A stretch of 37,396 nucleotides of DNA from a virus, in the IMG/VR virus record IMGVR_UViG_3300002242_000130, positions 1 to 37,396 of that record; one strand, written 5' to 3'. Positions within the stretch are counted from its first letter, which is position 1. Each line of letters begins with the position of its first letter. Made by a program: the position numbers and the translations under genes. Positions 1 to 37,396 of the stretch are shown here, one piece after another. The notes under the pieces are model-generated. The model worked only from the letters and a program-made list of their open reading frames with translations, was not told the DNA's origin and ran no database searches.

Positions 1-1938
1 GAAAAATATCCTCAAGATTTCCGTGAAGAATGGTGGGATTATATAGATGAAGAATTTAAAAGAAGAGATGAAGGACACTGGTTTTATAACAATGGTAAAC
101 CTACTTATATCACTGGTACTCATTACATGTACTTGCAGTGGTCAAAGATTGATGTGGGAGCACCAGATTACAGAGAATCAAATAGATTATTCTTTATCTT
201 CTGGGAAGCTTGTAAAGCCGACACTAGGTGTTATGGGATGTGCTACCTTAAAAACAGACGATCGGGATTTTCTTTCATGTCGTCAGCTGAACTGGTTAAT
301 CAAGCAACCATATCATCCGACAGTAGATACGGGATTTTATCTAAAACTGGTGCAGATGCTAAAAAAATGTTCACAGATAAAGTTGTACCAATCTCGATTA
401 ACTATCCGTTTTTCTTCAAACCAATCCAAGATGGTATGGATCGCCCTAAAACCGAACTGGCATATAGGGTTCCGGCATCTAAACTTACACGTAGAAAGTT
501 GGAGGTTAATGAAGAACTTAGAGAACTAGAAGGATTAGACACAACAATAGATTGGAAGAATACTGGAGACAATAGCTATGATGGTGAAAAGTTGAAACTA
601 TTAGCGCATGATGAAAGCGGTAAGTGGGAGAAACCTGACAATATTAAAAACAACTGGAAAGTAACAAAAACCTGTTTAAGATTAGGTAGTAGGATTGTAG
701 GTAAGTGTATGATGGGTTCAACATCTAATGCTTTAGACAAAGGAGGACAAAACTTTAAAGATATATACACTGGTTCTAATGTTTTAAATAGAAACAAAAA
801 CGGTCAAACTAAAGAAGGTTTATATTCCCTTTTTATTCCTATGGAATGGAATTATGAAGGTTTTATAGATAAATATGGCTATCCCGTATTTGATACTCCT
901 AAAAACCCTATTAAAGGTATTGATGGTACTTTGATAAGAATAGGGGTAATTGAACATTGGGAGAATGAAGTTGAAGGATTAAAACAAGATCAAGACGGAC
1001 TTAATGAATATTATAGACAATTTCCTCGTACAGAGAAACACGCGTTTAGAGATGAAACTAAGGAATCTTTATTTAATTTGGTTAAAATATACGAGCAAAT
1101 TGATTATAATGAAGAACTAAATAATGTAGCGGAAGTTACTACTGGAAGTTTTCAATGGCAAAATGGAGTAAGAGATACTCAAGTAGAATTCATGCCTTCT
1201 CCGACAGGTAGGTTTAAAATTAGCTGGGTGCCACCTAGATCTTTACAAAATCAAGTGGTTATAAAAAATGGATTAAAATATCCTGGCAATGATCACCTTG
1301 GAGGATTTGGATGTGATAGTTACGATATTAGTGGAACAGTTGATGGTAGAGGATCAAAAGGTTCTTTACATGGTCTAACTAAATTTAGCATGGAAGACGC
1401 TCCTTCTAATAAGTTTTTTTTGCAATACATTTCTAGACCTCCAACTGCTGAAACATTTTTTGAAGATGTGTTAATGGCGTTGGTGTTTTACGGAATGCCA
1501 ATATTGGCAGAAAATAACAAACCAAGATTACTTTACTATTTAAAGCGAAGAGGATATAGAATGTTCTCTATGAATAGACCAGATAAAATATGGAATAAAC
1601 TTTCTATAACCGAGAAAGAAATTGGTGGCATTCCAAATTCAAGTCAAGATGTGATACAAGCACACGCCGCCGCAATTGAATCTTATATTGACAATTACGT
1701 AGGTTTTAAAAATGATGCATATGGTGATATGTATTTTCAAGAAACTCTAGAAGATTGGGCAAAATTTAATATAAACAATAGAACCAAGCATGATGCTTCT
1801 ATTAGTTCTGGGTTAGCTATAATGGCTTGTAATAAAAACAAGTATAAACCACTAGCTGCTAGAACAGTTAGAGAAGTAAACTTAGGAATAAAGAGATACG
1901 ACAATGATGGAATTCTTTCAAAAATAATTAATAAATGA
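1..1938 (+). CDS. terL: Terminase large subunit (5' end missing)
   Basis: This is the DNA-packaging motor ATPase/nuclease. The reading frame is open to base 1, so the N-terminus lies outside the window; a start at 127 would cut off coding sequence that reads well (for example GKPTYITGTHYMYLQW just upstream). A deviant Walker A-like segment, LKNRRSGFS (bases 250-276), stands where the ATP-binding loop is expected, in the K/RxxRxGxS style of other phage terminases. The RNase H-like nuclease half begins near GFGCDSYD (bases 1303-1326) with a probable metal-binding Asp. The end (NNRTKHDASISSGLAIMA) is typical of terminase C-termini. It overlaps the portal start by 4 bases (ATGA). The first 500 bases look somewhat richer in G/C than the rest of the gene. 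The closest style I recall is Bacteroidota and crAss-like phage terminases. The identification is strong; exact motif assignments are less so. Confidence 0.9.
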   Translation, partial: EKYPQDFREEWWDYIDEEFKRRDEGHWFYNNGKPTYITGTHYMYLQWSKIDVGAPDYRESNRLFFIFWEACKADTRCYGMCYLKNRRSGFSFMSSAELVNQATISSDSRYGILSKTGADAKKMFTDKVVPISINYPFFFKPIQDGMDRPKTELAYRVPASKLTRRKLEVNEELRELEGLDTTIDWKNTGDNSYDGEKLKLLAHDESGKWEKPDNIKNNWKVTKTCLRLGSRIVGKCMMGSTSNALDKGGQNFKDIYTGSNVLNRNKNGQTKEGLYSLFIPMEWNYEGFIDKYGYPVFDTPKNPIKGIDGTLIRIGVIEHWENEVEGLKQDQDGLNEYYRQFPRTEKHAFRDETKESLFNLVKIYEQIDYNEELNNVAEVTTGSFQWQNGVRDTQVEFMPSPTGRFKISWVPPRSLQNQVVIKNGLKYPGNDHLGGFGCDSYDISGTVDGRGSKGSLHGLTKFSMEDAPSNKFFLQYISRPPTAETFFEDVLMALVFYGMPILAENNKPRLLYYLKRRGYRMFSMNRPDKIWNKLSITEKEIGGIPNSSQDVIQAHAAAIESYIDNYVGFKNDAYGDMYFQETLEDWAKFNINNRTKHDASISSGLAIMACNKNKYKPLAARTVREVNLGIKRYDNDGILSKIINK

Positions 1939-4394
1939 TTTATACGAATACTAGAAGTTCATTTCCTGATCAGGTAGTACCTGAGGCAGAGAAAATGAGT
2001 TTAGAATATGGATTGTTAGTAGGACGAGCAATAGAAAGTGAATGGTTCAGTCAAGGATTAGGAGGAGAAAGATATTCTTTTAACTATAATATTTTTCACC
2101 AAAGAAGACTGTATTCTCGAGGAGAACAATCAGTACAAAAATATAAAGATGAACTTTCTATAAACGGAGATTTATCTTATCTAAATTTAGATTGGAAACC
2201 AGTCCCGGTTATTCCTAAATTTGTTGATATAGTAGTTAATGGGATGAGTAACAAAAACTACGAAATAAAAGCTTTTGCTCAAGACCCAGCGTCAAGACAA
2301 ACTAGAACTAAGTATGCAGAAAAAATTGCAAAAGATATTGCAACAAGAGAGTTTACTAAAGCTGTAGAAAAGTCTCTTGGTGTAGATATAAGTGAAACTA
2401 AAGGAATGGAAAATGTTCCTCAAGATGAACAAGAGTTAGAAATTCATATGCAATTAGATTATAAACAATCTATAGAAATTGCAGAAGAAGAACTAATTGA
2501 TAACGTATTAGAAAGAAATAAATATAATTTAACAAAGAATAGATTTAATAGAGATTTAGTAGTTTTAGGAATAGGTGCAGTAAAAACTAATTATAATAGA
2601 TCTAATGGAATAGTAGTAGAATATTGTGATCCAGCAAATATGGTTTGGTCATATACTGAAGATCCCAACTTTGAAGATATATATTATGTAGGAGAAGTTA
2701 AAAATATATCTTTACCAGAATTAAAGAAACAATTTCCGGATATAACTTCTCAGGAATTACAAGAAATTCAAAAATACCCTGGAACAAGAAACTATACTAG
2801 AAACTGGTCGGGAAAAGACGACAACAATACCGTTCAAGTATTATACTTTGAATATAAAACTTATGGTGATCAAGTATTTAAAATAAAACGTACTGATAGT
2901 GGTTTAGAAAAAGCAATACAAAAGCATGACTTTTTTAATCCACCACCTAGCGATAATTATGATAGAGTTTCTAGATCAATTGAAGTATTATATCATGGAG
3001 CTAAAATATTAGGTCACCCAATAATGTTAGAATGGAAAGTTGCTGAAAACATGACAAGACCATTTTCCGACCTTACTAAAGTAAACATGAATTACCAATT
3101 ATGTGCTCCACACATGTATAAAGGTAGAATTGAATCTCTAGTAGAAAGAATGATGGGATTTGCTGATATGATTCAATTGACTTCATTAAAACTTCAACAA
3201 GTATTAGCTAGGACTGTTCCAGATGGAGTTTTTGTAGATGTAGATGGATTAGCAGAAGTAGATTTAGGTAACGGAACCAACTACAACCCAGCAGAAGCAT
3301 TAAACATGTATTTCCAGACTGGTAGTATCGTAGGTAGATCTATGACGCAAGATGGTGATCTAAATCATGGTAAAGTACCTATTCAGGAATTAAATAGCTC
3401 ATCAGGACAAGCTAAAATACAGTCTCTCATACAAACATATCAATACTACCTTCAAATGATCAGAGATGTCACCGGATTGAACGAAGCGCGTGATGGTAGT
3501 ACTCCAAATGAAGAAGCTTTAGTAGGTTTACAGAAATTAGCAGCAGCTGCATCTAACACTGCTACTAAACATATATTAAACGCTAGTTTGTATTTAACAT
3601 TAAGAGCTTGTGAAAATATATCACTAAGAGTTGCAGACTGTTTAGAATTTGATTTAACAAAAGAAGCTTTGATAAATAGCATTAGTCTTTATAATGTTAA
3701 AACTTTAGAAGAAATTCAATCTCTACATTTATATGATTTTGGCATTTATCTTCAAGTAGAACCTGATGAAGAAGAAAAAGCAATGCTTGAGCAAAATATT
3801 CAAATGGCTTTACAGCAGCAGTCAATAAACTTAGAAGATGCTATTGATATTAGAGAAATAAACAACTTAAAATTAGCTAATCAATATTTAAAACTATTAA
3901 GAAAAAAGAAAGCTAAAGAGGATATGGCCAAACAAAAACAAATGATGGCTATGGAAGAGCAGAAGAATGCTAAACAGGTTCAAGCGGCTGCTACTGCTGA
4001 AATGCAAAAACAACAAGCTTTAGCACAGAGTGAACTACAAATAGAACAAGGTAAGTCACAGTTTGATATTCAAAAATTACAAGCCAAAGCTCAAATAGAT
4101 AAAGAACTAATGACTATGAAGTTTGAATTTGACAAACAGTTAAAGCAAATGGAAATAGGTGCTGCTACTACAAAGGAAGCAGAGATTGAAGATAGAAAAG
4201 ATAAACGAACTAAATTACAAGCTACACAACAAAGTGAAATGATTGCTCAAAGAAAAAATGGTGGATTACCAATGAACTTTGAAAAATCACAAGGAGATCC
4301 ATCTGAGATGGGTGGAGATCCACCTTTATTAAATACTGGTGAGGGAATGACTCCTCCACCTGGGCCAGGCGCTCCAATGATGCCGCCACAATAA
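1935..4394 (+). CDS. Portal protein
   Basis: This 819-aa protein is the likely dodecameric portal at the packaging vertex. The evidence is its place between terminase and scaffold/capsid genes, and a central region (about residues 400-570) with the polar, helix-rich look of portal stems and crowns, including VTGLNEARDGSTPNEEALVG and a following Ala-rich helix. At 819 aa it is longer than T7-type portals (about 536 aa) and closer to crAss-like portals. Residues about 655-775 form a long Gln/Lys/Met/Ala-rich predicted coiled coil, followed by a Pro/Gly-rich tail (TPPPGPGAPMMPPQ). The start overlaps the terminase stop (ATGA), which suggests translational coupling. The function rests on context plus recalled family resemblance, since no catalytic motif exists in portals. 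Confidence 0.85.
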   Translation: MIYTNTRSSFPDQVVPEAEKMSLEYGLLVGRAIESEWFSQGLGGERYSFNYNIFHQRRLYSRGEQSVQKYKDELSINGDLSYLNLDWKPVPVIPKFVDIVVNGMSNKNYEIKAFAQDPASRQTRTKYAEKIAKDIATREFTKAVEKSLGVDISETKGMENVPQDEQELEIHMQLDYKQSIEIAEEELIDNVLERNKYNLTKNRFNRDLVVLGIGAVKTNYNRSNGIVVEYCDPANMVWSYTEDPNFEDIYYVGEVKNISLPELKKQFPDITSQELQEIQKYPGTRNYTRNWSGKDDNNTVQVLYFEYKTYGDQVFKIKRTDSGLEKAIQKHDFFNPPPSDNYDRVSRSIEVLYHGAKILGHPIMLEWKVAENMTRPFSDLTKVNMNYQLCAPHMYKGRIESLVERMMGFADMIQLTSLKLQQVLARTVPDGVFVDVDGLAEVDLGNGTNYNPAEALNMYFQTGSIVGRSMTQDGDLNHGKVPIQELNSSSGQAKIQSLIQTYQYYLQMIRDVTGLNEARDGSTPNEEALVGLQKLAAAASNTATKHILNASLYLTLRACENISLRVADCLEFDLTKEALINSISLYNVKTLEEIQSLHLYDFGIYLQVEPDEEEKAMLEQNIQMALQQQSINLEDAIDIREINNLKLANQYLKLLRKKKAKEDMAKQKQMMAMEEQKNAKQVQAAATAEMQKQQALAQSELQIEQGKSQFDIQKLQAKAQIDKELMTMKFEFDKQLKQMEIGAATTKEAEIEDRKDKRTKLQATQQSEMIAQRKNGGLPMNFEKSQGDPSEMGGDPPLLNTGEGMTPPPGPGAPMMPPQ

Positions 4395-4411
4395 TTATAT
4401 AATATCATATC

Positions 4412-5569
4412 ATGGAACAAGAAAAACCAGCAGTGGATACTAAGGTAGAACCACTCAAAGTAAAAAAGAAACCTAGAAAACTAGCTGCCAAAAAACAAGA
4501 AGTAGCTAAAGTAGATTTAACTAAGAAAGAAGAAACAGATGCCGTACAAGGGGAAACAGTTGAAAGCGTGCAAAGCACAGGAGACAGCAGCGAAGAAAGC
4601 GGGAAAGATACCCAAGTGGAAGTGTCACACGAAGACAAGAATACGGAAGAACCAGAAGTAGTAGTAATAGAAGAAATAACTTCTAATGCAACTACTGAAG
4701 AAGTAGTTAAAGATATTAAAAAAGAATTAAAAGAAAAACCAGAATTACAATTACCTGAAAATGTAGAAAAACTTGTTAAGTTTATGCAAGATACAGGAGG
4801 TAACATGGAAGATTATATAAGGTTAAACGCTGATTATAGTAAAGCAGATGATTTAACTTTATTAAGAGAATATTATAAAAAATCTAAACCACATTTAGAT
4901 AAAGACGAAGTTGAATTCATGATTGATGATAAATTCGCTTATAATTCAGATGTGGATAGTGAAAAAGAAATACGTAAGCGAAAGCTTGCGATTAAAGAAG
5001 AAGTTGCGAAAGCTCAAGGCTATTTGGACAAGATGAAAAGTGATTATTACGATGAGATCAAAATGAGACCAGGTATATCACAAGATCAACAAAAAGCCAT
5101 GGACTTTTTCAACAGATATAACAAAGAACAGGAAACTGCTCAAAAGAGACGTGAGGATTTTGTTGACCGTACTAATACACATTTTTCTGATGAATTCAAA
5201 GGTTTTGATTTCAGTGTAGGAGAGAAGAAATTTAGATACAAAGTCAACAACCCTTCAGATGTTGCTAGTAAACAATCAGATATAGAAAATTTCGTTAAGA
5301 GGTTCTTAGATGAAAAAGGCGATATTGTAGACATGGCAGGCTATCACAAAGCTCTTTACGCGGCTAGAAATGCTGATTCCTTAGCTAATCACTTTTATGA
5401 ACAAGGCAAAGCAGATGCGATTCGCTCTGAATATAAAAAGTCTAAAAACATAAGTGATGGTTCAAGACCAACTAGAAGTGGAGACGCTGATATAAGGTTT
5501 AAAGGAATGAAAATTAAAGCAGTAAACGGAGTTGATAGTTCTAAGTTAAAAATTAAACGAAAAACGTAA
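4412..5569 (+). CDS. Putative scaffolding protein
   Basis: This 385-aa, highly charged protein lies directly between portal and major capsid genes, the usual place of a head scaffold. About the first 115 residues are low-complexity Lys/Glu/Thr/Val-rich (probably disordered). From about residue 115 the sequence becomes more ordered (LPENVEKLVKFMQDTGG, then several long helices) and it ends in a basic tail (SSKLKIKRKT). That layout, with an acidic disordered front, helical middle and basic end, is common in scaffolds, where the basic end contacts capsid protein. No Ser-His protease motif was evident, so a fused maturation protease is not supported. A head-morphogenesis protein of another kind remains possible. 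Confidence 0.65.
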   Translation: MEQEKPAVDTKVEPLKVKKKPRKLAAKKQEVAKVDLTKKEETDAVQGETVESVQSTGDSSEESGKDTQVEVSHEDKNTEEPEVVVIEEITSNATTEEVVKDIKKELKEKPELQLPENVEKLVKFMQDTGGNMEDYIRLNADYSKADDLTLLREYYKKSKPHLDKDEVEFMIDDKFAYNSDVDSEKEIRKRKLAIKEEVAKAQGYLDKMKSDYYDEIKMRPGISQDQQKAMDFFNRYNKEQETAQKRREDFVDRTNTHFSDEFKGFDFSVGEKKFRYKVNNPSDVASKQSDIENFVKRFLDEKGDIVDMAGYHKALYAARNADSLANHFYEQGKADAIRSEYKKSKNISDGSRPTRSGDADIRFKGMKIKAVNGVDSSKLKIKRKT

Positions 5570-5580
5570 ATTAATAAATT

Positions 5581-7029
5581 ATGAGTTTTACAGCTATGCA
5601 TGCGGGGTTACAACCGTACCCGGAGCAACAAGTATTATCAAGTAATTACCTACAATGGACAGATGTAGGTGGTGGCGGTGCAGGAACTGATTTTGCAGAT
5701 TTTGCTCAACAATACTTGCCGGAATTATACGAACAAGAAGTAGAGAGATTTGGTAACAGAACTATCTCTGGGTTCTTAAGAATGGTCGGGGCTGAGATGC
5801 CAATGACCTCAGATCAAGTAATCTGGTCTGAACAAAATAGATTACACATTGCTTATACAGACGTTTCAGAAAACGCTGGTACTTTCACAGTAAACAGTAC
5901 AGCTGATCCTTTAGCAATTAGAGTTAATAATACAATTGTAGTGTACGATCCAGTTAGTGGAGTTACATTAAAAGGTATTGTTAGTTTAATTGATGATGGA
6001 GCTGCTGGTGGTTTAGCTCCTAACGAGTTTGATGCAATTTGTTATACAACTGCTGGTGGTGGTTGGGGCGCTCTTGCTGGTGTAGCAGGACTTAGACTAT
6101 TTGTTTATGGTTCTGACTTCCAAAAAGGGACAGACGGAATGTTAGGTGCAGTTGAGCCAGTAATGACTCAATTCAATAACAAGCCTATTATCATTAAAGA
6201 TCAATACGAAGTTAATGGTTCTGACACTGCTCAAATTGGTTGGGTTGAAGTTGCAACTGAAGACGGAGCTACTGGTTTCTTATGGTATATTAAAGCTGAA
6301 TCTGAAACTAGATTGAGATATGAAGATTATCTTGAAATGGTATGTGTTGAAGGTGAAGTTGCTGCAAACCCTGCGTCAGTTGCTGCTGGTCTTTCTGGTG
6401 GTGGTACACAAGGTATGTTTGCTGCATTAGAAGACAGAGGTAACGTATACGCTGGTTTCGCTGGTGCTGCTGCTCCTGGAGCTGGTGCATTAGGTGATTT
6501 CGATCAAATCCTACAACAATTAGATAAGCAAGGTGCTATTGAAGAAAACATGCTTTTCTTAGATAGAGCTACTGCTCTTGATTTTGACGATATGATTGGC
6601 GCTCAAGCTGGTGGAGGTTATTCTTCAGTTGCTTCAGCTTCATATGGTTTATTTGACAATTCTAGTGAAATGGCATTAAACTTTGGATTTTCTGGTTTTA
6701 GAAGAGGTTCTTATGACTTCTACAAAACTGATTGGAAATATCTAAATGATGCATCTACTAGAGGAATGGTTGATAATATCAAAGGAGTTATGGTTCCTGC
6801 TGGTACATCAACTGTTTATGATCAAATGATGGGTCAAAACATTAGACGTCCTTTCTTACACGTTAGGTATAGAGCTTCACAAACTGATGATAGAAGATTA
6901 AAATCTTGGATCCTTGGTTCTGTTGGAGGAGCATACACATCTTCTTTAGATGCAATGCAAGTTCAATACTTATCAGAAAGATGTTTGTGTGTTCAAGCAG
7001 CTAACAACTTCGTATTATTTACGGCTTAA
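5581..7029 (+). CDS. Major capsid protein
   Basis: This 482-aa protein is the likely HK97-fold shell subunit. It follows the scaffold candidate by 11 bases, has the expected size, and ends with a stretch (DRRLKSWILGSVGGAYTSSL, then an AANNFVLF-type finish) that I recognise from major capsid proteins of Bacteroidota phages. The N-terminal part (PELYEQEVERFGNRTISGFL) looks like the N-arm and spine-helix region of such proteins. Gly/Ala-rich loops at about residues 260-310 could be surface insertions. The A/T-only spacer before the ATG has no Shine-Dalgarno sequence, as is usual for Bacteroidota. No terminator follows until 7447, so it is probably co-transcribed with the next small gene. Confidence 0.88.
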   Translation: MSFTAMHAGLQPYPEQQVLSSNYLQWTDVGGGGAGTDFADFAQQYLPELYEQEVERFGNRTISGFLRMVGAEMPMTSDQVIWSEQNRLHIAYTDVSENAGTFTVNSTADPLAIRVNNTIVVYDPVSGVTLKGIVSLIDDGAAGGLAPNEFDAICYTTAGGGWGALAGVAGLRLFVYGSDFQKGTDGMLGAVEPVMTQFNNKPIIIKDQYEVNGSDTAQIGWVEVATEDGATGFLWYIKAESETRLRYEDYLEMVCVEGEVAANPASVAAGLSGGGTQGMFAALEDRGNVYAGFAGAAAPGAGALGDFDQILQQLDKQGAIEENMLFLDRATALDFDDMIGAQAGGGYSSVASASYGLFDNSSEMALNFGFSGFRRGSYDFYKTDWKYLNDASTRGMVDNIKGVMVPAGTSTVYDQMMGQNIRRPFLHVRYRASQTDDRRLKSWILGSVGGAYTSSLDAMQVQYLSERCLCVQAANNFVLFTA

Positions 7030-7059
7030 TAATTATTAACATTTAAAAAATACAAAGTT

Positions 7060-7434
7060 ATGCTTATCAATTTCATAAACCCAAACACAGACACATCAGA
7101 ATTATCTGGTGGTGGGACTGTACAAACTGGTGATGTTATAGTGGATGTTGACATTCCTATATTAATCTCTGGTTACTCTGATAGTAATTCGTTATCATCG
7201 TTTGATCTTGCTATTCAAGATCCAACTGGTGGTACGGCTACAACTCTAGAGATTCAATTTGATGGCGATATGGGAGCTACGCTTCCTCAAGCTGCAATTG
7301 ATGCTCTAAACGCAATTTTAGAAGCTGGTGTGGCAGATCCATATCATATTCCAAAATTTGCTGATGTTGCTGTTCCAACTGAATACTTAGAAGCTCCAAC
7401 GCTTTATAAGATCACTGGTATAGAGATATCGTAA
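7060..7434 (+). CDS. Small capsid-associated protein candidate
   Basis: This 124-aa acidic protein has no recognised family. It lies 30 bases after the major capsid gene and just before a strong terminator, so it shares the capsid transcript and may be made in high amounts. The sequence is rich in Thr, Gly, Ser and Asp, with alternating hydrophobic residues (VIVDVDIPILISGYS) suggesting a beta-sandwich, and contains no Cys. A decoration (head-cement) protein or head fibre would fit its size, place and composition, but this is inference from context only. Confidence 0.6.
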   Translation: MLINFINPNTDTSELSGGGTVQTGDVIVDVDIPILISGYSDSNSLSSFDLAIQDPTGGTATTLEIQFDGDMGATLPQAAIDALNAILEAGVADPYHIPKFADVAVPTEYLEAPTLYKITGIEIS

Positions 7435-7446
7435 ATTACAATTAAT

Positions 7447-7474
7447 AAGACCCCTTTTATTAGGGGTCTTTTTT
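7447..7474 (+). terminator. Intrinsic terminator after capsid genes
   Basis: A perfect 8-bp inverted repeat (AAGACCCC at 7447-7454 and GGGGTCTT at 7463-7470, with an 8-base A/T loop) runs into six T's at 7469-7474. It lies 13 bases after the stop of the 124-aa gene and 23 bases before the next ATG, so it probably trims or attenuates transcription of the portal-to-capsid unit. Confidence 0.88.
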
Positions 7475-7496
7475 AACTTTTTAATTATATTATATT

Positions 7497-8267
7497 ATGT
7501 CAAAAGAAACAAAAGAATTAAAAATAGAAGATACGTGGGAAATAAAAGATAGAACTTATTATTTATTAAATAATAAAAGCCCTTTAAGTTTCACTTTACC
7601 TTCTAAACATACAAGAAGATTTCCTTTATTATATTTCGATCCCGAAACAAATACGCAAAGAGAAATTAGATATGCAACTAATCAGAACTCTGTTTTTGTA
7701 GATGAACAACAAGGGCAATGTACCATGAGACACGTTATATTTAACGATGGCGCGTTGTTTGTACCTAAAGAGAAACAAAGTCTTCAAAAGTTACTATCTT
7801 TATATCACCCATGGAAAGGGAAAAGATATGGAGAAATAGATGATGTAAAAGAAGCTGTGGAAGATTTAGATTTATTTGATATCCAATTAGAAGCTATGAA
7901 CGCTGCTAAAGGAATGGATATAGATCATGCAGAAGCTATATTAAGAGTGGAAGTTGGTTCAGATGTAAACAATCTTTCTACTAAAGAAATAAAAAGAGAT
8001 CTTAGGATATTTGCAAAAAATAATCCTAAAACCTTTTTAGCGTTAGCAAATGATGAAAATATACAGTTAAGGAATTTTGGTATAAAAGCAAGAGAAGCTG
8101 GTATAATCAAACTTTCTCAAGATCAAAAAACATTTTCATGGGGAAGTAATGGTAAGAAGCTTATGACCGTGCCATTTGATGAAAACGCGTATAGCGCTTT
8201 AGCATCGTGGTTCCAGACAGATGAAGGATTAGAAGTATATAAGTCAATAGAAAAAAAGTTTAGTTAA
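7497..8267 (+). CDS. Conserved virion-associated protein, unknown function
   Basis: This 256-aa protein has the look of a family recurring in marine and Bacteroidota phages, known to me from the pattern of its N-terminal segment (SPLSFTLPSKHTRRFPLLYF), a FVDEQQG segment, and a C-terminal GSNGKKLMTVPFDENAYSAL. The N-terminal 100 residues read as beta-rich. The middle (about 110-200) is helical (KEAVEDLDLFDIQLEAMNAA) and the end returns to a mixed fold. I know of no proven function for the family. Its place in the morphogenesis block suggests a structural or assembly role. It is the only gene bracketed by two intrinsic terminators (7447 and 8291), so its dosage may be set separately from its neighbours. 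Confidence 0.75.
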   Translation: MSKETKELKIEDTWEIKDRTYYLLNNKSPLSFTLPSKHTRRFPLLYFDPETNTQREIRYATNQNSVFVDEQQGQCTMRHVIFNDGALFVPKEKQSLQKLLSLYHPWKGKRYGEIDDVKEAVEDLDLFDIQLEAMNAAKGMDIDHAEAILRVEVGSDVNNLSTKEIKRDLRIFAKNNPKTFLALANDENIQLRNFGIKAREAGIIKLSQDQKTFSWGSNGKKLMTVPFDENAYSALASWFQTDEGLEVYKSIEKKFS

Positions 8268-8290
8268 ATACTCACTAAACATGTAATCTT

Positions 8291-8321
8291 AATAAAGGCG
8301 GCTATTATCGCCGCCTTTATT
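8291..8321 (+). terminator. Strong hairpin, probable intrinsic terminator
   Basis: A perfect 12-bp inverted repeat (AATAAAGGCGGC at 8291-8302 and GCCGCCTTTATT at 8310-8321, 7-base loop) lies in the 75-base gap after the 256-aa gene. Its GC core stands out sharply from the AT-rich surroundings. The A-flank and T-rich flank make it a possible terminator in both directions, although all nearby genes are on the + strand. Confidence 0.82.
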
Positions 8322-8342
8322 ATTTATAGTAAAACAGGAAAT

Positions 8343-9131
8343 ATGGCAATAAGTGTAGATACAGTGTACAAAACAGTACTACTAATTTTAAATAAAGAAC
8401 AAAGAGGTTTTATAACACCTGTTGAATTTAATAGTTTAGCTACTCAAGTTCAGTTAGAGATATTTGAAAAATACTTTGAAGACTTTAACCAACAATTTAG
8501 AGTAGCTCAAAACAATAGTGAATATGGTAATAGATTAGATAATCTAGATGAAAGAATGTCTATATTCAAAGATAATGTTGCTTTAAACTTTATCAATTTA
8601 TTTCCCAACACGTCTTATTACACTTTACCTAGTAGTATTTATTATATAGGAGATTTGTTTTTTCAAAACGAAGTTACAGGTAAATCTTACCTTATGGAGA
8701 GGGTAGATCCAGGTCAAGCACTACTTCGTAACAATTCTAACTATACTAAACCTTCAGCTATAAATCCTATATATACCCAACAAGGTGGATATAGCGGTGG
8801 ATCAAGTCCTGGTTCACCTAGAATAGATATATATGGACCTGATAATGGTGTTTTAAATTTAAATTCAGTTCGGGCTTTATGTATTAGAAAACCTCAAGAT
8901 CCTGTTTGGGCTTACACAGTTGGAACTTTAGGACAATATGAATACTCACCTATACCAGGAGGTACAGTTATACCAACAACTGGTCCCGTAGATTTTGATC
9001 TTCACGTAGAAGAACAAACTGATGTTATTATTCAAATATTAATGTATGCTGGAGTAGTAATTAGAGATCCACAAATAGTACAAAGTGCAGCTCAAATGGT
9101 TCAACAAGAAAATATAAACGAAAAAAGTTAA
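8343..9131 (+). CDS. Ring/adaptor-like head-tail connector protein
   Basis: This 262-aa protein resembles a common phage family whose N-terminus pairs ISVDTVYKTVLLILNKEQRG with a TPVEFNSLATQVQLEIFEKY helix. I recall this family from crAss-like and marine Bacteroidota phages, where it lies in the neck or ring region. Residues 1-60 are helical, followed by a beta-rich part with an inserted Gly/Ser/Pro loop at about 148-158. By order (after capsid genes and before a second ring-like gene and the large tail genes) it probably forms part of the ring below the portal. It starts 21 bases after a strong hairpin, with a weak AGGA-like leader, the nearest thing to a Shine-Dalgarno sequence among the + strand genes. 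Confidence 0.65.
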   Translation: MAISVDTVYKTVLLILNKEQRGFITPVEFNSLATQVQLEIFEKYFEDFNQQFRVAQNNSEYGNRLDNLDERMSIFKDNVALNFINLFPNTSYYTLPSSIYYIGDLFFQNEVTGKSYLMERVDPGQALLRNNSNYTKPSAINPIYTQQGGYSGGSSPGSPRIDIYGPDNGVLNLNSVRALCIRKPQDPVWAYTVGTLGQYEYSPIPGGTVIPTTGPVDFDLHVEEQTDVIIQILMYAGVVIRDPQIVQSAAQMVQQENINEKS

Positions 9132-9137
9132 TAAACT

Positions 9138-10346
9138 ATGGCAACACCAAACGGAGGACTAATTACAGAAACAAACGCACAATATTATGCAGGTCAACAA
9201 ATATTAGAATCAAATGGTATTCTAGGAGAAACTTTTTATTTTGACTTTAACACTGTCTTACAGTTAGGAAGCTCTAATAGTTATGATCCATCTTCTCCTG
9301 AATATGCTCTTAATAATTTTAAAGTATATACTTCTCCAACTGGAGTAGGTCCTTTTGAAGGAATAGGGAGTACTTGGACAGAGTACATTGGTGGATACAC
9401 CATGGAAGGAAATACACTAAAAGCCGCACCTGGTCCAATTCCTGTAGGTTATATTGGATTACAAATTAAACAACAAGCATTGTGGAATAACTATGGTGGT
9501 TATGAGTATGTGAGTTTAGAAGAAGTTATAAACAACTTTATGATGATGTACGTTGGTAAAGATAAAATAATATCTCAAACACCAAGAGGAGATGTAATTT
9601 TTCACGCAAAAAGAGGATTACAGGAGTTTTCTTATGACACATTAAAAAGTGTAAAAACTCAAGAAGTTAGTGTGCCATCAAGTTTATCTGTAATTATACC
9701 TCAAGATTATGTTAATTACGTACAGTTGTCATGGATAGACAGAGTTGGTGTTAAACATATAATATATCCTACTGATTTAACTGTTAATCCAACAGATACA
9801 CCTTTACAAGATAACACTCCTGAAGGTGTTCCTATTCAAGATAAATGGGAAGAAAATTTAGAAGGAACATCATTGACAGATGAAAGATGGAAAAATGCTC
9901 CTAAAGATTTAAGTATTGAACCTTTGTTTGATTATGGGTATGCTGATTCCTGGTATGGGTATAGAGATTTTGCTTTACTAGGTCAACGCTATGGATTACA
10001 TCCAGAAACAGCGAACATTAATGGGTGGTTTACTATAAACGAAAGAGAAGGAAAATTTTCATTTAGTAGTAATTTAGCAAACAAATTAATAACAATTGAA
10101 TATATTTCAGATGGACTAGCTTACGAAGAAGATACTAAAATACCCAAAATGGCTGAACAAGCTTTATACATGCATATTCTTCATGCTATTTTATCTACAA
10201 GAACCGGAGTTCAAGAATATGTTATAAGAAGGTTTAAAAAAGAAAGATCAGCAGCATTAAGAAATGCTAAAATTAGATTATCTAACTTAAAGCTTGACGA
10301 GTTTGTTCAAATAATGCGTGGTAAATCAAAATGGATTAAATACTAA
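9138..10346 (+). CDS. Ring/tail-tubular-like structural protein
   Basis: This 402-aa protein follows the previous ring candidate by 6 bases. A helix-rich core segment at about residues 130-170 (ISQTPRGDVIFHAKRGLQEF) and a C-terminal helical end with many Arg/Lys (RRFKKERSAALRNAKIRLSN) resemble the four-helix adaptors (T7 gp11-like, and crAss-like ring proteins) that sit under the portal. The N-terminal 120 residues are Gly/Thr/Tyr-rich and beta-like, perhaps an outward-facing domain. The assignment combines gene order with overall architecture. I cannot separate a ring protein from a tail-tubular protein by sequence alone. Confidence 0.6.
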   Translation: MATPNGGLITETNAQYYAGQQILESNGILGETFYFDFNTVLQLGSSNSYDPSSPEYALNNFKVYTSPTGVGPFEGIGSTWTEYIGGYTMEGNTLKAAPGPIPVGYIGLQIKQQALWNNYGGYEYVSLEEVINNFMMMYVGKDKIISQTPRGDVIFHAKRGLQEFSYDTLKSVKTQEVSVPSSLSVIIPQDYVNYVQLSWIDRVGVKHIIYPTDLTVNPTDTPLQDNTPEGVPIQDKWEENLEGTSLTDERWKNAPKDLSIEPLFDYGYADSWYGYRDFALLGQRYGLHPETANINGWFTINEREGKFSFSSNLANKLITIEYISDGLAYEEDTKIPKMAEQALYMHILHAILSTRTGVQEYVIRRFKKERSAALRNAKIRLSNLKLDEFVQIMRGKSKWIKY

Positions 10347-10351
10347 ATATA

Positions 10352-13300
10352 ATGCCAGAAATTAAAAATACATTTCTTAAGTCTAAAATGAACCAAGACT
10401 TAGACGAAAGGTTAATTGAAAAGGGAGAGTACAGAGAAGGAAAAAACATTTCAATAAACAAATCAGAAGGTCCCAACGTAGGTGCGTTAGAGAATGTATT
10501 GGGTAATACAGAAACTAGTAAATTAGGAAATAATATCCAAGATGTAGGTTCTACTGGAAAAAATTATATTCAAAGAGATTCTTATGAACCACTTAGTCCA
10601 TTATATCCACCTGGTGGATTTCCTATTCCTTGTCCTTCTTCTACTAATGACGCTGCGGTAGATCCTAACTCTTTTGTTAGAACTAAAATGGAAGTGATAG
10701 GTAGTTATGTTGATACACAAAATAATAGAATATATTATTTTTTAACAGATTACACTGATTGTAGTCCTCAACTAACTGCACGAGCACCTAGTGATTTTTA
10801 CGAAACTGTGTTTGGCTACGTATCAAGGGGAGCTATTTGTCAAATAGTATGTTACAATACACTAACACAAGACACTACTATTCTGGTTGAAGGTAGTTGG
10901 TTAAATTTTTCTACTACAAATTATATAACAGGAGTAAACCTATTAGAAGACGTACTAGCATGGACCGATAACAGAAATCAACCTAGAAAAATTAATGTAG
11001 ATTTTGCTTTTGGCGCTCCGGCTTGTTCAAGTAATCCTTATTATCAAAACGAAGATCACGTGTCGGTTGCTAAATATGCACCCGTAGAAGTCATTGATTT
11101 TCAAAGTCCTATTCCTACTACAGCTTTAGATATAGAAGATAAAGAATCTTTACTAAAAGATAAAGTTTCCCAATGGAACCCTCCTCACTTTTTAACAAGT
11201 ATTTCTAATTTAGCTGGCGCGGGTGCGGGAGATGTTACTTTAAGTGATGCGTATTCGTTTGGTGTTCCATCCTCTAGTGACTATTTATGGGAGGGTAACG
11301 GTTATTGTATTAAATGTACTAATGTAGATAAACCTAATTCACCAGATGTTTTTATACAAAGCTTAATAAATCCCCCATTAGATATTGTTAGAACAGCAAA
11401 CATAACTAATAATGCTGTTATAGTGGATGTTACTACACCTACTTATAATTGGGAAGTAGGAGATAAGTTAAGATTTTGTTATTCTAACGTTGATTTTGAT
11501 TTGACGTTTCCAGGTGATGAAAACTATTTAAAAGATAAATTTCCTAGATTTAGTTATAGATTTAAGTATGATGATGGAGAATATTCATTAATGGCTCCAT
11601 TTACTCAAGCTGCTTTTGTTCCAGGAAACAATGGCTTTTTTATAAATAATTTTGATTATGATGCTGAATTTTTAAAATTAGAAGGAGTAGCACCTGATGA
11701 TTTAGCTGAACCCGTAGATAACTGTAGTGTAGGAGATGAGAAAAACGCTGCTGAGACCGGTGTGGTTGATTTCATGGAAAATAAAATAAACTCTATAGGT
11801 CTAAAAATAGATTTACCAACTACAGTTGATAAACTTACAAGCGAATACAAAGTTGACGAAATACAAATACTTTTTAAAGATGCCAATGAGCAAAGTATAA
11901 AAGTAGTTGAAGATATAAGCAGTGAAATATTCAGTCAACCACCTAGTTTTGTAGTGTCAGGAAGCGCCTGCGGAAACAATTATTTTGATGAACTAACTAC
12001 TCTATATATAGAAGAAACACTTGGCGCAATGGCTTATGCGTTTTCATATTTAAATAATGGAATATACACAGATTGTGGCACTGATACTTACGCTCAGCTA
12101 TTTAGAGAAGATGGCATAACTCCTTTATTATCTATTGATGGAGAACCGATTTATCTTACAAGTATTTTTCCTCCAACTGGCTATTGTTACCCTGACTGTG
12201 AAGACGCTTTATGGCAAATAGGATTTGAAGCTATTACTGGAGGTGCTGTAGAATTACCTGTAAATGCTTTGTCAGTAGGTGAAAAAATAGTTATAAAAGC
12301 ACAATGTTATCCTGATCATTATATTTTCGAATACAACTCTATAAAACCTTACAAAGTTCTTCCTGAAGCAGATTTAATTAGGGTTAGCGATAGAGTTCCT
12401 GTAGCTGCTTTGAGTCAAGAAATCGTGTCTAATAGAATAGTTTATGGAAATTATTTAGATAAACATACTTCTCCTTTATATTTAGACTATGAAGTTGATA
12501 TAAATGTTAGAAGAGGAGTTCAGTATGAAGACTCAGACATGAAGGCGTTGCCTTTAAGTACTTTAAAACAAAACAGAACTTATCAAGTTGGAGTAGTATT
12601 ACAAGATAGATATGGTAGAGCTTCTAGTGTAACTCTGAGAAATCCAGCTCAGTTAATCACAGACAGTTTTTCTAATGACACTGTATTTGCTCCATATTCA
12701 TTTGGACAACCAGATCCAGTTCAGTGGTTTGGGAACTCATTAAAAATAAATTTCAACAATCCTATTCCATCTGACGGTATACAAGGTTATCCTGGTCTCT
12801 GGAGTGAAGATAATCCTTTAGGTTGGTACAGTTATAAAATTGTAGTAAAACAACAAGATCATGATTATTATAATGTTTATGTACCAGGTGCTACAAGTGG
12901 GAAAATTACATGGGATCCTATAGGTGCTAGCGCCGGAGGAGCAGCTCCTGCAAATAGACACCAATTAGAACCAAGGTATATTAATACTACAGTTGTTTCT
13001 AACATATCCTTATTCGGAGATAATATAAATAAAGTTCCTAAGAATTTAAATGATCCTGGGCCAGTGCAAGAAGTTTTTGGATCTGAAGAAGTGTTATGGA
13101 ATATTGTCATGCCTAATTATATTGAATCAGCAGAAATAAGCAATCCTTTACCATATCAAATGTCTATTTGGGTAAACCAACAATTTAGTCCAAACTCAGG
13201 TGTTTCTTATAGTTACAACTATAACAAAGCTAATGTAACTACTCTTCAACCGTGGAACACGTTAGGAGAGTGGACTAATAGAAAAAGAGACACTGATCTT

Positions 13301-14773
13301 GAAGATCAATTTTATCCATATTATATAGAAGATATTACAGGTAATGCAGATAGAGTGCCTGTAGATCCTATATTTAAAGCTGATGATAATCCTTATGTTG
13401 CTGAGCTAAGTACTCAATATCAAATTGGATTAAATAAAAATGATCAACAAAATTTCCCTGTAACAGCACTTAAACCTCTTTCATTTCCTCCTTTATTTAG
13501 TAATGCTCTGACAGTGTTTGAAACTACTCCAGTACATTCTAATTTAGAGATTTACTGGGAAACATCGTCTAGTGGACTAATTAGTGATTTAAATCAACTA
13601 ATTGATGATGGGTACGCTCCTAACGGAGTTTATTCATTACCAGAATTTACAAGTAGCAGTTTGTTCACTTGGTCTGAATGTACAGTGCCTGGAACTGAAG
13701 TAACTCCCAATTCGTTTGAACCTTTTAACGAGTCTGGTTTTCCTTGTGCTGATCCCGCTGCTACATGTGCTTTATTACAATCAAACAATGGTGATTTTTT
13801 ACCTGCAGATTTAATAGATGTTTTTGAAGTTTTTATAGATTCGTATGGAGCTAATGGACAACCTTTATGGAAATTAAGATTAAAGCCAGGAGCAGATCCC
13901 AATGTATTCATTGCTAATGATCTTAGCACTAACCCTCTACAATTTATATTTTTAAGATTAATAATTACAGCAAATGGAACAACAAAAGCTTTTGATAGAG
14001 ATTTCTTATTAGACAACTGCAGACCTGTAGTTACTGTATATAATGGACAATCTCCTCAAGGTGGTGCTACACAACTTCCTAATGGAGCCGCTCTTACTAT
14101 TGAGAGTGATATAACATGGCAAGAAGCTGTAAATACATGTGATGGAGATGATGACGATGTTGAGTTCTTTACAGTGAGATTTGAAAATGGTTCTTATACT
14201 CCAAGTTTGAGAAATACTGAACTAGTATATGATTGGGAGATAAAAAGTGTAACAAGCTCAGGTGCTTGTAGTCCTTTAACTGGTATAAATAACACTGATT
14301 TTTACACAGAAACTTTAGTTGACCCAGGCGGTGAATATACAGAAGTTTCAGTATATCTAACTCAAGATGTCGCTGAACTAATATATGGAGAAGGTGAATG
14401 GTTTGGAATGGAACAATCCGCTTGGGATGGAGATCCAGCTAATTTAACTAGTTGTTCTTGTTGTGCTAATTTTCCAGATTGTATTGGGCAAGAGTTAATA
14501 TTTAATTTTGGAGTTGCTGCTGAAGACGCAAATGCTTCTGGAAGAGGAGATGAAACATATTGGGGTTACGCGCCGGACGCTGGGAACCCTAATGCTACAG
14601 ATTTAGATATTATATATAAATTCCCTCACCCAGGTGTAAACGGTGATGGTTTCCCTTGTCCAGAAGGATCAACAGATCCAGGTGTTGGATTTGCTGGTTG
14701 TACTGGCGATTGTGGTGGTGGTAGTGGTTCTGGTGGATGTGATGATTTAGATCCATGTACTGGTGAATGCTAG
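10352..14773 (+). CDS. Large tail nozzle/muzzle-type structural protein
   Basis: This 1473-aa protein opens with a segment (MPEIKNTFLKSKMNQDLDER, then EGKNISINKSEGPNVGALEN) that I recognise as the conserved N-terminus of large virion proteins in many Bacteroidota and marine phages. Most of the chain is beta-rich with Asn, Thr and Pro turns, as in beta-propeller nozzle proteins. It contains many cysteines, with a dense cluster near the end: an SCSCC cluster near residue 1370 and six more Cys in the last about 45 residues, in a Gly/Ser-rich tail (GCTGDCGGGSGSGGCDDLD). Such a tail could bind zinc or be disulphide-linked outside the cell. It lies 6 bases after the ring gene. A tail-tip, fibre-base or muzzle role is likely; the exact role is inferred. 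Confidence 0.65.
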   Translation: MPEIKNTFLKSKMNQDLDERLIEKGEYREGKNISINKSEGPNVGALENVLGNTETSKLGNNIQDVGSTGKNYIQRDSYEPLSPLYPPGGFPIPCPSSTNDAAVDPNSFVRTKMEVIGSYVDTQNNRIYYFLTDYTDCSPQLTARAPSDFYETVFGYVSRGAICQIVCYNTLTQDTTILVEGSWLNFSTTNYITGVNLLEDVLAWTDNRNQPRKINVDFAFGAPACSSNPYYQNEDHVSVAKYAPVEVIDFQSPIPTTALDIEDKESLLKDKVSQWNPPHFLTSISNLAGAGAGDVTLSDAYSFGVPSSSDYLWEGNGYCIKCTNVDKPNSPDVFIQSLINPPLDIVRTANITNNAVIVDVTTPTYNWEVGDKLRFCYSNVDFDLTFPGDENYLKDKFPRFSYRFKYDDGEYSLMAPFTQAAFVPGNNGFFINNFDYDAEFLKLEGVAPDDLAEPVDNCSVGDEKNAAETGVVDFMENKINSIGLKIDLPTTVDKLTSEYKVDEIQILFKDANEQSIKVVEDISSEIFSQPPSFVVSGSACGNNYFDELTTLYIEETLGAMAYAFSYLNNGIYTDCGTDTYAQLFREDGITPLLSIDGEPIYLTSIFPPTGYCYPDCEDALWQIGFEAITGGAVELPVNALSVGEKIVIKAQCYPDHYIFEYNSIKPYKVLPEADLIRVSDRVPVAALSQEIVSNRIVYGNYLDKHTSPLYLDYEVDINVRRGVQYEDSDMKALPLSTLKQNRTYQVGVVLQDRYGRASSVTLRNPAQLITDSFSNDTVFAPYSFGQPDPVQWFGNSLKINFNNPIPSDGIQGYPGLWSEDNPLGWYSYKIVVKQQDHDYYNVYVPGATSGKITWDPIGASAGGAAPANRHQLEPRYINTTVVSNISLFGDNINKVPKNLNDPGPVQEVFGSEEVLWNIVMPNYIESAEISNPLPYQMSIWVNQQFSPNSGVSYSYNYNKANVTTLQPWNTLGEWTNRKRDTDLEDQFYPYYIEDITGNADRVPVDPIFKADDNPYVAELSTQYQIGLNKNDQQNFPVTALKPLSFPPLFSNALTVFETTPVHSNLEIYWETSSSGLISDLNQLIDDGYAPNGVYSLPEFTSSSLFTWSECTVPGTEVTPNSFEPFNESGFPCADPAATCALLQSNNGDFLPADLIDVFEVFIDSYGANGQPLWKLRLKPGADPNVFIANDLSTNPLQFIFLRLIITANGTTKAFDRDFLLDNCRPVVTVYNGQSPQGGATQLPNGAALTIESDITWQEAVNTCDGDDDDVEFFTVRFENGSYTPSLRNTELVYDWEIKSVTSSGACSPLTGINNTDFYTETLVDPGGEYTEVSVYLTQDVAELIYGEGEWFGMEQSAWDGDPANLTSCSCCANFPDCIGQELIFNFGVAAEDANASGRGDETYWGYAPDAGNPNATDLDIIYKFPHPGVNGDGFPCPEGSTDPGVGFAGCTGDCGGGSGSGGCDDLDPCTGEC

Positions 14774-14806
14774 GTAATTAAAACTAATAACAAGTAATTA
14801 TAAAAT

Positions 14807-16690
14807 ATGGCAGCAGAATTAGAAGTATCTTATTTTAACACTTTCTTATTGAAAAGAGTAATTGATTCTTCTCCTAATAAAAACGCTTTTTATACGGGTG
14901 TACCTTGGGAAGGGGTTAATAGTACTACAACATTTCTTAATAACCAAGGAGCTTGGCCTCCTTTTCCGGTTGATGCAGATACAAGTGCAGGAGATTCTAA
15001 CTGGGTTGTTGAAGAAGCAAGGATACAAGGAGGTTATAACAATAATATAACAAGTTTAGGTGTAAAAGCTCATATAACTGAAGACGATAATAATCAACAA
15101 AGATTATTTAGTGGGTTGATTTATTCAGGGATATTTAATTCTAGAACAGGAATTAACGAATTAAACGTTTTTAGTGTAGGTCAAGAAATTACAAGAAGTA
15201 TAGATCCAGCTTATGGTAGCATACAGAGGTTATTTGCAGAAGATACAAACTTAAGTATATTTCAAGAAAATAAAGTAAGTAAAGCTTTAATAGATAAAGA
15301 TGCTATATATGCTGCTGATGGGGTTCAAACTCCAGTTACTACTCAGAACTTAGTTATTGGACAGATAACTCCCTATTTAGGTCATTGGGGAATTAGCAAT
15401 GATCCTAGATCTTTTGGAACGTTTGGATATAGAAAATATTTTGCAGATAAGAATAGAGGGACTGTGATGAGATTGTCTAGAGATGGATTAACTCAGATTA
15501 GTGAATATGGAATGAAAGATTTTTTTAGAGATCGTTTAGCTGAATTATCTGATACAAATAAAACTTTTTCTTTTACTGACACGGTTACTGCAGGAAGCGG
15601 AATAGACTGTCTTACTGAAGGTTTTAATTTAGAAACAGATGGACAAAATCTAGAAAAAGGTATGACAATATCTTATTTAGATCCTATAAGTTTAAATTAT
15701 GTCTCTACTAACGCATATGTTAAAAGTTGGAGAAATTGGAATAATGCAGGTGAGGTTAATTGTTTCGTATTTACCAGTGAAGATATTAGTGCTTTAATAT
15801 GTGGCATAGCAGAAGCTACTATAAGATTTAACAAAGTTGTTAAAGATAGATTAGTAGGTGGTTGGGATATACATAATAGTAATTATGTATTATCTATTCA
15901 AAAGCCGTATACTTCTCCTGATCCAGACTATAATGTTGATTGGGCAGGTTGGTTAGTTGATAACACAGTTCCTCCTACATCCACTATAAAAAGATGGACA
16001 AATGATTATTACACATTAACATTTGACGAAGAAGCAAAAGGATGGACTAGTTTTTTCAGTTATGCTCCTACTTCCGTAGATAGTTTAAAGGCTAATTATT
16101 TTACAACTTTTGATGGTTTTGTATGGAAACATTACGTTTCAGATGCAATACTTCCTAATAACAGAGGTACTTTTTATACTATGAGCAACGATGCTAGTAT
16201 TACTTTTATTTTTAATCCTGCTCCTAGTACTATGAAAAACTTTCAAACTGTTAGTTATGAAGGAAATAGTGGTTGGGAAATAGATTATTTTGAATCAGAT
16301 TTAGAAGGAATGGATACTTTCTTTGAAGTTGTAGATCCACCTCCAGTTCCTGTACCACCGCCATTATGGCAAGAATATAAAGATACTTCTAGCAAAGTAT
16401 ATAGTTACTATGAAGGAGAATATGATACAGCCGGAAACACACATTTAACAGGTGCTTATTTAATACCACCTATATATCATGCAGGTTTCGATAGACAAGA
16501 AAACGACTATGTAGCAAACTTAGTTAACAATAGCACAGCTAGACCTGAAGAAATAATATGGGGATCAGCAATGTCTGGGATTAAAGGTTACATAGCAAGA
16601 GTTAAAATATCTACAGATTCACTAACTGATCCAGGTGGACCAAAAGAATTATGGACCGTGGGATCTAATTTTGTAGTATCTTCTCAATAA
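14807..16690 (+). CDS. Tail nozzle/stabilisation-like structural protein
   Basis: This 627-aa protein belongs by resemblance to a family annotated as stabilisation or muzzle proteins in crAss-like phages. The telling block is around residues 125-245: SIQRLFAEDTNLSIFQENKV, then RSFGTFGYRKYFADKNRGTV and LSRDGLTQISEYGMKDFF. The repeated aromatic/Gly-Asp strand pattern suggests a beta-propeller, as in T7 gp12-type nozzles. A Pro-rich linker (DPPPVPVPPPLW, near residue 515) separates a C-terminal domain of about 110 residues. It follows the 1473-aa protein by 33 bases, and the two probably form the tail together. The family link is from memory of the motif block and was not tested by alignment. 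Confidence 0.65.
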   Translation: MAAELEVSYFNTFLLKRVIDSSPNKNAFYTGVPWEGVNSTTTFLNNQGAWPPFPVDADTSAGDSNWVVEEARIQGGYNNNITSLGVKAHITEDDNNQQRLFSGLIYSGIFNSRTGINELNVFSVGQEITRSIDPAYGSIQRLFAEDTNLSIFQENKVSKALIDKDAIYAADGVQTPVTTQNLVIGQITPYLGHWGISNDPRSFGTFGYRKYFADKNRGTVMRLSRDGLTQISEYGMKDFFRDRLAELSDTNKTFSFTDTVTAGSGIDCLTEGFNLETDGQNLEKGMTISYLDPISLNYVSTNAYVKSWRNWNNAGEVNCFVFTSEDISALICGIAEATIRFNKVVKDRLVGGWDIHNSNYVLSIQKPYTSPDPDYNVDWAGWLVDNTVPPTSTIKRWTNDYYTLTFDEEAKGWTSFFSYAPTSVDSLKANYFTTFDGFVWKHYVSDAILPNNRGTFYTMSNDASITFIFNPAPSTMKNFQTVSYEGNSGWEIDYFESDLEGMDTFFEVVDPPPVPVPPPLWQEYKDTSSKVYSYYEGEYDTAGNTHLTGAYLIPPIYHAGFDRQENDYVANLVNNSTARPEEIIWGSAMSGIKGYIARVKISTDSLTDPGGPKELWTVGSNFVVSSQ

Positions 16691-16701
16691 CATAAAATAA
16701 A

Positions 16702-17112
16702 ATGCAATTAAATATAAGACAATTAACTGAGTCTGATTGGCAAACTTTACCTACGTGGTGGGAAGGTTGGAAAGATTGGACTACTCCAAATAGAGATTCT
16801 CTTCCAAATAATGGTTTAGGGGGTCTGATGGTAGAAAAAAACAATAAACCAATTTTAGCAGGTTTCATATACACAACCAACTCTAAAGGAGCTTGGGTAG
16901 AGTGGATTATTTCTGATCCTGAATATAGAGAAAATGATAGACAAGAGGCCTTAGAATTGTTTGTTGCTGGAGCAGAAAACGTTTGCAAAGCACAAGACAT
17001 TAAATATATGTTATTTATAGGTCGACATAAGAACTTGATAAACACATTTGAAAAATTTGGATGGCATGTTGATAAAAAGCCATCTTACGAACTAATGAAA
17101 AAAATACAATAA
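16702..17112 (+). CDS. GNAT-family N-acetyltransferase-like protein
   Basis: This 136-aa protein has the length and strand order of a GNAT acetyltransferase, which transfers acetyl from acetyl-CoA to an amine. The start (NIRQLTESDWQTLPTWWEGW) is the beta-1/alpha-1 opening of a small phage-borne GNAT group that I recall from marine phages. PILAGFIYTTNSKGAWVEWI gives the paired central strands, and a poorly conserved acetyl-CoA loop follows (SDPEYRENDRQEA, lacking a clear Q/RxxGxG/A). The weak P-loop means activity or cofactor use may have changed. It lies inside the tail and ejection-protein block, so its target could be a virion or host surface protein. The substrate is unknown. Confidence 0.68.
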   Translation: MQLNIRQLTESDWQTLPTWWEGWKDWTTPNRDSLPNNGLGGLMVEKNNKPILAGFIYTTNSKGAWVEWIISDPEYRENDRQEALELFVAGAENVCKAQDIKYMLFIGRHKNLINTFEKFGWHVDKKPSYELMKKIQ

Positions 17113-17113
17113 T

Positions 17114-17740
17114 ATGGGAGCAACAACAGCAGTGATAGTAGGAGGAATGGTTGTATCCGCAGCAACTGGAGCAATTGCGGCAGCCGACGCTGAAGGGCAA
17201 GCTGAGTTATCACGAACTGATCAAAATACATTAAATAATGCTATTACAGACGCTGAAAACACTAGGCAAGATATAACAAATCCTTATGCTAACATGACAA
17301 ATCCTTATAATAATTTAAGTGTTGCTACTGGTGCTGCTAAATTTCAAGCTGAACAAACAGATATAGCATTGGCTAATACTTTAGACACATTAAGAGCTTC
17401 AGGTTCTGGATCTGGAGGAGCTACCGCATTAGCTCAAGCTGCAGCAAAATCTAAACAAGAAATATCAGCAGATATTCAAAAACAAGAAAAACAAAACGAA
17501 GATCTTAGAGCAAAAGGTGAACAAGACCTACAAAAAATGCTAGCTGAAGGAGAAAAATGGATGTTTGATCAACAAGAAGAAAGAGAGTTGACTCAGTTAG
17601 ACAGATTGCAAGCTAACTTAGATCAAGAAAGATTAATAGAAGCAGAATCTAATCAAGCAAAGTGGGAAGCTATTGGAAATATTGGAGGTGGTATTACTGG
17701 TGGTCTTGGTGCTTTAGCAACAGATGGAGGATTAGGTTAA
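17114..17740 (+). CDS. Small internal virion (ejection) protein, T7 gp14-like in layout
   Basis: This 208-aa protein begins with a hydrophobic Gly/Ala/Val segment (residues 6-24) able to enter a membrane. An Asn-rich turn (NPYANMTNPYNNLSVAT) follows, then a long Gln/Glu/Ala/Lys coiled coil (about residues 75-185) and a Gly-rich end. T7 gp14 has similar size (196 aa) and character and is the first of three adjacent ejection proteins. Here the gene likewise precedes two larger ones (681 and 3632 aa). The role of forming a DNA conduit through the cell envelope is inferred from this layout. It starts 1 base after the GNAT stop. Confidence 0.6.
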   Translation: MGATTAVIVGGMVVSAATGAIAAADAEGQAELSRTDQNTLNNAITDAENTRQDITNPYANMTNPYNNLSVATGAAKFQAEQTDIALANTLDTLRASGSGSGGATALAQAAAKSKQEISADIQKQEKQNEDLRAKGEQDLQKMLAEGEKWMFDQQEERELTQLDRLQANLDQERLIEAESNQAKWEAIGNIGGGITGGLGALATDGGLG

Positions 17741-17755
17741 AATTAAAATTTAAAA

Positions 17756-19801
17756 ATGGGAACATATAGACAACCAGATATAATTAAAAATTCTACAGGC
17801 CTGCAAAGTATGACAGCTGCGCATGCTAAATTTAATGATGATTTACTTAAGACATATGATTCTATGGCTAAAGCACAAGCTAGTAGAAGGGCTCAAACTC
17901 AAAAGCTTCAAGACGAATTGGAGAAGAGAAAGGTAAAAGATTATGATGAGTTTAATAAGTCTTTAGAAGCAGCGGGTATCGATCAATCAGATAGTAGTGT
18001 TATGGAGACTGTTAAAGAATTAAGAGAAGAATACTGGGAAAAAGCTGGATCTTTGGATAATGCTGACAAAGATTACATGTCTTACTTAAGAAGCTTGCCT
18101 GAGCAAATAGCTAACGGTGTTCAAGTATCTGATGCTTTATTTCAAGATTTTGATAAAACTTTAGATTTTGAACAAGGAACTCCTAACTCAATAAATTTAG
18201 ATCAAGTAGACCCTGCTTTATTAGCCATTGCTATAGATAAAAAATACAATGGTGGTAAAAATATTAAATTTAAAATAAATAGAGATCCAGAAAGTGCTGA
18301 CTATATGAAGGGATTTTGGACTGTAGATAGAGCATCTTTGTTCGATCCTGACACAGAAGAATATGTTGTAGATATAGATGGAAGTGGAGAGATTGATGAT
18401 TGGGAAAAAGAATACACTTCTGAAGGTTTTGGTGGTAGTGAGTTTAAAATAAGCAACTCAGGATTAATACAACAGTTTGGAGATCCAAAAAATAGACCTC
18501 AATTTTTTCCTACGTTAGGAGATATGAATATAACCAATGATATTGTTATGGAAGGTACAGATACTGTTCCAGGACTTAATGAAATTTTTACAGCAGAAAC
18601 TATTACCGTATATGACCCAGCAACAAATGAAGATGTTCAAACAAAAAGTTATGGTCCAGCAAGAGAAACGTTAGCTGAAAATTTAGTTAACTATAACTAT
18701 ACTTCAACTTTAAATGATAAAAAATATTCTACAAGTGTATGGGGTCAATCTTTAACTTATGCATTAAATGGATTAGAAGAAACTAATAAAAAACTTGCTT
18801 CAGACCCTCCAATCCCTTTAAATGCTGTAGATGTAGAATTAAGAAAAACGTTTTATGGAGACGATCAAGTATACCAAGAAGGTACAGATCCTATAGATCA
18901 ATTTAAAGAAGGAGGAACAACCTCTTTCGGTCCATATATTGGTTACATGAATAATAGTCAAACTCAAAACAATAATCAAGTTCAGTGGCAAAGAAAAGTT
19001 TTAGGCTTAGGTCACAGTCAAATGATATTAGATAATCCTGCTTATAATAAACAAGATGTTGAACATTCAAGAAAACCTCACAAAGCAGGAACTAAAAAGC
19101 AATATAGACAGACTTCAGGTCAAAAAAATCAACTAGTTTGGCAAAATCGTTATAATATAAACTATAGTAAAGCAAAAGATTACTATAGTGATAATGACAA
19201 CCTTGGACCTAATGTTGCAGGTCATCACAAAAAAGGAGATGCTGTTAATGATTTAGTTAAAACATTGAACACTCAAATACCAGGAGGTAAAACTGGTTAC
19301 TATGTTGGTAGTGATTTATTGCTTGCTCCAGGTGGAAATAAAACCATACAAGAAATTGCGGATTTAAGAGAAAAAGGAAAGTCTGTTGGTAGATACTTTA
19401 CACAAGCCGCAGCAGATAAGTGGTTTTTTGGTAATTTAGATGAAGCTATTAAGTGGGCTGTAGGTTCAGGTAGTACTACAGTATATAACACAGATAATCC
19501 AAGTAGTATTAAAGATGGTGTTGTAGATGCTAGTCTATATGATACACCTGAAGCGTTAGCAACATTGATGACAGATGCAGCAAAAATAGCTCCCCAACAA
19601 AGACAAAGTCTTAATACTCCTCAAGCTCAGTATCATGCTTTCGTTCAAGATGAAATAAGAATGAAGATGAGGACTTTAACAGGAACTAAAGCTGAAAAAG
19701 CAGCTGCAATTAAAAAGTTTAAAAAAGATAATTGTTTAGCTGACTATAGTACTTCACAAGGGAAAGCATGCTTTAAAAAATGGCAAAAAAATAATCCGTA
19801 A
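17756..19801 (+). CDS. Internal virion protein candidate with an EF-hand-like loop
   Basis: This 681-aa protein lies between the gp14-like and giant proteins, the position of T7 gp15 (747 aa). About the first 110 residues are helical and charged (KLQDELEKRKVKDYDEFNKS). At about residues 206-217 lies DIDGSGEIDDWE, which matches the DxDxDGxIxxxE calcium loop of EF-hands and dockerins at the key positions. The middle is Asn/Thr/Gly-rich, and the C-terminal 40 residues are Lys-rich and basic with two Cys. No family name can be given with confidence. An ejected or tail-lumen protein is the most likely role by position. Confidence 0.55.
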   Translation: MGTYRQPDIIKNSTGLQSMTAAHAKFNDDLLKTYDSMAKAQASRRAQTQKLQDELEKRKVKDYDEFNKSLEAAGIDQSDSSVMETVKELREEYWEKAGSLDNADKDYMSYLRSLPEQIANGVQVSDALFQDFDKTLDFEQGTPNSINLDQVDPALLAIAIDKKYNGGKNIKFKINRDPESADYMKGFWTVDRASLFDPDTEEYVVDIDGSGEIDDWEKEYTSEGFGGSEFKISNSGLIQQFGDPKNRPQFFPTLGDMNITNDIVMEGTDTVPGLNEIFTAETITVYDPATNEDVQTKSYGPARETLAENLVNYNYTSTLNDKKYSTSVWGQSLTYALNGLEETNKKLASDPPIPLNAVDVELRKTFYGDDQVYQEGTDPIDQFKEGGTTSFGPYIGYMNNSQTQNNNQVQWQRKVLGLGHSQMILDNPAYNKQDVEHSRKPHKAGTKKQYRQTSGQKNQLVWQNRYNINYSKAKDYYSDNDNLGPNVAGHHKKGDAVNDLVKTLNTQIPGGKTGYYVGSDLLLAPGGNKTIQEIADLREKGKSVGRYFTQAAADKWFFGNLDEAIKWAVGSGSTTVYNTDNPSSIKDGVVDASLYDTPEALATLMTDAAKIAPQQRQSLNTPQAQYHAFVQDEIRMKMRTLTGTKAEKAAAIKKFKKDNCLADYSTSQGKACFKKWQKNNP

Positions 19802-19812
19802 TTAAATATTAT

Positions 19813-22800
19813 ATGGCAGAAGATCTAGAAGTAGAAGAGTTTGTAGAAGATAATAATCAAGCTGACTCACCGTGTCCGGATTGTCCTGATGGAAGTTCAC
19901 CAGGAAGAGATCCAGATGGTAATTGTTTACCATGTGCTCCGGAAGGAACCGTAATGACTAGAGATGAACGCGGACAAGAAGTTAGTGTTAAAAATCAAAG
20001 TGTAGCGGATGAAATAGAAGGGAAAAAAGCTTTAGCTAGACTAGACAAATCTGAAGGTGAAAAACCTGAAAATACAGCTCAAGAAGGTTTAGATGAACTA
20101 AACACGATTGTGGAAAACGTTGAGAGTAAAGTTGGGGATGATGCAGATTATGAACTAAATGACTGGGAGACAAATTTATTAGAACTTTCTACTATGCAAG
20201 ATGAAGAAGGTTCTACTGTTGTTTTAAGTAATGGAGAAAAGGTTTATAACCCATTGAACGAAATAAATCAAACTAAACTAAAACAAGTTATTTCACAGGC
20301 TTCAAATGGAGTTGCGGTTCCTGCTTCTCCCGAAAATCTAGGTTTATTAGAAGGTTATGGGTATACTTTTATTGAAATAACACCTGAACTTAGACAAGCA
20401 GGTGTAACTTATGAATATATATTAGAATTAGGTAATATAAATAACTCTCCTAATAAAGTTGAAAAAATTCAAACAACTAGTTCTTCAGAAGACCAACAAA
20501 AACCTTTAACTTCGCAGGGAGTACAACCTAGTGAGTTAAGATCACAAAGTGAAGGTTTTCAAGAAGATATTCAAAGTCAACTTCCTCAACCAAGCGAAGA
20601 AGAGGTTACTGCTAATTTAGATATTTTAGCTTCAACTCAGCAGATGACTGAGAACGAAAAGTGGTTTATGATACAGAACAATGTTGGAAAAATAAATGAT
20701 TATCGTCAAGAAGAAGGGAATGAAGCTATAATTGTAGATCCTGATGGAAATATTATTGGTATGGCTGGTGTTCCTTTGGGAAATAATAATGTTCCTCAAA
20801 GAATGCCTGCTAATGTTTTAGACGAGATTACTCAATTATTAATTAGTGGTCCTGACGTTATACAACCCAGTAGAGAAACATTGTATCATTTAGGGTTAGT
20901 ACAGTTTCAAGATGAAACATATATGAGTGATAAAGACAGAGAAGCTGAAGAAGAAATGCTTACTAGTCAAACTGGATTCACTGAAACCCCACAAGAAGGA
21001 TTAAATAACTTGCTCATAGAAACTTTAAATCAACCTAGATTTGAAGGAGTACTTCGATATGTTATAGACAATGACGCACAGGTTACTAGAAGAGATAATC
21101 TTTATAATATAATGGGTGTTGATGAAGAAGGAGAATTAACTAAATCAAGACTTGATGGTACTACACCTATGTTTAATGGTAAACCTTTTAATCCTGATAA
21201 AGGTACTCCATTACAGCAAGCAGCTTATGTTCAGCAAAAACAAACCTTAAATGCAATAGAAAAGTCTTTTCTTCCTGTTACTTGGGACTTAGAATATGCA
21301 GCAGACATGAAGTATAAAATGGCTCATGCTTCAAGCGTAGAAGAATTTGAAAATTTACAATCAGAATGGAAATCATATATTCAAAAACAAGATGTTGATG
21401 GTATTGAAGAAGACACCGAAATGCTTTATAATCCGCAAACTGGTAACTTATTTAGAAGAGATGAAATAGATCCGGAAGATATTACTAAGTATAATCTTAT
21501 TCCATTAGAACAATTTGTACGATCAGAATATGCTTTCACTGATGAAGATCAACTACTCGAAAACATCATGGATCAATCCTTTGATTTAATTGCTGCTGCA
21601 CAGCTAATGTCCGAATCAGATAATTTTGGATCTCAAATGACTGCATGGAATAGAGATCTCATAGGTGTAATTAATAAAATAGCAGACCAAGGAAGTTTAG
21701 ATGGATTAAAGACGGACAAGAGGTCTCCATTTATAGGCAAATTAAAAAAGTTTCATTTTCCTGACAGTCCAATTGAACACCAATGGAATAACTTAGTAAA
21801 CAAACTAACAGTTACATCTAGAGCTTATTTAATGAACTTTGATCCATTAACCTTAGAAAGAGATGGTACAGCAGATGGTTTTACAGATAGAGCTGCTGAA
21901 TGGTTAGGAGTGGATAACGTATCTCCTGATGAAGAAAAAACTGTCTGGGCTAATCATTTTCAAGAAGATTTTCCAGAGTTATGGAACAGTATGACTAAGG
22001 TGGAAAGAGATGCTTTTTATGAAAGTAGCGCATGGAGAAGCTTTGGACAAGGAAGTTTTGATTTTGCAATTATAGCCGCAGAGTTTTTATTAACGAGAAA
22101 GTTAGTTGGCGGCACTTTAACTAGAGTGCTTTACGGAGACGCAAAATATGGTTATACAGGTTTAAGAGGAATAGCTACTCAAGCTAAAACTGGAAGTAGT
22201 TACAGCGCTTTAGCAACAAAAGTTGGAGCTGGTAACGGTGGTAAAGCTACTAAAAGTATGATTGACTGGAGCATGTATTATGCTGAAGAAGTAGGTATTG
22301 TAGCAGCTAATGATGTTATATGGCAGGAAGAAATGAATCCATTTTATTTTCCTATAGGTATCGCTACTATGAGAACGGTATTGAATAGAGCTCCTGCTGG
22401 TTTCTTATCTAAGCTAGATGATCCTAAGTGGGTTAAAGCTAATCCTGCAAAAGCCAATCAGTTAAAAAAAATACATAACGTATTAAAGAAAACAGGGTTT
22501 CCAGCTACATTAGAAGAAGGTGCGGTTCAAGTGAAAGCTATAGGTACTGGTGCTTTTACTTTAAAAACTGGTGGTTTATTTGAAGGACTTGGGCACGCTG
22601 TTGAAAACCCAGATGATTCTGGTTTGATTGCGGAAGCTTTTTTAAACTTTGTTGATCCTAAAGATTGGGCTAATACAATGGGGTTTTTAGTTGCTAATAG
22701 ATTACTTTTACCAGACAAAGCTAATAGGGCAATGTTTAACAAATTTAAACTCGATGCTAAAAGATTATTAGATGTTGATAGAAGAGGCTTTGCAAGTACT

Positions 22801-25800
22801 CTAGGTGGCAGTAGAAAGTCTTTCTATGATCCTAAAACTCCTTTAGGCACTAGAACCAACAATATTGATAAAGCGGCTTCTAAAGCAAAGAAAAACAGAG
22901 GACTTAATATTGGTGATGAGAGTAATTCTGATAGAATTTACGAAAGCATTAAAAACGATTTTAAACAATTAGGGATTTCAATTAGTGAGATAAAAGGGAA
23001 AAGTTTGCAAGAGATTGGAGAACTAATGAGATCTAAAGCTAACCAGAAAAATAATGGAGAAGGGGCTAGTAATCCTGACATAGCGGCAATGACAAAAATT
23101 TACGACTTCTTACAAGGTGGAGGAGTTACTGTTGAAAATCTAGTTAATCACCATGAAATTAGCACTGCGCAAAACTTTTCTCACGCTGTTAACGAGACTC
23201 AAGCAGCTATACACTTGTATGATAAAAGCACTGCTGCAGGAGCATATGATCCAGATGACTTTGCAAAAACAGCTGTTGGCCAAAAACAAGGATGGGTACC
23301 TAATTCTAGAGAGTTACAGTTTATAGGTAATACTAGTAACAACGCTTTAAAAGTAATGTTAACAGAAGCAGGGTGGACTGAAACTCAGATTTCACAATGG
23401 TTAGGTAAGTGGACTGCTGTAGCGGAAAATATACAAGCTGCCACTTTTAGATATGGTTTTAAAGCTGGTTCTCCAGAACAACAACAGTATATAAGAAATG
23501 AGCAGAAATATACTAATTTAGTAGATATATTAGATGTAGCTAAAGAAGAATTTAAAAACAACCCTAATAGTGTTAATACCTTAAACCTTGAAATGGCTCA
23601 AGGAAAAGTTGATGCTCAACTACAGAAACAAATTGACTTAATAACTGAACAAAAGAAAAAGACGAGAGAAGAAGGAGAAAAGCTACTTGACAAAGCCCAA
23701 GAAGAAGGAACAGAGGTTTATGAAACTACAGCAGAAGTAGTAGCAAGAATTGATGAATTAGCTGCAAACGACCCAGCTATGGCACCAGAGTTAATGCGCT
23801 TAAAAAGAAAAATTGAATATGAAAAACAATTTACTGTTGAAGATAATCAAAAACTAGATGATTTAGATTACGAAATTGAACAAGCCGATTTAGCCGGAGA
23901 TTTAGATCTTTTAAAAGATTTGCAAGCACAAAAACAATTTATAATAGATAACGCTGCAGATGTAGGTTCTAAAGGGTTCTCATTACCTAACGGTGTTAGT
24001 ATAGTTAACAAAGAGTATATCGGTAACGAACTTAAAACCATGATGAATTCGAGAATAGGTGATTGGGCTACGGGTCAACATGAAAATATTCACCATTGGG
24101 TTAATGACATACTTCGTCAAAAAGGTTTTAAAACAGCTGAAGGTAAATGGGTTAAAGGTGGTCAAGTAAAAGCTAGAGAATTTGTAAAAAAATTCAAGAA
24201 TCTTCTTACTGAACCTCAACGAGAAATAATATTACAACGTTTAAGTAAAGATGGTAGTTATCAACGAGATCCTCAGGGTAGTATAGAATGGTTAAACTAC
24301 TATGCTGAAGCTTTACTTAAAGGAGAGTTAGATTACGGTTACAATGACATTGAGCAAATGGCTGAGTTAATTGGATCAGAACTTAAAGCAGGAGCTAAAC
24401 AAATGGGTATGTCAGATGCAGAGTTTGAGTTATCTCCTGAAGGTATGATGAACTTTCTTTTGGGCTATGCTGCAGATACACGTAAAGGAGGAATGTCTTA
24501 TAGAGACAAAGTAATGGCGGTAATGGCTGGTAAAAAAGTTGATCTATCTGACAAAGACGTTAAAGAGGTTGAAGCTACAGTTGAGGATCTTGAAGGTAAA
24601 GTTATTGAATGGAGCGAAGAGTTAAAGGAATTTGAAGCTAAAAAGAAAGAATTAATAAAAGAAAAGTCTAAGACTAGTCATCAGTACATGGCTGGCGACA
24701 TGACTAAAGAAGATTATCAAGACAGAATAGATGGTTTGAATTTGAAAATCAAGTTAGCTAAAGATATGATTTCAAATGTTTCTGATAAAGATAGCTCGTT
24801 AGAGATAAGAATAAGAAACGCAAAGAATATGGAGATAATAAAAGATCTAAGTATTCCTCAATTTGATTCTAGAAGAGTTAGAGCTGACAACCAGTTATTT
24901 GAAGATAACCAAGGTATTTTGCAAGCAGAAAGAGCTAAATATAATCCTAATTTAGGAGAAGGTATTACTAGATCTGACTGGAACGCGGAAATATATAAGT
25001 ATTATACTGATGCTGTAAAAAGCTACAACCCTAGTAAAGGTGCTTTTTCCACTCATTTACAATCTACTTTAAGCCACAAGTTAGGAAATTATATTGATAA
25101 AAACCTAGACAAACTAACTAAAGAATCCGGTGATTACTTTCCACAAAGACCTGATCAGCAGGCGAGTTCTAGTGGTGAAGAAATGACAAATGCGTGGGAT
25201 ATAACCATGCAGCAAATTGATAAAGGTTATCTAACTGAAGGTTCTCCTGAGTATACTTTAGACTACAATATTGAGGGACAAAAAGGTTCTATATCAAAAG
25301 GAAACAATAGAGATCGAAGTCTTTCCGGTGTAGACGCTGAAAAAATATTATCTGAAGAATTTAATATGAATACCAATGAAATGATTGGTATGGTAAATGA
25401 GGCTTTAGGTAAATTAGGTTTGGAAGATTTTACAATGAAAGGCTTGCATACTGAAAAAATAACTCTGGAAGATGGAACTGAAGTTCCTTTAGGAAGAGCT
25501 TTAGAAATGAGTATTAGAGAACAGTTCGGACCAGAAATACACACAGCTAAAGATGGCGGATTAAAATGGGGAGCAAAAGAAAAAGAACATTGGAATACTT
25601 TTTTAAATGAACATTGGGAAACTATATATCAACTTCTACCTGAAAATTTAACTAGTGAATCTTTTACTACTAGAGGAGGTCAAACTACGGGAGTAAGAAA
25701 TGTATTGCTAAACGAATTTTATACTAAAAAAGATAGAGTAGGGGCAGGACAAGGTTTTTCTGATAAAGGAGTTGGTTCTAAATGGCAAGAAAAAAATCCT

Positions 25801-28800
25801 GTTGATTTTAAAAGTAATATAGATAAAGAAAATTTTATTGCTTTCGTAATGGGAGGTAAGAATAGATTGGAAGCTATATTAAATGAAATGGCTAAGACAA
25901 CTGGTAATCAACTTGCTAGACAAACTAAAGATGCTGCAACCCAACAAAAAATGTTACAACAAGGTATAGATAAGCCCGAATATGAAAAATATACTGAACA
26001 GCAATTCTTAAATAATATTGAGGCTCAGTTGAGGTCTGGTATGAGTAAGATGGCTGATTCTGAAGGAAGAGTATTGTTTTCAGAAGAAATGCAACAGAAA
26101 GGTTATGATGAAGTAGCTGAAGCAGTATTGGTATTCAATGATTACAACCAAAAACATAAACCTGTAAAAGGTAAAAATTTCTTTGAATATTACAGGGATT
26201 GGAAAGAAGGTGATCGTGAAAATATTCCAGACTCCATGTTAGCAGATATAATGCAAGTGGATATGGATATATTACAGAAAACTCAAACAAAAGCAGGTTC
26301 TAAAAGATTTGGACAAAAGTTTACTGAGTTTGTAGGTGAGGAAGAAAACATAAAAAATGTTGGGGCTAACTTCAATAGAAATACAACTGAAGTAAAAAGC
26401 ATGCTCAAGCGTCTTGATAATCAAAAAGCAACATTATACTCAGAGAAAGATGGTAAGAAAGAATGGGATGAAGACCGATTAAAAAGATTTAATAAAACAC
26501 ACCAAGAGTTTTTCGAGTTCGTAATGACTTCTTTTCCTGAATTAAATAAATTAACTCAAAAAACAGGAAATAGATATGACATAACTAAGGGTAAAGAAAT
26601 GATTACTCAGATGTTTGGTATCGGTGATAGAACAAGTGGAAATAAAGAAGTTGGTTTATGGTCTGAGTGGTTTAAACCTGAAAACTTTAAAGAAGCTTTA
26701 GATAATCCTAATGTATCTCAAGAAGCTAAAGATTATTTCAACGCTATTGATTGGAGTCAAGTAACCGCTAATAACATAGGAGCATTTGGTAAAATAAAAA
26801 GTATTTTACAAGGAACTTATGATTCAAAAACAGGAGAGTTAAAAACCAAACCTAGTGCTGATCAACAAGAAAAAATTAACGCTGTTGCTAAAGAACTTAA
26901 ACCTGAAGCCCAACAAGCTTTAGGAAATCTTTATAAGTTTTGGGCAACAATGAAAAATGATTTTGTTGTAAGTAAAAACAATGGTGGTAAAGGTGATATT
27001 GCTGAATTAGAAAATGCTTTAAGTTTTGTTAAACATCTAGAACAATTCAACTCTAATTTAGTTTATGGACCAAGATCAATGTACAATACTAAATATTTCT
27101 ATGTTACTGAAGGATATCAAGATTTTAGCGTAGACAATCCTATTTATAAAGAAAGATATGAAGATGTATTGTATCAATATAGAGATGTTGATGCTACTCA
27201 ACCAATTAAGATCGGAAAGAAAACATATGACAACTTATTTAAATATGCTGAATACGCCGCTAAGGAATGGGCTAAGTTTAAAGGAGAACATGTATACGAT
27301 TCATCTAATCAATCTTATAAAGGTTATGTTGATATATTAAAAGGAAACACAGCTGATGCTCTTAAAACTAAAGATTGGGACTTAATGGTTCAAGTAATGT
27401 CTCCAAAAAGAAATTTAGATCGCGTCGATAATCTTTATGGTAGTACTTCTCCTTATAATTATACTAGGTTTGTTTCTGAAAATAAATCTATATTAGAAAA
27501 CTATATAGATCCAATGACAGGTGAAACTCTATTAGAAACTGTTAGAATGAAAGCTGGAGAGCGCGTGGATGAGATAATGAACAGAGATGTAGATATACAA
27601 AAACTACTTGAAAACCCAGCTTTTAAAGATAAATTTGATGTTGTAGCTGTTACAGATGCATTTAATAAATATGATCCTACCTCAGTTGCGTTAGTAGAAA
27701 CTTTACTAAACGCTATTAAAGATCCAAAAGCTGCAGAAGCTAGTACTGAAGCAGCTAACACTCAAGCTACAGAAAGACTTAATGAGATGGGTGTTGATGT
27801 TGAAATAAAGGGTTTAACTGAAACTGAAGCTAACCACGTAACACAAATGAGTGAGGAGTTTCAAAATCATGAAGGTACTGTTGATAAAAAACTAGGTATA
27901 CCAACTAAAGAAGTTAACGCCGAAGTTGGAGTGTTAAATGGGGTAATGGAAGAAGTTACTGCGGAAATGTCAGATTTTGATGATGTTTTAGGTTCGTCAG
28001 ATACTATTATAAAATATACTACAACAGACGGAGTTGTACACGAAATTACTCAAGATGTATTTAATGCTAAAAAATTAGAAATAGAAAGTGCTGAAGATTT
28101 TGTAGCAGACTCATGGGATTATGAAGGTTTTAATAGCATGGACACGGCTGTTGAAGGACCAGATTTTCAATATCAATTAGATACATGGAATAGACTAGTT
28201 GAAGAAGGAAGACCAGAAGACTACTTTTTAATTACTGCAAGAGGTCCAGCAGGAAGAGCAAACTATGTTGAGTGGATGAACAACCACGGGTTTAAAGGTT
28301 TTACTGAAGACAATTTAATTACTACTCAAGGAACATTAATTGAAGGGGCTAGTGATCACGTATGGGATAACAAAAAGGTAATCATGGGGTTATTAGAACT
28401 AGTTTCTGGTCAACGTGGTAAGTTTTATAATAAAATAAATATATCTGAAGATTATAAACCTACTATAGAAGCTTTTGAAGTAGCTTTAGATCAGTTAGGT
28501 TTAGCTGGAGAACAAAGACACATTATTGAAGAAAGTTCTGAACTGTTTGATTTAGAAGACAAAACTAATGCTGTAGATATACTGCTAGAAGAAAGCTTTG
28601 GAATAGACAGAATTAAAGAATACTCTGCAGTAAGAGCTCATCAAATAGGAGAAAAATCTGGAAAAAGAACCGGTTTATTAGGACCTCAGTATCAAGATAT
28701 GGAAGGTTTATATTACGGGCTTATTTCTCCTGGTAAAAAAGGAGAAGCTCAATTAAAATACTTAAATGAAAACCATTTAGATGTTTATCTTGATAATCAA

Positions 28801-30711
28801 ATGAAGCATGAAGGAGAAACTATAAGAATGGGTAAAGAGTATAATGTTCTTAGAGAAGAAAATAATACTATATTAAAAGACAAAGATAAAGTTCTAAAAT
28901 TAAAAGGAGTAGGTACTGAATATACATTAGAAGATGTTATCAGGATCGGCGCATGGCAAGCTGTAGGTACAGAAATAAATGGAATCGCAAAGTCTGATTT
29001 AACAGCTATAAATAATTATTTGTCAGAACATCCAGAAATAGCTGCTTTTTCTCAAAGATTAATAGGTGTTAGTAAATTAGGTACATATGAAGGTATGACT
29101 AATGACGCTTCTTGGAAAGCTGGTAGTATTGAAGGGGATTTATACAGCACTCTTAGAGGCTCAGTTAGAGATAATGTATTTCAACCTTTCTATATAGCAG
29201 ATGCATTGCTTTTCCCAGAAAGAAATGAAAACAAAATACGAGTAGCTAGAGGAAATGCTTTTGGAGATGAATTCAACACTATGAGACAAACCATGAGAGA
29301 TGGAACTAATAGACTCGGTCAAGGTAATATTCAAGATCAAAAGTATTTAAATTATTTTACACAATGGCAACAAGCAGTGATGAGTGTAAATCTACGATCT
29401 ATGGCAATGCAAACCACTTCTCTTACTAACTTTATTAATGTATCAGATAATAACATATTTGCAGCAGGTAAAGCGTTTGCTAATCAACCTAGATATTGGA
29501 AAGATGTTGCAGAAATTTGGAATTCAGATTGGGCAAAATCTAGAAGAGGTGGTGGAAATGAAATAGCTTCAGCAGAGATAATTGAACTATTGAAAACGTC
29601 TAAAGGTAATAAAATGCAAACCTTTTTAAATTACATGTTAGAAAAAGGGTATAAACCTGCTCAAATGGGTGATATTGCAGCTATAGTTTTTGGTGGCGCG
29701 CCGTTGTTACAGAATAGAACTCAAACTTATGTTAAAAAAGGAATGAGTTATGAGGATGCGAGAGCTAAAGCGATGAAAGATGTGTACAAAAAAGTACAAC
29801 GAAATCAGCAATCTCGTCTACCAGGTTTCTTAGGTAATTGGCAGAAGAGCATGAGAGGTAGAATCTTTGGTGGATTTCATACTACACAGTTTGCTTATGC
29901 TAGAGAAATAGATAAATCTTTAAGAGATATAAAAAATGGAAGAGGTAGTTTAAAAGAAAATCTATCTAAAGTTTTAAATTATGGAGTTCTTCAACCTGCA
30001 GCTTTTGCAGCTGGACAAGGAGGTTTATTCATGCTATTAGCTAGTGGATATAGTGAAGAAGAAGCTAAAGAAATGATGTTGCAAACTGGTAGAACAGCAG
30101 GCGGAAACGTTATGCAAGGTTTTGGAATGCCAGGAATACTATTAGATGTTTCACTACAAGCAGGTGAAGAGCTTTATAAACAATCTCAAAAAGAAGGTAC
30201 ATGGCCTGGTCCTGATTATTCTAAAGCTTTAATGAAGTTTTTAAATTTATCTCCAGCAATAGGAGGTAAACTAAAACAATTTTTAGGAGCTGCTAATGCT
30301 ATTAAGTATCAAACTAGTGTTACTAGAAATGGTAAGAAATATACTATAGATTATAAAGTTTACGATCCTAATAATCCTAAATTTGAAGCTGCAACTAAAA
30401 GTCTTCAGGCTATTTTTAATATTCCGGCAGAGAACTTTAGAAAACTATATGCCAACGCTTGGGCTGTAGGTTTGAAAACTATGGATCCAGCAGCTTGGGA
30501 TGCAGGAGATATTTTAAAAGTTAATGCTCTTATAATGGGCTGGCCAGAGTGGCAAGTTACTAATCAAGCTGATAAAGATGCTAAAAGAGCTTCAGAGAAA
30601 AAACAAATATTAGAAGAAAATTCTGAGCAAATGATGGAAGATAGATTTAATAAAGATAATTGGGGAGACAAAGACGATAAAGACCCTTTTGACAAAGCAG
30701 ATAACTGGTAA
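19813..30711 (+). CDS. Giant polyvalent virion protein (zincin-, sigma- and HAD-like parts)
   Basis: This 3632-aa chain is the largest gene here and the third of the probable ejection proteins. In order it shows: a Cys pair motif near the N-terminus (CPDC at 21-24 and CLPC at 38-41), possibly zinc-binding; Glu/Gln-rich helices; a zincin-like site HENIH at 1423-1427, preceded by an INKE-type strand and followed by a helix with NYYAEALL that could give the third ligand; a coiled coil (about 1575-1625); a sigma-region-2-like segment around 1737-1760 (SYNPSKGAFSTHLQSTLSHK); a HAD-like domain (DFDD at 2721-2724, LITAR at 2806-2810, SED at 2878-2880); and a conserved C-terminal region (about 3185-3420, with LRSMAMQTTSLTNFINVSDN and a hydrophobic segment near 3390-3412). 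I recall the HAD and C-terminal blocks from polyvalent proteins of marine phages. It is probably packaged and injected. N4 gp50 has similar length, but I could not find its polymerase motifs. Confidence 0.72.
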   Translation: MAEDLEVEEFVEDNNQADSPCPDCPDGSSPGRDPDGNCLPCAPEGTVMTRDERGQEVSVKNQSVADEIEGKKALARLDKSEGEKPENTAQEGLDELNTIVENVESKVGDDADYELNDWETNLLELSTMQDEEGSTVVLSNGEKVYNPLNEINQTKLKQVISQASNGVAVPASPENLGLLEGYGYTFIEITPELRQAGVTYEYILELGNINNSPNKVEKIQTTSSSEDQQKPLTSQGVQPSELRSQSEGFQEDIQSQLPQPSEEEVTANLDILASTQQMTENEKWFMIQNNVGKINDYRQEEGNEAIIVDPDGNIIGMAGVPLGNNNVPQRMPANVLDEITQLLISGPDVIQPSRETLYHLGLVQFQDETYMSDKDREAEEEMLTSQTGFTETPQEGLNNLLIETLNQPRFEGVLRYVIDNDAQVTRRDNLYNIMGVDEEGELTKSRLDGTTPMFNGKPFNPDKGTPLQQAAYVQQKQTLNAIEKSFLPVTWDLEYAADMKYKMAHASSVEEFENLQSEWKSYIQKQDVDGIEEDTEMLYNPQTGNLFRRDEIDPEDITKYNLIPLEQFVRSEYAFTDEDQLLENIMDQSFDLIAAAQLMSESDNFGSQMTAWNRDLIGVINKIADQGSLDGLKTDKRSPFIGKLKKFHFPDSPIEHQWNNLVNKLTVTSRAYLMNFDPLTLERDGTADGFTDRAAEWLGVDNVSPDEEKTVWANHFQEDFPELWNSMTKVERDAFYESSAWRSFGQGSFDFAIIAAEFLLTRKLVGGTLTRVLYGDAKYGYTGLRGIATQAKTGSSYSALATKVGAGNGGKATKSMIDWSMYYAEEVGIVAANDVIWQEEMNPFYFPIGIATMRTVLNRAPAGFLSKLDDPKWVKANPAKANQLKKIHNVLKKTGFPATLEEGAVQVKAIGTGAFTLKTGGLFEGLGHAVENPDDSGLIAEAFLNFVDPKDWANTMGFLVANRLLLPDKANRAMFNKFKLDAKRLLDVDRRGFASTLGGSRKSFYDPKTPLGTRTNNIDKAASKAKKNRGLNIGDESNSDRIYESIKNDFKQLGISISEIKGKSLQEIGELMRSKANQKNNGEGASNPDIAAMTKIYDFLQGGGVTVENLVNHHEISTAQNFSHAVNETQAAIHLYDKSTAAGAYDPDDFAKTAVGQKQGWVPNSRELQFIGNTSNNALKVMLTEAGWTETQISQWLGKWTAVAENIQAATFRYGFKAGSPEQQQYIRNEQKYTNLVDILDVAKEEFKNNPNSVNTLNLEMAQGKVDAQLQKQIDLITEQKKKTREEGEKLLDKAQEEGTEVYETTAEVVARIDELAANDPAMAPELMRLKRKIEYEKQFTVEDNQKLDDLDYEIEQADLAGDLDLLKDLQAQKQFIIDNAADVGSKGFSLPNGVSIVNKEYIGNELKTMMNSRIGDWATGQHENIHHWVNDILRQKGFKTAEGKWVKGGQVKAREFVKKFKNLLTEPQREIILQRLSKDGSYQRDPQGSIEWLNYYAEALLKGELDYGYNDIEQMAELIGSELKAGAKQMGMSDAEFELSPEGMMNFLLGYAADTRKGGMSYRDKVMAVMAGKKVDLSDKDVKEVEATVEDLEGKVIEWSEELKEFEAKKKELIKEKSKTSHQYMAGDMTKEDYQDRIDGLNLKIKLAKDMISNVSDKDSSLEIRIRNAKNMEIIKDLSIPQFDSRRVRADNQLFEDNQGILQAERAKYNPNLGEGITRSDWNAEIYKYYTDAVKSYNPSKGAFSTHLQSTLSHKLGNYIDKNLDKLTKESGDYFPQRPDQQASSSGEEMTNAWDITMQQIDKGYLTEGSPEYTLDYNIEGQKGSISKGNNRDRSLSGVDAEKILSEEFNMNTNEMIGMVNEALGKLGLEDFTMKGLHTEKITLEDGTEVPLGRALEMSIREQFGPEIHTAKDGGLKWGAKEKEHWNTFLNEHWETIYQLLPENLTSESFTTRGGQTTGVRNVLLNEFYTKKDRVGAGQGFSDKGVGSKWQEKNPVDFKSNIDKENFIAFVMGGKNRLEAILNEMAKTTGNQLARQTKDAATQQKMLQQGIDKPEYEKYTEQQFLNNIEAQLRSGMSKMADSEGRVLFSEEMQQKGYDEVAEAVLVFNDYNQKHKPVKGKNFFEYYRDWKEGDRENIPDSMLADIMQVDMDILQKTQTKAGSKRFGQKFTEFVGEEENIKNVGANFNRNTTEVKSMLKRLDNQKATLYSEKDGKKEWDEDRLKRFNKTHQEFFEFVMTSFPELNKLTQKTGNRYDITKGKEMITQMFGIGDRTSGNKEVGLWSEWFKPENFKEALDNPNVSQEAKDYFNAIDWSQVTANNIGAFGKIKSILQGTYDSKTGELKTKPSADQQEKINAVAKELKPEAQQALGNLYKFWATMKNDFVVSKNNGGKGDIAELENALSFVKHLEQFNSNLVYGPRSMYNTKYFYVTEGYQDFSVDNPIYKERYEDVLYQYRDVDATQPIKIGKKTYDNLFKYAEYAAKEWAKFKGEHVYDSSNQSYKGYVDILKGNTADALKTKDWDLMVQVMSPKRNLDRVDNLYGSTSPYNYTRFVSENKSILENYIDPMTGETLLETVRMKAGERVDEIMNRDVDIQKLLENPAFKDKFDVVAVTDAFNKYDPTSVALVETLLNAIKDPKAAEASTEAANTQATERLNEMGVDVEIKGLTETEANHVTQMSEEFQNHEGTVDKKLGIPTKEVNAEVGVLNGVMEEVTAEMSDFDDVLGSSDTIIKYTTTDGVVHEITQDVFNAKKLEIESAEDFVADSWDYEGFNSMDTAVEGPDFQYQLDTWNRLVEEGRPEDYFLITARGPAGRANYVEWMNNHGFKGFTEDNLITTQGTLIEGASDHVWDNKKVIMGLLELVSGQRGKFYNKINISEDYKPTIEAFEVALDQLGLAGEQRHIIEESSELFDLEDKTNAVDILLEESFGIDRIKEYSAVRAHQIGEKSGKRTGLLGPQYQDMEGLYYGLISPGKKGEAQLKYLNENHLDVYLDNQMKHEGETIRMGKEYNVLREENNTILKDKDKVLKLKGVGTEYTLEDVIRIGAWQAVGTEINGIAKSDLTAINNYLSEHPEIAAFSQRLIGVSKLGTYEGMTNDASWKAGSIEGDLYSTLRGSVRDNVFQPFYIADALLFPERNENKIRVARGNAFGDEFNTMRQTMRDGTNRLGQGNIQDQKYLNYFTQWQQAVMSVNLRSMAMQTTSLTNFINVSDNNIFAAGKAFANQPRYWKDVAEIWNSDWAKSRRGGGNEIASAEIIELLKTSKGNKMQTFLNYMLEKGYKPAQMGDIAAIVFGGAPLLQNRTQTYVKKGMSYEDARAKAMKDVYKKVQRNQQSRLPGFLGNWQKSMRGRIFGGFHTTQFAYAREIDKSLRDIKNGRGSLKENLSKVLNYGVLQPAAFAAGQGGLFMLLASGYSEEEAKEMMLQTGRTAGGNVMQGFGMPGILLDVSLQAGEELYKQSQKEGTWPGPDYSKALMKFLNLSPAIGGKLKQFLGAANAIKYQTSVTRNGKKYTIDYKVYDPNNPKFEAATKSLQAIFNIPAENFRKLYANAWAVGLKTMDPAAWDAGDILKVNALIMGWPEWQVTNQADKDAKRASEKKQILEENSEQMMEDRFNKDNWGDKDDKDPFDKADNW

Positions 30712-30717
30712 CAACAT

Positions 30718-30996
30718 ATGAAAGTAAATGAGAATACGGAGTTAAAATTAGATTTAAAAAGCGTAATTAAAATAATAGCAATCACAGCTACATTTGTAGG
30801 TATGTATTACACTTTACAATCTGATATTGAAGAAGCTAAATCTTTACCTCCTGCGGTTATAGACAGAATTGAATATGATCTAAAACAAGAGTGGCAAACT
30901 AATCACATCATGAAACTCGAAGATGAAATAGACGAACTTAGAAGTTGGTGTAGAATAATCGATAAAGAGCTACATGTAAAAACAAAAAAGAAATGA
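30718..30996 (+). CDS. Small membrane-anchored coiled-coil protein (holin/spanin-like)
   Basis: This 92-aa protein has one clear transmembrane segment (about residues 16-33) after a short charged N-terminus, then a highly charged helical domain (KLEDEIDELRSWCRIIDKEL). Small proteins of this shape near the end of structural blocks in marine phages are often annotated as holin-like or spanin-like, but no family signature proves it. Its stop overlaps the start of the secreted 474-aa gene (ATGA), so the two are probably translated together and may act together at the envelope. Confidence 0.6.
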   Translation: MKVNENTELKLDLKSVIKIIAITATFVGMYYTLQSDIEEAKSLPPAVIDRIEYDLKQEWQTNHIMKLEDEIDELRSWCRIIDKELHVKTKKK

Positions 30997-32417
30997 AACA
31001 TTTATTAACTTTAATATTAACTTTACTTATTATATTGGGTTATTCTCAATGTGATAATGGTACTAATTATTATCCTAGCACTATATATACTCCAGCTGAT
31101 GATGTTTGGGGTTCTGCTACTAGTTGGAACTATGCAGGTGAAGTTATTAGAGTTAATGTAGTTTCTGGAGATGAATATGAATTTTCTACATGTGATGGAT
31201 TTGGAGGAGTTTTAGCTTCATATGATACACAACTTACATTAATAGATGAATCAGGTATAGTCGTAGGGTTTAATGATGATTACACAGGTTGTACAGGTTA
31301 TACTTCATATATAAAACACACAGCTACCTACACAGGTGTCTTGTATGTTCACTTGAATGAATATAACTGTGCTAGTAATTCTACTTCTACTGAAGTAATG
31401 ATATATAAAACTCCTGCTCCTACTGGAGGAGGTGGAGGTGGTGGAAACTCTAATGAAGTTACTATTGGAGATCCTAATTCTACGCTAGATGATGGTAGAG
31501 TTCCTGCTTATGGATATTATGATTATAGTTGGAGTGCTTCTATCTATACTGCTGCAGAACTTGGTGGTGTTCCTTTGAACATAGAAAAGATTAGTTGGAA
31601 TGTTACTAACGGAGCAACAATGACTATGAACAACCAAGAGATCTGGATGGCAATGACTATGGATGAGATATTTGCTGATGGTACTATGCCAGAAGATGGA
31701 GCTGGTCCATGGACACAATGGAAATTAGTATATGATGGAACTATAGATTTTAGATCTGGTTGGAATGAAGTAACATTACAAGGATTATATGGATATGATG
31801 GTATACAAAACTTATTAGTTAAAGTAGTTAACAACCATGGATCATGGGCTTCTAGTTATCCTGAATTTCAATATACAACAAAATCTAGTTCTGTAGTATA
31901 TAATTATAATGATGGTACTTTTCCTGGTCCCTTAGGTTATACTAATTCTATTAGACCTAACACTATGTTTGGTTGGCAAGGTGGAGGTAATGCTTTACCT
32001 ATAGATCTTATTTCGTTTAGTGCTGAACACTTAGGAAGTGATATACATCCTGTAGTAATCATTGATTGGCAAATTGCATCTCAAGTTAATAACGATTATT
32101 TTGAAATACAAAGAAGTGTAAATATTGAACAATGGTACACAATTGAAACTGTGACAGGAGCCGGGAATAGTAATACCCAAATGTCATATAGTGTTATAGA
32201 TACTAAACCACTGCATGGAATTTCTTATTATCGTCTGAAACAAACTGATTATGATGGACAATATGAATCGTTTCATCCTGTGTCAGTCTCAATCAGTTCA
32301 GAAGAAAAACCTATAGAAAAAGTAGTAAACTTAATGGGTCAAGAGGTTGAAGATGGATATAAAGGTATAGTAATACAGGTTTACCAAGATGGTACTTATG
32401 TAAAAAAATATAAATAA
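30993..32417 (+). CDS. Secreted protein with T9SS-type C-terminal sorting domain
   Basis: This 474-aa protein looks like a Bacteroidota surface or secreted protein carried by the phage. Residues 1-19 are a Sec signal peptide (basic start, Leu/Ile core, then GYSQ). A beta domain with several Cys spans about 20-135. A Gly7 linker (about 146-152) leads to a second beta domain (about 155-330). Residues about 335-440 match the conserved pre-CTD module of flavobacterial exported proteins (LPIDLISFSAEH, NNDYFEIQRS, GISYYRLKQTDYDGQYE). Residues about 444-474 match the type A T9SS sorting domain (VVNLMGQEVEDGYKG, then VYQDGTYVKKYK). The expected route is Sec to the periplasm, then T9SS to the cell surface. 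It is probably host-derived. Possible roles are blocking superinfection, coating infected cells or aiding release; none is proven. Confidence 0.85.
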   Translation: MKHLLTLILTLLIILGYSQCDNGTNYYPSTIYTPADDVWGSATSWNYAGEVIRVNVVSGDEYEFSTCDGFGGVLASYDTQLTLIDESGIVVGFNDDYTGCTGYTSYIKHTATYTGVLYVHLNEYNCASNSTSTEVMIYKTPAPTGGGGGGGNSNEVTIGDPNSTLDDGRVPAYGYYDYSWSASIYTAAELGGVPLNIEKISWNVTNGATMTMNNQEIWMAMTMDEIFADGTMPEDGAGPWTQWKLVYDGTIDFRSGWNEVTLQGLYGYDGIQNLLVKVVNNHGSWASSYPEFQYTTKSSSVVYNYNDGTFPGPLGYTNSIRPNTMFGWQGGGNALPIDLISFSAEHLGSDIHPVVIIDWQIASQVNNDYFEIQRSVNIEQWYTIETVTGAGNSNTQMSYSVIDTKPLHGISYYRLKQTDYDGQYESFHPVSVSISSEEKPIEKVVNLMGQEVEDGYKGIVIQVYQDGTYVKKYK

Positions 32418-32418
32418 T

Positions 32419-32622
32419 ATGGGACATAGAAATAAAAAAATGGAAGGAGACTGGGGAAATTTTCTTAAAAGAAAAACTCATGGCGTTGAAATTGATGGAA
32501 AAGAATATCAAATGAAAGCATATAAAATACCAAGAAGTAAAAAAGCAAAGTCTAAAGGAAAATTAGGATTGTTTGGTATAAAAGATCCCGTACATAGAGA
32601 AATGTATAGAAATATAAAGTAG
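32419..32622 (+). CDS. Small basic protein, unknown
   Basis: This 67-aa, Lys/Arg-rich protein has no recognised family. It has no signal peptide or membrane segment. A central KTHGVEIDGKEYQMKAYKIP reads like a short beta-hairpin, with a Lys-rich stretch (RSKKAKSKGK) after it. It starts 1 base after the secreted-protein stop and is the last gene of the + strand module. Nucleic-acid or virion binding is possible from charge alone. Confidence 0.55.
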   Translation: MGHRNKKMEGDWGNFLKRKTHGVEIDGKEYQMKAYKIPRSKKAKSKGKLGLFGIKDPVHREMYRNIK

Positions 32623-32658
32623 GAACAAAAATAACTGGGCACCATACCCAAAGTTCCT
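32621..32658 (+). repeat. Nested inverted repeat at 3' end of the + strand transcript
   Basis: AGGAAC (32621-32626) pairs with GTTCCT (32653-32658), enclosing a second pair TGGG (32636-32639) and CCCA (32647-32650). An alternative fold pairs AAC (32633-32635) with GTT (32653-32655) around the same core with a 2-base bulge. The outer left arm overlaps the stop codon of the 67-aa gene. There is no T-tract, so it may protect or process the RNA end upstream of the terminator. Confidence 0.45.
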
Positions 32659-32665
32659 GTAACCA

Positions 32666-32698
32666 AAAAAGGGGATCTCAATACGAGGTCCCCTTTTT
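32666..32698. terminator. Bidirectional terminator between converging operons
   Basis: A 14-bp stem (32666-32679 with 32685-32698, one T-G wobble, 5-base loop) has a GGGGA/TCCCC core flanked by A5 on the left and T5 on the right, so it reads as an intrinsic terminator on both strands. It lies 43 bases after the last + strand gene and 19 bases past the stop of the last - strand gene. Confidence 0.88.
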
Positions 32699-32717
32699 AA
32701 TTTAACTAAATTTATAT

Positions 32718-34580
32718 TTATTTAATCTCACAAGCTCCACCAGCACAAGCTAGTTCACCTGATAAGTCTGTGTTATCTTCTGTTTCTGTTATGTTTGATA
32801 AGTCAACTTGTTTTAACGAATGCATTAACTCTTGATATTTACTTGGATCTATATCCTCAAATGGAGCTTGAGTATATGTTCCACCATCATAAGGTAATAC
32901 AGATAAACCGTTATAGTATTCTCTATTGTCCCACATCCAATTACCCGCTTTGTACCATTCTTCAGGTTGTAAACTTACAGTTGCTGATACATTATGAGTG
33001 TTAGATCCTTTCCTATGACCTGGTTTAACCCATTCAGTTGCTATCTTTTTAACTCTATTTAAAAGATCAAATGGAGACTCAGTTCTAAGTATTGAACCTT
33101 CAGGAGCTTTCTGTGGTATAGATATTACAGCGGTATCGTGAGGTCGGAAATATTCATCTTCAATTAACTCAGGATGATGTTCAGCTAAGTATTTATACAT
33201 TGATTCGTTTTTTCCAACTCTTATCCTACGGATGTAGTAATCATTATGCCACGCATGAATACCTGATGAAGTTCCTAATGCCAGAGATGTAGTCCCAGCA
33301 GGCTTTACGGTTGTACATCGTGCGGCTTTGTTAATTCCAATCAGCTTCGCGACTCTTGTGTTTTCTCTTTTTACAAGTTGAGCGGCTTTCTCCATGTCGT
33401 ATCCTAATACCGTGCCACTCCCTATCCCCGTCATACTCACTCCAATCAGAGCGTCTTTTTCGGTTGTTTCTTGCCATATCTCTCTTAAATAATGGAAGTC
33501 AGTGTAACCAGCTTGTAACGTTCCAATGAACGCTGCAGCTTTTACTCTTTCGTTTAGATCATCTTGTGATTCAAGATCTGAAACATTAACTTCACATAAG
33601 TTACAAAATTGATAAGGTCGTAATGCTATTTCACAGCAGGGATTTGTACCCCAATCCTTATCATTGTTAAAATAAATTCCGGGTTCTCCGGCTCCACTCT
33701 TTTCAACACGATCCCATAAATTCATAAAGTAATCTCTAGTAATTTTATGTCGCATTAAGACAGCAGAGTTGTTTGATCTACCTCTTTGTGGGTTTGTTTC
33801 CCACCAGTCTCCAGATTTACAAGCAATCATTTCATGATCATCGGCAGAGAATAAAGATATTAACGCTGCTCTTCTGATACCACCTGCTAATACAGCATCT
33901 GCTATATGGCAAACAATATCATGAACTTCTACAGTTGTTAACTGATCTCCATCTTCTTTTGATTGTAATATTCCTTTAAGTTTAACTAAACATTCTTTTA
34001 AAGGTTGTGGGCCAGGAGCTTTACCTCCTGACGTTACTAGCTGAGCACCTTTAGGTCTTATATCCGAATAATCGAAACTAATTTTAGACGATCTCCGATC
34101 ACCCATATAAGACTTCATTAATACTTTAATCGCATCAGCCCAACCTTCAATTGAATCACCAATAAGAAATCTTCTCCTACGCTTGTCATAAGGTTTATTT
34201 ATAGGAGGTAATTTATTTACGTGGTGGTCTTGAACAGAATACCCTACACCAGTTCCTCCAAGAAGTAAAAACATTACTTCATGAAAAGAATCTACATGGT
34301 CAATAGGGAGATAAGCGCAGTTATATACTCTGTTAGGAGATATCTCAATCGGTTTACCACCGAACTGTAAACTACGCATACTTGGTAAAACCTTCTTTTC
34401 ATATACTAACTTATAAACTTTTTCTATTTGGTCTTTTAAGTCTGGATACTTTTTAATATGCATGTGTTTATTCCTTGTTACTAATTCATCCCAAGTTTCC
34501 CTGCGATTTAATTCTGGAATATACTTTGCATATTTCATATACACTGTAATATTAGATAAGATTTCACTTGCTAGTTCCAT
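32718..34580 (-). CDS. nrdJ: Ribonucleotide reductase, adenosylcobalamin-dependent (class II, monomeric type)
   Basis: This 620-aa enzyme reduces ribonucleotides (in the RTPR type, triphosphates) to deoxyribonucleotides using a B12-derived radical. The active-site set is complete and spaced as in Lactobacillus leichmannii RTPR: Cys88 (YNCAY), thiyl Cys315 with Glu317 (NPCCEI), Cys326 exactly 11 residues later (the 408/419 pair of RTPR), and a C-terminal CAGGACEIK with Cys612 and Cys617, five apart and three from the end (RTPR 731/736 of 739). It is about 120 residues shorter than RTPR, mostly at the N-terminus and between Cys88 and Cys315, where RTPR carries its allosteric insertion. It is the last gene of the - strand operon; its start overlaps the upstream 75-aa gene by 17 bases. 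The host must supply cobalamin. Confidence 0.93.
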   Translation of the reverse strand: MELASEILSNITVYMKYAKYIPELNRRETWDELVTRNKHMHIKKYPDLKDQIEKVYKLVYEKKVLPSMRSLQFGGKPIEISPNRVYNCAYLPIDHVDSFHEVMFLLLGGTGVGYSVQDHHVNKLPPINKPYDKRRRRFLIGDSIEGWADAIKVLMKSYMGDRRSSKISFDYSDIRPKGAQLVTSGGKAPGPQPLKECLVKLKGILQSKEDGDQLTTVEVHDIVCHIADAVLAGGIRRAALISLFSADDHEMIACKSGDWWETNPQRGRSNNSAVLMRHKITRDYFMNLWDRVEKSGAGEPGIYFNNDKDWGTNPCCEIALRPYQFCNLCEVNVSDLESQDDLNERVKAAAFIGTLQAGYTDFHYLREIWQETTEKDALIGVSMTGIGSGTVLGYDMEKAAQLVKRENTRVAKLIGINKAARCTTVKPAGTTSLALGTSSGIHAWHNDYYIRRIRVGKNESMYKYLAEHHPELIEDEYFRPHDTAVISIPQKAPEGSILRTESPFDLLNRVKKIATEWVKPGHRKGSNTHNVSATVSLQPEEWYKAGNWMWDNREYYNGLSVLPYDGGTYTQAPFEDIDPSKYQELMHSLKQVDLSNITETEDNTDLSGELACAGGACEIK

Positions 34581-34791
34581 TCTGTTCTGCTTTCTTTTTT
34601 TCTTCTACGTTTTCCTCCATCTTCTTTTTTAGTTCATCGATGGCGTCTTGATAACCTGGCATAAGTTTTAAGGTCTCAAGTGTTCCAACACCTAACTCTC
34701 TTAAGTGTCCTATTTCGTTAATAATTTGTTGAAGTACTCTAGTTGCTGCTTCAACTTTATTCTTCATCTCTATTAATGTCTGTTCTTTCAT
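34564..34791 (-). CDS. Small helical protein, unknown
   Basis: This 75-aa protein is predicted almost entirely helical, with a hydrophobic heptad-like front (ATRVLQQIINEIGHLRELGV) and a Lys/Glu-rich end. No family is recognised. It overlaps the 59-aa gene upstream (35 bases) and the reductase downstream (17 bases), so it is translated within the nucleotide-metabolism operon and might associate with one of those enzymes. That is context only. Confidence 0.65.
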   Translation of the reverse strand: MKEQTLIEMKNKVEAATRVLQQIINEIGHLRELGVGTLETLKLMPGYQDAIDELKKKMEENVEEKKKAEQNGTSK

Positions 34792-34936
34792 TATATATAT
34801 TTATACACAAATCAAATAAGGGTAAGTAAAACACATGGGAAACTTTATATTCACCGTCTTCTGTACGGCCGTGATAAGTTCTTACTCCTAATAATATACC
34901 AGGATAAAAACCTATACTTAAGTCCCAATCTTTCAT
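34757..34936 (-). CDS. 59-aa conserved-looking small phage protein
   Basis: The frame runs from ATG at 34936 to TAA at 34757. The protein begins MKDWDLSIGFYPGILLGVRT and has HVFYLPLFDLCINIYNE near its end, a pattern I recall from small uncharacterised phage proteins (a GFYPGI...YLPF.D pair). Two hydrophobic stretches (about residues 7-19 and 34-48) flank a charged turn. The start shares ATGA with the stop of the 52-aa gene and the end overlaps the 75-aa gene by 35 bases. It is coding by its composition and tight fit. The function is unknown. Confidence 0.7.
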   Translation of the reverse strand: MKDWDLSIGFYPGILLGVRTYHGRTEDGEYKVSHVFYLPLFDLCINIYNERTDINRDEE

Positions 34937-35091
34937 TTATATTGTTTTTCAAATTCTATTAATTCTCTATATTTCAAATATCCTTTCTGTTCAATACTCC
35001 ATTTAATAAACTTATCAACTTGTCTATTTTTGTATTGTATCCTAGCTATTGCTTTTTGTTGGATAGGATGTGGTTTATAGTTGCGTCGCAC
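34933..35091 (-). CDS. 52-aa basic protein with a GTG start
   Basis: An open frame with a GTG start at 35091 and TGA at 34933 fills the gap between the endonuclease and the 59-aa gene. The protein is basic and helical (RRNYKPHPIQQKAIARIQY, then FIKWSIEQKGYLKYRELIEF). It has no in-frame ATG, overlaps the endonuclease end by 46 bases and joins the next gene by ATGA. The sensible amino-acid pattern and the absence of any other explanation for the gap support it. The start codon is uncertain and no function is known. Confidence 0.55.
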   Translation of the reverse strand: MRRNYKPHPIQQKAIARIQYKNRQVDKFIKWSIEQKGYLKYRELIEFEKQYK

Positions 35092-35495
35092 TCTGCTTGA
35101 TTTTGTGGTTTGTAAATTGTGTATCCAGGCAAAAACATTTCGACATATCTTTTAAATAGTTTCCATCTTATTGGAAAAGATTCATTAGGTCTACCTTTAC
35201 ATTCTATTATAAAGTCTCTACCTACAAAATCTGGGGTATATTTTATTCCTAAAACATTTTTGTTTCCTCTATTTTTATATTCTCCTTTGCTATTTGCACA
35301 TCTCTCATATACATCGCTTTGAAATTTAAAAGCATGTATTAGTTCATACGTTTGTCCTTCGTATGTAGCTTTTATATTAGCTTCTTTTAAAGCTTTATAC
35401 ATATAAGCTTCTAGCCCAGAGGCGAAAGAAAGACCATCAACGATAGTCTTCTTTGCTCTAACTGGTCCTTTTTTCTTCTTTTTACCCCGCCACAT
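35046..35495 (-). CDS. PD-(D/E)XK endonuclease (T7 endonuclease I / DUF1064-like)
   Basis: This 149-aa nuclease has the restriction-endonuclease fold signature: Glu29 in a FASGLEAYMYKAL helix, Asp89 in YTPDF, then Glu98 and Lys100 in IIECKGR. The order E...PDF...ExK matches phage junction-resolving or debranching nucleases of the T7 endonuclease I type and the DUF1064 group. After the core, the helix FPIRWKLFKRYVEMF is typical of the group. A Lys-rich N-terminus (MWRGKKKKKG) could bind DNA. Likely roles are resolving branched replication intermediates before packaging or degrading host DNA. It overlaps the MazG-like gene by 14 bases. Confidence 0.8.
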   Translation of the reverse strand: MWRGKKKKKGPVRAKKTIVDGLSFASGLEAYMYKALKEANIKATYEGQTYELIHAFKFQSDVYERCANSKGEYKNRGNKNVLGIKYTPDFVGRDFIIECKGRPNESFPIRWKLFKRYVEMFLPGYTIYKPQNQAECDATINHILSNKKQ

Positions 35496-35850
35496 CTGAC
35501 ACGTAATAAGGTAAACCTACACTTGGTTGTGATTTATTTTCTAATGATTCTTTAGCAGATTGAATGTATAATATTGCATCCATTAACTCTTCTTGAACAT
35601 CATTAAGATATCCTGCTAGATCTTTATGTCCACCAGTTCTCTCATCGTGTAACGTCTTACCATACTTAGCAAAACCAACATCTGATCGTGATACGAATTT
35701 ATCTACAACTCTTTCAACAACTGGATCTCTAAATTTAATTTTCTTTTCTTTCATTTTTTTTATTTCATTAAATTCCCAAATAAATAATATAAAAAATCCT
35801 ATAATTTGTACTGCAATTACAGCCAGGGCTGTCATTCCAAAATTATCCAT
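35482..35850 (-). CDS. Membrane-anchored MazG-like (all-alpha NTP pyrophosphohydrolase) protein
   Basis: Residues about 5-25 of this 122-aa protein form one transmembrane helix followed by positive residues (KKMKEKK), so the C-terminal domain should face the cytoplasm. Residues about 44-102 match small phage MazG-like pyrophosphohydrolases: GFAKYGKTLHDERTGG, then QEELMDAILYIQ, whose EExxD (Glu87, Glu88, Asp91) would bind Mg2+ and the nucleotide phosphates. The usual second acidic pair is less clear, so activity is not certain. The start at 35850 shares the 8-base overlap ATGGATAA with the upstream stop, the same overlap as at the preceding junction, which supports keeping the membrane segment. 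Confidence 0.7.
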   Translation of the reverse strand: MDNFGMTALAVIAVQIIGFFILFIWEFNEIKKMKEKKIKFRDPVVERVVDKFVSRSDVGFAKYGKTLHDERTGGHKDLAGYLNDVQEELMDAILYIQSAKESLENKSQPSVGLPYYVSDVAG

Positions 35851-36748
35851 TTTTTACAAATGTTCCGTTAATCATTTTACCTTTACGGTTTTTGATCTCA
35901 TCGTAAGCAGCGTCAATGCAAGTTTCAATTGATGTTCCACCTAACATAGCCATATTGGTTAATACAACTACCATATCACCGATAGCATCTACAAATTCAA
36001 CTTGATCATCCTTAAGTACAGCTCTACCTAATTCGCCAGCTTCTTCCATTAGCTTGCAGAACTGAGTTTTAGTATCACCTTTGTCATACAATCCTCTTGA
36101 ATCTGCCCAATCCCTAATTTTTTGAAATCTATCTTCCTCTTTAACTTCTAAGTCTTGATACATTTCTCTAGAATTAACAGCTCTTGAATGTGATATTAAT
36201 TCTGCTTTCATTGCCTCTATTTGATCTAACGCTCTATCAGCAGCTTCCTTAGCATTGACCTTGGCTTGTTTAAGGTTTTTGTTAACGAACTTTTCAAAGA
36301 AAGCTTTATTGTATATGTAACATCTTTCTGTAGTGTACATAGATGTTGTTACGTTTTTCATTATCCAATCTATAGTATCTTTGTTTATTTCAAATCTACC
36401 ATGAATCGTTTCCCATGTTTTACCTAGCTCGTCCATTAGTCTGCCTTTAAGCTTAGAAACAGGTACAGGAAATGTTGAGGTTTGCTCTGTTGCGTTTATA
36501 TTCATTGTTTTTGATTTCATTTTATTCATATATAAGTTTTTGTATAATTGCCTATCAATCTTATAGCCATAAGACTGTTGAAGTTCTATCTCACGTTTTG
36601 ATATATAATCTATATCGTCACTGTGATCAAGAACTTCATATTCGTCTGGTTTGTATCCCTGTTGTTTTGTTACCCTATTATTAAGATCACGTGTAACCCC
36701 AATCTTTTTACCCGGGATGTGGTATAAATAATATATTATTTTATCCAT
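35843..36748 (-). CDS. GIY-YIG-like / MazG fusion protein
   Basis: This protein (301 aa from the chosen start) joins two enzyme folds. Residues about 4-70 resemble a GIY-YIG nuclease: YYLYHIPGKKIGVTRDLNNR gives the paired tyrosine/KIG strands and the Arg, and REIELQQSYGY gives a Glu. The middle (about 90-200) is helical and unrecognised. Residues about 206-301 are MazG-like: LMEEAGELG (Glu235, Glu236, Glu239) and EFVDAIGD (Glu251 to Asp258). MazG domains hydrolyse NTPs or dNTPs to monophosphates and PPi. An earlier ATG at 36778 exists, but 36748 is preferred: the GIY-YIG strand begins right after it and it overlaps the upstream gene by ATGGATAA. The canonical GIY and YIG letters are degenerate, so nuclease activity is uncertain; the MazG part is firmer. 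Confidence 0.75.
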   Translation of the reverse strand: MDKIIYYLYHIPGKKIGVTRDLNNRVTKQQGYKPDEYEVLDHSDDIDYISKREIELQQSYGYKIDRQLYKNLYMNKMKSKTMNINATEQTSTFPVPVSKLKGRLMDELGKTWETIHGRFEINKDTIDWIMKNVTTSMYTTERCYIYNKAFFEKFVNKNLKQAKVNAKEAADRALDQIEAMKAELISHSRAVNSREMYQDLEVKEEDRFQKIRDWADSRGLYDKGDTKTQFCKLMEEAGELGRAVLKDDQVEFVDAIGDMVVVLTNMAMLGGTSIETCIDAAYDEIKNRKGKMINGTFVKNG

Positions 36749-37379
36749 AATAATTTGCCTTTCTTTGTAATAAGCCATTCTTGTTTAAATCTCTCTCGTA
36801 CAAATGTAAATTGTGGGCGAAATGGAAATATGAACCCAGTTCATATCCTGTCCTCTCTGCAACAACCTTCATCAGTTCTGAAAAACAATACTGATCGTTA
36901 CAGAAACCGAACCAGAGATCATTAGATCGCATCGTCACACACATCTGCAGTCTATTATTTACAACTGTAAACTGAACCGCGTATGTACATGGAGTATCTT
37001 TACGATACTTATTTATTTCTTTACCATCGTATATTGATATTGCAGCTTTTCTAGTATTAGGGTTGTCTTTTAATTGTTGTACAACTTTATCTAGTTGATG
37101 AGCTCTTTCCCATTGATAACCATAATTAGAGTTAACTAATTTTTTAGGTCCTAAAGCCATACGTTCCCATATTGCAGGTACTTTACCATACAGCTCTCCT
37201 AATTTATCAACAGAATCATCACCTGACAAATACCATTCCCATTCGGCTTTTGCATAATCTAAATTCCAGTTTCTGTATGGAGCTGTTATATGGTTATTTA
37301 ATGGTTCATGAATATTAAAGCCAATATTAAATAATGCTCTTGTATTATCAAAAGGTTCACTCATATCTTCATGATTCAT
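36741..37379 (-). CDS. Deoxynucleotide hydroxymethylase, T4 gp42-like (thymidylate synthase superfamily)
   Basis: This 212-aa enzyme transfers a one-carbon unit from methylene-tetrahydrofolate to a pyrimidine dNMP. Against E. coli ThyA from the catalytic Cys onward the alignment is ungapped: Cys131 (=146), Arg151 (=166), Gly158 (=173), His192 (=207), Tyr194 (=209). Glu46 matches Glu58. At the dUMP-specifying Asn177 position it has Asp162 (MRSNDLWFGFCNDQY). T4 dCMP hydroxymethylase also has Asp there, and as I recall it shares NSNYG and MRSND..FGF.ND. The Cys is followed by Thr rather than the synthase's His. The product is therefore probably 5-hydroxymethyl-dCMP. It is shorter than ThyA (264 aa) and T4 gp42 (about 246 aa), and the frame is open to the window edge, so extra N-terminal sequence is possible, though the ATG at 37379 with its A/T leader looks normal. 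Confidence 0.82.
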   Translation of the reverse strand: MNHEDMSEPFDNTRALFNIGFNIHEPLNNHITAPYRNWNLDYAKAEWEWYLSGDDSVDKLGELYGKVPAIWERMALGPKKLVNSNYGYQWERAHQLDKVVQQLKDNPNTRKAAISIYDGKEINKYRKDTPCTYAVQFTVVNNRLQMCVTMRSNDLWFGFCNDQYCFSELMKVVAERTGYELGSYFHFAHNLHLYERDLNKNGLLQRKANYYG

Positions 37380-37396
37380 TATATCATAAAAATACA

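Follow-up and report, generated by a model that had tools for sequence, protein, structure and literature searches.

Phage-encoded cargo for the type IX secretion system (T9SS) is already known. In Cryophage, cargo proteins with a recognised type A domain (an endoglucanase, a GH39 protein and a PA14 protein) vary among otherwise similar phages, and the authors of that work also propose surface effects or superinfection exclusion (PMC7468147, Bellas et al. 2020). Proteins with T9SS domains have been located near crAss-like BACON genes in phages as well (PMC6949934). P. gingivalis phages encode Q-rule secreted proteins thought to modify the host surface (PMC10367356), the text of that paper making no mention of T9SS or type IX. 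The locus described here shares with Cryophage the presence of phage genes for putative Bacteroidota T9SS-type cargo that are variable between similar phages. Unlike in Cryophage, the product has a C-terminal tail outside all models and beta domains that do not look enzymatic. It also has a Bacteroidetes Q-rule signal peptide, as the P. gingivalis phage proteins do. The view of the first-pass annotation that such cargo is unusual in a phage has to be tempered, given the Cryophage type A cargo, the crAss-like BACON neighbours and the 63 IMG/VR loci encoding the FNIII-like module found in this protein, which is also common in Bacteroidota. What appears to be new is the short tail, which has no annotation, along with its distribution and the conserved slot that the gene occupies.

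The window, that is, the whole stretch of DNA analysed, corresponds to a 37,396-base virus record with terminase, portal and structural genes. On the + strand, the structural genes are followed by a 3632-aa protein, the membrane protein TM92, the putative cargo protein and a basic protein (g67) (Table 1). Genes for a class II ribonucleotide reductase (RNR) and other nucleotide-metabolism functions lie 3' of this late operon on the - strand. The 3632-aa protein (19813-30711), which lacks a Pfam match, closes the structural genes, and in Elemovirus the equivalent place is also taken by a giant structural protein. A promoter scan stayed at chance level. The match of TM92 to phrog_20984 is weak, and its single membrane span is accompanied by a charged, coiled-coil-like part; a role in lysis is possible for this protein at the end of the structural operon. 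Its translational coupling to the cargo gene, proposed earlier, is consistent with the ATGA overlap of stop and start codons at 30993-30996. However, this overlap is not conserved in L001-L004, because small ORFs part both genes there.

The terminase of this podovirus is closest to those of podoviruses of Flavobacterium, Cellulophaga and Tenacibaculum; therefore, the host of the phage is very probably a Bacteroidota cell. These terminase relatives infect T9SS-type Flavobacteriaceae. Elemovirus, related Flavobacterium/Cellulophaga podoviruses and MW202828, whose terL is 47-65% identical to that of the window phage, share with it the arrangement of portal, capsid-region and giant structural genes but are devoid of the cargo gene, with no full-length match in the phage collection and neither tail nor module in L206 and L207. 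Cell contamination was ruled out, since the contigs that bear the cargo gene also have terL, portal and structural genes.

Table 1. Features of the cargo locus (positions in the window)
Feature	Position	Strand	Basis or remark
TM92, 92-aa single-span membrane protein, directly upstream of cargo	30718..30996	+	phrog_20984; conserved neighbour
CDS, putative T9SS-type cargo protein, 474 aa	30993..32417	+	ORF at these coordinates; IMG/VR relatives; dN/dS
Signal peptide, residues 1-18	30993..31046	+	signal peptidase I (SPI) cut predicted before Gln19; Bacteroidetes Q-rule; read from sequence
D1, beta domain, residues 19-142	31047..31418	+	model; bacterial relatives
Gly-rich linker, residues 143-152	31419..31448	+	sequence; low pLDDT
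D2, beta domain, residues 153-333	31449..31991	+	model; bacterial relatives
FNIII-like module (LPIDL...YYRLKQTDYDGQYE), residues 335-430	31995..32282	+	model; fold match; common in Bacteroidota
Short C-terminal tail, residues 431-474 (44 residues), putative export signal	32283..32414	+	
NLMGQEV, residues 446-452, counterpart of CTD motif B / L-beta3-beta4	32328..32348	+	
Lys471, counterpart of C-terminal CTD lysine	32403..32405	+	invariant in tail alignment
g67, 67-aa basic protein, downstream of cargo, same operon	32419..32622	+	
Terminator-like hairpin, strong, separating late operon from convergent RNR gene	32666..32698	.	-21.7 kcal/mol, z -5.0

At the protein level, the layout described by the first-pass annotation (a signal peptide, two beta domains, the LPIDL module and a C-terminal string) was confirmed by the sequence and by AlphaFold2, which models the protein as all-beta domains (pLDDT 73). 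The signal peptide reads MKHLLTLILTLLIILGYS followed by QC, the Q coming directly after the predicted cut. In most Bacteroidetes SPI substrates the cut exposes a Gln at +1 (the Q-rule; PMC5837995), and all 18 aligned family members have Gln19, including those that differ in the domains behind it. Judged by sequence and by the Q-rule, both the Sec signal peptide expected of T9SS cargo and the +1 Gln expected of a Bacteroidota SPI substrate are present. A reading as a lipoprotein was rejected, the sequence showing no lipobox before Cys20 (YSQ followed by C, with Gln at -1). This N-terminus bears on the proposal that the protein is a virion component, a tail fibre or decoration protein that attaches to the host surface by its beta domains. 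The gene does lie directly after the structural genes on the same strand, and phage virion proteins often have FNIII and Ig-like folds, but a conserved Sec signal peptide with a Q-rule cut would take the protein out of the cytoplasm, the site of virion assembly. Moreover, bacterial homologues share the layout, and related genes are placed elsewhere in other phages, as in L155-L157, L159, L163 and L166 (terL 68-76% identical), where a short-tail protein is encoded about 3 kb upstream of terL. A place in the virion is thus quite improbable.

The domains behind the signal peptide are of a kind found in bacteria. Relatives of D1 that are 55-61% identical occur in other proteins of Fluviicola/Crocinitomicaceae-type bacteria. 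D2, the module and the tail together make up stand-alone proteins of 352-384 aa (30-34% identity) in these bacteria, which often have several short-tail proteins per genome. The cargo protein is therefore an assembly of host-type surface parts; in this analysis the combination of D1, D2, module and tail within one protein was seen only in phages. It has 19 relatives in IMG/VR, and D2 is missing in L011-L014 and L018. The best fold match of the module is the FNIII of Ihog. Fold search with the full-length protein gave generic beta-sandwich matches of low TM from which no function could be read, full-length sequence search of the PDB gave chance-level matches only, and Pfam, NCBIfam and PHROG scans together with a TIGR04183 search gave no match. 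Pooled dN/dS values of 0.17-0.26 were obtained for all domains outside the short signal peptide. The value for the tail (0.26) is close to those of the other domains, and therefore the tail is under purifying selection and is not a decaying stump.

The first-pass annotation had treated this layout as a known mark of T9SS cargo, a claim that cannot be maintained since the tail fits no existing sorting-domain model. The search with TIGR04183 and PF18962 that it had suggested returned nothing for the tail, nor did any other NCBIfam or Pfam model, even at E values up to 10. The type B model TIGR04131 did not match the cargo protein (NCBIfam up to E 10), and TIGR04183, PF18962 and TIGR04131 had no match in 21 diverse tail-bearing proteins. 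Therefore, the tail is not recognised as that of T9SS cargo by the standard test, and a type A label would be wrong. Its length of about 44 residues compares with 75-90 for the type A C-terminal domain (CTD) and its three predicted strands with seven, and it lacks the PNP motif of the CTD start, which is invariant in the 18 type A tails compared. In a focused model of module and tail (pLDDT 92.5), a linker joins the FNIII domain to a small tail of three strands, in place of a seven-stranded Ig-like CTD fold. Fold search with module and tail retrieved no T9SS CTD. The tail profile retrieved chance-level matches only from the PDB; as a control, a type A profile retrieved gingipain, mirolase and other known CTDs. 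In the open-licence literature searched, no account of such a short tail was found.

The tail nevertheless resembles the type A CTD (TIGR04183/PF18962) in its C-terminal position, its glycine-loop motif, the Gly of motif D and its C-terminal Lys. Gly449, in the glycine-loop motif (B / L-beta3-beta4), and Lys471, the C-terminal lysine (E), are invariant. By inspection, three invariant residues can be aligned with type A motifs B, D and E: the NxxGQEV Gly, the Gly that precedes the following strand and the Lys close to the C-terminus. Profile-profile comparison with type A CTDs recovers motif B only, in a short and weak alignment (20 columns, probability 30%, E 6e-4). It has been demonstrated that the glycine loop and the C-terminal end are required for export in P. 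gingivalis (PMC11285876), and that within the translocon of F. johnsoniae the C-terminal lysine is in contact with PorV (PMC10994853).

The differences from the type A CTD could also be explained if the protein, once exported by Sec, stayed in the periplasm or at the periplasm-facing side of the outer membrane, with the tail as an ordinary extension of the FNIII domain that serves folding or oligomerisation and with no part for T9SS. The missing model match, the absence of PNP and the absence of most CTD strands would agree with such an extension. So would the fact that the tail is preceded by the module in 97 of 100 proteins, which makes a role within the FNIII domain possible, the figure being inflated by the many loci that were found via the module. 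Orthologues argue the other way: in L009 (53% over 490 residues) and in L010, a TIGR04183 CTD takes the position of the tail, with the rest of the architecture kept. The contig of L009 carries a baseplate gene and therefore comes from another phage type. Furthermore, bacterial copies of the same module are followed in most cases by type A-like CTDs, and the tail occurs with no detectable module in three bacterial proteins. It is also recognised by inspection in L338, where an 803-aa phage ORF on the - strand lacks the FNIII module but combines a signal peptide and GCTDPxxxNYNPLA-type repeats with a C-terminus that resembles the short tail. Retention in the periplasm is accordingly rather unlikely.

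In favour of the tail as an export signal, its position in proteins is constant. A profile (A3) built from 24 tails matched 122 ORFs, from phage as well as bacterial loci. All of these matches lie within 7 residues of the stop, and shuffled sequence gave none. The tail stands at the extreme C-terminus in all 100 distinct proteins, a placement measured on loci recruited via the module or via the tail profile itself. The proteins that bear it have varied extracellular domains, including CUB, MAM, P_proprotein and choice-of-anchor domains in a sample of them, and mostly Q-rule signal peptides; a signal at the extreme C-terminus of varied proteins is what T9SS cargo displays. Two further loci were observed: L022, on the 17-kb virus contig G016, encodes both a short-tail protein and a TIGR04183-CTD protein (ORFs of 289 and 717 aa), and L186, located between giant-protein and RNR matches, contains an ORF of about 1042 aa with a D1-like start, the module and a type A-like CTD end.

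Whole-genome searches show the tail to be lineage-restricted among bacteria, with a concentration in a single T9SS-bearing order: 2 of 296 genomes drawn from the phylum carry it, against 74 of 120 from the family of a Fluviicola MAG and 158 of 299 from the order of that MAG, with up to 12 copies per genome. SprA is present in 292 of the 299 genomes of this tail-rich order, which is therefore T9SS-bearing. As a test for T9SS within the order, co-occurrence with SprA is saturated at this level and hence uninformative, and four of the seven genomes with no SprA match still carry tails. Likewise, the phylum-wide search shows lineage restriction and gives no contrast for T9SS. It has been reported that CTDs are not freely interchangeable among species (PMC11285876), and the tail therefore suggests a phage host from the tail-bearing, Fluviicola-type lineage.

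About a dozen other IMG/VR contigs carry the cargo gene at this position, preceded by the giant protein and TM92 and followed by RNR; two of them have no TM92 match, and some end before RNR. This synteny bears on the idea that a bacterial gene was acquired by chance and is useless to the phage. The parts of the protein are clearly of Bacteroidota type, as that idea would have it, but conservation of the slot in these phage contigs and purifying selection on all domains outside the short signal peptide speak against it, and we disfavour it as extremely improbable. To gauge how often the cargo gene is present, loci were also matched through RNR, and at least 80 were found; among the matches listed, RNR identity is at most 85%, seven loci reach the giant protein and none of these seven has the module or tail. 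In the relatives L263, L264, L273, L295, L307 and L012, other genes lie between TM92 and RNR. Reading of the sequences assigns them as glycosyltransferase-, methyltransferase- and PAP2-like, the kinds seen in more distant phages, and as small Lys-rich proteins. The structural operon seems to end in a variable slot for accessory genes, located between TM92 and RNR. An uncultured 635-kb phage also has module and tail.

The occupant of the slot also varies between close relatives. Between the window phage and G003, TM92 and g67 are identical proteins (dS 0.06 and 0.03) and the cargo differs by 17% (dS 0.53, dN/dS 0.23): the cargo allele has been swapped between near-identical phages by recombination. 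Since RNR has a dS of 0.53 too, the exchanged stretch may be wider than the cargo gene alone. In comparison with G001, by contrast, the cargo shows greater similarity than do most structural genes.

Taken together, the protein is probably a surface protein of host-type parts that T9SS exports by means of the short tail. The computed evidence for the host-T9SS cargo proposed by the first-pass annotation consists of the gene and its architecture, the tail/CTD exchange, the C-terminal-only placement, the motif counterparts and purifying selection, together with synteny and allele swapping. Q-rule signal peptides, the bacterial proteins that share the layout of D2, module and tail, and the tail-rich, T9SS-bearing order lend further support. 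What that proposal did not obtain is a match to a standard sorting model; this, the weak profile link, the three strands, the linkage of tail to module and the saturation of SprA count against it. From these data we infer T9SS recognition, a surface location and late timing. The cargo would be made together with the structural genes, as the last part of their operon, and moved by Sec to the periplasm, where signal peptidase I would cut before Gln19. The host T9SS would then recognise the short tail, either a reduced type A CTD relative or a mimic of that domain, in which the glycine-loop motif and C-terminal lysine are kept, and the beta domains would be put on or outside the infected cell, displayed or released. 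The most likely outcome would be altered surface interactions, through masking of receptors, exclusion of superinfecting phages, or attachment to cells, debris or polysaccharide. To name receptor masking or the blocking of superinfection as the function is a guess: allele swapping, domain loss and the other slot occupants fit these roles and would suit adhesion or debris binding too. The chances are about even that the tail constitutes a separate, undescribed class of T9SS signal, a minimal CTD of one Bacteroidota order that phages of several lineages have copied (podoviruses, other IMG/VR phages and the 635-kb phage) to place their own proteins on infected cells.

If the tail is an export signal, annotation as it stands overlooks a set of surface proteins in roughly every second genome sampled from one Bacteroidota order. 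A minimal signal of about 44 residues would, if this is true, offer a clean tool for finding out what SprA and PorV read in cargo. For the phages, use of the host T9SS would then be common and patterned, in the form of a swappable gene in a dedicated slot and no single curiosity, and would provide a concrete candidate for surface-acting control of superinfection in environmental phages.

Follow-up and report, generated by a model that had tools for sequence, protein, structure and literature searches.

Does the thymidylate synthase-family gene at one end of this viral contig supply thymidylate, or does its product act on cytosine nucleotides? The DNA analysed (hereafter the window) is a 37,396-base record that represents a fragment of a virus. 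The gene in question is the following.

36741..37394, minus strand: dCMP hydroxymethylase-like gene of the thymidylate synthase (TS) superfamily; open frame of 217 codons (217 aa), 5' end cut by the contig end

Reading frame and superfamily

The frame (37394 to 36741, minus strand) runs open to the contig end, and the N-terminus of the protein is missing. The initial annotation had bounded the gene at 36741-37379. That start was corrected: because the frame is open as far as 37394 and two relatives (L002 and L003, 88% and 87% identical) begin ca. 12 residues further upstream, the ATG at 37379 is internal. Assignment to the TS superfamily is not a chance match, given the E-value of 6e-27 obtained with the Pfam model Thymidylat_synt. 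The Pfam, PHROG and NCBIfam models all call the gene thymidylate synthase, as had been foreseen for automated annotation; the NCBIfam scores are far under their cut-offs.

Counted from the ATG at 37379, Cys131, Arg151, Asp162, His192 and Tyr194 lie 0, 20, 31, 61 and 63 residues from the Cys. In the aligned E. coli ThyA sequence, Cys146, Arg166, Asn177, His207 and Tyr209 have the same spacings, gap-free. The original placement of Asp162 at the Asn177 position, ungapped and with the other four residues fixed, was thus accurate. The protein ends ca. 20 residues past the His-x-Tyr motif.

Residues that mark the probable hydroxymethylase

The initial annotation took Asp at position 177 as the mark of a hydroxymethylase. 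As a sole criterion this residue was rejected. In the available text of PMC8670742, a canonical TS carrying Asn177Asp makes 5-methyl-dCMP, not hydroxymethyl-dCMP, and 25/31 loci of an enzyme from sister phages (the query's own included; see below) combine Asp177 with TS architecture; for these reasons Asp177 is insufficient. The same text associates Asp177 with modified metavirome contigs. The conclusion drawn from the residue held, the full T4 signature being present, and the reasoning did not, as Asp177 predicts a cytosine substrate only.

The signature of T4 dCMP hydroxymethylase, as described in the accessible part of PMC6400193, comprises Asp145 three residues before Cys148 (the -3 position) and Ser94-x-Tyr96, beside Asp179 (the counterpart of ThyA residue 177) and Glu60, without a C-terminal tail; in that account, methyl-forming TS enzymes have this tail and, at -3, a hydrophobic residue. 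A family alignment of 81 sequences was made from the window and 80 relatives (the best 80 of 452 loci found). In T4 numbering, Asp145, Asp179, Ser94, Tyr96, Cys148, Ser169, Asp171, His216 and Tyr218 are present in 81/81 sequences (the search peptide NSNYGYQW covers Ser-x-Tyr for 65/80 loci), and Glu60 and Trp82 in 80/81, one row being gapped at each. The deoxyribose-selection residues Arg123' and Ser169 both occur in 81/81, and the column of ThyA Val262 is a gap throughout (81/81), i.e. the TS tail is absent.

Six query peptides were used to find the relatives. None covers Asp145, so its invariance is independent of how the relatives were found. The peptide that covers Asp179 was the sole one in just 6/80 loci; since the other 74/80 contain at least one peptide from outside this position, the invariance of Asp177/179 is mostly not a search artefact. 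Judged by sequence, the -3 Asp, Ser-x-Tyr at T4 94/96, Glu60 and the missing TS tail constitute a well-supported mark of a predicted hydroxymethylase.

Comparison with known enzymes

T4 gp42 (PDB 1b49, 6a9a) shares with the window protein Asp179, Asp145, Ser94-x-Tyr96, Glu60, Trp82, the catalytic Cys, Ser169, Asp171, the His, the Tyr and the missing tail. It differs in that T4 Arg59, Arg177, Val85 and Arg124 are Ala, Cys, Met and Lys, respectively, in the window. Arg59 and Arg177, both T4 folate-tail residues, are replaced across the family (Ala in 80/81 with one gap; Cys in 81/81), and the second phosphate-binding Arg, a Lys in the window, is variable in other members.

The nearest known phage homologues come from Bacteroides phages and are annotated as dCMP hydroxymethylase. 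One of them, gp45 of phage BF503P1 (annotated deoxycytidylate 5-hydroxymethyltransferase), is 46% identical to the window protein, has the same signature residues and Cys at T4 177, and clusters with the window family in the tree. The deep branches of that tree have support of 0.36-0.64, and the nearest known hydroxymethylase is not settled beyond the Bacteroides phage protein. Unlike the window phage, BF503P1 has a second, divergent homologue, gp40, beside gp45. Its locus (L082:9080-9886 and 11959-12639) holds two TS-superfamily genes with the Asp/Asp signature and dut between them; the upstream one is without Glu60.

The best PDB sequence matches are hydroxymethylases, among them MilA CMP hydroxymethylase (1.6e-21) and T4 dCMP hydroxymethylase (5e-15); both rank far above E. 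coli ThyA (ca. 1e-9), although a thymidylate synthase A entry, 1bko, matched at 9e-16. An AlphaFold model of the window protein (pLDDT 80.6) was superposed on T4 dCMP hydroxymethylase (T4dCH, 1b49) with Z 17.8, rmsd 3.2 and 194 aligned residues, and on MilA (5jnh) with Z 17.7, rmsd 2.9 and 198 aligned residues. As a discriminator, the comparison of a structure model with T4 gp42 and ThyA that the initial annotation had proposed was rejected, with hydroxymethylases (Z 17.3-17.8) and TS (ThyA, up to 16.7) only about one Z unit apart.

Competing assignments

A dCMP methylase would apply the TS mechanism to dCMP and lead to 5-methylcytosine. In the mutated TS of PMC8670742 (available text), Asp177 is what turns the enzyme to dCMP methylation, and in sister phages of this lineage the slot is filled by just such a predicted enzyme. 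The window enzyme departs from that class, which is set by description (Leu143, Trp83 and tail plus Asp177) rather than by a proven dCMP methylase sequence: its -3 residue is Asp where the class has Leu, T4 position 94 is Ser, Met takes the place of Trp83, and the protein stops short of a C-terminal tail. As the tail and the hydrophobic -3 residue are absent, methylation is not expected, and this assignment is very unlikely. Less likely still is an FAD-dependent 5-hydroxy-dCMP synthase of the RB69/Thanatos type, with 5-hydroxycytosine as the outcome. By Z, the dCMP hydroxylases 9iqc and 9iqu head the structural matches (17.8-17.9, level with T4dCH) and also have Asp at 179, and the Mosigvirus 5-hydroxy-dCMP synthase is a TS-superfamily enzyme according to the accessible text of PMC13390438. 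In the two sequences from which the features of this class were read, RB69 ORF048 (RB69/AfhB type, near-identical to 9iqc) and Thanatos TH1_062, the -3 residue is Glu, Thr replaces Ser94, Phe stands at Glu60 and Asn replaces Asp171; the residues were taken from a smaller alignment, as both proteins are misaligned at 94-96 in the larger tree alignment. At these four positions the window has the folate-type residues Asp, Ser, Glu and Asp, and for this reason its enzyme is classed as folate-type.

MilA (PDB 5b6d) is the best PDB sequence match, has Asp at -3 and 177 as the window does, and gives fold Z scores of 17.4-17.7, but at Lys133 and Ala176, the positions by which MilA selects ribose, the window carries Arg and Ser. 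Changing MilA to the Arg/Ser residues shifts it to dCMP (PMC5175136, in the part available), and by this comparison Ser169 and Arg123 point to a deoxyribonucleotide substrate rather than CMP; a MilA-like ribonucleotide hydroxymethylase has a lower probability again. An ordinary thymidylate synthase, the name given by the automated models, is the least probable of all, for the window has none of Asn177, Leu143, Trp83 and the C-terminal tail, and the NCBIfam scores are as low as noted above. The dUMP hydroxymethylases of the SPO1 gp29 type pair the -3 Asp with Asn177, and the window has Asp177. TS, dUMP hydroxymethylase, CMP hydroxymethylase and the RB69 FAD-type synthase each fail to match the window in at least one tested residue. 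From these residues, the window gene very probably encodes a deoxycytidylate 5-hydroxymethylase of the T4 gp42 type.

The partner gene and its neighbours

Downstream of the hydroxymethylase gene lie four further features.

35843..36748, minus strand: partner gene; N-terminal GIY-YIG-like (T5orf172/MUG113 type) domain and C-terminal MazG-type NTP pyrophosphohydrolase
35482..35850, minus strand: small conserved neighbour, matching only PHROG families of unknown function; related gene in 67/81 loci, window included
35046..35495, minus strand: DUF1064/Holliday-junction-resolvase-like protein (Pfam DUF1064 6.9e-8; phrog_190 3.4e-11)
32718..34580, minus strand: adenosylcobalamin-dependent (class II) ribonucleotide reductase (phrog_367 1.5e-132; TIGR02505 7.9e-84, below its cutoff)

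For the partner gene, whose longest ORF begins at 36778, the likely start is the ATG at 36748; this lies behind the sequence AAAGAAAGG and gives an overlap of 8 bases with the hydroxymethylase stop. The partner follows the hydroxymethylase in 80/80 testable loci (window included; L027 ends too early), 73 times within 60 bases. The gene is carried by 80 loci and the window; 37 of these partner sequences, the window's among them, were aligned. At E<=0.01, MazG was detected in 37/37 of these, T5orf172 in 7/37 and MUG113 in 4/37; the window's own partner gives only MazG and PRA-PH at this threshold, its GIY-YIG matches being at 0.016-0.028. The GIY-YIG-like domain, though usual in the partner, is absent from the ORF of L078, and the ORFs of L080 and L081 are equally short.

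Foldseek matches to the MazG part were cyanophage S-2L MazG, other MazG proteins and mouse dCTPase, all weak (E 0.04 to 0.3). T4 gp56 is annotated as a dCTPase, and by analogy the partner may remove dCTP. T4 endonuclease II may offer a further analogy. The related family PF01503 is found beside TS-family genes in modified contigs (PMC8670742, available text). A literature search, with thin coverage of subscription papers, returned no phage report that joins GIY-YIG, MazG and hydroxymethyl; within the same coverage, the best-matching papers on phage hydroxymethylcytosine or hydroxymethylase contained no flavobacterial mention.

The DUF1064 protein and the ribonucleotide reductase sit further downstream, the latter as a nucleotide-supply neighbour. 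Members of the window clade have a class II (B12) reductase; a class I pair takes its place in, e.g., L023, L012 and L048, and the class I small chain was confirmed by Pfam in G046. Features annotated as recombinase in OL658619, OP056089 and NC_079185 cover close relatives of the window's class II reductase.

Exchange of enzymes in sister phages

The sister phage G054 has a TerL 79% identical to that of the window, ends that share ca. 127 bases, and synteny with the window's relatives. Its slot (L204:3414-4181) encodes a 255-aa protein with Leu143, Trp83, an ...AKVAI tail and Asp177. This enzyme is like that of the window in syntenic slot, partner and Asp177, and unlike it in having Leu143, Trp83 and a retained Val/Ile262 tail. 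The two families are only ca. 31% identical over the aligned part, and Asp177 therefore probably arose separately in each.

Searching with the G054 protein gave 31 loci (its own included), 25 with Asp177 and six with Asn177. The same partner stands beside 24/25 of the Asp177 loci, the exception (L250) having only ca. 670 bases of sequence downstream; 0/6 Asn177 loci show it. The 24 partner-linked Asp177 loci are predicted to encode dCMP methylases. Enzymes so predicted (TS architecture, Asp177, Tyr at 147) occupy the slot in L204:3414-4181, L227-L249 and L257. The predicted dCMP methylase of sister phages in the slot of the hydroxymethylase is the new element here.

A tentative proposal, plausible though not favoured, is that Bacteroidota-type podoviruses have a swappable cytosine-modification slot. 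It would be filled by a hydroxymethylase (5-hydroxymethylcytosine, 5hmC) or by a TS-type enzyme with an independently acquired Asp177 (predicted 5-methylcytosine), and the same GIY-YIG/MazG partner would act as a cytosine-exclusion enzyme, MazG removing dCTP and GIY-YIG cutting DNA with unmodified cytosine. If true, such swapping of products while the partner stays conserved would represent a new kind of modularity in base-modification systems.

Phage lineage and replication genes

In its TerL, portal and head genes the window resembles podovirus-type phages of Bacteroidota. TerL identity is 65% to Manatee Spring phage MW202828, 47% to Flavobacterium elemoviruses and 44-33% to Maribacter, Cellulophaga and Tenacibaculum phages. 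Two relatives are effectively complete: G003 (66,953 bases, ends sharing ca. 170 bases) and G046 (71,510 bases, ends sharing 3,965 bases). A 3,632-aa ORF (window 19813-30711) closes the block of structural genes, and similar giant ORFs are found in G001 and G046. Hydroxymethylase loci L115-L120 come from metagenome bins named Halieaceae, Flavobacteriaceae, Aliivibrio, Saprospiraceae and Sphingobacteriaceae; these are probably phage contigs binned with hosts.

ThyX was absent from 46/46 related records searched (46 of the 80 loci), each of which has only this one TS-family gene (G046 twice, via its end repeat). Among the named relatives, 0/7 match PF00303. The lineage members scanned have genes for a primase-helicase, ERF and a ligase. 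Matches to DNA polymerase families A and B were absent from 25 lineage records (G001, G003 and G046 included), which would leave incorporation of the modified nucleotide to a host polymerase.

Kinase and tailoring enzymes

In the lineage records searched, the beta-glucosyltransferase family and gp1-type kinase of T4 have no counterpart. PF21448 (T4 hm-dCMP kinase) matched T4 only among 28 records, with 0/25 in the lineage; as no kinase of the T4 type was detected in those 25, the phosphorylation of hm-dCMP would depend on some other kinase. PF09198 (T4 beta-glucosyltransferase) matched 0/33 window-type records; in the same search (43 records), T4, VPE25 and ATCCB matched, and 3/7 records of a sibling lineage did so below the cut-off. 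PF02543 (carbamoyltransferase) matched 0/28 records, 25 of them from the window lineage, and Pfam revealed no transferase among the large uncharacterised ORFs of two complete genomes (20 proteins). With neither transferase family detected, the final base in the window lineage may be plain 5hmC or bear an unrecognised group.

The sibling lineage has the same hydroxymethylase (L025, L029, L040, L053, L055, L067, L080 and L081). In L029, a T4-glucosyltransferase-like gene (sub-cutoff, 8e-5) and a PLP-dependent enzyme lie beside it. The full cassette (L029:2893-6564; also in L025, L040, L053, L055, L080 and L081) consists of the hydroxymethylase, the T4-glucosyltransferase-like gene, a PALP enzyme, a 300-aa uncharacterised protein and DUF6378, and hypermodified cytosine is a possible product. 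Outside the family, ATCCB, VPE25 and T4 each have an enzyme of the same signature within ca. 0.5 kb of a beta-glucosyltransferase gene. These glucosyltransferase neighbours support cytosine hydroxymethylation as the general role.

Palindrome content

Observed/expected (O/E) ratios of tetramer palindromes were compared in matched regions of 46/80 hydroxymethylase loci, 17/24 Asp177-TS loci (>=9 kb) and only two genomes with neither enzyme; the loci are related, and no p-value is claimed. C-containing palindromes had O/E ratios of 1.01 (hydroxymethylase, 46 loci), 0.89 (Asp177-TS, 17 loci), 0.74 (MW202828, which has ThyX) and 0.59 (elemoA, with neither enzyme); the corresponding AT-only ratios were 0.99, 0.98, 0.98 and 0.96. 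C-containing palindromes are thus avoided in the two relatives that lack the gene and not in the hydroxymethylase loci, which lends weak support to relief from restriction. A coarser whole-genome test (nine hydroxymethylase genomes vs. eight others, some partial) gave 0.95 vs. 0.79, but it was rejected as confounded, the AT-only control also differing (1.00 vs. 0.93).

Proposed pathway and its implications

The step-by-step chemistry proposed for the window enzyme is transferred from T4 as described in the accessible part of PMC6400193. The catalytic Cys would attack C6 of dCMP while Asp162 (T4 Asp179) recognises and protonates the cytosine. The Glu equivalent to T4 Glu60 would activate 5,10-methylene-tetrahydrofolate, and the one-carbon unit would pass to C5. 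Asp128 (T4 Asp145, -3 to the Cys) would then activate the water that adds to the exocyclic methylene, yielding 5-hydroxymethyl-dCMP. Around this step, dCTP may be stripped out by the adjacent MazG-type enzyme and precursors provided by the ribonucleotide reductase of the phage, and a host or unrecognised kinase would phosphorylate hm-dCMP. Cytosine in the phage DNA would be exchanged for hydroxymethylcytosine, with protection from restriction as the presumed result. Provided that the kinase and polymerase steps work, the presence of 5hmC or a derivative in the DNA is, in our judgement, likely.

The enzyme itself belongs to an already known type; less expected are the exchange of enzymes in the slot and the conservation of the GIY-YIG/MazG partner. 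Automated annotation hides a group of 80 or more viral contigs in which hydroxymethylcytosine probably takes the place of cytosine. By comparing residues, five outcomes within one superfamily (dTMP, m-dCMP, hm-dCMP, ho-dCMP and hm-dUMP) can be told apart, and the comparison is usable for re-annotating viral thymidylate synthases. The slot exchange links the conserved GIY-YIG/MazG protein to base modification, and the exchange of two predicted cytosine-modifying chemistries within one lineage is a natural experiment in selection by restriction.
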